Shown in pieces: positions 1 through 64,000 of a DNA stretch of 64,000 nt (position 1 is its first letter; each line of letters starts with the position of its first letter). The DNA is taken from contig CM034128.1 of the NCBI GenBank assembly GCA_019914995.1, positions 5,582,501-5,646,500 on the forward strand, written 5' to 3'. Origin of the DNA: Acanthochlamys bracteata. Lineage: Eukaryota; Streptophyta; Magnoliopsida; Pandanales; Velloziaceae. The notes under the pieces are model-generated. The model was not told where the DNA came from. It searched no databases and was given only the letters and a program-made list of their open reading frames with translations. A program made the position numbers and the translations under genes.

Positions 1-23
1 AATCTGGAGCGCTGGGAAGAAGC

Positions 24-256
24 GTTTGGGAGTGCTTATGAAATAAAAAATATTTTTATCTTTTTGAGAAACAAGCTATTTTTTTTACTTCCAAAAAAAT
101 AATAAACATATATAATAAAAAGATCTCACTCCGTAAAATTTTTTTACATTTTCTAAATTTTTAAATAAATTTTTTATATACTTATAAAATATGTATTGAA
201 AAAAATAAAATAAAAAAAAATTGAAAAATAGTTTTTGAAAAGCTCTTCCAAACGAA
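24..256. mobile_element. MITE-like element with imperfect terminal inverted repeats
   Basis: The stretch begins near AGCGTTTGGGAGTGCTTAT and ends with the inverted form of CGTTTGGAAGAGCTTTT, giving arms of about 20 bp that match imperfectly. The interior is very AT-rich and I see no coding in it. It resembles the TTA-flanked element at 37158-37388 in its 'GGAGTGCTT' motif. No clear target duplication could be fixed. The family is inferred from structure only. Confidence 0.45.
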
Positions 257-880
257 CTCGAAGACTTGTGTGGCAGTTAGAAAGCAAGGTTGCCAAAGCA
301 GGTATGTAGTTTGCAAAGTAAATTTCTTGTCAATTTCCACCTTGGGATCTCTTCCTTTCTGTAATTTGAATCTCAATTGAATTCAAAAAGATTAAAAACA
401 AATAGCTACGACGAGCAAAAGTTGTAAAATGAATCAGAATTTCTCAACAATTGCACCAGAGAACAATATATGCATATATATGCAGTGTTTGGGCTTCAAA
501 TAGAAAATCGTAGACACTATACACATTTGGATTGTATAGAAAAGGAGTATACATGCCCAAAATCCTAAATAAAATACAGCATAATCATTAGGTTAACAGT
601 ACAAAAATACATAAATAGTGATTTCACCGATATTTGAAGTTTAAATAACTAGGGAACGGAAATTACACTAGGTCTAGAGCCAAAACAATTCAACCATTAC
701 ACCTCATTTAAGAAGCAAAGTAAAGACTAACAAGAATGGATGGGCACTACACACACAACTGGAGTGCTCATCTGGAGAGGGCAAGAATACAATACTAAAC
801 ATGAAAAAATTCAGTAACAAGGGGTATATTCCAGTGAGAATCAGATACACTAAGATGTCTAGTAGAAAGTATGTTCAGCA
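257..880. other. 3' flank of the hydrolase gene, no other gene seen
   Basis: AT-rich sequence downstream of the minus-strand hydrolase stop codon. It should hold the 3' UTR and polyadenylation region of that gene. I see no second gene, RNA gene or recognisable repeat. Confidence 0.4.
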
Positions 881-3495
881 CTACTGTTCTCCAAGCAAAA
901 GAGACTTATAAATGGCATCGCTCATGCCTTCTGCCACTGGGAACAGATGGCCAGCTTCAGGGAGCTCATGGTATGTAATCCAAGGAAGCCTTTGGCAGAT
1001 ATAGCGTGATAGGATAACATGCGACAGCCGATCCTCAGTACCTTGCCAGAGGTGGACAGAACCCTCACTATTTGGGAATGGGTTATTGAGGTCCATGGGA
1101 TCGAACTCCCATCTACCAAAATTAACCATCAAATCACGATGGAGGGATTCAAAGACACCTTGCTGTGTCATATTTTTCTGTAAGATGGAGAAAACAATTA
1201 TATGTGAGATGAAACTTTGGATGCAAAAGTGAAAGGAGACAACTAAAATCACTTGACAAATAATATTTAGTTCCCTACTTATGACCAGTATCAAGTTCTG
1301 ATGATACAAAACTCGTCATAATGAGATTGACCAGACACAATGAGAGAAAATGATTTAAATTGCTGCAGCTCGTCATAACAAAATTAATCATCATGTTAAG
1401 GTTAGTTCCCTCAATCAAGTTCAACAATATGACATCTATAAGCTACTAATGAGAAGTAAAGCTGATATTAAGATTGGCTGCGGTGGAGATCTTGCACAGG
1501 AGATCAAATTATAAATGCAAAGTGAAAGGGAGGCCTAAGATGGGGTGTCCATCATAGATTTAGGAGACAAGGATAAACATAGTTTTTTAACCATAAGAAC
1601 TGTAAACTTCTAAAGAGGAAACTAGAGCTCAACAAGGCACATCAAACAAGATATTTTCTACCAGTGACATCAGTCGCATCACCAACTCAGAAAGACGTGA
1701 CCTATGAACATTGTCCAACTAGACATTGCTTTAGTGAAATATTGTTGCAGCACATGTTGCCTTATGCAAAGTTAGTTCTTCTAATCCACTGAAGCACATG
1801 CATATGCAAGTTTTGACATTGCACTGCAAAATCTTCAGTAATGCTAAGTACACTGCAATTATAATATCTATATGGCAGGTCATGAGTGAGAATGAGGTTA
1901 TCAGTGAATAAATATGACATCTACAGGTATCCACAAGAATTTGGGTACTAAATTGGCTTTTCTGAATGCAAAACAGGACTATGTAACACACAATCAAAGT
2001 CCAACGGATTTGTAATAGTTCACTTCTTACAAAACTAAGCTGCAGAATTGTTATTTGTCTGCTTTAATAATTTTATGCAGTACTTTTGCATCTATATAAA
2101 CAAGCCAATGGAAGAGAAATAAAACATTCCGTTACCTCAGAGTTAGCAAACTTCTTCAGCAATTCTCGATCTTGTCTGGAGAAGATCTCAAGATGACCAG
2201 ATATTACAGCAGAACAAGGAAAGAATTTCTGGGTGTTCCACCAATACGTTAGCCAAGGAGCATAATGAGCAACTCTAACAGCCCATCTTTCCTGCCTAAG
2301 TTTCCTGTTAAATGCTTCAGCAGATAAACTTGCAGGAAACCCAGGCCACCAGTAGTTTGAAACAGGACAGAGCAGTGCTGCTCCTGCAATCCTGCACAGT
2401 TAAACAAATTTAGAATATAAACAAGTAACCAGGACAAAGATAAATAATAATAATAATATTAAAGACATTCTTGCTTCTTTAGAACAAAACGTTTAATTTT
2501 GACAGCAAGGCGCCTCACATATTATGACTGTAACAAGATAAATGATAACCAAGAAAAGCAGATGATCTACCTGTGAGGTATGTATTTCAGACAACTCCAA
2601 ACAAGCTGCCCTCCCATAGAAAGACCGACTACGTAGAATTTAGATCCAAGCTCCAATTGGACGGCAAGTTCTTCAATATCTGAAGCAATAGTCTTCTCAT
2701 TCCTCTTCGGATGAGGATCACTCTCTCCATAGCCAGGTCGATCAAAGGACACAAAGTAGATCCCCAAGTCTTCAATAATTTCCTGGAATTCAAGAACTCA
2801 ATACTCTAATTCAAGCACAAAAAGGAAGAAGAATCAAAAGAATAAGAGACCACCAGTACCGGAGATGGGATTACTAAATCCTTTTTAGAGCAATAAAAAC
2901 CATGGATGTAAACAATCTTATATTTGGCCTTTCCTTTAGGCACTCCAGCTTCCATGTATGCAATATGCCTTCCATCCTTGAGCTTGACTCTAGGTGAGGT
3001 TACCGGAGGACCTTCTGGTGATCCACATATCTTCGGAGGTGGCGGCCTGATTGCCTGGTATGACCATGCTACTAAAGCCACAAGCAGAACTACTGCTAGC
3101 TTCTTCAGTAGTCCTTCATAAAAAGCAAAAATAAAATTCTCTTTAATCATTTATTCCAGTGGTATAGTACAAAATTCTTTGAAACAGAAATTCAGCGATT
3201 TTATGATGGCAAATTCCTTCAGCATGAACACAAACTATATCAAAAGGCAGCAATTTTGATATTGAATTAATCGAATATTTAGATCAAAAGCGAGTAACAC
3301 AAAATTGATGATTCTAACCAAGATTCCAACATAGGAGTTAATCAGTAGTAAAAGACTGAGCTTTTCCAAGAAAGATAAAGTTTTGGAGATCTGGGTCAAC
3401 TGACCCAATAAAAGAGCCAGCGGCGACGACTGTTTCTGCTTCCTGGTATGAGCTCTGGCGGACGCAGCTGAGATCTTGCGCCTGTCCGTCGCCAT
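881..3495 (-). CDS. Alpha/beta-hydrolase fold protein, membrane-anchored, 5 exons
   Basis: Exons run 3405-3495, 2860-3113, 2571-2782, 2136-2391 and 881-1177. With these boundaries every phase closes and the product is 369 aa. The start MATDRRKISAASARAHTR matches the basic N-terminus usual in this plant family. One hydrophobic segment follows at about residues 26-50, then the conserved PPPPKICGSP stretch and the hydrolase domain. The nucleophile elbow is G-L-S-M-G with Ser170. Asp320 (QGTED) and His348 (EAGH) complete the triad, and HGF at about 101 lies by the oxyanion hole. The exon 1 donor was chosen at TTGG|GTCAG because it joins in phase to an acceptor with a strong pyrimidine tract. A later GT (after 3319) gives a longer N-terminus but needs a poor acceptor. 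It is probably an esterase or lipase-like hydrolase on a membrane. The substrate cannot be told from sequence. Confidence 0.9.
3405..3495 (-). other. Exon 1 and start codon of the hydrolase gene
   Basis: ATG at 3493-3495 opens a basic, Ser/Ala-rich N-terminus. The exon ends in phase 1 at GG|GTCAGT. It joins exon 2 (from 3113), which follows a long T-rich tract, to give LALLLGLLKKLAVVLL, a continuous hydrophobic helix. This boundary is the least certain in the gene model. Confidence 0.7.
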
Positions 3496-3695
3496 CGCCG
3501 GCTCTGATCCTCACTGAAAAATATATATTTTACTAATGAAAATGTATTCGACTAATGCTGAAGTTGAAGCCTATATGCTTTAAATGGGTAAATCTTGTGG
3601 AATTTTCGTCAAGTTAGAATATTTTTTCCATGAGTTTCTACTGCAGCTGCAATTGGGGATGAGAGCCAAGAAAGTGTCTTAGGTTATTTGATTTA

Positions 3696-3941
3696 GAGTG
3701 CGTTTGAAATTAATTTTAAAAAATATTTTTTAAAATAAAAAATATTTTTTATCATATTTTGATAATTTTATTATTTTGATCTAAAAGAATAATAAAAATA
3801 AATATAAAAATATTTTATTTTATAAAGTTTTTTTATATTTTTTAAAATTTTAAATAAATTTTATAAAATATTATAAAATATTTAACGTGAAATAGAAAAA
3901 TTTTTTTGACAAAACGCTTAGCCAAGCGCATTCTAAATAGG
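3696..3941. mobile_element. MITE-like AT-rich element with short terminal inverted repeats
   Basis: The left end TTAGAGTGCGTTTGAAAT and the right end (reverse complement TTAGAATGCGCTTGGCTA) form a degenerate inverted pair. They enclose about 240 bp of almost pure A/T. It lies about 200 bp upstream of the hydrolase start. There is no coding and I could not fix a target duplication. Confidence 0.45.
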
Positions 3942-4284
3942 CCACATTCAACTCAATTTTGTTTTTTAAGGCCACACTTCTAAAAACTTTTTCTAGTAAC
4001 ATTTGGATTAGAAAAGATAAAAATATCTTCTGCTCAGTTTTTAGATTTAAGGTGAATTCTATTAAAGACTCAAAACTTATTTTTATTCAAATTTACCGCG
4101 TGATTCGAAATACATTAATAAAAGATTTCAAACAAGCGTTAATTCAGAAGAATACTATAGATGCCTATCTATATGTATAATCAACATTAACACTAAATAA
4201 AATTCAAATATAGTAAAACTTATTGGAAAAAATGATAAAAAATATACTACAAATTCTAAGAAATACGCTAGCGTAGGAGCGTAT

Positions 4285-4775
4285 AAGGTCGTAAAAGATT
4301 GCACAATATAATAGATTTTATAAAAATTTTTAAAAATATATTATATTCTAACTGGTAAATATAATAGTTTATTATTTAATAGATCCTAGTTTGACTCCCA
4401 TTGTATTAGTCTTGGATTGTAATTGAGATTGTATACTATGCAACCATATTATAATTTAAGTGCGACCAAGTGCAACTATTGTTTATCGCACTGGATCGCA
4501 CAGCTTAGTGTCTCAAGTGCAACCCAGGTGTGATCTAGCTACTAGTGCGACCAATGTAGTTGCATATGTCACATTAAAGTCCAAATGTATGGGTCACACT
4601 TATAATTTTAAAATAGATTTTTAAAGAAATATTAAGGTGAACTCTCTGAATGGGACTTGAATTTAGGTTTGCTAAATGAAGGATCACCATTCTTACGAGT
4701 TGGATTATGATATATCTTTTAAAGATTTCACAAAATCTATCATAATAATAAAATGTGTGACCTTTTGCAACCTTG
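4285..4775. mobile_element. Inverted-repeat element with about 60-bp imperfect arms
   Basis: The left arm begins AAGGTCGTAAAAGATTGCAC. The right arm, read in reverse, begins AAGGTTGCAAAAGGTCACA, and both run on through 'ATAGATTTT' into AT-rich sequence. The middle repeats short words built on GTGCGACC and AGTGCAAC. No coding is seen. The long arms suggest a non-autonomous DNA element, possibly Mutator-like, but no target duplication was fixed. Confidence 0.5.
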
Positions 4776-5777
4776 TGCGACCTTGGTGAGCGTGTTCTTT
4801 TAAAATTTTCTATCTTTTCTTACTTTCTTTAGTACATTTTTACTATATATGAACTCCATTTAGTGTTAACGTTTATTTAAACCTTTAGACATATATTTAT
4901 AGTATTTTTTTGATTCAACAATTTTGAGTTGATGTGGCTCATTTAATCAAATAAATCAAGTGTTTTTTATGGGAACCCAAAAAAAGAGTAAGTGCTTTAA
5001 AGTTATGAAAAACAAATATAATGCACAAAGTATTGAAACAAAAAATATGATTCAATATTTCTAAGTTTCATATTAGCAAGATATAATTTACAGTGTGCCA
5101 TAACGTGTGTTGATTTCACAATAAAGATAACCGCACATAATCTTCTTATGAGCCATGACAATGTAAAAATTTTATTGTTCCCATGCACTGTACATTACAT
5201 AAACTATAAACAAAAGATACAGTAATACATTGTTTTTCTATTTACACTTGAAAGAAATTAGCCAGCGTCAACTAATAAAGTCAAGCATGACCCGAGCATA
5301 TAACAAAATATTACAACTTCCTTGACCCTTTACTGATACGAGAAACACAATGAACAAATCACCTTCAGAATCGCTAAAATCATAATTGAGATCTAAATAT
5401 GAAAAACTAAGGAATAAACTAGAGTACATATAAAAGAGGAAAGCAACTGCTGCTTAAAGCTACAAAGTTAACGAGTAAACAGATGTTATATGTATATGTG
5501 CCTTAGTGTATCGACATGCTAATGTCAATAAGCTTCGCCGTTGTGATGTTTCATAAGGTATTCTCTTTAGATACTTCATTGATAAAATCAAATTTAAGGA
5601 GATCCCACATGAAGATTTCAAATCCTCCGTGCACAAGCAAATGCCATAGAACTCTACCTTAACATTAGTAGCATCCCTGTTGTAGACTGTGAGCATGGTG
5701 TTTCATTTGTTGGAGACGGTGGATACCTTCCTCACCTGAGACCACAATGATACGTGTCTCTAGCAATAGAACATACA
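4776..5777. other. Intergenic, no recognised gene
   Basis: AT-rich sequence between the inverted-repeat element and the Copia element. A 78-codon minus-strand frame at 5460-5696 starts MLTVYNRDATNVKVEFYG. It matches nothing I know, and I do not call it. Confidence 0.35.
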
Positions 5778-5782
5778 AGTAA

Positions 5783-5942
5783 AGATGAAAAATCTTTCAA
5801 TCTTATTCTTATCATTCAATACAAGTACACATATATAGACTCCTTATAAAACTAAATAAGAAGAGTTTTAAATAAAAAAAGATATCTACAATATAATTCT
5901 AAAGAAACATATTTAGGATAATATTGTTGACTCACGCCAATA
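5783..5942 (-). repeat. 3' LTR of the split Copia element
   Basis: Direct repeat partner of 19936-20098. Both share a core reading 'TCTTTCAATCTTATTCTTAT' on the plus strand and start TATTGGCG or TGTTGGGG in element sense. The purine tract lies just inside it. The two copies differ at many sites, showing age. Confidence 0.8.
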
Positions 5943-6389
5943 CTCTCCTTCATTTTAGTGCAAAGATATCATCAATGCTAAACTTGTTCAGTGAGTCATG
6001 AAAGATTTTGTTTAAAACTCTTTTTGTCAATATATCTGCTAACTGTGCTTCTGAAGCTACAAAAATTAACTCAAATAATTTTGCTTTCGACATTTTTTTA
6101 ATAAAATGCCGATCGACTTAAGAAAAACATGTTTGGTCCGATCATACTGTACTAGATTATGAGCAATATTTATTACTATCTTGTTATCACAAAATAGTTT
6201 CATATTACTTTTTACGAGGAAAACCAAGCTCCGTCAAGTTCATTCGAAGCTATAAGAGTTCAAAACTCTATGTGTTGTTCTTCTATATTCAGCTTCAACA
6301 GACGATCGAGCAACCACTTTCTATTTCTTACTCTTCTATGTGACTAGGTTATCACCAACAAATATAAAATAATCGGATGTAGAGCACCT

Positions 6390-9300
6390 ATCTGTTTATC
6401 TCTTGCCCTCTGCATCAGTATATCCATCAATATTCAGATGATTATGCTTTCTAAATAGTAATCCCCTGCCTGATGCTGACTTCAAATATCTCAACATTCT
6501 GTTCACTACTTCAATATGATCGACATTTGGATAATGAATAAATTGACTAACAACACTCACTGCATATGCTATATTTGGGCGAGTATGTGATAAATAAATC
6601 AACATACCAATCAATCGTTGATATTTTTTCTTATTTACTGGCATTTGATCAGAATACTCTGCTAAGTTGTGATTCTCAATGATTGATATATCAGCTGGTT
6701 TACAATCCAACATCACTATTTCAGACAATAAGTTAAGGATATATTTTTTCTTTGTGATAGAAAAATACCTTACTTAGACCTCGCCACTTCAATTCTCAAA
6801 AAATATTTTAACTCTACAATTTCTTTAATCTCAAATTCAGAGGCTAGATGTTTATTTAGCCTCTGAAATTCTTCATTATCGTTACCTGTAATAATCATAT
6901 CATCAACATAAATTATCAAAATAGTTACTATATCATTATGATTCTTCAAAAATAATGTATGATCGGCATTACTCTATTAGTAATCATATCTACTCAAGGC
7001 TTGACTAAATCTACCAAATCATACTCTTATGATTGTTTCAGCCCATATAAAGCGTTTTTTAGCTTGCAAATATATTCAGTTCTTCCTAATACTCCACAGC
7101 TAGCGGAAACTCCATATACACTTCTTTTTTTTTTAACTCACCATGAAAAAATACATTCTTTATATCAAAATGCTACAAGGGCCAATCAAGATTTGATACA
7201 AGAGACATCAATACTTTCATGGTATTAATTTTTGCAACTGGAGCAAAAGTCTCATGATAATCCACTCCATAAGTCTATGAGTATCCCTTGGCCACTAACC
7301 TTTTTTTATATTTCTTGATCGTTCCATCTGCTTTGTGTTTGATTATGTACACCTATTTACAAGCAACTGTTTTCTTCCCTTCTAGTGCTAGAAGGAAAAG
7401 TCACAGCTGATATCTGATTAATGAAAGCCACATATGAATGTGACAGTCTATGAGAAGACACATGATTAACAATAGGATATCTGGAGATTTTTCTTTTGAT
7501 GAATATGTATCAGGAGATTTTATACTATTTTCTCTCTGTGGCAACTGATAACTCCTGTTGACAATATTAGAAGTATCTAAAATAATATTCTGAGTGTGAA
7601 TAGTTACTTCAATAATATCCTCAAGAGTTTGAGTGGGTATTGTATAATGCGAGAGGGGAGTTTTTTCTACAACTTTAGTTTTTCTATATGTTCCGTTTGG
7701 TTGAAGTTCAGTAGTCTCAACCTCCTCCATAATCGAGTCATGATTCATACATTGTTTTTGACTATCCTCAATATATGTGCTGAATTTAATAGTAAGTCAA
7801 TTCAAATTTTACGTAGCTTCTATCTCCTCCAGAAGATCTATATGTGATGCCGATCTGACAAATACATTTCCGACTTTAGAAATATCACATCCATAGTTAC
7901 AAATGTTCGATGTGTCAAAGAATGATAGCAGCAATAACATTTCTGGTGAAGACCATAATATAGAAAAACGCACCTCAAAGCACATGGATCCAATTTGTCC
8001 TTTTGGCTTTTCTGTAAGTGTACCAATACAACAGAACAAAAAATTCAAGATGGAAGAAAGATGATAGATGGTATAGTAACAAATACAGATAAAATCTCAA
8101 ATAGTGTCTGAAAGTTCAGAATTCTAGATAGCATGCGATTAATCATATAAATCGCAGACTGAACTGAAACTACCTAATAATGATTAGGAATATGAGCTAT
8201 AAATAATAAAGCACGGGCGATTTCTAATATGTGCCCATTTTTTCTTCCAGCTACCTCATTTTGTTGAGGTGTTTGTGGACAAGAAGTCTCATGAATAATA
8301 CTATACTGATGAAGGTAAGAGTTCAAAGATGTATTAACATACTCCCCCTATTATCAGAACGAAAACCCGAATAGAAAAGAAAAATTAAATCTGCACAATC
8401 TTATAAAATTGCATAAAGATATCACCAACATCACTTCTATTCTTCAAAACATATGACCATGTCATGTCTATGCAATGATTTACAAATCACCTAATGTCAG
8501 TAAAAGTCATAACCGGAGAGGGTCCCCAAATATCCGAATGGACTAACTCAAAAGGGTTTTTTTTTTATTGATGACAGAAAAATACGACACTCGATGACTC
8601 ATAGCAAGAATACATACTTCACACTGAAACTCAGACTCTTTGAGACCGGAAAATATAAATGGTAGTAAATATTTTAAATAACCAAAATAAACATAACCTA
8701 TATGGCGATGCCAAATTTAGATCTTATTCTTTTTGTCAGTTTCAGATCCACGAGCACTATAAACTCTGCCTGAGCTAACATTATCTAGATAGTATAAACC
8801 TCCTCTCTTAGTACTACGTCTAATTATCTCCTGTGTTTGAATATTCTGAAGCAAGTAAAAATAAAGATATATAAGAACAATTTAGTTTAACTGTTCAGTA
8901 ATTTATCTAATAGATTAAAGATTATTTGGGAGAGATAGAACAAATAAGCAATTATATAAAGATATAGATAATGATAATGCCACTGTACCAACACTTGTTA
9001 TTAGATAACTCTCTCTATTGGTATATGTCATATTATTTATAACTAGAGTACTTACGGTCTGAAAATTTTTCGGATCAAATATCATATGATCCGTAGCTCC
9101 AGAATCTAAAATCCATCGTATATTCTATTGTGAATCTAAAACAGTAAAGACAAAGTTTTGATTATCTGAAATTAGATAATCTGAATTAACCTGAGACACC
9201 AAAGATAGAACTGGTGAAGGAGCAGCAGAAGATGTAGAAGATGAAGGATCAGCTAATGTGAAGCCTGCAACACCAGACACTATATCAGAGAACTTTTTGT

Positions 9301-9750
9301 CTTGTTTCTTTTTCTTCTTCAGTTCCTTCTACCAATCAGAATAACCAACTAATTGAAAGCATGACTTCTGATTATGCCCAGCTTTACCATAATGAGTACA
9401 CTGTTTTTCTTGTACTTTTTATTTCATTTGGGGTCTAAGATTTTTAGAGGCCACAGTAGCAATAACTCCAGTACCAATATCATTAGAACTCATCATAACT
9501 ACTCGTCATTGCTTCTCACGACGAATGTAGCTATAAGATACTTCTAACCTAGAAAACGCCTCTGTTCGTAGTAGATCACTTCGGGCTTCATAATGTATAT
9601 CATCAAACCTAGTCAAAAAAATATAGATACATTCTATCTCAATCTCATATTGTCGAACTAATATACCATTAGCACAACACATCTTAATTGGATTGCGAAA
9701 ATTCAATTCTTGTCATATGCTCTATACTTCTGCATAATAGGCCATAACAG
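6390..9750 (-). mobile_element. Copia internal remains: gag end, integrase, RT and RNase H
   Basis: Scattered minus-strand pieces resemble Copia polyprotein. They include an RNase H/late RT piece with YQRLIGMLIYLSHTRPNIAY (6396-6728), an RT palm piece near 6890, an integrase piece near 8230 reading 'TPQQNEVAGRKN' and a gag piece at 9506-9706. The order matches a minus-strand Copia element. It is a fossil with many breaks. Confidence 0.75.
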
Positions 9751-11031
9751 GTGATAATGTGTAATGTGATATATTTATTATATCTTATTGTTATAATAAA
9801 TATTAAATTTTTATTAAAATTCTATTCACAATATGAATTAATTTAATTTATTTTATTTTGTGAAGTATATGTGAATAAAGAAGCAAATTATTGAAGGAAT
9901 AAAATAAAAGAGCTAATCATGGAAGGAAATATTAAGTGGCGATCTTCATTGATGCATTTGTCAATCAAATCTAAATAAAAAATTTAGCATCAAATCTAGC
10001 ATCAAATATAGCAACAAATCTACATCAAATCTAATCCGAATATCCTGAATATATCTTTTGCCTAATTTTATGGGAGAAAGTTTCACTATAAAAAGAGGTG
10101 AATGGAGAGCTAAGAAGGGCATCAAAGGAGCAACGAAGAGCCAACGGAAAACCTAAAGAGAGCCAAACGGGAGACAGAAGAAAGATCAGATTAAAGACGA
10201 AAAATTCTTCAGATTTGCTTTCTTCTCTTTTATCTCATGTTTCATTTCTCATACAATATTATTATGTGTAATATTAATATGAGTGGCTAAATTCTCTAAA
10301 CTGGATTTAGGATGAAACCCTAATAAATTTAATTTATTTCTTGAATATTATGTGATGTATGGATTGTTGATTTTATGTGAGTTGTTAATTCTTGTTTGAA
10401 AGGATGTTTAGATGTTAAATTTGCATGCATGATTAGCATTGAGTTTGATATCTAAATTATTATATTAATTGTGTTTGCGAGGATCAATCGGAGCATAATT
10501 TACGAATTACGGGATTAATAACTGTAATTAATATTTACTGGACCAAAGTAAATGTAACTACATGATTTATGATTTCGCAGAACTTAATGCATTGTTAGTA
10601 ATTTCTAAATAAGGAGTTAGAATATCACTAGCGATAGGTGATTTTATACTGGACCAAAGTTAAAATCATAATTAGAAATCGTATCTAAGAACTGGACCAA
10701 GGTGTTAGATATAAAGTATTCACAATTATCATAATCTATTATCATATTTATTTAAAGATTAAATTAGAGATATTAGTGGTGGATTCTAAAACTCCAGTTG
10801 TTTGCATATCTGTTTTCTCGATCCGTACGTTACTTTTCATTCTTAGTCCTCGTACACTTTTGATTCACTTTCACAAACACAACTTTTGTTACTAAAAATT
10901 TGGATTAAAGTTAACAACAATCTCTGTAGAGCAAACTCGTTATCTGCTATACGGTAGACGACAACCGTGCACTTGCAGGATAGACTAGGATAGAATCACT
11001 GAGTTTTTCTTAGTTGGTTTTATCTACATCA
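9751..11031 (+). repeat. 5' LTR of the Athila-type element
   Basis: A 1281-bp LTR starting TGATAATGTG and ending CTACATCA. It is a near-identical direct repeat of 17750-19017, the main differences being a short duplicated word and scattered substitutions. A TATA-like box (CTATAAAAAG) lies near 10086 and fits the promoter. Confidence 0.95.
10086..10095 (+). promoter_or_regulatory. TATA-like box in the Athila-type LTR
   Basis: CTATAAAAAG is kept in both LTRs, here and near 18072. Position and sequence fit an LTR core promoter. No transcript evidence is visible. Confidence 0.45.
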
Positions 11032-11037
11032 AGTTTT

Positions 11038-11055
11038 TGGCGCCGTTGCCGGGAA
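11038..11055 (+). other. Primer binding site, tRNA-Asp type
   Basis: TGGCGCCGTTGCCGGG lies 6 nt after the 5' LTR and is complementary to the 3' end of plant tRNA-Asp (GUC), the primer usual in the Athila lineage. Confidence 0.85.
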
Positions 11056-11173
11056 TTGTTTTGTTTGACTTTGATTCAATCTAGCTTCATTTAGATTCAT
11101 TGATAATTTGTATTTGTTTTGCATTTAGCTTAGAGCATATTAGTTTGTTTTTTTATTATAGTTACATTATTGT

Positions 11174-12415
11174 ATGATCACTCGCTCTCATAGTCAATCT
11201 TCATATGAATTTGATCCTGAACTTGAGAGAGAGGTTAGGAGAATTAGACGTGAGCGTAAAAATCATTCGAATATTAGAATTGAAAAGATGGCTATTGCAC
11301 CGAATGAAACAATGGGAGATCTTGACATTCCTATAATTCCTGTATCTCCATCTAGTATAATTCTTCCTTATGCTGCTAGAAATTATGAGTTAAAAATTAT
11401 TCATTTTTAATATGATGCTTTCTTTCCATGGTTTGAACAATGAGGATCTTTTAGCACATATTCGAGAAATTTTCAATATGGTTTCTAACATGTCTTTGAC
11501 AGATGGAGTTACTGAGGAACACCTTCAAATGAAAATCTTTCCCTACACTTTAAAAGATAGAGCAAAGGTATTATTACAATCACTTAGATCTGGTTCACTT
11601 ACTACTTGGACTGAAATTCAAAATAGATTTTTAGAGAAATTCTTTTCAACTCAGAAAACTGATGCATTAAGAGATAAAATAATGCAATTCACTCAACAAT
11701 CTGATGAGTCATTTTCTGAAGCATGGGAACGATTTAATAACTTGTTAATTCAATGTCCTCACCATGGTTTGCCTATTTAGTTTTGATGCGTATATTTTAT
11801 AAGGCATTAACCGTTTCCAGCAAGGCTGTAGTGAATAATTATACAGGTGGATCTATTCGGAATAAGACACCAGCAGAATGTCAAACGCTATTCGAAAATC
11901 TAGCTCTTTAGATGTAACATATAGATATACGAGGAAGACGAGCTGGAATTTATGAGGTAAATGGTAATAACGATTATGCTTTTAAAGCGCAGGTAAATGC
12001 TATTAATAACAAATTGGATGCTTTGCTAGCTATGAACGGAAAGCTTTCAACACAAGAGGTATGTAACATTTGTGATTTATCTGGTCATTCTACTATACAT
12101 TGTCCACAGGGAGTAGATTTTCCTGAGTTTGTACAAGAACAAGCAAATATGGTAAGTTCCTATAACCGACATCCTAAACATAATCCATATTCAAACACTT
12201 ACAATTATGGATGGAGGAATCATCCCAACTTCTCGTGGAGCAATCAACAACACCAACCTCCACCTCAACCAAAGCCATCGACTTTATTGGAGGATTTGGT
12301 AAGACAGTTAGCAATTGGTCAACAAAAGCTTGAAGCTCAGGTAGGTCAAATTGCGCAAGCTTTGAGCCAAAGAGAGCTTGGTAAGTTTCCTAGTCAACCT
12401 AACATCAATCCATGA
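11174..12415 (+). mobile_element. gag region of the Athila-type element
   Basis: Opens MITRSHSQSSYEFDPELERE and carries the plant retrotransposon gag domain ('FLEKFFSTQKTDALRDKIMQF' type, about 11412-11780). A zinc-knuckle-like stretch with CNICDLSGHSTIHCP follows near 12070. The nucleocapsid end is Gln/Pro-rich. It is a fossil coat-protein region and is broken. Confidence 0.85.
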
Positions 12416-12799
12416 AATAATAAACAAGCAAAAACCATTCAATTAAGATCAGGTAAGCTTATTAATAATGACAATAAAGATGATGTTTCTGATGAAAGTG
12501 TAGTTGCAGGTGATGAAAAACAAGAGTTGGACAGATCTGGATTAAGAAAAAAAATATCTGAATCATTGTCATCTAAAAGTGATCAACACCACGGAAAGGA
12601 ATCTGCTCATCATCCTTCTGGACTGCATAAGGCGGTTGATCGTTATACGCCTCCTATCTTATTTCCGGGCCGTCTAAAACAAAATAAATAGGATAAGCAA
12701 TTTCAAGATATTTATGATATGTTAAGTAAAGTGCATATTAACCTTTCTTTGCTTGATGTGATTGAATAGATTCCAGCATATGGAAAATTCATTAAAAAT

Positions 12800-15451
12800 T
12801 TGAAGGCTCACAAACTCAAATTTGCACCAAACGAAGGAGTCAGGTTGAACAAGAATGTAAGTGCAGTGTTGAAAAGTGAGCTTCCACCTAAGCTTGATGA
12901 CCCAGGTAGTTTTGATATTCCTATCACTATTGGTGCCAAGAGACTTGGACGTGCTATGTTGGACCTAGGAGCAAGCATCAACTTGATGCCATTTTCTATC
13001 TACAAAGAGTTGGGTTTGGAAGGTATAAAAAAGACTACTGCATGTCTCTAGCTTGCTGACCATTCCATACGGCATCCCACAGGTATTATAGAGGATGTTT
13101 TAGTTCAAGTTGACAAATTAATTCTTCATGCAAATTTTATTATTTTAGACATGGAGAGAAGTGATCGTGAGCTCCCGATTTTTCTTGGTCGTCCGTTTAA
13201 GCTACTGCAGACATATATTTCAACGTGAAAAAAGGCACCCTCACAATGACAGTATTGGGTGAAACCGTTAAATTCAAAGTGTTTGATGCTTTAAAACATC
13301 CTTCTATTTTTTCAGATTCTTGCTTTTCTGTTGATTTATTAGATCTACTAATCGATTCTATTGTTTTGTAGGACAAATATAAGGATGATTTGGAAGCAGC
13401 GTTAACTTTAGATATTGGAGATAGTGATAAATCTAATGATATGCTTGCTGTCCTAAATATGTTAAAACCAATTCAACCTAGTTATAAAGCCTCATTTGAA
13501 TCTTTAGAGATGAATAAAACAAAGATAGAGCCATCTACTATAGTCCCTCCTAAGTTAGAACTCAAATCATTGCCTGAACATTTTAAATATGCATTTTTAG
13601 GTGATAATGGAACCCTCCGAGTTATTATATCTTCAGATCTTACAGTTAAAGAAGAGGAGAGTCTCATTAATATCCTAAAAGAGCATAGGACAGCAATATG
13701 TTGGACAATAGCTGACATAAAAGGTATTAGTCCTGTGATGTGTATGTATAGAATTTTAATGGAGGATGATGCCAAACCTACTCGTGAAAGCCAAAGGAGA
13801 TTAAATCCTAATATGAAAGAGGTCGTTAGAGCTGGAATTTTAAAACTGCTTGATGTAGGAGTAATCTATCCAATCTCTGATAGTAGATGGGTTAGTCCTG
13901 TACAAGTAGTACCTAAGAAATCTGGGGTAACAGTAGTTAAAAATGAGAATAATGATTTGATCCATACAAGAACAACTACGGGATGGCGTGTTTGTATTGA
14001 TTATAGGAAGTTGAATTATGCAACAAGAAAAGATCATTTTCCTTTACCTTTCATTGATCAAATGCTTGAACGTTTAGCTGGACACTCACATTATTGTTTT
14101 CTTTATGGTTTTTCAGGTTATAATCAAATTCCAATTGCTCTGGAAGACCAAGAGAAGACAACTTTCACTTGTCCATTTGGTACTTTCGCCTATAAGAGGA
14201 TGTATTTTGGTTTGTGCAATGCTCCAGCAACATTTCAAAGATGTATGATGGCTATATTCTCTAATATGGTAGAAAGAATCATTGAGGTATTTGGCTATGT
14301 ATCATGGATGATTTTTCAGTTTTTGGATCTTCTTTTGATGGATGCCTTGATAATTTGAAATTGGTTTTATCTAGTTGTGAAGAAACGAATTTGGTTTTGA
14401 ATTGGGAAAAATGTCATTTTATGGTTAAACAAGGAATTGTTTTAGGACATGTGGTTTCTAGTAAATGAATTGAGGTGGATAGAGCAAAAATTGAAATTAT
14501 AAAAAATCTACCTCCCCTACTTCAGTAAAAGACATTAGAAGTTTTTTAGGCCATGCTGGTTTTTATAGAAGATTCATTAAAGATTTTTCTAAAATAACTA
14601 AGCCTCTATGTGATTTATTGGCTAAGGATGCTGTGTTTGATTTTGATAAAGATTATTTGCATGCATTCAATAATTTGAAAAATGCCTTAACTACTGCTCC
14701 TATCATTACTGCTCCTGACTGAAATTTACCATTTGAATTGATGTGTGATGCTTCAGATTATGCTATTGGTGCAGTGCTTGGTCAACGAATTGATAAACTG
14801 CCACATGTTATATATTATGCTAGCAAGATTTTGAATAATGCACAACTTAATTATTCAACAACAGAAAAAGAGTTGCTTGCTATAGTGTTTGCTTTAGAAA
14901 AATTTCGTCCATATATTTTTGGTTCTAAAGTTATTGTATTTACTGACCATGCTGCTCTTAAGTATTTATTGACTAAAAAAGATGCTAAGCCTAGGTTGAT
15001 TCGATGGATCTTATTGCTACAAGAGTTTGACTTGGAGATTAAAGATAAGAAAGGAAGCGAGAATGTGGTAGCAGACCATCTTTCTTGTATCGTGATTGAA
15101 GATCAAAGAGAAGGAGATGACATGCCTCTAAATGATTCTTTTCCAGATGAACAACTTCTTTCCATTACTTATAAAGAACCTTGGTATGCTGATTTTGTGA
15201 ATTATCTTGCTAGTGGTGTATTGAGAAATAATTTATCTTTTCAGAAAAAGAAGAGATTTCTATCTATGGTAAAGCACTATTATTGGGATGATCCCTATTT
15301 GTTTAAGCATTGTCCGGACCAAATCATTAGAAGATGCGTTCCTGAGGATGAACAAGAAAGCATTCCAAGGTATAGCCATGAGTTAGCATGTGGAGGTCAT
15401 TTTGGTGCTAAGAAAACAGCCCATAAAGTCCTTCAATCAGGTTTCTTTTAG
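12800..15451 (+). mobile_element. Protease, reverse transcriptase and RNase H region, Athila type
   Basis: An aspartic protease stretch with 'LDLGASINLMP' lies near 12955. The RT region (13390-14358) includes GWRVCIDYRKLN, FPLPFIDQMLERLAG and FGLCNAPATFQRCM, hallmark Athila/Gypsy RT blocks. An RNase H region (14738-15451) shows [13 protein letters not shown] and [14 protein letters not shown]. It is a fossil and broken. Confidence 0.9.
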
Positions 15452-15532
15452 CGCACTTTATTTAAAGATGTATTTAACTTTTGTTCTAAGTGTGACAGAT
15501 GCCAAAGAATAGGAAATATCAACAAGAAGAAT

Positions 15533-16471
15533 ATGATGCCGTTGACTAATATTTTGGTTGTAGAACTCTTTGATGTTTGGGGTATAGACTTCATGGGTCC
15601 ATTCCCTTCCTCTTTTGGGTATTCTTATATTTTTGTTGCTGTTGATTATACATCTAAGTGGGTAGAGGCTCAAGCTAAAAAAGCTAATGATCATAAGATT
15701 ATCCTCAAATTTTTGAAGAATATGATTTGCACTAGATTTGGAACCCCTAGAGCAATCATTAGTGATGGTGGTAAACATTTTTGTAATAAACCTTTTGATG
15801 CTTTGTTAAGAAAATATGGCATAACTAATAAGGTAGCCACTCCATATCACCCTCAAATCTCAGGACAAGTAGAAATTAGCAATAAGAAAATCAAAAAGAT
15901 TTTGGACAAAACTGTGAACCCTACAAGAAAGGATTGGGCAATAAAACTTAATGATGCTTTATGGGCTTACAGGACAGCATATAAAACACCTATAGAGATG
16001 AGTCCATATCGTATTGTATTTGGAAAAGCTTGTCATTTACCTATGAAACTTGAACATAATGCATATTGGGCTATAAAAAAACTAAATTTTGACATGAAAG
16101 ATGCAGGGAATGAAAGAAAGTTGCAACTCAATAAATTGGAAGAAATTCGCAACGAAGCTTATGAGAATGCAAAGATTTATAAGGAACGCACAAAGTCCTA
16201 TCATGACAAGTCAATTCAGCGGAGAGAGTTTACTCTAGGTATGAAAGTTTTATTGTTTAACTCACGGTTGAAACTCTTTCCAGGAAAGCTGAAATCAAAA
16301 TGGCATGGACCATATGAGATAATTGAAATCTTTCCATATGGAGCTATAGAAATCAAGGATCTCAAATTTGGAGCACAATTTAAGGTCAATGGGCATCACT
16401 TGAAGCCATACTTGGAGGCCACCCTCGCAATCCAAACTGAACCAACTCTCCAACTGCGCGATCCTACTTGA
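15533..16471 (+). mobile_element. Integrase region of the Athila-type element
   Basis: Reads '[20 protein letters not shown]', the start of a retroviral-type integrase core, then '[20 protein letters not shown]' and a C-terminal '[10 protein letters not shown]' segment. This is the longest open stretch of the element. It lies downstream of RNase H, the Gypsy order. Confidence 0.9.
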
Positions 16472-16499
16472 CAAACTCCTCGTCTGGCTGAAGATGTTA

Positions 16500-17749
16500 A
16501 ATTTAGCGCTTATTGGGAGGCAACCCAATGCCTTTATCTCTAATAGCAATTGAATTTTGTAGGATTTTATTTTCGTTTGATTTGATATGTTTATTATTTT
16601 TGAAGGATTCGGACAGAAAGAAGATTCACTATAATGCAAAGATTTGTTGCTGTGATACAGTTGATGGAGAAGTTAATCAAAGATTCGGGCCATTTAAAAA
16701 TCAGGGGAGTTTTCCGACACCTCAATTTTTATATCCCTTTGCTTTATACATTGTTCATTTTTATCTTTCATCATTGAGGACAATGTCGAATTCAAGCTTG
16801 GGGGGGAGATAGAAAATTATGCATAAACATCGATTGATAGTCTATCATCCATTTTTCAATAATGAGTTTAAACTCTCTTTCTAGTATTGCTTTTGAAACT
16901 AAAATCGTTATTGAGTTTGTTCGTATAGTATTCTTATTAACTAAGCCTACGTTTTTCTTGATATAGTACTGTATATAATTGATTTGATAAAATCTTATCA
17001 TTCTAGACAATGCAATTGAATACATTTTATAGAGAATTTTGATTTCATAGTCTATAGCGAGTGATGACATCTATCACTATACAATGCGAGGCTTAGAGTT
17101 GTCTTAGTATTTTTTGTATTGTCTTGTTTTGTTTTCAATTCTTAGGGATAATTGAGATACAGAGTTATAAAGAGTCTTTGGAAAGTACAAGGGTAAAGAA
17201 AGAGCATTTACAAAAAAATAAAAAAAAAATAAAAAAAAAAGCTCGAGTATACATTGTAAAGTGCAATGGTAAAGAAAGAGCAATTAAATAAATAAAAGAG
17301 CCGCAAAATTGGGCAAATGCTTGAGTATACCTTGTTCTTCTTGAAGTTAAATGTGCTCTTGGTTATTTTGTGTTTTGACGACTTCTTAAGTTTGAATTCA
17401 TTCATTACAATATTTAAAATAACTTAGTGAATCTCTAAAAATTGTATGTGTAGTGGGGAGATGATTTCTAAACATAATTATGGACATTGAATTCTAAACT
17501 TCCTTCTAGTATGTTGCATATGTTTTGGAATGCGAGGTTGAGTTGATTTGATTATTATATAGTGCAATTAAGAAAGTTTGTAAGTGATGTTAATTTGTTT
17601 ATTATGCTTACATTATTCTTTAAAGATTTTGGTTGATCAAGCTATACGAAGAAATTAAAAATTATGAGAATAAGTTGTGAAGAATGATATATATAACTTT
17701 CTTATCATTTTGCTCGAGGACTAGCAAAAAAATTAAGTTTGGGGGTATT
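16500..17749 (+). other. Athila-type 3' non-coding spacer with polypurine tracts
   Basis: No envelope-like frame is recognisable in this 1.25-kb spacer. A G-rich tract (CAAGCTTGGGGGGGAGA) lies near 16795. A second, TTAAGTTTGGGGG, at 17733-17745 abuts the 3' LTR and is the likely second-strand primer. A poly-A/T patch lies at 17214-17240. Confidence 0.6.
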
Positions 17750-19017
17750 TGATAATGTGTAATGTGATATATTTATTATATCTTATTGTTATAATAAATA
17801 TTAAATTTTTATTAAAATTCTATTCACATATAAATTAATTTAATTTATTTTATTTTGTGAATTATAGGTGAATAAAGAAGCAAATTATTAAAGGAAAAAA
17901 ATAAAAGAGCTAATCATGGAAGGAAATATCAAGTGGCGATCTTCATTGATGCATTTGACCAATCAAATCTAAATCAAAGATTTAGCATCAAATATAGCAA
18001 CAAATCCACATCAAATCTAATCCGAATATCCAGAATATATCTTTTGCCTAATTTTATGGGAGGAAGTTCCACTATAAAAAGAGGTGAATGGAGAGCCAAG
18101 AAGGGCATCGAAGTAGCAACGAAGAGCCAACGGAAAACCTAAAGAGAGCCAAACGGGAGACAGAAGGAAGATCAGATTAAAGACGAAAAGTTCTTCAGAT
18201 TTGCTTTCTTCTCTTTTATCTCATGTTTTATTTTTCATAAAATATTATTGTGTGTAATATTAATATGAGTGGCTAAATTCTCTAAACTGGAGTTAGGATG
18301 AAACCCTAATAAATTTAATTTATTTCTTGAATATTATGTGATGTATGGATTGTTGATTTTATGTGAGTTGTTAATTCTTATTTGAAAGGATGTTTAGATG
18401 TTAAATTTGCATGCATGATTAGCATTGAGTTTGATATCTAAATTATTATATTAATTGTGTTTGCGAGGATCAATCGGAGCATAATTTACGAATTATAGGA
18501 TTAATAACTATAATTAATATTTACTGGACCAAAGTGAATGTAACTACATGATTTATGATTTCGCAGAACCTAATGCATTGTTAGTAATTTCTAAACAAGG
18601 AGTTAGAATATCACTAGCGATAGGTGATTTTATATTGGACCAAAGTTAAAATCATAATTAGAAATCGTATCTAAGAACTGGACCAAGGTGTTAGATATAA
18701 AGTATTCACAATTATCATAATCTATTATCATATTTATTTAAAGATTAAATTAGAGATATTAGTGGTGGATTCGAAAACTCCAATTGTTTGCATACCTGTT
18801 TTCTCGATCCGTACGTTACTTTTCATTCTTAGTCCTCGTACACTTTTGATTCACTTTCACAAACACAACTTTTGTTACTAAAAACTTAGATTAGAGTTAA
18901 CAACAATCTCTTTGGAACAAACTCGTTATCTGCTATACGGTAGACGACAACAGTGCACTTGCGGGATAGACTAGGATAGAATCACTGAGTTTTTCTTAGT
19001 TGGTTTTATCTACATCA
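17750..19017 (+). repeat. 3' LTR of the Athila-type element
   Basis: 1268-bp direct repeat of 9751-11031, starting TGATAATGTG and ending CTACATCA. Acggg follows it, the probable target duplication partner of acagg at 9746-9750. Confidence 0.95.
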
Positions 19018-19400
19018 ACGGGCGTTCCACCTTGCTTCAATTTGAAGGCCCTGCATGTTAATTCATATATCTGAGACAAATCAGAATTATCATAATAACG
19101 TTTGGACACAGCACTGCAAACGTCTCTTGTAGAGGGAAGTCGGATAAAGAATTTCATCACAACTGGCTCCATAGAGTTGATTAAACCATCCTTTGACGAT
19201 AGCATTATCAGTTCTTCATCAAAGATAAGTAGGATCAGTTTCTTGAGGCTGTGCTATTTCTCGGTCAAAAACCCACCTTATCTTTTTCGATAACGTATAT
19301 CTCAATAACTTGAGACTTAAGAGAATAGTTGGAACCATTTCGCTTAACACTAATAGTGGAAGATGAATCACCTTGTACGCTGATAACAGGAGTAGTCATT
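19018..19400 (-). mobile_element. 5' part of the Copia gag, separated by the Athila insertion
   Basis: Minus-strand reading begins MTTPVISVQGDSSSTISVKR near 19400, a typical Copia gag N-terminus, and runs to LTCRAFKLKQGGTPV at the insertion boundary. The rest of gag lies below 9750. Fossil, broken. Confidence 0.75.
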
Positions 19401-19454
19401 TGAGGCAAACTAGAGATAGAGCACTTGAACCTTTTATTTTATTATTTTTTTCGA

Positions 19455-19531
19455 TCGGGCCGGTTTGGATCGAGACGGCTTGGTCGGGCCGGTTTGGATC
19501 GAGACGGCTTGGTCGGGCCGGATCTGATCGG
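19455..19531 (+). repeat. 29-bp GC-rich tandem repeat in the Copia leader
   Basis: TCGGGCCGGTTTGGATCGAG begins a 29-bp unit that occurs twice exactly (19455-19483 and 19484-19512), then a partial third copy. It is far more GC-rich than its surroundings and lies between the 5' LTR and gag of the Copia element. Confidence 0.85.
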
Positions 19532-19935
19532 ACTCGGCTGCCAACGCCGATCGATCGGGAGGACACCGGCAAGATCAGCCGTGACAGATCGGTCTTGAAT
19601 CCAGTGCTCTCTGCAAGATCAGCAGCGAAATAGCGGCAATGGCGAAACAGTGGCAGCGGCGAGGCGAAGAAGCATATCGAGTGCACGGCGATGACGGACG
19701 GCGTAGGTGGCGACCGGGAAGTAAGAGACAGTGACGGCACAAAAAGATAAATTTTCTCCTTTTTTTTTCTTGTTGATCTAATCCATTTAAATCGGCTGAT
19801 TTGTTCTAGTCGAAATTTCTAACTGTTATAATCGCACCTTCAAAATTGCAATGGATAGTTTGTTCATAATCTGGCTTTCGCAGTCATTTTCTTCACGACG
19901 GTGGCGAGCAGATTTAGAGTTTTGATCTGTTTCCA

Positions 19936-20098
19936 AGATGAAAAACTCTTTCAATCTTATTCTTATCATTCAATATAAGTACATATATATAGACTTCTTA
20001 TAAAACTAAATAAGTAGAGTTCTAAATAAAGAAATATATTTAAAATATAATTCTAAAAAAATATATCTAGAATACTATATTATTGACTCACCCCAACA
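19936..20098 (-). repeat. 5' LTR of the split Copia element
   Basis: Direct repeat partner of 5783-5942. The outer end reads TGTTGGGGTGAGTC in element sense. The inner side is followed by a degenerate TGGAAACAGATC primer site, and agtga at 20099-20103 is the probable target duplication. Confidence 0.8.
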
Positions 20099-20326
20099 AG
20101 TGATGCCTGAGGAAGTGGAGAAGCGGACGATTTCGTCTTGGTTAGTTTGTTTGATTTGTTAGTGGATATATGGAGAGGTACTAGTGGTAGTCATATATTC
20201 TTTAGCTTTGTTTTTCCTTATGTTGTACAATTTATTTAAAGTGGGATTGGAATTACTTGTTATAGATGAGGTACCTTAGGCTTACCAAAACAGTTTCATC
20301 CCTAACAAGTGTACGACGGAAAATAC

Positions 20327-20960
20327 CACTACTACAAAACTAGACTTTATCAACTGACAATTACAGACTGAAAAGATAGTTGGTAAACAGATCAAACACT
20401 GACTGAAAATAACTAAGGTAAAACTTTTGAATTTGTTGATTAGAAATGCAGCTAGTCAATAAACTGACTGAAACACGATTGAGTCAATTATTCATAACAA
20501 TTACTGACCGAAAGATGTCAAGTCGGTAAATTTACTAGCTAAAGATCTATTTAGTTGGCAATATTATTGACTAAAAGTACTAGTTGGCAGATTTACCAAC
20601 CAAAGTTATGTAAACATCAAATTTATTAAACGAATAACATTTAATATGATAAATTCACAAAAAAAATGTATATTAGTACCTATTGAAATTATATGAGTCG
20701 AAAAATTCACCGACTGATATTATAATTTATTTAGTAATTTTAACCACAAAAATTATATTAGGAGATAATTTACCAATTGATACTATTATATCGACCATCA
20801 TAATATTTAACCGGTAAATTGACCAACCAACATTACTTTAGTAGATAATTTAATGATTAAGACTACTTTAGTTAGTAAATATACCGATTGAGTAATATTT
20901 AGTTAATAATTTATCTACTGAGACAAAATTTTGTAAGTAAATTACTTTATTAGATATAAA
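20327..20960 (+). mobile_element. CACTA (En/Spm)-like terminal region
   Basis: Starts CACTACTACAAAAC, the usual CACTA terminus. Many diverged short repeats on the theme ACCGACTGA and TTGGTAAA follow in both orientations, as in CACTA subterminal regions. No transposase reading is seen next to it. The matching opposite end may be missing. See also 33650-35025. Confidence 0.6.
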
Positions 20961-22906
20961 ATTCAAGCGCAAAATTCATTGTCTTTCTATATCTTTGTCT
21001 TCATCATGGCGGCACTCCTACTACCCGCAGCCTGCGATCTCCTACTTGGTGCACGCCCGTCACCTGTAGCGCCGAACATTTTTATCTACCTTCTAGCTTT
21101 CATTCTTTTCCTCTCCCATTGTTGCTGTCGCGTTTTCGACAATTGCTACCCCACGGCGAAAACTCTTAAGTTAAACCGCTTCGCCTGTCATTAGACTCGC
21201 CTGCACGATGCTAGGAATAAGGAGGATGTCAGAGGTAAAAGAAGAGAGAGATCGGCACCAATGGAGGTGATCGTGCACTGAAGAGGAAGATAAAAGAGGA
21301 AAAATGGGGGTGCAATAATGTGGTCTAGTTTGGATTGAATCTGAGGTTTAAATGAACACTGTAAATTAGGTCACACATAAGTCAATATTGAACCGAGTTT
21401 GGGCTCAAGTCTAGCCCTATAAATCTCTCGACGAAATGGATACAGATAGTCCGCGCACTACTCGGTCCAACGACAAAAAACTTTCACTTGTCTAAAATAT
21501 TCCTAGTAGAAATACGGGATATCTTCATTCTTCTATGCTAAGTAGGAATTCGGGGAAAGATCATCAAATTTTTGGTATCTTAAGCTAGTTCGACCAAATG
21601 GTGAAAATGAATGTTACATACAACTAGAGCAAGCATGCCTACAATTGACACGAGCTCTTTCCTTCTGTAGTTGCTTCGAAGCCAAGAGTAGAAGTCCAGG
21701 GAGGTGATCTGATATAATTCCTCACACTGGTTTACGTACATTATTGTTCATAAATAGAATTTCAAAATTTATGTTTATGTTTTTGTGATAAATCGATCGA
21801 TATCTTGAATAATGTTTGGTAAAATTATTGTTTCATCAGGTTATAACATACCATGTTGTGCTAGGACTTAGTGATTTTCATATAGATAATTTAGATTTCT
21901 TTCTACATATATAGTTGTATCAAATTTCTAAACATGGATTTGACGTTGCGAGTTACGAGCATTCTCAAGGAGAAAATGAAGAAGTTTTACGTCAGCAATG
22001 GCGGGACAATATCCATGCATGGGATGAAGCTACAAAATGTTAGTCACGTTTCTTCTTCTTATGAATAAAACGACCTATTTTGATGATTGAATAAAGCACC
22101 TCTTAGAGGAGTCTGAGATGTGTTCGATTGAAAAACAAACTAACTAACTTTGAATGTAAGCCAGCATCTTGTTTTAAACTGAACCAAGTTGAACTCTAAC
22201 TCGATGAGTTAAACTATCGCACTCTTTAACAAATCTCATATTGTTTGGATACTGAAAAAAGATATGCATGCTTATATGTATGAAATACTAATTCTTAAAA
22301 AATTGGACAAATATTTTAGAATAAACCCGATCCAACAATTATATATCGTATGTAATCCTGGTTAGTTCAAGTTTCTTTACATCCTCATTTTGTTCTTCTT
22401 CAGCGTATAGCTAGAAAGCTTAAGACAGCAGTGCACAGCGGCAGCATGTAATATAAAGATTCCTTGCCCATGGTTTCCATCTTTCTTTGTATATATAGTA
22501 CTTTTCCCACCTACATTATTTTCTTCTTTTCCTCACATGAGGAAGAGATTAGTGCTGTGGCTAGTTCAGATGAAAGACGTATCGATAAGATAAAAGACTA
22601 GAAGGCACATCGCCGTTGCGCCATGTACGACCTTCAAAACCTTCAACCTTCTATGCTAGTCTGCCACTACTAGTACACTAAATTTGTTTTCAAACAATAT
22701 ACAATTACAAGGGAACACAAGAAATCAAATAACCAATAGTTTTAACTTTGCGTCAGGTGTATGATATCCTGACATAGAGTTAAGAAAATGGGGGAGTATA
22801 AACAGAACATATCATATTTCGTATTGCTACATGTATACCACACATGAAGTTTGGACTTTGTGATTCCTATATGATATCCACTTCGCTTCCATGGTTCAAA
22901 GATCTG
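20961..22906. other. Intergenic between CACTA-like end and BASS4
   Basis: A small open frame, 20979-21194 (+), contains an internal MAALLLPAACDLLLGARPSP and a second hydrophobic stretch ending in several Cys. I do not recognise it, and it may be part of the transposon. A short reading near 21935 (SYEHSQGENEEVLRQQW) is also unidentified. Otherwise I see no gene. Confidence 0.3.
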
Positions 22907-25900
22907 CTATTGAGCTTTGGTCGTGTGTTGATCCCTTTGAAGCCAATAGTTCACCAGAAATGAATCAATTATTATCTGCAAATGAATTTATGATTCAAAA
23001 CACAGTTCAGTGACAGAAACTGTTCTGAACGACAGAGCTAAAGTTTAATTTAGTCTTGATGATTGATCCACCTGATTAATGTGTGAAGCAACACAAGGAA
23101 GGATGATCAGTCCAGGTTCACCCAGAGCTCTGCCAAGTTTCTCCAGAACGGCCACCATCACAGGCAATGTTTTCTGTAAAGGCCACATTGTCGATTCTCC
23201 TTGCAATCTTGGGAAGTAGGAATAAGACAGAATGAGAGTTTAAATAGCAAAGACTTACCTGGCTGGCAACAATAATAACAGCGCGAGCATTTTCTTTCCT
23301 CAAAAAAACTGATTTGCTACCACCAGATAATATCGATAAGCTCTGCACTGTAAGGAAGTTTAAAGCTAGCAGCAAGATATGCAGTAACCTGTGCAAGCAA
23401 AAGTAACGAAGAAGTACAAAAATTGCTCTTTATTCTCACCCGAACAATGAAGCAAAAAATTGCCAAATCCTAAAGGGAATCTTCACAATGATGCTAATAC
23501 TGAATCTAAACAACTGATTCAACTATCGACTTAAAAGTGCTTGGTGCCTGGCTGGTCTTATTAGTATCTTTTCAAGAAAGAAGTTGAAAACAAAATGCTA
23601 AAACAAGTGCAGCAAAGATTTGGATGATGAATACATACATTCCCATTCCAATAGCAATAGCAAATACTGCAGGCTGAACCACTAAGAGAAGTGGTCTTGA
23701 TTTACTTACTTGCATCCAAGGCACCTGATAGGCAAAAGCAGAGAATATATCAATTAATCAGCAGTGCATACCTCTAATTTAGTCCTTTATCAGGAGCAAA
23801 GGTGAGAACAAATTGCTTTTTAATAATCCTAATAGGTTGCTGGATATTTTAAATATTTCTTAATCAGCAGATAGAATGATATGTCCACAACTTCTCTGAG
23901 TATAAATTCCATCAGTTAAATATAACAAACAAACTTTTCGTCAAAAGTAGAATGCACAAGGCCATTTGCTGCTAAAGACAAAAGCTCATGAAACCAAGAG
24001 AAGAATTTATAACAGTAGATTAGAGATATACTAGGCTAAGAAGTATGGTACTCAAAATGGAGAACATCTCACGATTTTGATCCACATACTCCGAAACACC
24101 TGCAATACATATCCAGTAATCAAAATCTTGAAGCGAGTAAGAAAGTGGGATGAGATATACAAACATCAAAGGATGAACTAACAATGAATAAAAGAGGAAA
24201 AAATTCCATGGTTTCTAAGTTATTAAGCAAAGACAAGGCTGCTTCTTCTACTAGTAGTAGCAGGCTGAAAAAAGGCAAAGCGGTCAGTGATAACCAATGA
24301 CATACATATCACCTCAGGAAAGGAAGATAAAAAATTGCACTGCTTGACCAGCTTAGCACAATATAAGCTTTAGCATGAGGAAGTTTCTATCGGAACTTGA
24401 AAAAGTACCAAAAACTCTATGGCCCACGAAAACTCACTAGTAAAGGTCTCCCTGAGCAGCTGTAGAAGTGCAAACACAGACACAAACACAAGTTAGTGGA
24501 CAAAGTAAGAAGTTACTGGTGATGATTACAACATAATACACAAACATCACAGGAAAACCTCTCCAGAAACATTTTGCCACACATTTTGTTATAGAAGAAA
24601 GATACATGGTCTGCAATCAGAAATACTTCAGTTGTTGGTGCTTTCAGAAAGCAAAATAGCATATTCTCCAGACTTCAAACAAAACAACAAACAATCCTCT
24701 ACTTTTTTCTTCATTTGACAAACGACACTTCTTGTATAAGAACCACTGTAGAAGATTTATAATTCATTATAAAAGAGATCAAACAACACAGACCATATAC
24801 TTCCAACATGAAGTACCACAATGAAAAGTGATCATGATTTTGCAATATCCATATGATTAATTGAACTAAGTAGTTACAAAGTTAGGGAGGGGGATGATAC
24901 CTTCCCCAAAATCAGTGGAAGTAAAAGTGTAACGACAAGACTCCTAAATAAGTCCGAGGTTGGAATAGATATCCCTGCAGCTGCGCCTATGAACTTGGAC
25001 AATGTAAATGGAACCTACATTTTCGGGCTGGAACTGTTAGGCTGATAAAAAACAGTATAATACTAGAGTCACATGGAAAGGAGCAGATTAGCAAGTAATT
25101 TAAAAGAAAATATAAACTTTTAACTATGGAGCTATGTTTATGCAATGCATCCTGCAGTTCCATGTAAGGCCTTAGGATTAAGTTATTTATATTGTCTATA
25201 ACAAGTATAAATGCAAGTAAAAGTGCAAAAACCATTGACACCTGAAAAGCTTTTTATATTTATATGCATCATTGCTTATATAGTAGTGCGTCAGCAACTT
25301 GCTGAAATCACTTAATTACACAATTATCATTCCAAATTAACCGGAATGAACAAATACCGGACACATAGGCAGAAGTTGTATACACTAGTTCACTAATCCT
25401 GATAAGGATCAATTTCAACAAGCAAATATGGTTCTCATTAAAAGTTATAATATGTAAGCTGACGCTTCATTGATGCTACAACAATTATATACAACTGAAA
25501 TATACTTACAAATTCCGGCCTATGTAGCTCCTAATGAAACCAATACTCCAACGAGATTGAAAAACTTACAACCAAAATTCCTAGTAGATTAGACATAACT
25601 GTCATTGCAAGTGCAAGAGCTGAATTCCCACCTACGAGCTGCATTGGAACCTAATGTTAGAGCATGAAAAGGTAATAAAACTCTATGTATAGTTCAGGCT
25701 TAACTGTTAATACCTGAGTTAGTGCAACACCACTTGATAATGTAGTTGGCATGCAACAAAATACAGCTAGTCCTGTAATATTAACCTAGAATCAAGAAAC
25801 TAGTAAAACTAAACACATTGAATGATAGTTTTAAGACGTGCAACAAAGGATTTTATATTCTCCAGTACCAGTTACAAATTCTTGAGGTGATAGTTTGATA

Positions 25901-27168
25901 TGTAATATCAGCCTTGAGAAAAAAGGGGTAACCAATAAGATAGAACCCTGCATAGAAGGAGAAGATTGATTAGAAGGTTCCAATTTTGGACAACTAAAAG
26001 GCCCTGTACATATTATATACAACAATGTCAAATACTACCTTTAGGCACCCAAGTATCAAGTGAATTGTACACAGACAAACAACTGGTTCAACGGCAACAT
26101 TAGTTAAAAAGATAAAACACATCTTGCAGTATATATAGAACCCTATGCAAATTCCAAGAAGAAAAATCAAGATGAGGAAAAGATCATGGAAATTTAAATC
26201 GTACAAGCCCCAAAAGTCCCACTGGCCAAGCTTCTAGAGCTGCACCAACTTCCCTACTCCGCAATGTGAGCCCTACACCAGAAAAGAAAATGAAATTTAA
26301 AAAAAAAAGTCTGTGTGTAATAGGCATTCACGAGATATGGCAGCAATTCATTTAATTATAGCAATATTACCTGAAATAAAGAAGATGCCAAATGGGCCAA
26401 ATTTTGACAATGAATATCTGTGAGCAAGACAACCAAGTTCCGGATATACAAGCCCTAGAGCTATTCCACTGACAAGTGCTACACCAAAAGATGAAATCTG
26501 TGCTTCATTATTTAGTTTTATGCAACATTGCGTTTCTCTCTAAAAATAATCGAGTGCAACATATTCTTTAACCTTAGTAAATACTGAGCTAGTAGTTTCG
26601 CAAATTCATGGCTATACACAGAACAAGATAACCATTCATATACAAAGCATGAAACTCAAAAAAAGCACAAAACTTTACCTAAAGGAAGGAAGTTCTTCTC
26701 AGCTACTTCCAACAATGATTGAATCCAACGTGGAACAGAACACCTATTCCCATTTCCATTGAAATCAACCTGCAAAATCTCTGATAAAATAAATCTACAA
26801 ATTGACGGAAAAAATGTTCCAATTTTTCCCCAAGCATACCCAATTTGGTTACAGTTGTAGCACGAGATAATCAGAGAACGATTTTTTCGTAGCTCAGTAG
26901 CAAACTAACTACAATTGTCGATTTGATTAAAAAATCGAGAAAAGAAATTTCAATCTTAAACCTGATTGGGACCTCCTGTGGCCATCAGAGGTCGAAGATT
27001 CCTGCGGCATTGTCGCCAGATTGGAGAAACAGGGAATCGCGGAAAGAACCGAGAGGGAAACGAGTGAATGGGAGCTGTTCTCCGACCTAGGAAACAGTTT
27101 TTCGCTGTAACAGTGGCAATTCTTGGACGGAAACTTGGGATTCGAAGAACTCCGGCTGCTGCCATCAA
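22907..27168 (-). CDS. BASS4: Chloroplast BASS4-type sodium/metabolite symporter, 14 exons
   Basis: Exons: 26962-27168, 26679-26769, 26371-26478, 26205-26272, 25869-25947, 25714-25772, 25573-25638, 24901-25014, 24438-24459, 24032-24099, 23639-23724, 23259-23388, 23072-23173 and 22907-22975. They sum to 1269 nt (422 aa) with every phase closing and GT-AG at each junction. The first 70 residues are Arg/Ser-rich and lack acidic residues, as in a plastid transit peptide. The rest is a multi-helix bile acid:sodium symporter (SBF) fold, with ALVSGIALGL, FCCMPTTLSSGVALTQ and KTLPVMVAVLEKLG blocks that match plant BASS4 rather than BASS1-3 or 5. It should sit in the plastid envelope. The substrate of BASS4 is, to my knowledge, not settled. 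Exon 9 is only 22 nt. The gene is intact despite transposons on both sides. Confidence 0.93.
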
Positions 27169-27519
27169 ACGCTCTTCACTCTCACTCGCACACTCTGATT
27201 TGAGTGAATCACAAAATGGATAATTAGCTAAAATCTAATCACGAATTAAGTGGCAGTTATTATTTATTAAACATTGTTTGAATGCTTTCTAATTTCTATT
27301 ATCAAAATAATATTAAAACTTTCTCTTTTTTGAGGTATAAAGTTATTAAACTTTCTCTTTCCTTATCAGGAATTTTAAACAAAGATTTAAAACTTTGGTC
27401 TTTAGGTAATAAAGTTTTCTTCTTTTTACTCATTTAGTTTTTCGTTTAATCATCATCATCTAATTAATCATCAGTTATGTTCAGGGTTGTTATCAAACTA
27501 TTTTTTTATTTTGAAAATT
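27169..27519. other. Upstream region of BASS4
   Basis: AT-rich sequence between the BASS4 start codon and the first Copia remnant. It should contain the BASS4 promoter and 5' UTR. No sharp TATA box or other motif could be assigned. Confidence 0.35.
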
Positions 27520-29850
27520 ATTTTTTAAAAAAAAATGATAAAATTGATGATAGTAGTTGATGATTGTTTAAATTAATAGCTATATATATAGCTAATTATA
27601 AGAGTGTAATTAATAAATTTAATAAATGTAAGACTAAATTAATACTAAACGGGTCAAAATAAAATAGGTATATATATAAGCTCATATAATCTAACATGTT
27701 TCTTCAAACTTATGTAGGATCAAGCAATATAATTTTGTCCAACAATATTTGAAATCTCGGTGTGGAGTGTGCCTTTGTAAAAAAATATGTCCGTTAATTA
27801 GTAAAAATCATATATGGTAAGAAAATAATGCCTGATAAAAAATACTCACGAATAAAATGATAACTAATTTCAATATATTTCGTTCGTTCATGAAAATTTG
27901 TGTTGCTCGCAATATAATAGCACTTCGATAGTCACACTATAAAGGTGTAGATTCTGTAAGTATAATACTTATATCGGATAGCAATCTACGTAAATAAATA
28001 ATCTCTCTAGTAATAACAAACATATCTCTATACTTTATTTCTGTAGAAGAACATGCAATTATCGTCTATTTCTTGCTATACCACGAGATCAACGAGTCAT
28101 CAAAAAATAAACAGAAATCTATAGTAGATCGTTTGGTGGTTGAATCACCTGACCAATCTGCATCCAAAAAAGCAAGAAATTTCAAATTTGATATAAAAAA
28201 CATAAAAAGTGAGCTAATAATCGTACCTCGAATATATCTGAAAATCCGAAGTAAAGCACTATAATGTACTGATCGAGGTGTAGAGACAAACTGACTGACA
28301 ATACTAACTGTATGAGAAATAACTGGCTCCGTCAAACAAAAATATACAAGCTAACCAACTAATCGCCTGTACTGATTAGGATCTGTGAGTGGCTTATCAT
28401 TAGTGGGACGAAGCTTCACATAAGTGTTAACTGTCTTACTATCCGATATATCTATTGATCCAATAATATTCGAGGCATATTCTTTTGAGAAATAAAAATA
28501 TTTCTATCACCCTAAGCAATATCTAATTTAAAAAAATAACTTAAGTGCCCAAGATCTTTCTTCTGAAATTGTTGACGTAAGAATTGCATTTGCAAAGAAA
28601 GTTTGAGGTACAAAAAATGATAACAAGAGAGTACGAGCAATCTCTAAAATGTGACGATGCTTGCATTCTACTATCACATTCTGTTCGTAAGTGTAAGGAC
28701 ATGACTGCTGAAAAAAAGAGTGCCATGAAACTGTAAGATAGATTTCATGCTAGAAAACAGATACTCAAGAGCGCAATTAGAACGAAAAATTTTAACACTA
28801 GAGTTAAACCGATTATGGATCATAGTAGTGAATCTATTATAAATAGAAGAAAAATCTAAACGATTACGCATGAGATAAATCCAAGTATAATGAGTGTAAT
28901 TATCAATAAAGCTTACATAATAGAGAAAACCAGTCATAGATAAGATAAGTGTAGGGTCCCGAATGTCAGAATGAATTAAATCAAAAGAATGTCTGGTTTT
29001 AGATAAACTTTTAGTGAAAGGAAGAGTTAAATATTTTACCAATTTATTTGTATATGTAGATATTGTTAAAAAAGATCCTTACCTGAAGGCTCCACTTTGA
29101 AATAAATTTTTAATTTGAGATTCAAATATATGATTCAAACGTCTATGTCATAAATCAGCAGTATATGAAATAATAGCAGCGCAACTAATAGTAAGAATTA
29201 GATAAAGGAATAAGAGATATTCTAACTAATAGAGTCGTCCCTTTTTATTAGAACAACTAATCGTTTGGCCAGTATGAAGATCCTTTACATTGCAGATAAG
29301 AGAATCAAAAGTAACAATGAATCCACTATTGCAAAAAACTGATGAATATAAGATTGAAAATAATGATTGGAACATATAGAACAAAGGGTAAAGTTAGAGT
29401 ATCTGAAATAAGATATCCAAATTTGGTAATGAGTAAATGAGAACCATTGGTTGTGTGTAGGGACGGAAAATATGATGGTAAAGATGCAGTTTTTGATAAT
29501 AAAGATTTATTCGAAGTCATGTGATAAGAAGCACCAGAATCTAATATCCCAGAAGAAGACATATATAGAGACAGAAAAGATAGATATAAAAAAGCCAACA
29601 AATGAAGATTGTTATTGAAGCTGGAGCTCTAATCGGGTAAGACGATATTTAATATCTGAAAAATCAAGAGAGATCCGACGATCTGTCGGTGCACTATCAA
29701 CGATATGTGCTTTAGAATTTTGAGAGCAACTTCAAGAAAACAAGCCTTTCGCCTTCATTTGTTCTCGATATTATGAAAATAAGTATGGATAAAGTTGAAA
29801 CAATTATCCACAAGATGACCAAATTTATGATAATGAGAAATGGAATTGAA
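27520..29850 (-). mobile_element. Degraded Copia element, family shared with Copia-2
   Basis: The left end (27520-27699) resembles the LTR at 51399-51589, sharing 'ATGATAAAATTGATGATAG' and an end near 'AATCTAACA'. Minus-strand remains follow in order: RNase H/RT (28066-28335), integrase (28674-29042, with FDLIHSDIRDP), protease (29326-29601, with ILDSGASYHMTSN) and gag zinc-knuckle area (29640-29840). No 5' LTR was found. It is broken, with many breaks. Confidence 0.75.
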
Positions 29851-29870
29851 TTGTAAAACAAATAGTGTCT

Positions 29871-30164
29871 AAAGATCACAAAACCTATGTCTACACGACA
29901 GTCTCAGAAGTGTGACTTGTAAACAGAAATGGAATTGAATTCAGAGATAGGAAGAACAAGTTAGAAGTATTTCATATATTATTAGAATTTTTACATATAA
30001 CACTTAGCTTTATAACAACTTAAGGGGCCAAAATATAGATAAAACGTCGAAAGACCGTTAAACCTATATCTACAAGACCATCTCGGTGAGATGACATGTA
30101 GGAAGAAATGGAATGAAATTCGGAGAGAACGACTGAGTTAGAAGTATTTATACATTATTGAGTT
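29871..30164. repeat. Two diverged direct copies of an about 115-bp sequence
   Basis: Copies at 29871-29989 and 30050-30164, offset about 179 bp, share 'AAACCTAT', 'AGAAATGGAAT' and 'AGTTAGAAGTATTT'. They lie where one Copia remnant ends and the next begins. I do not recognise the unit, which could be a piece of an LTR or leader. Confidence 0.6.
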
Positions 30165-33063
30165 CGGAAATAGTTTGAGACCAACTTACTGTATCCGATG
30201 CTCTCGACCATATATATCTCTTCTTCAAACTCGCCGTACAAAAATGCCGTCTTCATGTCGAGTTATTAAATGTGGAGATCCGATGATGCACGCAATACCA
30301 AGACCACATAAATTATTGCTAAATGAACCATCGGACAGAATATCTCATCAAAGTCGACTCCTTTTTGTGCATAGCTTTTTACAATCAATTGGACATGAAA
30401 CAGTTCTATTTGATCATTATTATCACGCTTGATCTTGTAAACCTACTTGTTGTCAATAGTTTTGCGACCTTGAGGAAGTAATACTAGTTTTCAAATCCTA
30501 TTTTTATGGAGTATCTCAATTTCTTCTTGCATAACTTCCATCTAACGGATAGCATCTGAACTATCCAATGCTTCCTTAAGAGTTGTTGGACTATCCAATT
30601 TTTTCAGCAAAAACACTATAAGTAAAGTTAGGTATAGACTCCAAATAATAATCCACATACTTTCAGGTGCTTTAGTCTTGTGAGTTGAATGCCTAAGGGT
30701 TGGATTTCTGGGAACATCTTCCTCATACCCAAGTCTTGCTTCCTAGTGGTTTCATTACCCTATGATGTCCTTTGTAGCTGGTCCTCTATAAAAATCACAT
30801 CTATACTATAGAAAATCTTATGACCAGTAGAATCCCATAAGCGATATTATATAACATCTTCAGCATACCTCAGAAATATGCACTTTCTAGACTTAGGATC
30901 TCAGTTGGATCTCTCTTATGATTTGTATATTACAAATACTGCACAACAAAAAATATAAAGGATTGGATACACCCAGCTTCGTTTAGAAAATCATCAAAAA
31001 ATATTATCAAATATTTGGCACCTTCAAGTGAAAGTTACGGTGACTCCCACACATCTAGGTGAATATAGTTAAGAACGATTTTAGCTCTATAGAATAATTT
31101 TCCAAACTTGGTACAATGCTGATTTCCCGTAACGCACTTCTCACAAAACGGCAATTTAACCTCGGATAGTCTTGACAAGAGCTTCCTATCACAAAGAATT
31201 TTAAGGCAATACCCTGAAATGTGACCCAATTTCAAGTGCCATATTCGAGTTACCTACTCTAAATTAGTGCTGGATGCCACACTTGCATCTTCATGTAATA
31301 GTGTCACTCTAAGCATTTGGTACAAATTGGAACCAATCTTTTTTTCTCTCAAGATTTCCTGTTCATCCTAAATGATCTTCATAATGCCACCATCTATCCG
31401 AGTCTTACAACTAAGATAATCAAACCGTCCAAAAAATAGTAAATTTTTAATGAGGCCAACTACATGACGTACCTTATTAGTGAAGCAAATCCTTCCATCT
31501 TCTCTCTTGAGTATGATTGAACCAACTCTAATAACTTTCAAGATTTTGCTATTTCTCATCCGCACGTTAACTCTAGAAATGGCTTCATACTCACGAAACC
31601 GATCCCTTATTGATGTCATGTGACAATATACTTCTGAATCTAAAATCCAGATTTTAGGAAATTTGGCATCGTCTTTGGTAATAATTGTTATTTCGCCAAC
31701 TAAAGCCTCACCCTCGTTCGAATTATATGCCACACATACTTGAGACTTAGATGCTTCTTCACTTCCTCCTTTGGCTAATAATTTGCATTCATGCTTGTAA
31801 TGCCCAAACTTTTCGCAAGCAAAACACTTTACTTATCTCTTGTTGCTCTTTTGCTGTCCCATACCACTATTTTTAAAATTTTATTTTATTTTCTTATCTT
31901 GTGCCAATAACAAAATCTCCGATTGTTGTCCATCAAGCACAATATCAAGTTTTTCCTTTCGGCGCCTTTCTTTTTCAAAAACAGTTGCGTCAACATCTTC
32001 ATGAACAAGTAATTTTAAATCGTTGTTGCTTGTTTAATTTATGACAACTTGATCATAAGAATTTGTAAGTCTCTAATGTAGAATTAAGGCACAATCATCA
32101 GTCTCTATCTTCTTCTTTAGTGCTGTCAACTGAGAGAAAAGAGACTCCATTGTACTAAGATAATCAGCCATAGAAGATATTTCTATCATGCGAAGAGAAT
32201 AAAAACTTCGCATTAAGAATACAGCATGTTGCCTTGACTTCTTGGCATAAACTTTTTCTTTTTTTTCCCAAACCTCTTTTACGGTAGTTTTCTCTTAGAC
32301 ACTTAGAAGCATATTATCAGTAAGAGGAAGATAAAGATTTCATATAGCATTCCTTTTTATCTTTTGACATCTATCGTTTGTTATATTGTCGAGACGATCC
32401 TATAGAGCGGCAAAATAATTTTTTTGACTAGATTTGCCAAAATCTTTATCCTCCAGAATAGGTAGTTGCACTATTAAAATTTTCAATCTCGAACTTATTT
32501 GTCAACAGAAAAATCGTAAACTCTGATACCACTTGTTGGAAGTACGATGGTGTGCACAAATAAAAAATAGCACAGCGAAATATTTGACACACACTACTAT
32601 CTTATAATTGAAATTGAGATTGTTAGAGATAAATAAGGTAATCACACAACACAAAAATATATATGAGAAAAAATGAAAAAAATCTCACGGTGGTATGGTC
32701 ACATAAAAAAATATCACTACGCGATGAGATTACAATGTAGGCTTATAATTTTTCTTTCTTACTTACATTCATCTTCAAGTCCCACATATTTGAAATATAT
32801 ATATAAGATACTGGGAAACTCTTTGATAGCTAGTCCACTAAATAACTAATTCTCCAAAACAATCCTTCGGCTTAGTAACCATCTATCTGGTATTGGTTCG
32901 TTGGCATAACTTTTTATGATAGTTAGAATGAATCTGGACATAACTTTTTCATGAATTTGGACATAACTATCCTACCAGCTATGTCTGACTAAGTAGTGGA
33001 CTAACAGTAGCTACTTGTGGACTATTTGATGAAAAGTTTATCAAAGTGGCTTTATATCCAACA
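30165..33063 (-). mobile_element. Second Copia lineage, 3' end missing
   Basis: The element has a 5' LTR at 32534-33063 and a clear initiator-Met primer site (TGGTATCAGAG) beside it. In element order follow gag (about 32520-31750), protease (31368-31733, ILDSEVYCHMTS), integrase (31035-31235, CEKCVTGNQH) and an early RT stretch (down to about 30175). RNase H and the 3' LTR are not seen. It differs in LTR and sequence from the element at 27520-29850. Fossil with several breaks. Confidence 0.78.
32534..33063 (-). repeat. 5' LTR of the second Copia lineage
   Basis: 530 bp, TGTTGGAT...TTCCAACA in element sense. The primer site at 32522-32533 (TGGTATCAGAG in element sense) fixes the inner boundary. 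No partner LTR is seen in the window. Confidence 0.75.
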
Positions 33064-33649
33064 AAATAACCTTATATCACTTCTTTACACCATTATTTAC
33101 ATAACTTTTAATATTAAATTCTTTAATTAGGGAATTCTAGGCTATTAAACTTTTTTTTTACTTGATGTGTTTATTTATTACACTAACTAATATTGCTATA
33201 AGAGTCTTGATTTATGATCGCAGAATTTCTACTTTAGTGAAAACATATAGGAGTTTACTTTTACTATAACCACATAATATAAGAATTCTAAATTAGTCAA
33301 GTGGATAAATGTTTATTATTTTAAGACGTTCAGTTGTAGCACTAAGAAATTATTAAGTATAAAATGTTATATCTAGAATTTAATTTTAAATTCTCTAATT
33401 AATTAAAGATAGTTTAGTTATTTTATATTCCTATTTTGCACTAAAGTCTACTAAACATATGGGATCTTATTTTATGAATATAGTCGTAAAAAATTAGTTT
33501 TTTGTAAACTGGAGAATTTTTTAGTATCTTAAAAGCCCTTTAACTCTTTTAGGAAACAAAAATTTACTAACAATTATTAAAAATATATAACATTCTTTAA
33601 AGTTAATTTCTTTAGTTTTATTGTTGTAGCTTTATACAGGTGTTTCTTA
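33064..33649. other. AT-rich gap, nothing recognised
   Basis: Low-complexity AT-rich sequence between the Copia 5' LTR and the CACTA-like remnant. No gene or repeat boundary is recognised. Confidence 0.3.
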
Positions 33650-35025
33650 TTAAGAAAGAAGATGATGTCATCAAGTTCTAGTAGAAGATGACTCTTGCAA
33701 TTACAACCACCACAAAGTATTGTTGATTTGGAAACTCGAGATCCATTTGTTTATAATAGCGGTAGGTAGTTTTTTATTTAATTATTTATTTATTAATTAT
33801 TACACATCATATTGTTCCTCATGTTGGGGTTCGTTAATACTCAAACGCAACTAGCTCGAACTAGAATAGAAGCATTGAGTTAGAAATGTACATATTGAAA
33901 ATCCAAAAAAAAAAAAAGATAAAGATCGCTATTTCGGATGGCATATGGAGAACATTTGGCGAACACTCCAACTGGTTCGCATGTGAGATGGCTTATCTCA
34001 TCCATACGTATGCTCCTGTTAAGAACATTAAGGGTTGGAGTAGGATCGGCAATTCTATTAAGAACGAGATTATTCTATAATGGATATAAGAATCTCAATG
34101 TTTTCATAATATTCATTGTTAAGATTAATGTTGTTAATGGGTATGTTTCGATAGAAAAAATTTGAATTAGATTTGTTCGATCCTGTAACGTTACAAGTCT
34201 TGCATATATTAGATCCGAGGATATAAGGATTGGCGCTACGAATGTCATGTCTATTACAAAAATCTCGGTGGTGGGGAGAAGAGTCGAGCTAACTCTTATA
34301 AGGACTTTACCATATCTGCAGATTGACTAGAAGAATAGATCTGGCTACGTGATTTGTTTGATTCGACAGAATGGATTATAAGATTCATTTATTTACTTCT
34401 ACTTTCTACTAATTCCTTTGTCTCGTCATTATTAGTTTTACAAATTTGTGTTTATTGTTTGTAGAATAAGTCGGAAAAAATAAGAGCTGCTCGTGCAAAA
34501 AATAAGAGGAAGCATACAACAAGGTCACAAACTTTTGCATCGTACAACGAGAGAATGTATCTTGTTAACGTTTTTCAATAAGTTGTATTTTTGGATCCAA
34601 TATGACAATGACACAAAGTCCTATTGTTATTTACAAATTTCATCTTTTAACAAATTTGCAGAATGCCAATTGTATTGACTCATATAAGAAAACACATACC
34701 TCAAACGCAAAGGAAAAGAAGGGGAGTTGGGTGTTATAGAGAATTCACCGACTGGCAAAGTATTCGGTAAAATACCGACTGAAGATGTTATAGAGAATTC
34801 ACCGACTGAGATGTTAGTTGAAGAATTTATCGACTACTCTTTCAGTCAAGAAATTGATTAAAGCTACCGATTGACATTCTCTACTAGTCGGTAAATATTA
34901 TGCGATTAGTTATTGCCGATCGAATACAGACTGACAAAAATTCAGTTGATAGTTACCTTAGCAATGAAGTTTTTAGGATTACCGACGATTTTTATTAGTC
35001 GGCATTTATCTTATTTGTAATTGTG
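33650..35025 (+). mobile_element. CACTA (En/Spm)-like remnant with opposite terminus
   Basis: The right end (TTGTAATTGTG, reverse complement CACAATTACAA) resembles the inverted CACTA terminus at 20327. About 300 bp of ACCGACTG/TCGGTAAA subterminal repeats precede it. A short piece near 34470-34560 reads 'RAARAKNKRKHTTRSQTFAS', like the plant transposase (Ptta/En/Spm) segment that often includes 'GSKSFARIREE'. The transposase is otherwise unreadable. It has no intact product. Confidence 0.5.
34726..34825 (+). repeat. Short direct repeat inside the CACTA-like terminus
   Basis: GTTATAGAGAATTCACCGAC occurs twice about 55 bp apart, each copy followed by CTG. This is a subterminal repeat pair of the CACTA-like remnant. 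Confidence 0.7.
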
Positions 35026-37154
35026 AGATTTGTTCAGTTGATGTTACGATGCATGCCGTTGCTAGCGAAGTTTAATTTGCTCTCAAAAGTCGACATGATG
35101 AGATATATATGAGTTACTCAGTTGAATATGATGACATATATATGGTTACTCTTCTACTATAGGCAGTTTATCATCAACGGGTGGACCAAAAGCCTCTAGC
35201 TTAATGTCGCAAGCATAATAATTATGTTCTATTAGTGGATATTGAAGCCATAGTTGTAAATCATCTTCATATATCTGGGTAATTTGAATGACTCTATCCC
35301 CTCTGCTTAAAGTTAGGAATGTAATTATGATGTGTGGGTGGACATAAAGCTATAGCGGACAAGTCAATAAAAATAGTACTAGCACTGGATGATGCTAATC
35401 TACTCTTAAAAGAAGAAATAGTAAGAGGAAGAGCATCGCATATAAGTCTATCTTTTCAAATCAAATTGGTGCTTTATCTCCTTCATCTTAAATCAGTATA
35501 TAATTTCTTAAGTCAAAGTTGCAGCTTTAGTCTTGAGTATAATCTTCATCAGTGAATCTCTTACAACCTTAATTTCAATCACATAGATGAACACCTCATT
35601 TGATTATGGTCGAACAATAGTTGAACTAAGAAGGTTGGATTGAAATAGGAATTCAACTATAGTTTGGCAATCAGTCGAATAACGATTGAAGAAGGTAGGG
35701 ATCAAAAAAGGGAATTCCTCAATTGTACTTTGAAAAATATCGAACTTGCTCGAACAATGTTAGTATTCGAAGAAGAGGGCTATTCAATTTTCATTTGTAA
35801 TGAGTCGAAAGATGGTGAAGAAAAGTCATAACGTGAAAGAAGGAATTCTTTGACTATACTTCAAATTTGTGATCAACTAAGTCAAAAAATTTTGGGGTAC
35901 AAAGAAGAGTGTTCTTCAATTATACTTTGAATAATAGTTGACAAAATTTCGAAGAGCAGAAGGTTATATGATTTAAAGCCAAAGATGAAGTTACAATAGT
36001 GTTGAAGAAAAAACAAAGGTATTATACACTTCAATAATTGCTCGAGTTCTTCTTTTTCGCTCAAGAGACATGAGGAAGACAAAAAAATGACATGTACATA
36101 AAAGAACTTTATACATAGCAATCTAGATAATGTAAACATATCTAGTGGAGCCGATGTTTGTTTTTAACAGTGATTAGGTGATTGGTATTGTAGTGCTCAA
36201 CGAGGAGAAGCTTCTTTTTTCCGGCATAGGAACAAACATAGTAGATTTTGCTAGAGATGACAGGAACAACGACAGTGAGGAAAGACTTCACAAAGCGTGG
36301 TTTTTGTGGTAACTTTGAGCAGGAAGTTTGGTTCATCGAACGTCCTTTTTTTCTTTTCTTTTATAGTTAATTCAGATATGATTCGATTGACTGGGGAGTC
36401 CGAATATGCTCAATTAAAAAAGTAACTATATAGATCAGGAGATTTTATTTTGAAGGTAGAGTTCAAAAAAAATTTTTTGTTCAACAAAAGACTTAGTTGA
36501 CATACTGAGACTCTTTAGATTGACTTGAAAATGGTCAACCTGAAATCTGGATTAGTCCGAGTCTGCAAATAAATCGTTTACACAGTCAACCAGCGATAAT
36601 GACTCGATACGGATATTAATTCAATGAGCCAAACCGATATGAACTAAAAATTATTTTAAAAAAAACTCTATCTTATCACTATAAAGATGGTACTGAGTTT
36701 TGTTTTTATACCTACGTCTTCAACGATGGAGATCTTCCTCATTATTCGGAGATTTTCTTTTTTTTTTAATAGATCTTGACTTTTGTATTTATTCTTCTTT
36801 TTTTCCTTTAGATTTGGACTAATGAGGGTTATCTAGAGTTGTTTGAATTGTTGATTTGGGTGAATCTTTGTGGTTACTAGCTTTGGAATATAAAGATGAT
36901 GAAGTGCGGTGCGATATTGGGATTTGATTGATCGCTCTAGCTAAGATTTCTTCATAGCTACTCCACGCTATTTCTCCGCCTCTACAATTCGGTCTGCTAT
37001 GGTAGTCCATAAGTAATTTGGTTATGTATAAAAGTTTTGTCATCAACTTTACGGCATCATGCTATAAGCCTAATTTAATTTATATATATTTCTTCTTCTT
37101 AAAATATTGTTAGGTTCCTGCGTGTTATAATGGATTTCTTTTGCTCTGATTATC
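35026..37154. other. Intergenic, no recognised gene
   Basis: Several short frames occur (for example 35882-36139 and 36142-36336, both minus). None shows a known domain, conserved block or codon pattern. I see no repeat boundary. Confidence 0.3.
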
Positions 37155-37157
37155 TTA

Positions 37158-37388
37158 GGAGTTATTTAGGAGTGCTTACTAAGTGCTTTCATCTCTCTAT
37201 TTTATTACACATTTTTCTATAAACTTTTAGAATACTACAAAATTTATTTAAAATATAAAAAAATTTACGATGTAAAATCTTATTATTATTTCATTGAGGT
37301 AAAAAAATAGAGCTCACTTTCTGAAATAGAATACAAATATATTTTTTTTTGAATAACCCTTTTTTCAAGAGCACTCCTGAATATCTCC
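37158..37388. mobile_element. Tourist/PIF-like MITE with TTA target duplication
   Basis: The inverted ends GGAGTTATTTAGGAGTGCTT and, from the right, GGAGATATTCAGGAGTGCTC enclose 231 bp of AT-rich sequence. TTA lies on both sides (37155-37157 and 37389-37391), the 3-bp duplication of PIF/Harbinger elements. Non-coding. Confidence 0.75.
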
Positions 37389-37873
37389 TTAAACTTTAGC
37401 AACATTACCTTTGTTATATCATAAATAATGTATAGCTTTTTCTTCTTGTTTGTTCTCATTATAAGTTTGTTCCATAAAGCTTAAAAGGTTAGAACTTGTG
37501 AAACTAGTTCTGTACTACTATAAAATTTGTGCAAATATTAAATATTTAGCAGATCTATTACTTAACTCGTATAAATTTTGACAATTTTGATTCATATAAA
37601 TTTATGATTTGGATTAGAGTTGAACGAATTTTACCAGATTATTAAATGGATCGATCCAAAACCAACCTATTAATCCATTGATCCAAAATTTTATTGCCAC
37701 TCCTAACATTAAACGAACTTGTAATCACTAGCTGGTATGACGAAAGTACATTGTCGGTACGTTCTTGTCCACTCGTTGTAATCAGTATAGGAGCTGTTCC
37801 ATAGTAAGCCATATTGAATTCTTTGTTCTATAGGTTTCCATAGATAAAAGGATATTTTGGTTTTGCTTATTTA

Positions 37874-38157
37874 GAACGTGTTTCAAATGCGCGTAAATAA
37901 GTTTTTACGAAATGTAAATGAGAAGTAAAGTTTCTCGAAAAATGAATTTGGAAGTGTAGTTCAACTTCTATTTTTCAATTATTTTTTAAAATAGATTAGA
38001 AGTGAAGTTTAATTTTTATTTTTTAAAATGTTTTGGAAGTAAAGTATAGTAAGAAGAAATATAATTCTAAATTCAGTTTTTATTTGAAACATGTGAAGTA
38101 TTCATAATTTAAATTCTGAAAAGAGAAATTAAAATTACAGGTATTGGAAACACACCC
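37874..38157. mobile_element. Tourist/PIF-like MITE related to the IPT-bearing element
   Basis: The ends read GAACGTGTTTCAAA and, from the right, GGGTGTGTTTCCAA, with TTA at 37871-37873 and 38158-38160. Inside are repeated words of the type AGAAGTGAAGTT. Both the ends and the words resemble the 2.4-kb element at 55035-57471, so this may be a short deletion derivative of the same family. Confidence 0.65.
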
Positions 38158-38160
38158 TTA

Positions 38161-39167
38161 TAATAGCTCAACACTTTTTCAAAGCTCATTGCTGCCACTT
38201 TTGGTTTTCTTATGTTGTTCTTCTTCTTTTTCTTGATTTTGGTTTTTCTTTAACAATCTGCCGAAGCGAGTTGATTTTGTTTCTCTCATGCTTTCTGTTC
38301 ATCAAATCATCGAAACTTCAAAAAATGGCCAACTTTCATGCTTCATGATCTTCCAATATTTTTAAGAGATTGCATGGAGAACTCAGCATACTTCTTGTAA
38401 TCTTGGATTTGTCGTAAAAGAAAGCAAAACTAGTTGAAGCTAATCATAACTATGTAGCATATTTTCTTTTTAGTTAATTGTTGTTACGAAGTAACTAAAA
38501 AATAGACAAGAAATTGATAAAATAAATGAATGATAGATAGAAGTAACCAACAAGCAAGAAGAAAAATAGGCTAAATAAAATAAACGATACACTAAACAAA
38601 ATGAGAAATAGATGAAACAAAATGCCCGAATAAAAAAAATAAAGATGATACATTTATAAATTATATATAATGTTAATTTTTTATTTATAAATAAACTTTG
38701 TATCTTCGAAATATTCTAAATTGAATATAATTTGTTTTAGTTAGGATTTAATGCAATTGAAATATCTAACTTAAAAAAGTAGCTAAGTAATTTTTTTATA
38801 AAATTTATACTTTTTAAAAACTTCAATTTTAACTAATGTAATTCTTATGCAGTGTTATAACAATTTTATTTAAAAACAAATTAAAGTGTAGCTGATTTGT
38901 GGACCGATGAATAGCCGATACTTATCCACTAGCTATATGGAAGAAAAAAAGACATTAGAGTTGCTTTCTTTACGTATCTGCCACTATTGAGCTTCGGTTA
39001 ACATTTTTGTCCTCTACCGACAACAAATAATAGGAACACAATAAGTTGAGATTATTTGCATAAAAACAACTATTTTCTTCTTTCGAAGACATTCGGACAA
39101 TTAGCAGTCAGATAACAAACACTTCTCCTTACAAGTACACGAGACGAGATCGCACAAGGCAACGGCG
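38161..39167. other. Upstream of the PARP3 pseudogene, no gene seen
   Basis: AT-rich sequence ahead of the PARP3 first exon. It probably includes the old promoter and 5' UTR (39060-39167). No TATA box or other element can be assigned with confidence. Confidence 0.3.
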
Positions 39168-39394
39168 ATGGGGGAGAAGAAGGAGAGCAAAGCCGGAGCG
39201 AGAACAAAAGGTCATGATGAGTCACCATTTTCGAAGAGCAAGAAGCTGAAGTCTCTGAAACCGAAACGACCATTGAAGACTTCAATGGGTTCAGCAAGGC
39301 CTTCGTGGAACATCTTTTTATTCAGGACATTTGAAGAATTCTTGAAACCAACGTTCTCGATTCTTCTAGACCAAACGAAGCAGTTATTGCAAGA
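39168..39394 (+). pseudogene. PARP3: First exon of the PARP3 pseudogene
   Basis: ATG at 39168 in a good plant context (GGCGATGGG). The basic stretch KSKKLKSLKPK occupies one frame. Later in the exon the PARP3 reading DFNGFSKAFVEHLFIQDI appears in another frame, with a stop just after it, so there is at least one frame change and one stop. The donor GCAAGAAG|GTATTT joins in phase 2 to the acceptor at 53079|53080. The joined codon falls exactly where PARP3 has its CQDLL block, which identifies the distant exon 2 as its partner. Confidence 0.8.
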
Positions 39395-39732
39395 AGGTAT
39401 TTTACTTCAAAATAAAGTGTTGCAATGAGTTTTCTAGTGTTAGATGATAAAAGGTTTTTGTCTTTTGGTAATATTTTTAGTGAGTCTCGTTTGTGGTTTT
39501 AACGGTTAAAGATAAATGTCGGGTCTCTCACTAATGTTTCAGGCATTGTAAGCTAATGATTGTCTGAACGTTCGCATTTGTAATGTTCTATGGAAAAGTT
39601 TGTGTGATTTGCTATGCTTGTATTTACTTCTTTTAACTTTTAGCATCTTAACTTGATGTGCTTGCTGATTCTTACAGTGGTCATGATGTCATTATAATGT
39701 TAATGCATTCAACAAGTCATCATACTTGTAAG

Positions 39733-39850
39733 TACAGGATTATAATATGGGGTTAAATATAAAACAAGCTCATTATATATAGTCTATATATATTCGTATT
39801 TGTGAACTCTAACATCATCCTATTATTTCATTCAATTATTTACTATTTCA
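39733..39850 (+). repeat. 5' LTR of Copia-1
   Basis: Direct partner of 52800-52918. It ends CTATTTCA and is followed by the primer-like TGGTAATGACCC. Its left boundary is less certain than the right. Confidence 0.65.
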
Positions 39851-41579
39851 TGGTAATGACCCATTAGATCCTAAAATTTTTTCTTCAATCTCCAATTCAA
39901 TTCTTTTTTCTTTTCAATTTATCATGAATTTCAACTAGTTGTTCAAATATTTTTTTCTACTGCTATCGCTATGCCGTAACCGTCACCACGCCACGGAGTT
40001 TTTTGTGCCATCTCAGTCATTTTATTTTCTTCTCTCAGCTCAGCTCATCGCCTTTATTTGTTTTCCTTCACTGCAGCGTCTGCTCCAACAGCTACGGTTG
40101 ATCGTCCACTAATTGCTTGCCATTGTCCTGTTTATCTCCATTGTCATCTTCATCGGTGCCGTTGTCTTCTTCAACCACTAATGCCATTTTATCCACCACC
40201 GTATCTACGATCCAAATCGGACCCAGTACAACGATTTGATCCAACCCCGGCTCACCCGATCCAAGATCAAGTCCTTTGACTTGGATGAGTTAGCTGACTC
40301 GATCGAGTCAACCGATCTAGGAAGCTGACCAACCCAGCCCAATTAGCCAGATTTAGTTTGTGTCAGCCTAGCCTAACTAATCCAGCACAACTCGATAAAA
40401 AATTTCTTTTATAATGTCTTCGTATGAGTTCCTTCGGGACTTTCTACCGATATTTACTAATTATTTTAGTTTTATTAATGATTAGGTTGAATGGGTTGCT
40501 TGAGTCAGAACTATCTTTTGTGGAAACTGTCTTTTTGGTCATCTAGATGGCTCTATTTATCGTCCTCCCTCACTAGTAAATGATGCAAGTGTTGATGTTA
40601 AAAAATAAAATTCGTATCGTGCAGGATATATGTCTGAGACAATCATGGTGAGCGAATTCTTACATTATCATTGCATCTGTTAATAGATCACTTCGCCCAC
40701 ATTCCGTAGACATCCCGACTGTTGCATTATTACAGGAGCATTTGACTACTCAGTTTGTTGAGTCAAGTGGTGTTAGAGAATATCACTTTTAGACAAGCTG
40801 AACGCACTATTCAAAAGTTTGCTATATTGATGTGAGGTTACTGACCCCCTTGAAACTTGAAGGTCCTGGCTGTACTTGTCGCGAGCGTCATCAACTTTAT
40901 TAGTAGTATATTTTCCTCTTAGATTTTATATTCTAATGCATCATAGCATGTGACTTCTGATCTAACACTACATCTTTACCATGAAACTTTTCTTCATTAC
41001 ATACTACTAATGGCTATCAACTAATCATCACTCAGTCTGGATTTATTATATCTACTCTCTTAATCTATCTTTTGTCCTACATGTTCTTTATCTTACCTTA
41101 CACCTAATCTTAATTAGTTCTCTTTGTAGAAGCGAATTTATTGTTATCTTTCACTCACTTAGTTGTTCCGTTCAGGATCCTCATATCGACCAGATGACTA
41201 ATCATGCTCATAAAAATGAGAAATTGTATCATTTAGAATGTCTCCATCTTTTTTTTTCTAGTTCCTCATATTTTAGTTATGATGTTGTAGTTTCGTTTGC
41301 TTCTGATTTGTGACACAGCCACTTACCTATTTTTCTAAATTTCGTTTATAAGACTCTATTTGATAATAAAGTTTTTGGGTGAGTTTTTTTTTCCTTTATA
41401 TGCATGTTTTAGTTATATGTTAGGAAAACATTCTGCTCTACCTTTCTCTTAAAGTTTATTTAAAACTTGTAATATTTTTGAATTAGTACATTCTGATATT
41501 TGGAGACCTATTTCAATCCCATCAATGACTAGAATTTTTTACTATACGAGTTTCATTGATGATTCTATTTGTTATACTT

Positions 41580-41649
41580 AGATTCTTATACATCACCATT
41601 CTTATATTTCAACTAGATTCTTATACATCATCATTCTTATATTTCAACT
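41580..41649 (+). repeat. 35-bp tandem duplication in Copia-1
   Basis: A unit starting AGATTCTTATACATCA is repeated once with a 35-bp period and a single difference. It lies in the integrase area of the fossil Copia-1 element. Confidence 0.85.
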
Positions 41650-44222
41650 ATTTATAACACATTTAGTATGATGATGCATACTCAATTTAATACTCAAATT
41701 TAGATTTTATATTTGGATGGTACTGATGGATATATATCCACCAACATGAGATCCATCTTACAGTCTTAGTGTACTCTTCTTCAGTAATATTGTCCTTACA
41801 CTTCTGAACAAATTTGAGTAGCATAATGTAAACATCACCATATTCTTGAAACTGCTCAGTCTCTATTGTTATCATTTTTCGTTTCTCAAACTTTTTAGGC
41901 AGAAGCTATCTTATCTCTCTTAATCTTATGAGCATCACCCCATCATCTACCTTATTTGACGAGACATCTCATGAGACTCTTTTCTTATCTACTCTGGATT
42001 ATGGTATGCTTCGTACATCTTGGTAAACTTGCTTTATTCTGATTCCTCCGACTAAGTGGAAGAAATTGACTGCCTAATCAGTAGCTTATGTTTTAGTTGT
42101 TATTAATTCTGAACATAAGGTGTATTGTTATTAGGACCACGTAGCTCGTCGTCTTTGCATTTTCAGTTATGTCACTTTTCTTGAGAACTTTCTATACTTT
42201 TCCATCTCACCTCTTGATATTTAATTTTTGACACCATCAAATTTTTCTAAGTTCAGCTCATCTGTCCCAACGTTTATTGTTTTTATTGATCCTACTCTAT
42301 TACTTTTCTCTATTAATACCACCTCTTTCAACTATCCAAACACTGGTTTACGAGGATCCTCCACATTCTTCACACACTCATGTTCCACCGTCTTCTATAT
42401 TATCTTCATCTTCACCAACTTTTACTCGTCAGTCAACACAAACTCACTAACCTCGGACTCGTTTTATGCTAGACTATTTAGGCCCGTTTGATAATTTTGG
42501 TGTTGCCTCCATCACCTCATACCACTCGTGAATCTGGTTCTTATCAAAAGACAATTCAGTATCCTGATTGGCGAGGTGATGGTAGAGAAGTTTTGTGTAT
42601 TTGAACAAGCAGTTATTTAGGATATTGTTTCATTACTAGAAAGACTACAGCTTAGTAATTGTAAGTATGTTGTTAAGGTTAAATATCGACTTAATGGATC
42701 CATTGAGCGACATAAGGTTCGTCTTATTACCAAAGATTTTACATATGAGCATTAGAGATGGATTATGATGAGAAGTTTACTCCTGTAGCCCATATGACTA
42801 CAGCTCACACACTACTAGCTGTTACTATTGTGCATCAATAGACTCTTTATCATATGGATGTGAAGAATATTCTTTTGTAACGAATTGAGAAAAAGAAACT
42901 ATGATAAAATTGATGATAATTGTTGATCATTATCTTACATGCAACCACTACCCATTTCTTGCTACACCATGAGATCAGCGAATCACCAAAAAATAAACAA
43001 AAATCTATAGTAGATCATCTAGTGGTTGGATCACCTGCCTAATCTGCATCTGAAAAGGTTTGAAGTTCCAATTTAATGTAAAAGATATAAAAGTGAGCGA
43101 GTAATTGTACCTTGAAAATATCTGAGAATTTGAAGTAAGTCACTATAATATACTGATCGAGGTGCAGACACAAACTAATTGACAATACTAATTGCATAAG
43201 AAATATTCGGCCTTGTGAAACAAAGATATACAAACTGATCAAATAATCGCCTATACCGATTAGGATCTGTTAGAGGCTCACCATTAGTGGGACAAAGCTT
43301 CACATGAAGCTCCATAAGAGTGTTAATTTTCTTACTATCTGATATATTTGTTGATTCAATAATATTTAATGCATACTTTTGCTTAAAAAAAAGAATACCT
43401 CTATCATCATGAGCAATCTCCAATCTAAAAAAATAACGTAAGTAACTAAACTCTTCCACCTACCAAGGCCCTAAACAGTTTCAGTCTATTCCTATTGAAT
43501 CATCTCCTATTATAATCATATTATTTATATTTAATAACAGAAGCACACGCCTCTATGATGAGAACCGTACAAATAAGGAGTGATTTTGAAAACTTTGCTA
43601 AAAAATTGACTCTATAATAGCTCATCTAAAATATTCAAACTAAGATAGAGAAGACTGTTTGAGTCCATAAATAACACGATGAAGCTGATATAGATGACCT
43701 AGTGGTGTAGAGAGATCTGAAGGAGGCTGCATATAAACAACATCGGATAAAGTACTATAAAGAAATACATTTACATCCATCTGATAAAGAGGTCACCGAT
43801 GTACGACAGCAACAGATAATAAAGTATGAACTGTGATCATCTGAGCTAAATGAGCAAATGTCTCATCATATCAAACCCATGCTCCTGAGTAAATTTTCGG
43901 GCAACAAGAGCCCGCTCCATAGATCCATTACTTTATATTTTATTTTTAAAACCCATATAGAACTAACAGACTGAACTCACTCTATAAGTAGGACAACATC
44001 CTAAATACATGTTTTCTGAAAAATATGAAACTCATCTACTATATAGGGTACTGAATTGTCTCTTGATAAAAATTGGGTTATTGAGTAGTATGCATAAAAA
44101 TAAGAAAAGAATAAAACTATGGAAAATAGAAAGACAATGTGACAAAATCAAATCTGTTTGGTGGACCAGAATAATCTGGAGTGAACCAATCAAGTGGTTA
44201 TTGAATTCGTTGTGACTGATGA

Positions 44223-44250
44223 GTAGGTGGTGGTGGTGGTGGAGGTGGAT
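44223..44250 (+). repeat. GGT/GGA microsatellite
   Basis: AGGTGGTGGTGGTGGTGGAG, a short trinucleotide run inside the Copia-2 remains. Confidence 0.9.
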
Positions 44251-44563
44251 GTGAGAGTGATGATGAAGGTGAGGATAGTGAACTCGAAACAAGGGGAGAA
44301 CATGCAGGATCCTCATTTGCCATCGTTGGTATCATCATAGCAGGGATTATACAACTAAAAGAAAGTTGAGGAGTTGGATCAATATTGACATTAAAATATT
44401 GAGTATATGAAGTAGAAATATGTGTGTCTTATGATGTTAAAAACTCGATATCATGAGATGATGTGAAAATTTTAAGTTGTAATTTTAAAAAAATGTGATA
44501 TGGATAGAAATATGAACATGACGAGCTGAAGGATCATACAAAGATATCCTTTATGATCGAAAC

Positions 44564-46064
44564 TGTTGGAATTATAAGGATAATTTTGATGATAACAAAG
44601 AATTAAAAATTATGATTTATATAAGACTAATAATCTGAAAACAAGTTCTGCAGGATTAGACAAACAAAGATCATTTAATTTACAGCAGACAAAAACAGCC
44701 ATCATACAACCAACTACTGAGCTACTACATACTGGACAGAGGACAGCATACGGGACAGAGGATGCCACAGCCACATTACAGTCAGCTGTTCGACTACTGA
44801 AGCATAAGAAGACTTCTCTGTTTCGAAACAGACCCTTGTGTTCAACGGCAGCAGAATTTCCTTTGCTTCAAAAATCACCTGCACTCACAACGGACTGAAG
44901 CATTTCAAACAGAAGATTTACAAGAGCTAAAATCATCCTCAATTTCACACAAAAGAAAAGCTCAATAATCAAGGGAAGAAAGCAGTCAAAGTCTTTGATC
45001 AAGTCAAGCAGTCAACCTACATTGCATTTATTATGGACATGGCATATCAACTCATCAGCTCACCGAGTCTCAGACAGAAGTTTAGCTGAATTAAGCTTTC
45101 AACCGTTGGCAGCAAATTCAAACTTTTACAACGCATTTAATGCAACAAAGACTTTGCACAAACACAGCTGAAAGACCACTGGACAACACCACTTCCTCTC
45201 TGACGTGAAGAACCGAGCGCCAACAGCAACGTTCCTCAACGGCTCCTGCACAGGAAAGAAACTCTATAAGAAAGGAGTCACAGCAATGAAGAAACAACGT
45301 AGAGAAAGAGAGAAAAACAGAGAGAGAACATAAAGAAAACAGAAGTAGAGAGAACCCAAGCAAAAACAGAGATATAAAAGAACTCTACCACTCTACACAA
45401 AAATATCCTACTGCTAGTCACGAACTCGACTACTCCACACAAACAAATCTTGCTGTAAATCATACTGAAGAAATCTCTCTCAACAATCTCTCCGATCATC
45501 TCATCTGAATCACATCTTAAACACTTAACATTCATGAGATAGATCCTGCGCTCAATCTTTATTTATTTTCTTGTAACTTCTTACTGACAGTGTAAAAGTG
45601 GTGCTGTAGGCACCGGTGACAGAAGCTCAGGTAGAGCTTGGTGTAAGCTCTTAGACCTTGTAACAGAGCTAGCAAATCAGCCAGGGGGACAGACGTGTCC
45701 AGTAGGCTGTTAGGGGTTGTCTTGGCGAAGAAACCCGGTAGAATAAGTGTGCTTAGCGAAGCACTTTGCTCTAGGTGTATTTGTAGCTTATTAAAGGTCT
45801 AGTGAAGCTTTGGCTCTGGATGATGAGCGACCGTGGATGTAGGTAAAAGGGTTTTACTGAACTACGTTAAATACCCTAAGCACTACTCTTTGTCACTTAT
45901 GTCAGTAAACACTCTAACTCTCTCTGTCATCATAGGTTACAAAGATTGACACAAACCATACTGTAAGCTCACGCCAATAGGATAACAAATTTGATAAAAA
46001 TTTTTTATAGACTAACTCAATTCACCCCTTCCCTCTTGAGTTAATCTTACAGGAATATCTAACA
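44564..46064 (+). mobile_element. Solo LTR A, Copia-type, perfect target duplication
   Basis: 1501 bp, starting TGTTGGAATTATAAGG and ending TATCTAACA, with gaaac on both sides (44559-44563 and 46065-46069). No internal sequence of its own is attached, so it is a solo LTR left by recombination between LTRs. A strong match to solo LTR B covers the full length. It interrupts Copia-2. LTR style and ends resemble large Copia elements (SIRE/Maximus type), which is an inference. Confidence 0.93.
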
Positions 46065-46899
46065 GAAACTAATACAATAAGGACACACTTGGCTGAAGTA
46101 GTACACAGTTTCTTGTGCTCAGTCGAAGGAAAAATAACAAAATAAGTACATCCAAAATTAAAAAGCACGCTATAATAAGGAGAGATGAAACAAAAATCTT
46201 ACGAGGAATCTTGCCAAATAAAATAATGATGGAGTAATATTGAAAAGATTAACTGACGTAAGAATTAGCTCTGTCTAGAAAGTTTGAGATACAGAATAAG
46301 ATTACAAAAGAACATGAGTAGTCTCCAAAATGTAGCGATACATGCATTCCGCTATCCCATTCTGTTAATTAGTGTAAGGATATGACTATTGAAAGAGTAT
46401 AACGATATTGTAAGATGGATCTCATGGTACATGACAGATACAAGCGTAATTAGAACGAAAAATTTGAGCTTTATTGTTAAACTAAGTATGGATCATAGCA
46501 ACGAATCTGTTATAAATAGAAAAAAAATCTGACGAATTACGCATGAGATAAATCCAAAATATAACTATTGTAATCATTAATAAAACTTACATAATAAATA
46601 AAATCAGTCATAGATGGAATAGGAGCAAGTGTTCTGATAATTTATAATATGTACATACAGATAGTGGGAAAAATGACACTTGTCTAAAATCTTCACTATG
46701 AAATAAACTTTTTAGTCGAGATTTAGTAGATGAAAGCACATAGCACAACTAATAGTAGAAGTATTATAAAAAGGAATATAGAGATCTTTTCAAAAATATG
46801 ATGGTAAAGATGTAGTGTTGGATAACAAATGTAAGAGAAACCTGCGAAATATCAACTCAAGGGGGGGATCTCCTAACAATGACTTCTAATCTCATGTCA

Positions 46900-49162
46900 T
46901 GAAAGTTTAAGGGATCTCACAAAAGAAAACAAAGAGAATTAGATTAAGTGAATACTTTTGTTGAAGATGATCTGTTTGTCGGGTTGCAAGATGATGGATC
47001 AATGTGTGCTCTGTAAAAGCTTTTTATTTTCTATATTCCTCACCGAAGTATATAAAAAGAGTTCTCCTTGACCTCAGGATAACGACTGCTTGAATTGATA
47101 CAAGGTGAGGATGTACTTTCTACGACTAGTTGAAGTATTTTTATATTTTTTCTAGTGGTAGCAATATATGATCCGATCCGAAAATGCAATCCGAAATTGA
47201 CCCATTTAATTAGGATTAGGGTTATAATATTTGACCCGTATAAATATATGAATTGGGTTAAGGTTGAGCGAATTTGATCAGATTATTAAATGGATCAACT
47301 CGGGTTAATTCGAAATTGACCCACCAACCCAAATTGCCATCTCTTAAAAAATAATATTTAATTTTTTTTTTCTGTTTATTAAAATACTAGTAAAAAAATA
47401 ATCGATAATAGTAAATTATAAATTATTAAATTATATAGTATTTGTAATTAATCGTTATTTTTATATCTTAATAAAATAGTGTAAAATGAGAATTATAATA
47501 TTATCGAAAGTATTACTATATAGGTGTTTTTGTAATGACGAATTTGGATTTTGTATAAAAATTTTTATCAAAATTTTGTTAGATAGCTATGTTTATTAAA
47601 ATATTTATCGAAATTATTAGTATGTATTTATAATTATAAAATTTTAACTCTTACCACATATTTTCAAAAAATAAAAATAAATTTTTTTTGAATATTTTAA
47701 GGATCAATGAAGATACTAAAAAAAACATATTTTGACGGATATTCACTATATTTCGTCACTAAGAATATCATATTTTTATTACAACTGATATTATAAATTC
47801 GCTGAAGTTTAAAAATATAGAATCAAAAATTAATAATTTTAATTATTAATTGGGTTGTTCCAAATTTCATCCAATCATTAATAGGATGATTGTCACACCT
47901 AAAATCGACCTGTTATTAAATGGGTCGACCTAAAATCGACCTAATAATCCAAATTGTCACACCTAGTTTCTTCTTTTCTCTGAAAATTTCTATGATTTGT
48001 TTCCTTGCATGGATGTTGCCTACTTATGTGAATCTCTTCGAGTATTCCTCAAGAATATGTTATCAAATTCTCAAGTGAATTGGACATCATATGATGTCTC
48101 AAAACAATCCAACGATACAAGTGCTTCTTAAGGTTTTTGCTAACATGTCATCCGAATTTTGTGGCAAATTTTTTTAGAAACCAACATGTTTTCTTTTCAT
48201 AGAAATAATCTCTAAAATGTTCTCTCCAATCTGCGTATAAAGATCATATTAAAATTCAAACGGATGGCCAAGATATGAGTGATTGAATTAGATCGGGTAT
48301 GAGATGTATACATACTGGATTCTTTTCATCTTTGTAGATTTTCTTGAAGATATCTTTCAATATACTCTCCATAAAATATGTAAATAAATATTCAAAATAT
48401 ATTCCTGATTGATCTCTGAAATCAGCTGCAAGAGTAGGAAATCAAAAATAATCTAGCGCACCCATAGCTACATGGTTCAGTTCAGTCTAGAATGTATTCT
48501 ATCGCACTTTGAAGATTTTTCAATACTTCGTTAATAGATGATATTGCCTCAAATTTGGACTGTAGATATTAAAAAAATCCATGAGTCAGGTTTTAGTAAC
48601 AAAAATTGGATCTCCAAAATATGGCTTAAGTTCAGAGATATCCGATTTGTACGCTGCTGTCCAGATCGGATTCACTCGATCGCATCTAAAAATGGCAGGT
48701 GTAAAATAGTGAGCTTCTCCAATTTTTGTAAAATTTGTTTCTTCATAGAATGAGCTGAAGTTTGGATTATAGATACTTCAAGATTCTGATGTCTATAAAA
48801 AAATCATATATCCAAAATCGCATTTGAGAGGAAAGATATAACATTTGTTGTTTGACATGTCAAGGTGCTATCCAATTGATTCAGTGACGCTGGACAGTGT
48901 GACCGGCGAACCTTACAGAATTTTCCTATCTTCGATACCTCATGGAATTTTGTCCGCTTGGTCTTCATTTACTCTGTGTCATGCTATCATTCAAATGCTA
49001 TTAGAAATCTCCATTTGTTGCTGTAAATAAAATGATATACATGTTCGAATTTGGCATATTAGCAAAATCTTAGCAGTAAGTCTTCCGCATAATTTCTGTC
49101 CCCAGCTCTATATACTATTCAAATCAAATGTACACATGTTCATACCTTAGCAATGATTCTCG
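46900..49162. other. Unassigned block inside Copia-2, with repeat-like ends
   Basis: At 47150-47360 and 47850-47960, repeated words such as 'AAATTGACCCA', 'ATTAAATGG' and 'CCAAATTG' occur in a pattern like terminal inverted regions. The middle (47740-47810) contains GACGGATATTCACTATATTT followed by CGTCACTAAG, a motif seen in non-autonomous DNA elements. 48000-49160 shows no domain or repeat that I recognise. Similar words occur near 37600-37710. Confidence 0.35.
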
Positions 49163-49167
49163 AGTAT

Positions 49168-50606
49168 TGTTGGAACTATGAAGATAATTTTGATGATAAC
49201 AAAGAATTAAGAACTATAATTTATATTAGACTAATAATCTGAAATCAAGTTCTGCAGGATTAGACAAACGAAGATCATTTTATTTACAACAGACAATAAC
49301 AGCCATAATGCAGCCAACTGTTATGCTACTACAAATTAAACAGCATACGGAACAGAAGATGTCATAGCCATATTGCAGTCAGCTGCTTGACCACTGAAGC
49401 ACAAGAAGACTTCTCTGTTTCAAAGCAGATCTTTGGGTTCAACGGCAACAACATTTTTCTTGCTTCAAAAATCTTCTGGACTCACAACGCACTGAAGCAA
49501 TTCAAATAGAAGATCTACAACGAGCAAAAATTATTTTCCTTTTTCACAGAAAGGGAAAGCTCTATAATCAAGGGAAGAAAGCACATTATACAAGTTAAGA
49601 TCTTCAATCAAGTCAAGAAGTCAACCTGGGATGCATTAAATATGGACAAGCCAAATCAGCTCTTATATTTCAGACAGCAACTTAGCTAAAACAAGCTCAT
49701 AACCACTGGCGGTAAATTCAAATTTTTACAATGCATTTAATGCCATTGAGACATTGCACAAAGACAGCCGAAAGCAATCAAGGGAGCGGTTGGTTAACCG
49801 CTGGGCAAAACTGCTCTCTCTCTGACGTGAAGAACCACCAATGAAAAAGAGCACCAACGGTAACGTTCTCCAACGGGTCCTGCATAAAGACGAAACACTA
49901 TAAGAAAGGAGGCACAGCAACAAAGGAAGGGTAGAGAGAACACAAGCAAAACAGAGACATACAAGAACTCTACTATTCTACGCCAACAACAAAAATCTTG
50001 CTGCTGATCACACTGAAGAAATCTCTCTCAAGAACCTCTCTGATCATCTCATTAGAAACACTTCATGAACACACAATCATCATGAGATAGATCCTGTGCT
50101 CAATTTCTGTTTATTTTTCTTGTAACCTTTTACTGACCTTGTGAAGGTGGTGCTGCGGGCACCGGAAAAAGAAGCTCAGGTGGAGCTTGGTGAAAGTTCT
50201 TAGACCTTGTAATAGAACTAGCATATCAGTCAGAGGGACAGGATGTCCAGTAGGCTGACAGGGGTTGTCTTGGCGAAGAAACCCGGTAAGAGTAAGTGTG
50301 CTTGGTGAAGCACTTTGCTCTTGGTGTATATGTAACTTATTAAAGGTTTAGTGAAGCTTTGCCTCTGGTGATAGAGCGACCGTGGATGTAGGTAAAGGGG
50401 TTTTGCCGAACCACGTTAAATATCCTGAGTACTGCCCTCTTTACATAAGTCAGCAAACACCCTAACTCTCTCTGCTTGCAGGTTACAGAATTGAAACAGC
50501 CGGCTATAAATCCGCTGTCAGTAAGGTAACTAAAATTGACAAAATTTTTATTGACTAACTCAATTCACCCCTCCCCTCTTGAGTTAATTTTATAGGAGAA
50601 CTAACA
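49168..50606 (+). mobile_element. Solo LTR B, same family as solo LTR A
   Basis: 1439 bp, starting TGTTGGAACTATGAAG and ending GAACTAACA, with agtat on both sides (49163-49167 and 50607-50611). It aligns along its whole length with 44564-46064. The different target duplications show two separate insertions of one family, each reduced to one LTR. Confidence 0.93.
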
Positions 50607-50611
50607 AGTAT

Positions 50612-51030
50612 GCATTATTATCAAAATGTTTGGGATTTTTAACAATCTTCTCCTTTTTTATGATGATAAAAAATTTAGAGAATTATTTATTAGCACGAGT
50701 AGAGGAACATGTTTAGTTCGGTAATAGTCATTAGCTCGGTTGACACAAAAAAAGATTTCTGCCCCTCAATTCATGCTTCATCTAGTAGTAATGATTCATT
50801 AAGAAAAAATATGTCTCTTACTATGTTTCTCTCCATATTTAAGAGCATCCCTACATAATAATCCTTACAAAACAATTCTCCCCCTTTTTATCATATCAAA
50901 AAGGTTTTGAGCTCATTACTAGCAACATATATTAACCAACAAGGATATCATATACATATGTAGTACCAACATCTATTCATTCATTCATAAAACAAAGTGC
51001 ATCAAACAAGATATAAAACAAGTTGCTGCA
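50612..51030. other. Unassigned sequence after solo LTR B
   Basis: Contains pyrimidine-rich runs (TTCTCCCCCTTTTTATCAT) but no reading frame or repeat end that I recognise. It lies between solo LTR B and the Copia-2 gag remains. Confidence 0.3.
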
Positions 51031-51398
51031 AGCTAAGAACTGTAAACTGTTGTTAAACCTGATAGTCTAATTGGAAAGGCGATGCTGAATATCTGTAAGA
51101 TTGGGAGAGATTTGACGAAGTGCTGATACACTATCAATGTCATGTGCTTGAGGATCTTAAGAACAAGTTGTGGAAAGAAATTTTTTATTGTCATTCGAGC
51201 CCGATATTGTGAAAATAAATATTGATAAAGTTGAAAATAACTATTTACAAAATGACCAAGCTTGTTACAATAAGAAAAAATGGTCATACTGATGAGAGAC
51301 TGGGCCAAAAAAATTTTAATTTAATAAAAACAATAATAATAAAATTTAACAAAATTGAAACTTGAAAAAAATCTCAAGATCGAATGGCGTTGATACTA

Positions 51399-51589
51399 TG
51401 AAATGAATTGAGAAAAAGAATATGATAAAACTGATGATAGTTCTTGATGATGGTTTTATATTCAATAACTAAATATATGTAACTAATCATAATAGTCTAA
51501 CTAATAAATTTAATTAATATGGGACTAAATTATTGCTAAATAGACCAAAATAAGATGGGCCTATATACAAGCTTAAATGTAATCTAACA
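51399..51589 (-). repeat. 5' LTR of Copia-2
   Basis: 191 bp, TGTTAGATTACATT to CAATTCATTTCA in element sense. It is followed inward by TAGTATCAACGCC, a degenerate initiator-Met primer site. It resembles 27520-27699 and the shortened copy at 42876-42945. Confidence 0.7.
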
Positions 51590-52799
51590 TTCTTAATTAT
51601 ACATTTATGATCTCGTTTACATGCCGTCACTTCCGGGTCTTTCTACTCTGCTAAATCATATATGTTATTTTTATTGTGCTATTTATGGAATCAAACAGGC
51701 TCCTAAAGTTTGCTTTGAGTGTTTTCACGTAGCTATTATAAAGGTAGGTTTCCAGCAGAGTTCTCAGGATGACTTTTTATTTATGCGGCCATCACTTTAA
51801 GGGATGATACTCCTGTTATTGTATATAGATGACATGATTTTGATAGGAGATGATAATACGGATATTGCAGCGACTCAGAATCACTTTCATCAACAGTTTC
51901 AAATGAAAGATCTTGATTATTTACGTTATTTTCTTATACTGGAGATTGTGCAAAGTATTAAGAAAATTCTTATTTCTCAGCATAAATATACTTCCGACAT
52001 TATCATATTCAAGCTTATCTAATAGTTGGACAGTTGATACCCCATTAAAGCTTCATGTAAAGCTTCGTCCTACAAATGGTGAATCTTTCACAGATCCTAC
52101 TCAGTATAAACGGCTAACCGGTCAGCTTGTCCACTTATGTATGATTCGATCAGACATTTCTCAACGTAGTAAGTATTGTTAGTCAACTTATTGCTACACC
52201 ATAGTGTTTTGCTCAGGATTATCGGATATCTTCAACGCACTATTACTCGCTCGCTTTTTGTGTCTTCTATATCCATTTTCGAGCTTTGAATTTTTACAGA
52301 TATAGATTGAGCTAGTGATCCGACTACTAGACGGTCTACTACATATTTTTGCTTATTTTTTGGTGATTCGTTGATTTCGTGGCGAAGTAAGAGACAGGAA
52401 GTCGTTTTATGTTTTTCTACAAAAACTGAATATAGAGTTATGGTTGCTACCATAGACCTTCGCATCTTTGAGCAGAGACTGTTTTCATAATGAAGATTAT
52501 TCAAATACGGAGATTACTTACTAATATGGGAGTTATATTTACAAGATTTACTTTTCTTTATTATGACAATCGTAGTGTTACTCATATTACAAGTAATCTA
52601 GTTTTTCATTAACGAAAGAAACGTATTGAAATTAGCTGCCACTTCGTTTGTAAGCATTTTTTTATAATACTATTTTTTACCACATGTGACTTCTATTAAT
52701 TTGCTGCAAACTTCTTTACAAGGTCACATTCTACACCGAGCTTACAAACATTATTAGATAAACTCATACTATTTGATCTATCATGAGTTTGTGTGAGAA

Positions 52800-52918
52800 T
52801 GTTGGATTATATTGTCAAGCTATATGTAAAACAAGCTCACTATATGTACTCTATATATATTTGCACTTGTGAACTCTCACAATCATCCCATTATTTCATC
52901 CTATTATCCATTGTTTCA
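52800..52918 (+). repeat. 3' LTR of Copia-1
   Basis: 119 bp, TGTTGGATTATA to ATTGTTTCA, followed by ctaag (probable target duplication). PARP3 intron sequence resumes after it and reaches the exon 2 acceptor at 53079. Confidence 0.75.
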
Positions 52919-55149
52919 CTAAGGGAATTATTCTAGTTGATTTCCTGGAATAGTGCTCATTATCCTTAGATTTACCACATGACTTAATATATGAGTAAAG
53001 AGAAGGTTGAGTTGTTGTTTGCTTCTTTTGATTTCTTTCATTGTTGGAGTTGACTTCTATGATGATTTAATTCATGCAGCCAAGACATGTTGTCCTACGG
53101 GCCAATAAAGAAATATCCACTATACAAAGGGCCAATGGAAAGCAACGAAGTAGTTATATCTGTAGAGACTTCTACACAGAGTGGACTAGCTGTCTTACTC
53201 AACTAGAGTTTCTATGAGGAAGAAGAATCAAACAGTCGAAGTTCCTAAAGGGATTGGTGATACTGTTGTTGCTGATGTAGGTTCCATTTTGTAACTATGT
53301 TTATCTGCTGTATATTTTCAATACAACAAACAGGGAGGGGATCATAAGTTAAGAAGCAAGAGTCTAGGAAGCTTCCTGATAGGCAGCTGGCTGCTCAAGA
53401 CAAGCGTCTGTCTGGCCATACGGTCTCACTCTCGAAGGCTCTCAAACGCATGTAATGAGGACTTATTTTTAAAGGATCTTAAACCTGTTTTGCTCATCAC
53501 ATCGTAAAAGGTATTTAATTTGCTCTTTTATCTGTGACTTCTTGCAGCAATACTGGGGGGAGGAGATTGAAAGGCATGGGGGAAAGTTAATGGCAGTGTT
53601 CTTGGTAACTTATTTTTAGTTCATTAGTATCCTCAATTCAAGTTAGACTTTCTTGAGTTGACTTTCAGTACATCTTTCTTTGCAGGTGTGAACTGCTTGG
53701 TTGTCTCTCCCACTGAACGTGAGAGAGGAGGTTATCGGAAGTACTGGAAGCAATGTATGTACTCTCTTTGTTATGCACAAATTTATTATAGATGTTATAG
53801 TTATAACTTTCAATATTTCTTTGTAATATAGGGAAAGGAACATTCCGGTTGTTAGCGAAAATTAGCTTCTAGAAAGTATTGAGAAAAAGCAATCTCAGCC
53901 TCTTGATGCTTATGATGTGGTGTCTGACCTGGCACCTGATGGGAGGGGAGTTCCATGGTCCAAAATGGACCTAGCAAGGAAGCTGTTGAATCCCTGGCAG
54001 CTGAGGTAGTCTGTCTGGTTTCTGAATGGCATTCTTTTATGTTTCTGTGCAAACTATTCCTATTTTTTAATTAGAGCATTTTAACCAGGTCAAGCTCTAT
54101 GGTAAGAGAGCAGTTTCAAAGATTTTTAAGTTTGCTGAAGAGGGTGGCCGCATCTTTGAGAAGGATGGATCATTTATAACTGTGTTTTCTTGCTCTATGA
54201 TTTGACCAGAAGATTGAATGAGTATAGCACCATTATCTATGGAAGAAACTAGTATGAAGCTATTAAGTTCTGGAAAGAGGATTAATTGCTCTCTTTTGTG
54301 TTGTAGATATTACATTATACTGCTGATAAATGGTACCTGAGAATGTTATGCATCTTTATTAGAAGAGGAGGCAAGTTGGAGCTAATCCTGGGACAGATGA
54401 GAGAGTCAAGGAGTGGTCAAGTGTTGAGTATGCAATAAAGGAGTTTGTTCGGCTCTTTGAGGAGGTCACTGGAAATGAATTTGAGCTACGGGAAAGGGAG
54501 AAGAAGTTCAAGAATAAGCCTTTGAAGTTCTTCCCAATTGACATGGTATAAGTATATCTCTTTTGCTCAACCTAACTTGCCTGATAACATGTGCTTGCTT
54601 GTTAAATGATGTTGTTACTCGTGTTTTGAGTAGGACGCTGGCATTGATGCAAGTTATGGAGGCCTTGGTCTTTGTCAGTTACCAGCAACAGCTGCTCACA
54701 GCAAGCTAGACCCAATGGTTGCGAACTTCGTGAAAGTACTATGCATCCAAGGGATCTTCAAGTATGCTAGAGACTTGTTCCTCTTACCCGTAAACTGTAG
54801 ATATATTTCGTTACTTTATATACAGATAATAAGTGTTGTTTCATGTTATCTAGAAGTCGCTTATTGAGATTTATATTTCGAGTATGCTCTTATGGAAATG
54901 GGAATGGGCATGACCTGCCAATAGGAATGCTCACTAATCTCTACATGAAAAGATGCAAGAGTGCTGCATAGTTCAACCTCCATTACTTGCAGAAATTCCT
55001 TAATGTGGTTTGACCGTTTCCCTTTTGTTCTTTAGGGCGTATTTCAATTAACTGAAACTTCAGTTTCTCCCGCTTGATTGGAGTTTTGGTGAGTTCACGC
55101 GTTTCAATTACAAATGGATCCGAGAACTGTATTTCCTTATTACTGTGTT

Positions 55150-55740
55150 GAGTTCTCCGTCGAACTCAATTCCAGCGTTCATTTTATCTCCTTCATCACT
55201 CTATTGATAATCTTCTTCTCTTCTCAACCTATCCGACATCTTAAAGCACTCTCTCACCTCTGGCACTCCGATCGTTTTCTCAGTTGACATGTTCTTTCCC
55301 TCCACCGCTGCTGGAGAAGCGTCTCTCCAACTCCTCCACCATGCCGCCACCGATCATTTCATCTACACGTCTGTCGAGATATTCTTCTTGAAGTTTGGGT
55401 TCCACGTCTATCTAGAGAAAGCAACAGTGGAACGGTTGACAGGTAAGAGCAGTGCCTGAATGAACGAGTTGGAATAGCCAGCAAGAATCGGTTGTAGTAA
55501 GAGAGGAAAATTTGGAAGGGAAGAGTTCAAGGAGGGAAGGATCGAGGGCGTCGAGGAGGTGGTGGGGAATGTTGCGGCGGTCTGAGAAGGGAACCTTCTT
55601 GGTGGTGATGTCAAGGCCAACATAGACTTGGATCTTGTTGGAGTTGATGATATTACCGGAGAATAGTTCGGGAGGATCGATGGACAGCTTCATCTTCCCT
55701 GTTCATGTTACTCCCAGGATTACAACCAACCGTTCCCTCT
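55150..55740 (-). pseudogene. IPT: Adenylate isopentenyltransferase (cytokinin synthesis) pseudogene
   Basis: The minus strand reads RLVVILGVT, stop, TGKMKLSID at the ATP-binding P-loop. A GGA-to-TGA change (plus-strand 55703-55705) replaces the first Gly of GxTGTGK. It goes on through SGNIINSNKIQVYVGLDITT and RRNIPHHLLDALDP, both diagnostic of plant IPT proteins. A piece with GYSNSFIQALL in another frame follows, then YLDRRVDEMIGGGMVEELERRF, IGVPE and a C-terminal NRVMKEIK with a stop. At least two frame changes and several stops show it is dead. Plant adenylate IPT genes are normally intronless, so lack of introns does not tell a DNA capture from a retrocopy. IPT transfers an isopentenyl group to ATP/ADP in the first step of cytokinin synthesis. 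A CAA-rich stretch precedes the P-loop. Confidence 0.88.
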
Positions 55741-55754
55741 CTGATTCTTCTCTT

Positions 55755-55800
55755 TCTTGTTGTTATTGTTGTTGATGATGATGTTGTTGTTGTTGTTTAA
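55755..55800 (+). repeat. TTG/TGA trinucleotide repeat
   Basis: Runs of TTGTTGTTG and GATGATGATG next to the IPT pseudogene. On the minus strand they read as a Gln/His-rich stretch just before the IPT P-loop. Confidence 0.85.
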
Positions 55801-58800
55801 CAATAATTTTTCCGAGTGTTCTTGTTATTCTCTGATGATGATGGCAATAGTGTAAATGATAATAGTATCAGTTCCAATGGTGGTGTTTCAGATCAGCAGT
55901 GGCAGTGGAAGCCATGAGAGCGCCGAAGACGGAGAAGGCAGGTAACCGACAATAGAAGATTTTCAAGAAACTTTAAGAAGAACAGAAAGTGGAGAGGATC
56001 AATTGCATGCCCTTATTAATTAAATTAATCAAAACAAAGCAGAGCTTTGAAAGATTTTTGTGGTTTGATTTATTAATGAAAAGCATGTATAAATAAGAAT
56101 ATACATTATTTTTTAGAGGAGGAGAGAAGCAAATGAAGAAATCAATCAACAAGAAGGGGGACGCACGGGAGCTCCCTCTGCAGCAGCTACAGAAGCAACA
56201 TTGCAGCAGCCGTCATCTATGGCATATAGTCTTGAGTTGAAGAACTGGAAGTAGATTGCAGAAATTTTTCACTCAGATAGGTTTTTGTTTATATAGCTTT
56301 GTTTGAGTTTCAAATTTGATGTTAGAGTTTGGCACTGGCTAAGCTGTTAATACTACTCTTTCTCTTTAATGAGCATGCTATTTGAACTTGTTCCTAGTTG
56401 TATGCTTGACTTGTTGATGTTGAAGTACTTGTCTCTTCATCTTCTTTAGTCCATACCATTAGCTAATTATGCTGTACTCGTGATTAAACTGATCAAGCTG
56501 CGTCAATTGTGCATAATGATGGAGGTGACCTTTTGATCACATACCTTTGGTTGTCTATAAAGTGGAATTATTATCTAACTTCTTTTGTATATCACCAAAC
56601 TGTTGGACCGTTGGTGGTATGTTGAAAGTTTTGAGTTGTTTTGATGTTAGAAGTTATTTCTGGGTTCATCCTGCATGTATGATCCTATATATAGTTGATT
56701 TTCTTCAACATTGAATTTGTGATTCTTGCTAGTCAATTAATTGCTCTCATTATTGTTTCATAAGTTATTTTAGTGTATAGTATAAAAAATATAATATAAT
56801 TATGGTATGTAATATTATCATATCAATTATAATATCAGTGTAGTATAAATATGATATAATATGTCAAATTGTTATGTTGATTGTGACCTTAGTGTAATAT
56901 AAATGTATTTTACTTTGTTGCATGGACTATTACATGATATTGTAATATAAATTCGATATATTTTGTGACATTTAGTATTATAATACTAATTTTTATATTT
57001 TGTTATATTGTATTATAAGTGTTACATATAAATTTATAATTTATGTTATTATTATTAAAAGATTATATTTTTTATATGATAAGTTTATTATACAATATAT
57101 AAGTACTTTGTTAATTGAATAGGTTATACAATTATTTAAAATTTATATATAGAGTATGATTGAATTTTATCTAAAAAGAAATTAGCAAGATATATTATTT
57201 TTAATTTTTTTATATGTAAAACATTACATATCACTTTCAACTTAATTTAATACTTATTTCCAAATGCAATTAAAACAAAAAAACTAAAATCCACTTTCAC
57301 TTCACTTTTAAATATAATTGAAAACACAAAATCTGAATTCCACTTTTAACCTACTTCAAAAATCAATTGAAACACAAAAGCTAAACTCCACTTTCAACAC
57401 ATTTTTCAAGAAACTTCATTTTCTATTTTTCACTTTCACAAAACTCAGTTACAGACCTTTGAAACATGCCCTTAGGTGAAGAGATACTTCTGGAGTTCAG
57501 AGAGAAGTTGAAGCCTCTACCCAAGTGGGACGTCGAGGCCAAATCTTCTTGACTTGATTTCAGCAATAAGTGGTTCAGCATGATGCATTCTACTGGACCT
57601 TTCACTTTCAGAGATGTTAAACAACGTGCAGATCATGTATGTCAGCGTGCTTAGGAGATAAAATGTATTGCTATTTCACTATCTTTACTTAAATTTTCTC
57701 ACCATTGCTTGTTTTAAGGTTGTCAAAATCGAGATTTTAGGTAGGTCGTTTGATTAGAATCGTAAAATCAAAATTTTAAAATAAGATCGTAAAATTTTAT
57801 ATATAAAGATAAATTTTATAAATAATTTTTTAATACTATTAAGAATCTTTTATAAACAACTTTCTAAATTTTTTTTTAAAAAAAAGTTAGTACATTATAA
57901 CAAAATTTTAAAATTTTTTTAAATTTATAAAATAATCACTCTATATTTTATAAAAAATTATTCAAAATTATACTTTTTCAAAAAATCTTTTTAAATTTTA
58001 TAAAAGACTTCCTAAAATTTTTTTAAAAAACTCTCTCAAATTTAGTTAATTACAAAATCTTCTTCAAAAATAAAATCGTATAAAATCATAAAAAGATCGG
58101 AATCTTATCAATTTTAAGTTTAAGTCGGAATCCGGATAGATTTTTTTACTCAAAAAAGATTTTACTTGAAATCGGGATCATTGGTAAAGTAAAATCATAA
58201 TATCGTAAGATTTTAAAATTTAAATCGGAATTTTGAATATCTTGATTAGTATATTTAAAATTGCAGATAGCTGCTCCTTTGGAGGGTCTTAGAAACATAC
58301 CAGTTGCATCACATCTCGTAGGGGACATGACTGGCTCTACTATTGATGGTCCGTTGTCCAACCGCTGGAATAAACTTGGCCGCACAACCACACCTGTGGA
58401 CAAAGAGTCAGAGGAATATAAAATGATCCAGAAGTACCTTAGAAGACGAAATATGAGCCTGTTAAGCTTGGTGATGTGATATGTTCTTGACGTACCTTTT
58501 ATAGTTGGTTTGCTAGTCAAGTTTATATTGGATGATTGCTGACTGTATTTTGTTTATATCTGAGCTATGGAGTTACTTTGGCAAATGTCTTTCTGTAGAA
58601 TCTAGTGCTAGCCCCTCCTATGAAGAGTTGAAGAAGCTGTTGAACAAAGTTTTTCTGTATGTCGACGGCCTAGTTATTTAGTATGAAGTAATTGAAGAAA
58701 CTTCAAGCCTAAAGTTTTTTGATTTTCTTGCAGGCACGACGATCTCAAACTTTCTAAAACATCTTAGAAAGGCTTGCTGCCATTCATATGCGAGCTACCA

Positions 58801-59599
58801 GTACCTGGCTATATGGTGACCAATTCTTGCTTCTGATAAATTGATGATTGATAACTGTGAGCAAATGAATTGGACTAACTGCTTTCGGTTTTGTTTTACA
58901 GTTTGGGAAAGCATTTGTATGCTCAGATGCATCTGCAGAAGCTGCAAGGTACGGTTATACTGCAGTTGATAGGGCCAGAAGGGTTCCTGGTATTAGGACT
59001 TGTTTCTCTTGGGGACCAGATTACTGAAGTGTCTAGCCTTCCAGAGGCGATCATCTGTTCAGGTTTTAGTTTTAATTTACAAAAGGGCATGCTGACATAA
59101 CAAAATCAATAGCTTAGTACCCGTTTACTGATATTGGTCTAGAACACGGAGGAATGGGAAGAAGAAAAGATGGAGTTAAAGGTCTGGAAGAAAGAAAATC
59201 GATGAGTCCGAGCATTTCACCTGGAAGGATGACATCAAAGTACACCATGTGGCAAACTAGTCTCTTGTGAACACGAGGAAAGCCAACTGGAGCTTAATGA
59301 ATATGCAATCTATGATACGAAAAGGTAATTCACTGGAACATGCATTCTACATAATGGTCACAAAAGTCAGGAGTCTGTTAAGCTGGTTTTTCACAAAACT
59401 TGTGCGACGCCTTTTCTTTTTTACAGGTCACTATTAACTTCCCGGTTGAAGTAGGAGGAGCAGAATATGGAGATGGATACGGCTGAATAAAATCTGTAAC
59501 AGCGTTATCTACTAACATGTAGAAAGCTTGACTAAGTTGGTGATTCCCTTTCTGTTTTGTAAAGAAACCACCAACGACCACAGTAGCTAGCACTCGGTA

Positions 59600-59960
59600 T
59601 AGGTTCTGCTCCTTGTGTATTATAATCTTCCCGACGGATCAATGAACATATATGGAAGTACAGTGATATCATTTGATCAAGTGTTAATGAAGTCCTCGCA
59701 GGGTATAGCCTTTACAATGTATGCCAAAGGAAGCAGGCAATTGGCGAAGAGTACGCTTTCAGTACTCCTGATGCTGCTCTCGCTGCTGCGGCTTCTTTCA
59801 CTGCTCTCGGTGCTGCTCTCCCTGCCGCTGCGGCAGTCGGTGGGTACGTTGCTGTTGAGAACTGTGATATCTATCTCAAAGAGCTCTTCTTCTATACCAT
59901 CCGCATCACTGCGAATGTAGAACTTCATCCGTTCTTTTCTTCTGCTATTGCATCTTGAAT
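59600..59960 (+). pseudogene. Unidentified gene fragment with Ala-rich reading
   Basis: The plus strand reads EYAFSTPDAALAAAASFTAL, then GAALPAAAAVGGYVAVENCD and YLKELFFYTIRITANVEL. The composition looks like real coding sequence from a helical protein, possibly membrane or plastid. I do not recognise the family. It has no clear start and breaks after about 70 residues. A 135-codon minus-strand frame over the same bases (59677-60084) is Ser/Arg-rich and probably the shadow. It lies 110 bp after the PARP3 stop codon. Confidence 0.35.
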
Positions 59961-61849
59961 AAGAAGCCATGCCTTCACTGTAAAACTGACCTGGCTTTAT
60001 AGTAGCTGTTGCTCTCTCGTTAGGTGAAACCGGTGAGACTTTTTGTGTGTAAACAACCAAACATGAGAAGTCCTTAAAAAGCATGTGTTGTTTTGGGCAG
60101 ATGTTTCGATTATTGTTGGATAGATTTGTTCAACTAATGATCGAAAAACAAACTTTGGTAGAGAAGAAAGATTAACAAGCTGAAATTGGGTTACTTGAGC
60201 CCCGTTTGGATATGCTGAAACTTTTGTATTTTTAAAATAAAGCTGCTTTATGATACGGTAAATAGCTGGGGAGCTTTCATTGTAAAAGTAATTTTATGTT
60301 GAAAAGTGTTTGAATAAATTTTTACTGCATTATGCTGTTTAATGCTGAAAGCTAAATAAAATATTTGGCTAAGCTTATACTTATTTCGGTAAGAGATATA
60401 TAATGATCAGAATTTCTTTAAGATATATAATAATTGATATTATCAATTTTCTTAATTTCTTATGTATATTATTTACTTTTTAATTTAATATTTTCTATTA
60501 CATAATAATTGTATAAATAATTTCTTAAATCAATATTTATATTTATTAGCAAATTATATTATTAGTATAAATTAATAATTAAATTTGAATAAAATTTATT
60601 ATAAAATTGTTATTATTATTATATTTGAAAATTATATTTGATTAAATATAAAAGTTTTTTATATTAATATTTATAAAATTAGTATTATTATTGTATATTA
60701 ATAAATAATTTTGATATATATTTTAAATTTTTATCAATTATAGATTTCATTTTGATATTCTATAAATATTAAATGAATATTGAACACTTAATACAGTCAA
60801 TTATTAACAATATCAAACAAATTTTAATATAGATACTATATGTTACAACTATTAACTACAAATTTCAGATCTATTATTCAAGAGCATCAAGAACATAGCT
60901 ACTAATTTTTTTTTTGTTACAATTTCTAAACCAACCTGGGCTTTACAAATACCTCAAACAAGTGCTTACCAAAAAATAATCCTTACAGCAAGTAGGAAAA
61001 AAAAAACAAAAACTATAGACATTTGCATCTGGCATGTTGAAAAGAAAATCAAACTAACTTTTACTCCCATCAAACTAACTTAGCTTCGTAGTAATTAACA
61101 AAGATAACATTGTTCATTGTACACTTTAAAAATCATGAATAAACAATAGCACAAGCTGGCGACTGTAAAGAGATTGAATTTTTTATAACCTATCTTTCCT
61201 GAACGACATCCTACCAGACTTATCGAGCACTTCAGATCTAATAATTGACCAACTTCAATCATCAGAACTTGAATGGAAAAGTTGAGCAGCAAGACAATGG
61301 CCCCGTTTGGACAATCTATATTCACCCAGTTGCACTTGAACTGCCTCTGCTTCAACCTTCATTACCACATCCAGGCTAGCAAGCACCCCTAGCTGTCCAG
61401 CCAGCTGAAGCATCAGAGCATAGCACCACATTTAGTCACCTGCAAAAGTTAAAGGTTTTTCCTTGATGAGGTATTAAGTGAAGAAGAGCAAAGGCCCTTA
61501 GCAAGAATTAGGATTAGTAACTACTGTTATTCTAGAAGTATAATGTTAGAAAATACCCATAAAGATAAAGTTGCGAAGAAATGGGATTACTCACATAAAA
61601 CTAATGAAAAGTTGCAGGACAACATCCTCCTGAAATTCATGAATGTTGTCACATAAATTAACTTAAATCTACTCCTAGGTTAGACATCTAATCTGATAAC
61701 AAACAGAAAATCACTAGAATAAATTTTGGCCTAATTTATTGCAGAATTGCTTCCAAAATGAGGGAAGAAAACAAGAAAGACCACTGCATCATACCAAACC
61801 AAACTACAATTTGAAGCTCAAAAACTTGCAACAAATAAATTTCTGAAGC
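59961..61849. other. Intergenic, repeat-like ends but no gene
   Basis: GAGCCCCGTTTGGATATGCT (60197) and GGCCCCGTTTGGACAATCT (61301) are typical starts of plant DNA-element termini, both in the same orientation. I cannot pair them with inverted partners. 60380-60860 is almost pure A/T. No coding is recognised. Confidence 0.35.
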
Positions 61850-62200
61850 AAGGCATCTAGAGCTCAAACACTGCTGCCAACAAGAAACCTACATGTTTTT
61901 TAGCATTAAAATCAATAGCATCCCAGAGCTCTTGTGTCCCAGCAGTAGCAAGACATCTAGAGCTCCAAGAAGCATTAAAATAAACAGCATCCAAGATACA
62001 AGTCATTGACAACACAGCAAAATTATGAAGACTTGACTCTATAAAAACATAAGCAAAATGATTGCACATCCTTGAAAGAACATGGAGCAAGAAAACCAGT
62101 CTCAGCTATAAACCAACCTCTATTTGGAATCTCAACTATAAACAATATTTGTACACAAACTTTCCAGTGAAATCTCAACTACAAACCAGCCTCTATGTGA
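61850..62200. repeat. Two sets of short direct repeats
   Basis: 'CATCTAGAGCTC...CATTAAAAT.AA.AGCATCC' occurs at 61854-61926 and again, shortened, at 61954-61995. Three copies of a 'TCTCARCTAYAAAC' word lie in 62100-62185. These look like local slippage duplications. No coding is recognised. Confidence 0.55.
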
Positions 62201-62366
62201 TCCAATTGATCTGGTTGAATAACTGTTACTGGTGTGCAAAGTGAACAGCTATTAGTGACGTTATAAATCAACCACCGACCAACACTGCTAAGGTAACTTG
62301 AAGCAGTTAGATTTAACTAAATTTGCTTCATTCTCCCATCACTAGCAATAAGGCTAATAACCAACT
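62201..62366. other. Spacer before the inverted repeat
   Basis: AT-rich sequence with no feature recognised. Confidence 0.3.
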
Positions 62367-62453
62367 AATTTAGCTAATCATAAGATTTAGTCACAAAATC
62401 TTCAAAGCATCTCAAGCAACTTCAGTAGCCAAAATCTTATGATTAGCTAAATT
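62367..62453. repeat. 22-bp perfect inverted repeat at the end of the BIR pseudogene
   Basis: AATTTAGCTAATCATAAGAT begins the left arm (62367-62388). The right arm (62432-62453) is its exact inverse over 22 bp, with a 43-bp loop. The right arm starts exactly where LRR homology of the BIR-like gene stops. It could be a hairpin, a small element end or a rearrangement point. Confidence 0.8.
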
Positions 62454-62976
62454 TAGCAAGAGATTGTGGTATATCGCCAGATAACAAATTTTCATTCAAG
62501 TAAAGAGTGTTCAGATACTTACAGCTTGATAGTTCTGGTGGAATCGGGCCAGATAAACCATTGTTAGATAGATCAAGGTTAACCAAATACGGCAACCAAT
62601 TGCAAAGCTACTAAGGGATTTGTCCAGAGATTGAGTTAGAAGATAAAACAAGAGTCGTCGCAATTTTACAAAACTGGAGAGCAGAAGGAACAGAGCCAGT
62701 GAGAAACATAGAAGGCAGAGAAATAGAAAGCACACGATTCTCTATTGTATTCCAACACGAAACGCTTCTGAAGTTGCAGACGAATCCAGCAGAGCTCGAG
62801 TTACCAAAGTTCCAATTCAGACGACCGTCAGGGTCGCGTAGAGAATCTTTAATTCCACGTAAGCACCTGACGCCATCTTCTTCGGCAGCGTTGGCTAGTG
62901 CCGCCGCCGTCAATAGAAGAAGCAGCAACATCTCCGCCGCTGCTGATGCGACGGAGGGAAAGGATCGAAAATACAT
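62454..62976 (-). pseudogene. Truncated BIR-type LRR receptor kinase gene, no kinase domain
   Basis: The minus strand starts at 62976 (MYFRSFPSV) or, more likely, 62931 (MLLLLLLTAAALANAAEE), which gives a clean signal peptide. It goes on with the LRR N-terminal domain (EDGVRCLRGIKDSLRDPDGR, then WNFGNSSSAGFVC) and leucine-rich repeats, like the BAK1-interacting receptor (BIR) group, At5g48380 type. After SISGQIP two TAG codons stand side by side (62608-62613) where relatives have Ser-Gln. The same frame then resumes with LCNWLPYLVNLDLSNNGLSG, PIPPELSS and LSGDIPQSLAKF before homology ends at the inverted repeat. The remaining LRRs, transmembrane helix and kinase domain are absent. Intact BIR proteins sit in the plasma membrane and restrain BAK1. 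This copy cannot do so. Confidence 0.82.
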
Positions 62977-64000
62977 TCTAGCGCCGCCGCTGCTTCGTTC
63001 ACTTCGTTGGTTGAATGAGAGAGGGAGAGAGAATTGATTGTGGAGATTTGAGGGAAAGCTGGAGCAGGCAAAAAACAAAGGAAGAAGGATTGATAGGATC
63101 GGCGCCGGAAGGGAGAATATCGCTTCCGGAGAAGGAGTGAAATCGCGAGAGCGGAGCGAACGGGTGTTAGCAGCGAAAAAATGAGAGAAATGTGAAGAAA
63201 TGAATTCGGTTGGGAATATATATCTGTTTGTAATTTGTGCTAAGTTATTTGGACAAAATGAACATTTCAGAGACCCAGCGAGAAAAGCCCTGCGCGACTT
63301 TACTTGAAAAGTTTCGATTCGATGTTTTTTATTTTCTACTATTCAAAGCTGGGGCCAATAGAAAGCTTGCTACGGTCTAGTCTAGTCCGGACGAACTTGA
63401 AAAGTGCGATGGGCTTACAGCGGCTAAAAGCAGACGTATCCAAACGTTTATTTTACTGTTTTGTACTTTTTTGAGCTTAAAGTTTAAAAAAAGCACAGCC
63501 AAATAGTACATTGGATATAGCTCAAACGACTTCGTAGCCCATATAAGATTGACTAATTTTTTATTTGCGCGAGCGATTAAATATACAATTTTCTACAGGG
63601 AAAATTTAAACAAATTTAGGATAAAATATTAAAAAAATTCAAACGAGATTTCATGGTTAGTAATGCTTTGGACGACTAATAACTTTACCAATACAGTTTC
63701 CCCCAAATATGAAAAAAGAAATCCAACCAAAAAGAATATGAATCACATTTAATAAGTAAATTAAAATATTGATTTTTATTCTCTTCTTTCTCTTTTGTCT
63801 ATTCTATGGCTCGTCTTAAAACCCTCTTTATCTCATCCGTTCAGTGACTGATTCACCGTTATAGTCACTATTTAAAGTTGTTTTCTTTTTTGCCATCAGT
63901 ATTAGAGATTAAAGATGTCCTACGATGTTTTTTCAATTGAAAGCAACCACAAAAAATCAATGTGTGCTATAAGTCGGAGAGTAGTACACTTCATTCGAAG
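62977..64000. other. Upstream of the BIR-like pseudogene, no gene seen
   Basis: Probably contains the old promoter and 5' UTR of the BIR-like copy (62977-63240, with GAGAGAGGGAGAGAG runs). GACGTATCCAAACG at 63434 and GCACAGCCAAATAG at 63494 resemble DNA-element ends but are unpaired. The last 450 bp show no gene that I recognise. Confidence 0.35.

Follow-up and report, generated by a model that had tools for sequence, protein, structure and literature searches.

The 2,437-bp element at positions 55035-57471 of the window (the whole 64,000-nucleotide stretch of Acanthochlamys bracteata DNA analysed here) is, with a probability of about 0.9, a Pack-PIF: a non-autonomous PIF/Harbinger-type element with captured gene pieces. 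It is a clear new example of this kind, and its family does not spread a working hormone gene. A sequence-only reading had described a 2.4-kb element with matched terminal inverted repeats (TIRs) and a TTA duplication, inserted into a PARP3-like intron, containing most of an isopentenyltransferase (IPT) gene and no transposase; all of these points are borne out below. Its further proposals, that the transposon spread a hormone-biosynthesis gene and that capture by PIF/Harbinger elements is unusual, are not supported in that form, since a 35-bp deletion, a 2-bp deletion and a stop are common to the seven long copies, and Pack-PIFs are described for rice and maize by Gisby and Catoni (2022; PMC8903248).

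Element ends and insertion site

The 13-bp TIRs and the TTA duplication of the element are given in Table 1. They form the only exact TIR pair within the window, and the flanks match; 200 mononucleotide shuffles of the window yielded, in total, one forward TIR, no reverse TIR and no pair. In the searched genome (195.5 Mb in 557 contigs), the 13-bp GGGCRTRTTTCAA has 935 exact matches, compared with nine for the reversed control. Short TIRs of the GGG/GGC type are typical of PIF elements, and GGGCRTRTTTCAA is of this type. Matching 3-bp flanks are present at 12 of 13 distinct end pairs, a non-random sample consisting of the examined loci and the window. Eight of these flanks are TTA/TAA, two TCA, one TTT and one ATA, and the non-matching pair is that of L066. 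The TTA/TTA of the window is a 3-bp TWA target duplication as in PIF/Harbinger elements.

Table 1. Features of the element in the window
Feature	Position	Strand	Remarks
Target-site duplication TTA (left)	55032..55034	.	Within 3' splice acceptor of PARP3-like intron
5' terminal inverted repeat, GGGCGTATTTCAA	55035..55047	+	
Family 5' arm	55035..55180	+	Common to the IPT-free element L064
Captured IPT coding part	55183..55951	-	L043 1988 down to 1207; 35-bp deletion and stops
Captured IPT 5' flank (C13 gene)	55984..56218	-	L043 966 down to 722
Second captured piece	56235..56666	+	Match to C16 region (L076), upstream of CFA20-domain exon
Family 3' arm	56767..57471	+	AT-rich, 705 bp; common to many IPT-free elements
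3' terminal inverted repeat (TTGAAACATGCCC on +)	57459..57471	-	
Target-site duplication TTA (right)	57472..57474	.	

The host gene, which we take to be PARP3, gives one weak Pfam match to WGR (0.0021, below the cut-off) and no match to another family. A paralogous PARP3-like locus on C5 (L081) lacks the element and represents the empty site. Window positions 54260-55036 (76% identity) and 57472-57708 (79% identity) align to this locus as one unbroken stretch (C5 1-769 and 765-1000). The target TTA falls within the intron's 3' splice acceptor, ..TTCTTTAG ahead of GTGAAG, and the empty site on C5 reads ..tcattag followed by gtgaagag. Where C5 reads through, the window copy is interrupted by an in-frame stop, and the frame shifts in its later exons; thus, this host gene is degenerate.

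Captured pieces and their donors

The open reading frame at 55412-55702 on the minus strand matches the Pfam family IPPT (1.6e-6) and a solved adenylate isopentenyltransferase structure (1.2e-15). Among the 21 open reading frames of at least 40 aa lying wholly inside the element, 13 were scanned with Pfam; two of these carry the IPPT domain, and none encodes a transposase. The donor is an intact IPT gene on C13 (L043; 380 aa, CDS 1123-2265), to which element positions 149-1184 match in antisense (L043 722-1991). The captured piece of 1.27 kb includes approximately 76% of the CDS and approximately 400 bp of the 5' flank. The last quarter of the CDS is missing from the elements, and the start codon has since been lost in the window copy. 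The IPT paralogue on C14 is more distant from the element copies than the gene on C13. Element positions 1201-1632 match the C16 region upstream of a CFA20-domain exon; this second piece is probably non-coding, and it is at least partly present in all seven long IPT copies.

IPT-bearing copies in the genome

At least nine IPT-bearing copies are present: the window copy, six further long copies and two chimeras of IPT and EXO70. Because 40 of 1124 candidates were scored in the DNA copy search, the copy counts are lower bounds. Four of the nine are complete, with IPT between both TIRs and matching TTA or TAA flanks, namely the window copy, one on C4 and two on C2; the genome search proposed in the sequence-only reading, for such copies at other TTA sites, therefore turned out positive. 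The C4 copy (L054) is full, with 88% identity, its own TTA/TTA pair and a 5' TIR with three mismatches. The long copy on C2 (L059; the same place as L017) is complete at 2,218 bp, with a TTA pair and one mismatch in each TIR, and the C2 chimera at 10.64 Mb is complete with exact TIRs and a TAA pair. The other five comprise the C1 chimera at 12.85 Mb, in which the 5' TIR is good and the 3' TIR is eroded, and four partial copies. Two of these, L057 and L058 on C6, have a recognisable 5' TIR only and form an inverted repeat with 3,084-bp arms that are 96.4% identical and separated by a 4.06-kb spacer. The duplicate extends past the TIR into the flanking DNA; thus, they represent one duplicated insertion, not two transpositions. 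The remaining two, L055 on C12 and L056 on C6, contain IPT without TIRs, and in place of the family 5' arm they carry the 5' region of an LRR-type gene, which is also present at window 62985-63481. IPT sequence outside the TIRs had been named beforehand as a finding that would speak against capture. Such sequence does exist in L055 and L056, but approximately 10 bp of the family 5' arm still adjoin the IPT part, and from this short remnant we read both as derivatives of the family.

Other captures by the same TIR family

The family has also captured an EXO70 gene, whose donor on C19 is a single exon encoding 668 aa. In elements on C7 and C20, the match to this locus begins 85 bp upstream of the start and ends approximately 515 bp beyond the stop; approximately 85 bp near the start and approximately 309 bp across the CDS end are missing from both. 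The C20 element has both ends and a TTA pair, with two mismatches in its 5' TIR; the C7 element has the same number of 5' TIR mismatches, and its 3' end was not recognised. In the chimeras on C1 and C2, EXO70 lies between an IPT-type 5' end and the family 3' end; the two elements are 95.9% identical over 3,094 bp. All four EXO70 copies analysed have stops or frameshifts. Their Ks values against the C19 gene are only 0.05-0.06; therefore, the EXO70 capture is younger than the IPT capture. Further EXO70 fragments lie on C6 and C7.

A 1.9-kb subfamily, with seven long matches (query included) at 94-100%, carries pieces of a C5 locus that has a 296-codon open frame. We considered a retro-processed capture of exon-like pieces and rejected it: the first gap interrupts an open frame that is otherwise continuous, and GT is absent from the start of all four gaps, which are therefore read as internal deletions. 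The 801-bp middle of L064 matches four other places, with no donor named among them, and no Pfam family scored above the cut-off for the open reading frames of L063 and L064.

Capture mechanism and classification

The ancestral element held the 1.27-kb IPT piece from C13 beside the match to the CFA20 region on C16. The frameshifts in the IPT piece predate the multiplication of the element. Its copies lie at separate sites, flanked by duplicated TWA triplets, and one of them occupies the PARP3-like 3' splice acceptor. Sister elements with the same ends contain a span enclosing the whole EXO70 CDS of C19, and two elements, nearly identical at two sites, have an IPT-type 5' end combined with EXO70. 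A PIF transposase encoded elsewhere presumably acts on the TIRs in trans. A search with PF13359 (DDE_Tnp_4), in which 150 of 311 candidates were scored, gave at least 151 matches; none of the nine PF13359 genes among the matches listed on C1 has an exact TIR within 19 kb, and no transposase tied to these TIRs was found in this search.

Regarding capture itself, the ends are retained while the middles are swapped, and short shared bases or filler are seen by eye at the junctions; we therefore infer faulty repair inside the element, by template switching or end joining. A possible but less favoured route to a Pack-PIF is that two neighbouring insertions of the family fused around a donor gene. 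PMC8903248 proposes this model for Pack-TYPE elements, Pack-PIFs among them, and both arms of the element are indeed family arms. However, the donor DNA examined on C13 (5.2 kb), C19 (4.0 kb), C16 (3.0 kb) and C5 (1.9 kb) contains no TIR with one mismatch or fewer, which leaves this model without direct support, and pieces from the unlinked C13 and C16 loci adjoin within the element. The two TIR matches with two mismatches at C13 and the one at C5 are taken as chance, the window background being approximately 0.4 per 5.2 kb. The lack of closer TIR matches in the donor DNA examined is weak evidence against the fusion model.

Whichever route produced the Pack-PIF, a Mutator, CACTA or Helitron element is very unlikely. 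CACTA elements are among those better known for gene capture. The 3-bp, mostly TWA duplications and the short GGGC TIRs argue against all three, and no CACTA ends, long TIR or 9-bp duplication are seen. MULEs and Helitrons are likewise the better known capturing elements according to PMC8903248. Our element resembles Pack-MULEs in having gene pieces within a TIR element and multi-gene chimeras, but Pack-MULE hallmarks are long TIRs and a 9-bp duplication, and it has short TIRs and a 3-bp duplication instead.

An even less probable reading is that a pair of MITEs, or two nested elements, flanks an ordinary IPT pseudogene and that capture is only apparent. MITE-size pairs with the same TIR do occur in the genome (245-295 bp, for example 278 bp), and with their TIRs and mostly TWA duplications they are like the PIF/Harbinger Tourist-like MITEs. 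However, the same arrangement of TIR, IPT and TIR, with the same junctions, recurs at further sites that each carry their own TTA or TAA pair, and the whole block is absent from the empty site on C5. The element further differs from Tourist-like MITEs in the host-gene DNA inside it and in being approximately nine times longer.

The Pack-PIF assignment agrees with what is expected of Pack-TYPE elements: several copies lie at different sites, and donor genes are found elsewhere (IPT on C13, the CFA20 region on C16 and EXO70 on C19). Since Pack-PIFs have already been published for rice and maize, the element belongs to a known kind. As in the rice and maize Pack-PIFs described in PMC8903248, it has non-autonomous PIF ends, a TTA/TAA duplication, host-gene pieces inside and multiple copies, and the Pack-PIFs described there sometimes carry two genes, as here. 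In the maize cluster 18 example given there, the captured pieces are shorter (163 and 58 bp) than those of our element; in our family, a sister capture spans the whole EXO70 CDS and separate captures have recombined. According to the same paper, Arabidopsis yielded no new Pack superfamily. Among the papers listed on IPT or EXO70 together with transposons, no title names such a capture.

Evidence for a single IPT capture

All nine copies share the same IPT breakpoint (L043 1988-1991). The 35-bp deletion, the 2-bp deletion and the codon-56 stop are common to all seven long copies, which indicates one IPT capture that was broken before amplification. The two chimeras keep only approximately 220 bp of IPT, which covers neither the 35-bp site nor codon 56. 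In the tree, C13, C14 and the elements fall into one group, apart from C11 and C8 and without an element-only clade; thus, the single origin rests on the common scars and breakpoint. The Ks values between C13 and the seven long copies (0.16-0.28) are lower than that between C13 and C14 (0.74); therefore, the capture followed the C13/C14 duplication. Transitions and transversions number 92:25 between the window copy and L054, compared with 193:183 between C13 and C14, an excess of transitions that would be expected from the decay of methylated DNA.

The mean Ka/Ks between elements is 0.46 in the coding frame, with the other five frames (0.57-0.79) serving as the control. This difference speaks against plain decay; selection on IPT was considered, and the value is not accepted as constraint. 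The chance that some copy still yields a working cytokinin enzyme is vanishingly small: the coding frame does have the lowest Ka/Ks, but an intact frame is lacking in all seven long copies, which have the common frameshifts and stop, the last CDS quarter is missing, and the ratio could be lowered by the transition excess and by third-position CpG loss.

Implications for the family and for cytokinin genes

From the sequence comparisons, we give only a slim chance to the captured IPT copies acting as small-RNA sources that would damp the cytokinin gene on C13. The inverted-repeat copies on C6 share 61 and 91 21-mers with the C13 CDS, and no 21-mer is common to this CDS and the rest of the window. 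The C6 inverted repeat could give rise to long double-stranded RNA matching the C13 CDS. If this were true, the transposon family would have subjected a gene for hormone synthesis to control by transposon small RNAs, and the intact donor gene on C13 provides a reference for testing small-RNA effects.

In summary, this is a well-resolved PIF/Harbinger capture family, with its donors identified, an empty site, and scars that point to one IPT capture, and the later IPT-EXO70 chimeras can be placed in time order. PIF elements are thus able to hold spans up to a whole EXO70 gene, and to recombine them.

Sequences flanking and related to the IPT-bearing element

The alignment of the window with the C5 locus shows that this PARP3-like paralogue lacks about 546 bp present at window 57709-58254. 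Either the window's PARP3-like gene received another insertion here, or the C5 copy lost this stretch. Features elsewhere in the window are listed in the table. For the 5' region of the LRR receptor-like gene, 42 matched pieces are found genome-wide, a count that includes the window and the TIR-less IPT copies L055 and L056; the upstream region of this gene looks as if it had itself been multiplied.

Features in the window (Pfam matches)
Feature	Position	Strand	Domain	E-value
Copia-type reverse transcriptase fragments	51597-52022		RVT_2	1.2e-10
Degenerate LRR receptor-like gene start	62400-63481	minus	LRRNT_2	0.00026

On C1 (12.84 Mb), the chimeric locus L068+L061 holds a 432-codon open frame running from antisense IPT into EXO70. 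A further IPT-like stretch, containing stops, lies on the same contig as the window, ~5.4 Mb away (C3:11001149-11001423). Two IPT-bearing copies on C6, L057 and L058 (C6:7906973-7917183), form an inverted repeat with arms of 3.08 kb, 96.4% identity and a spacer of 4.06 kb; it is a possible source of hairpin RNA.
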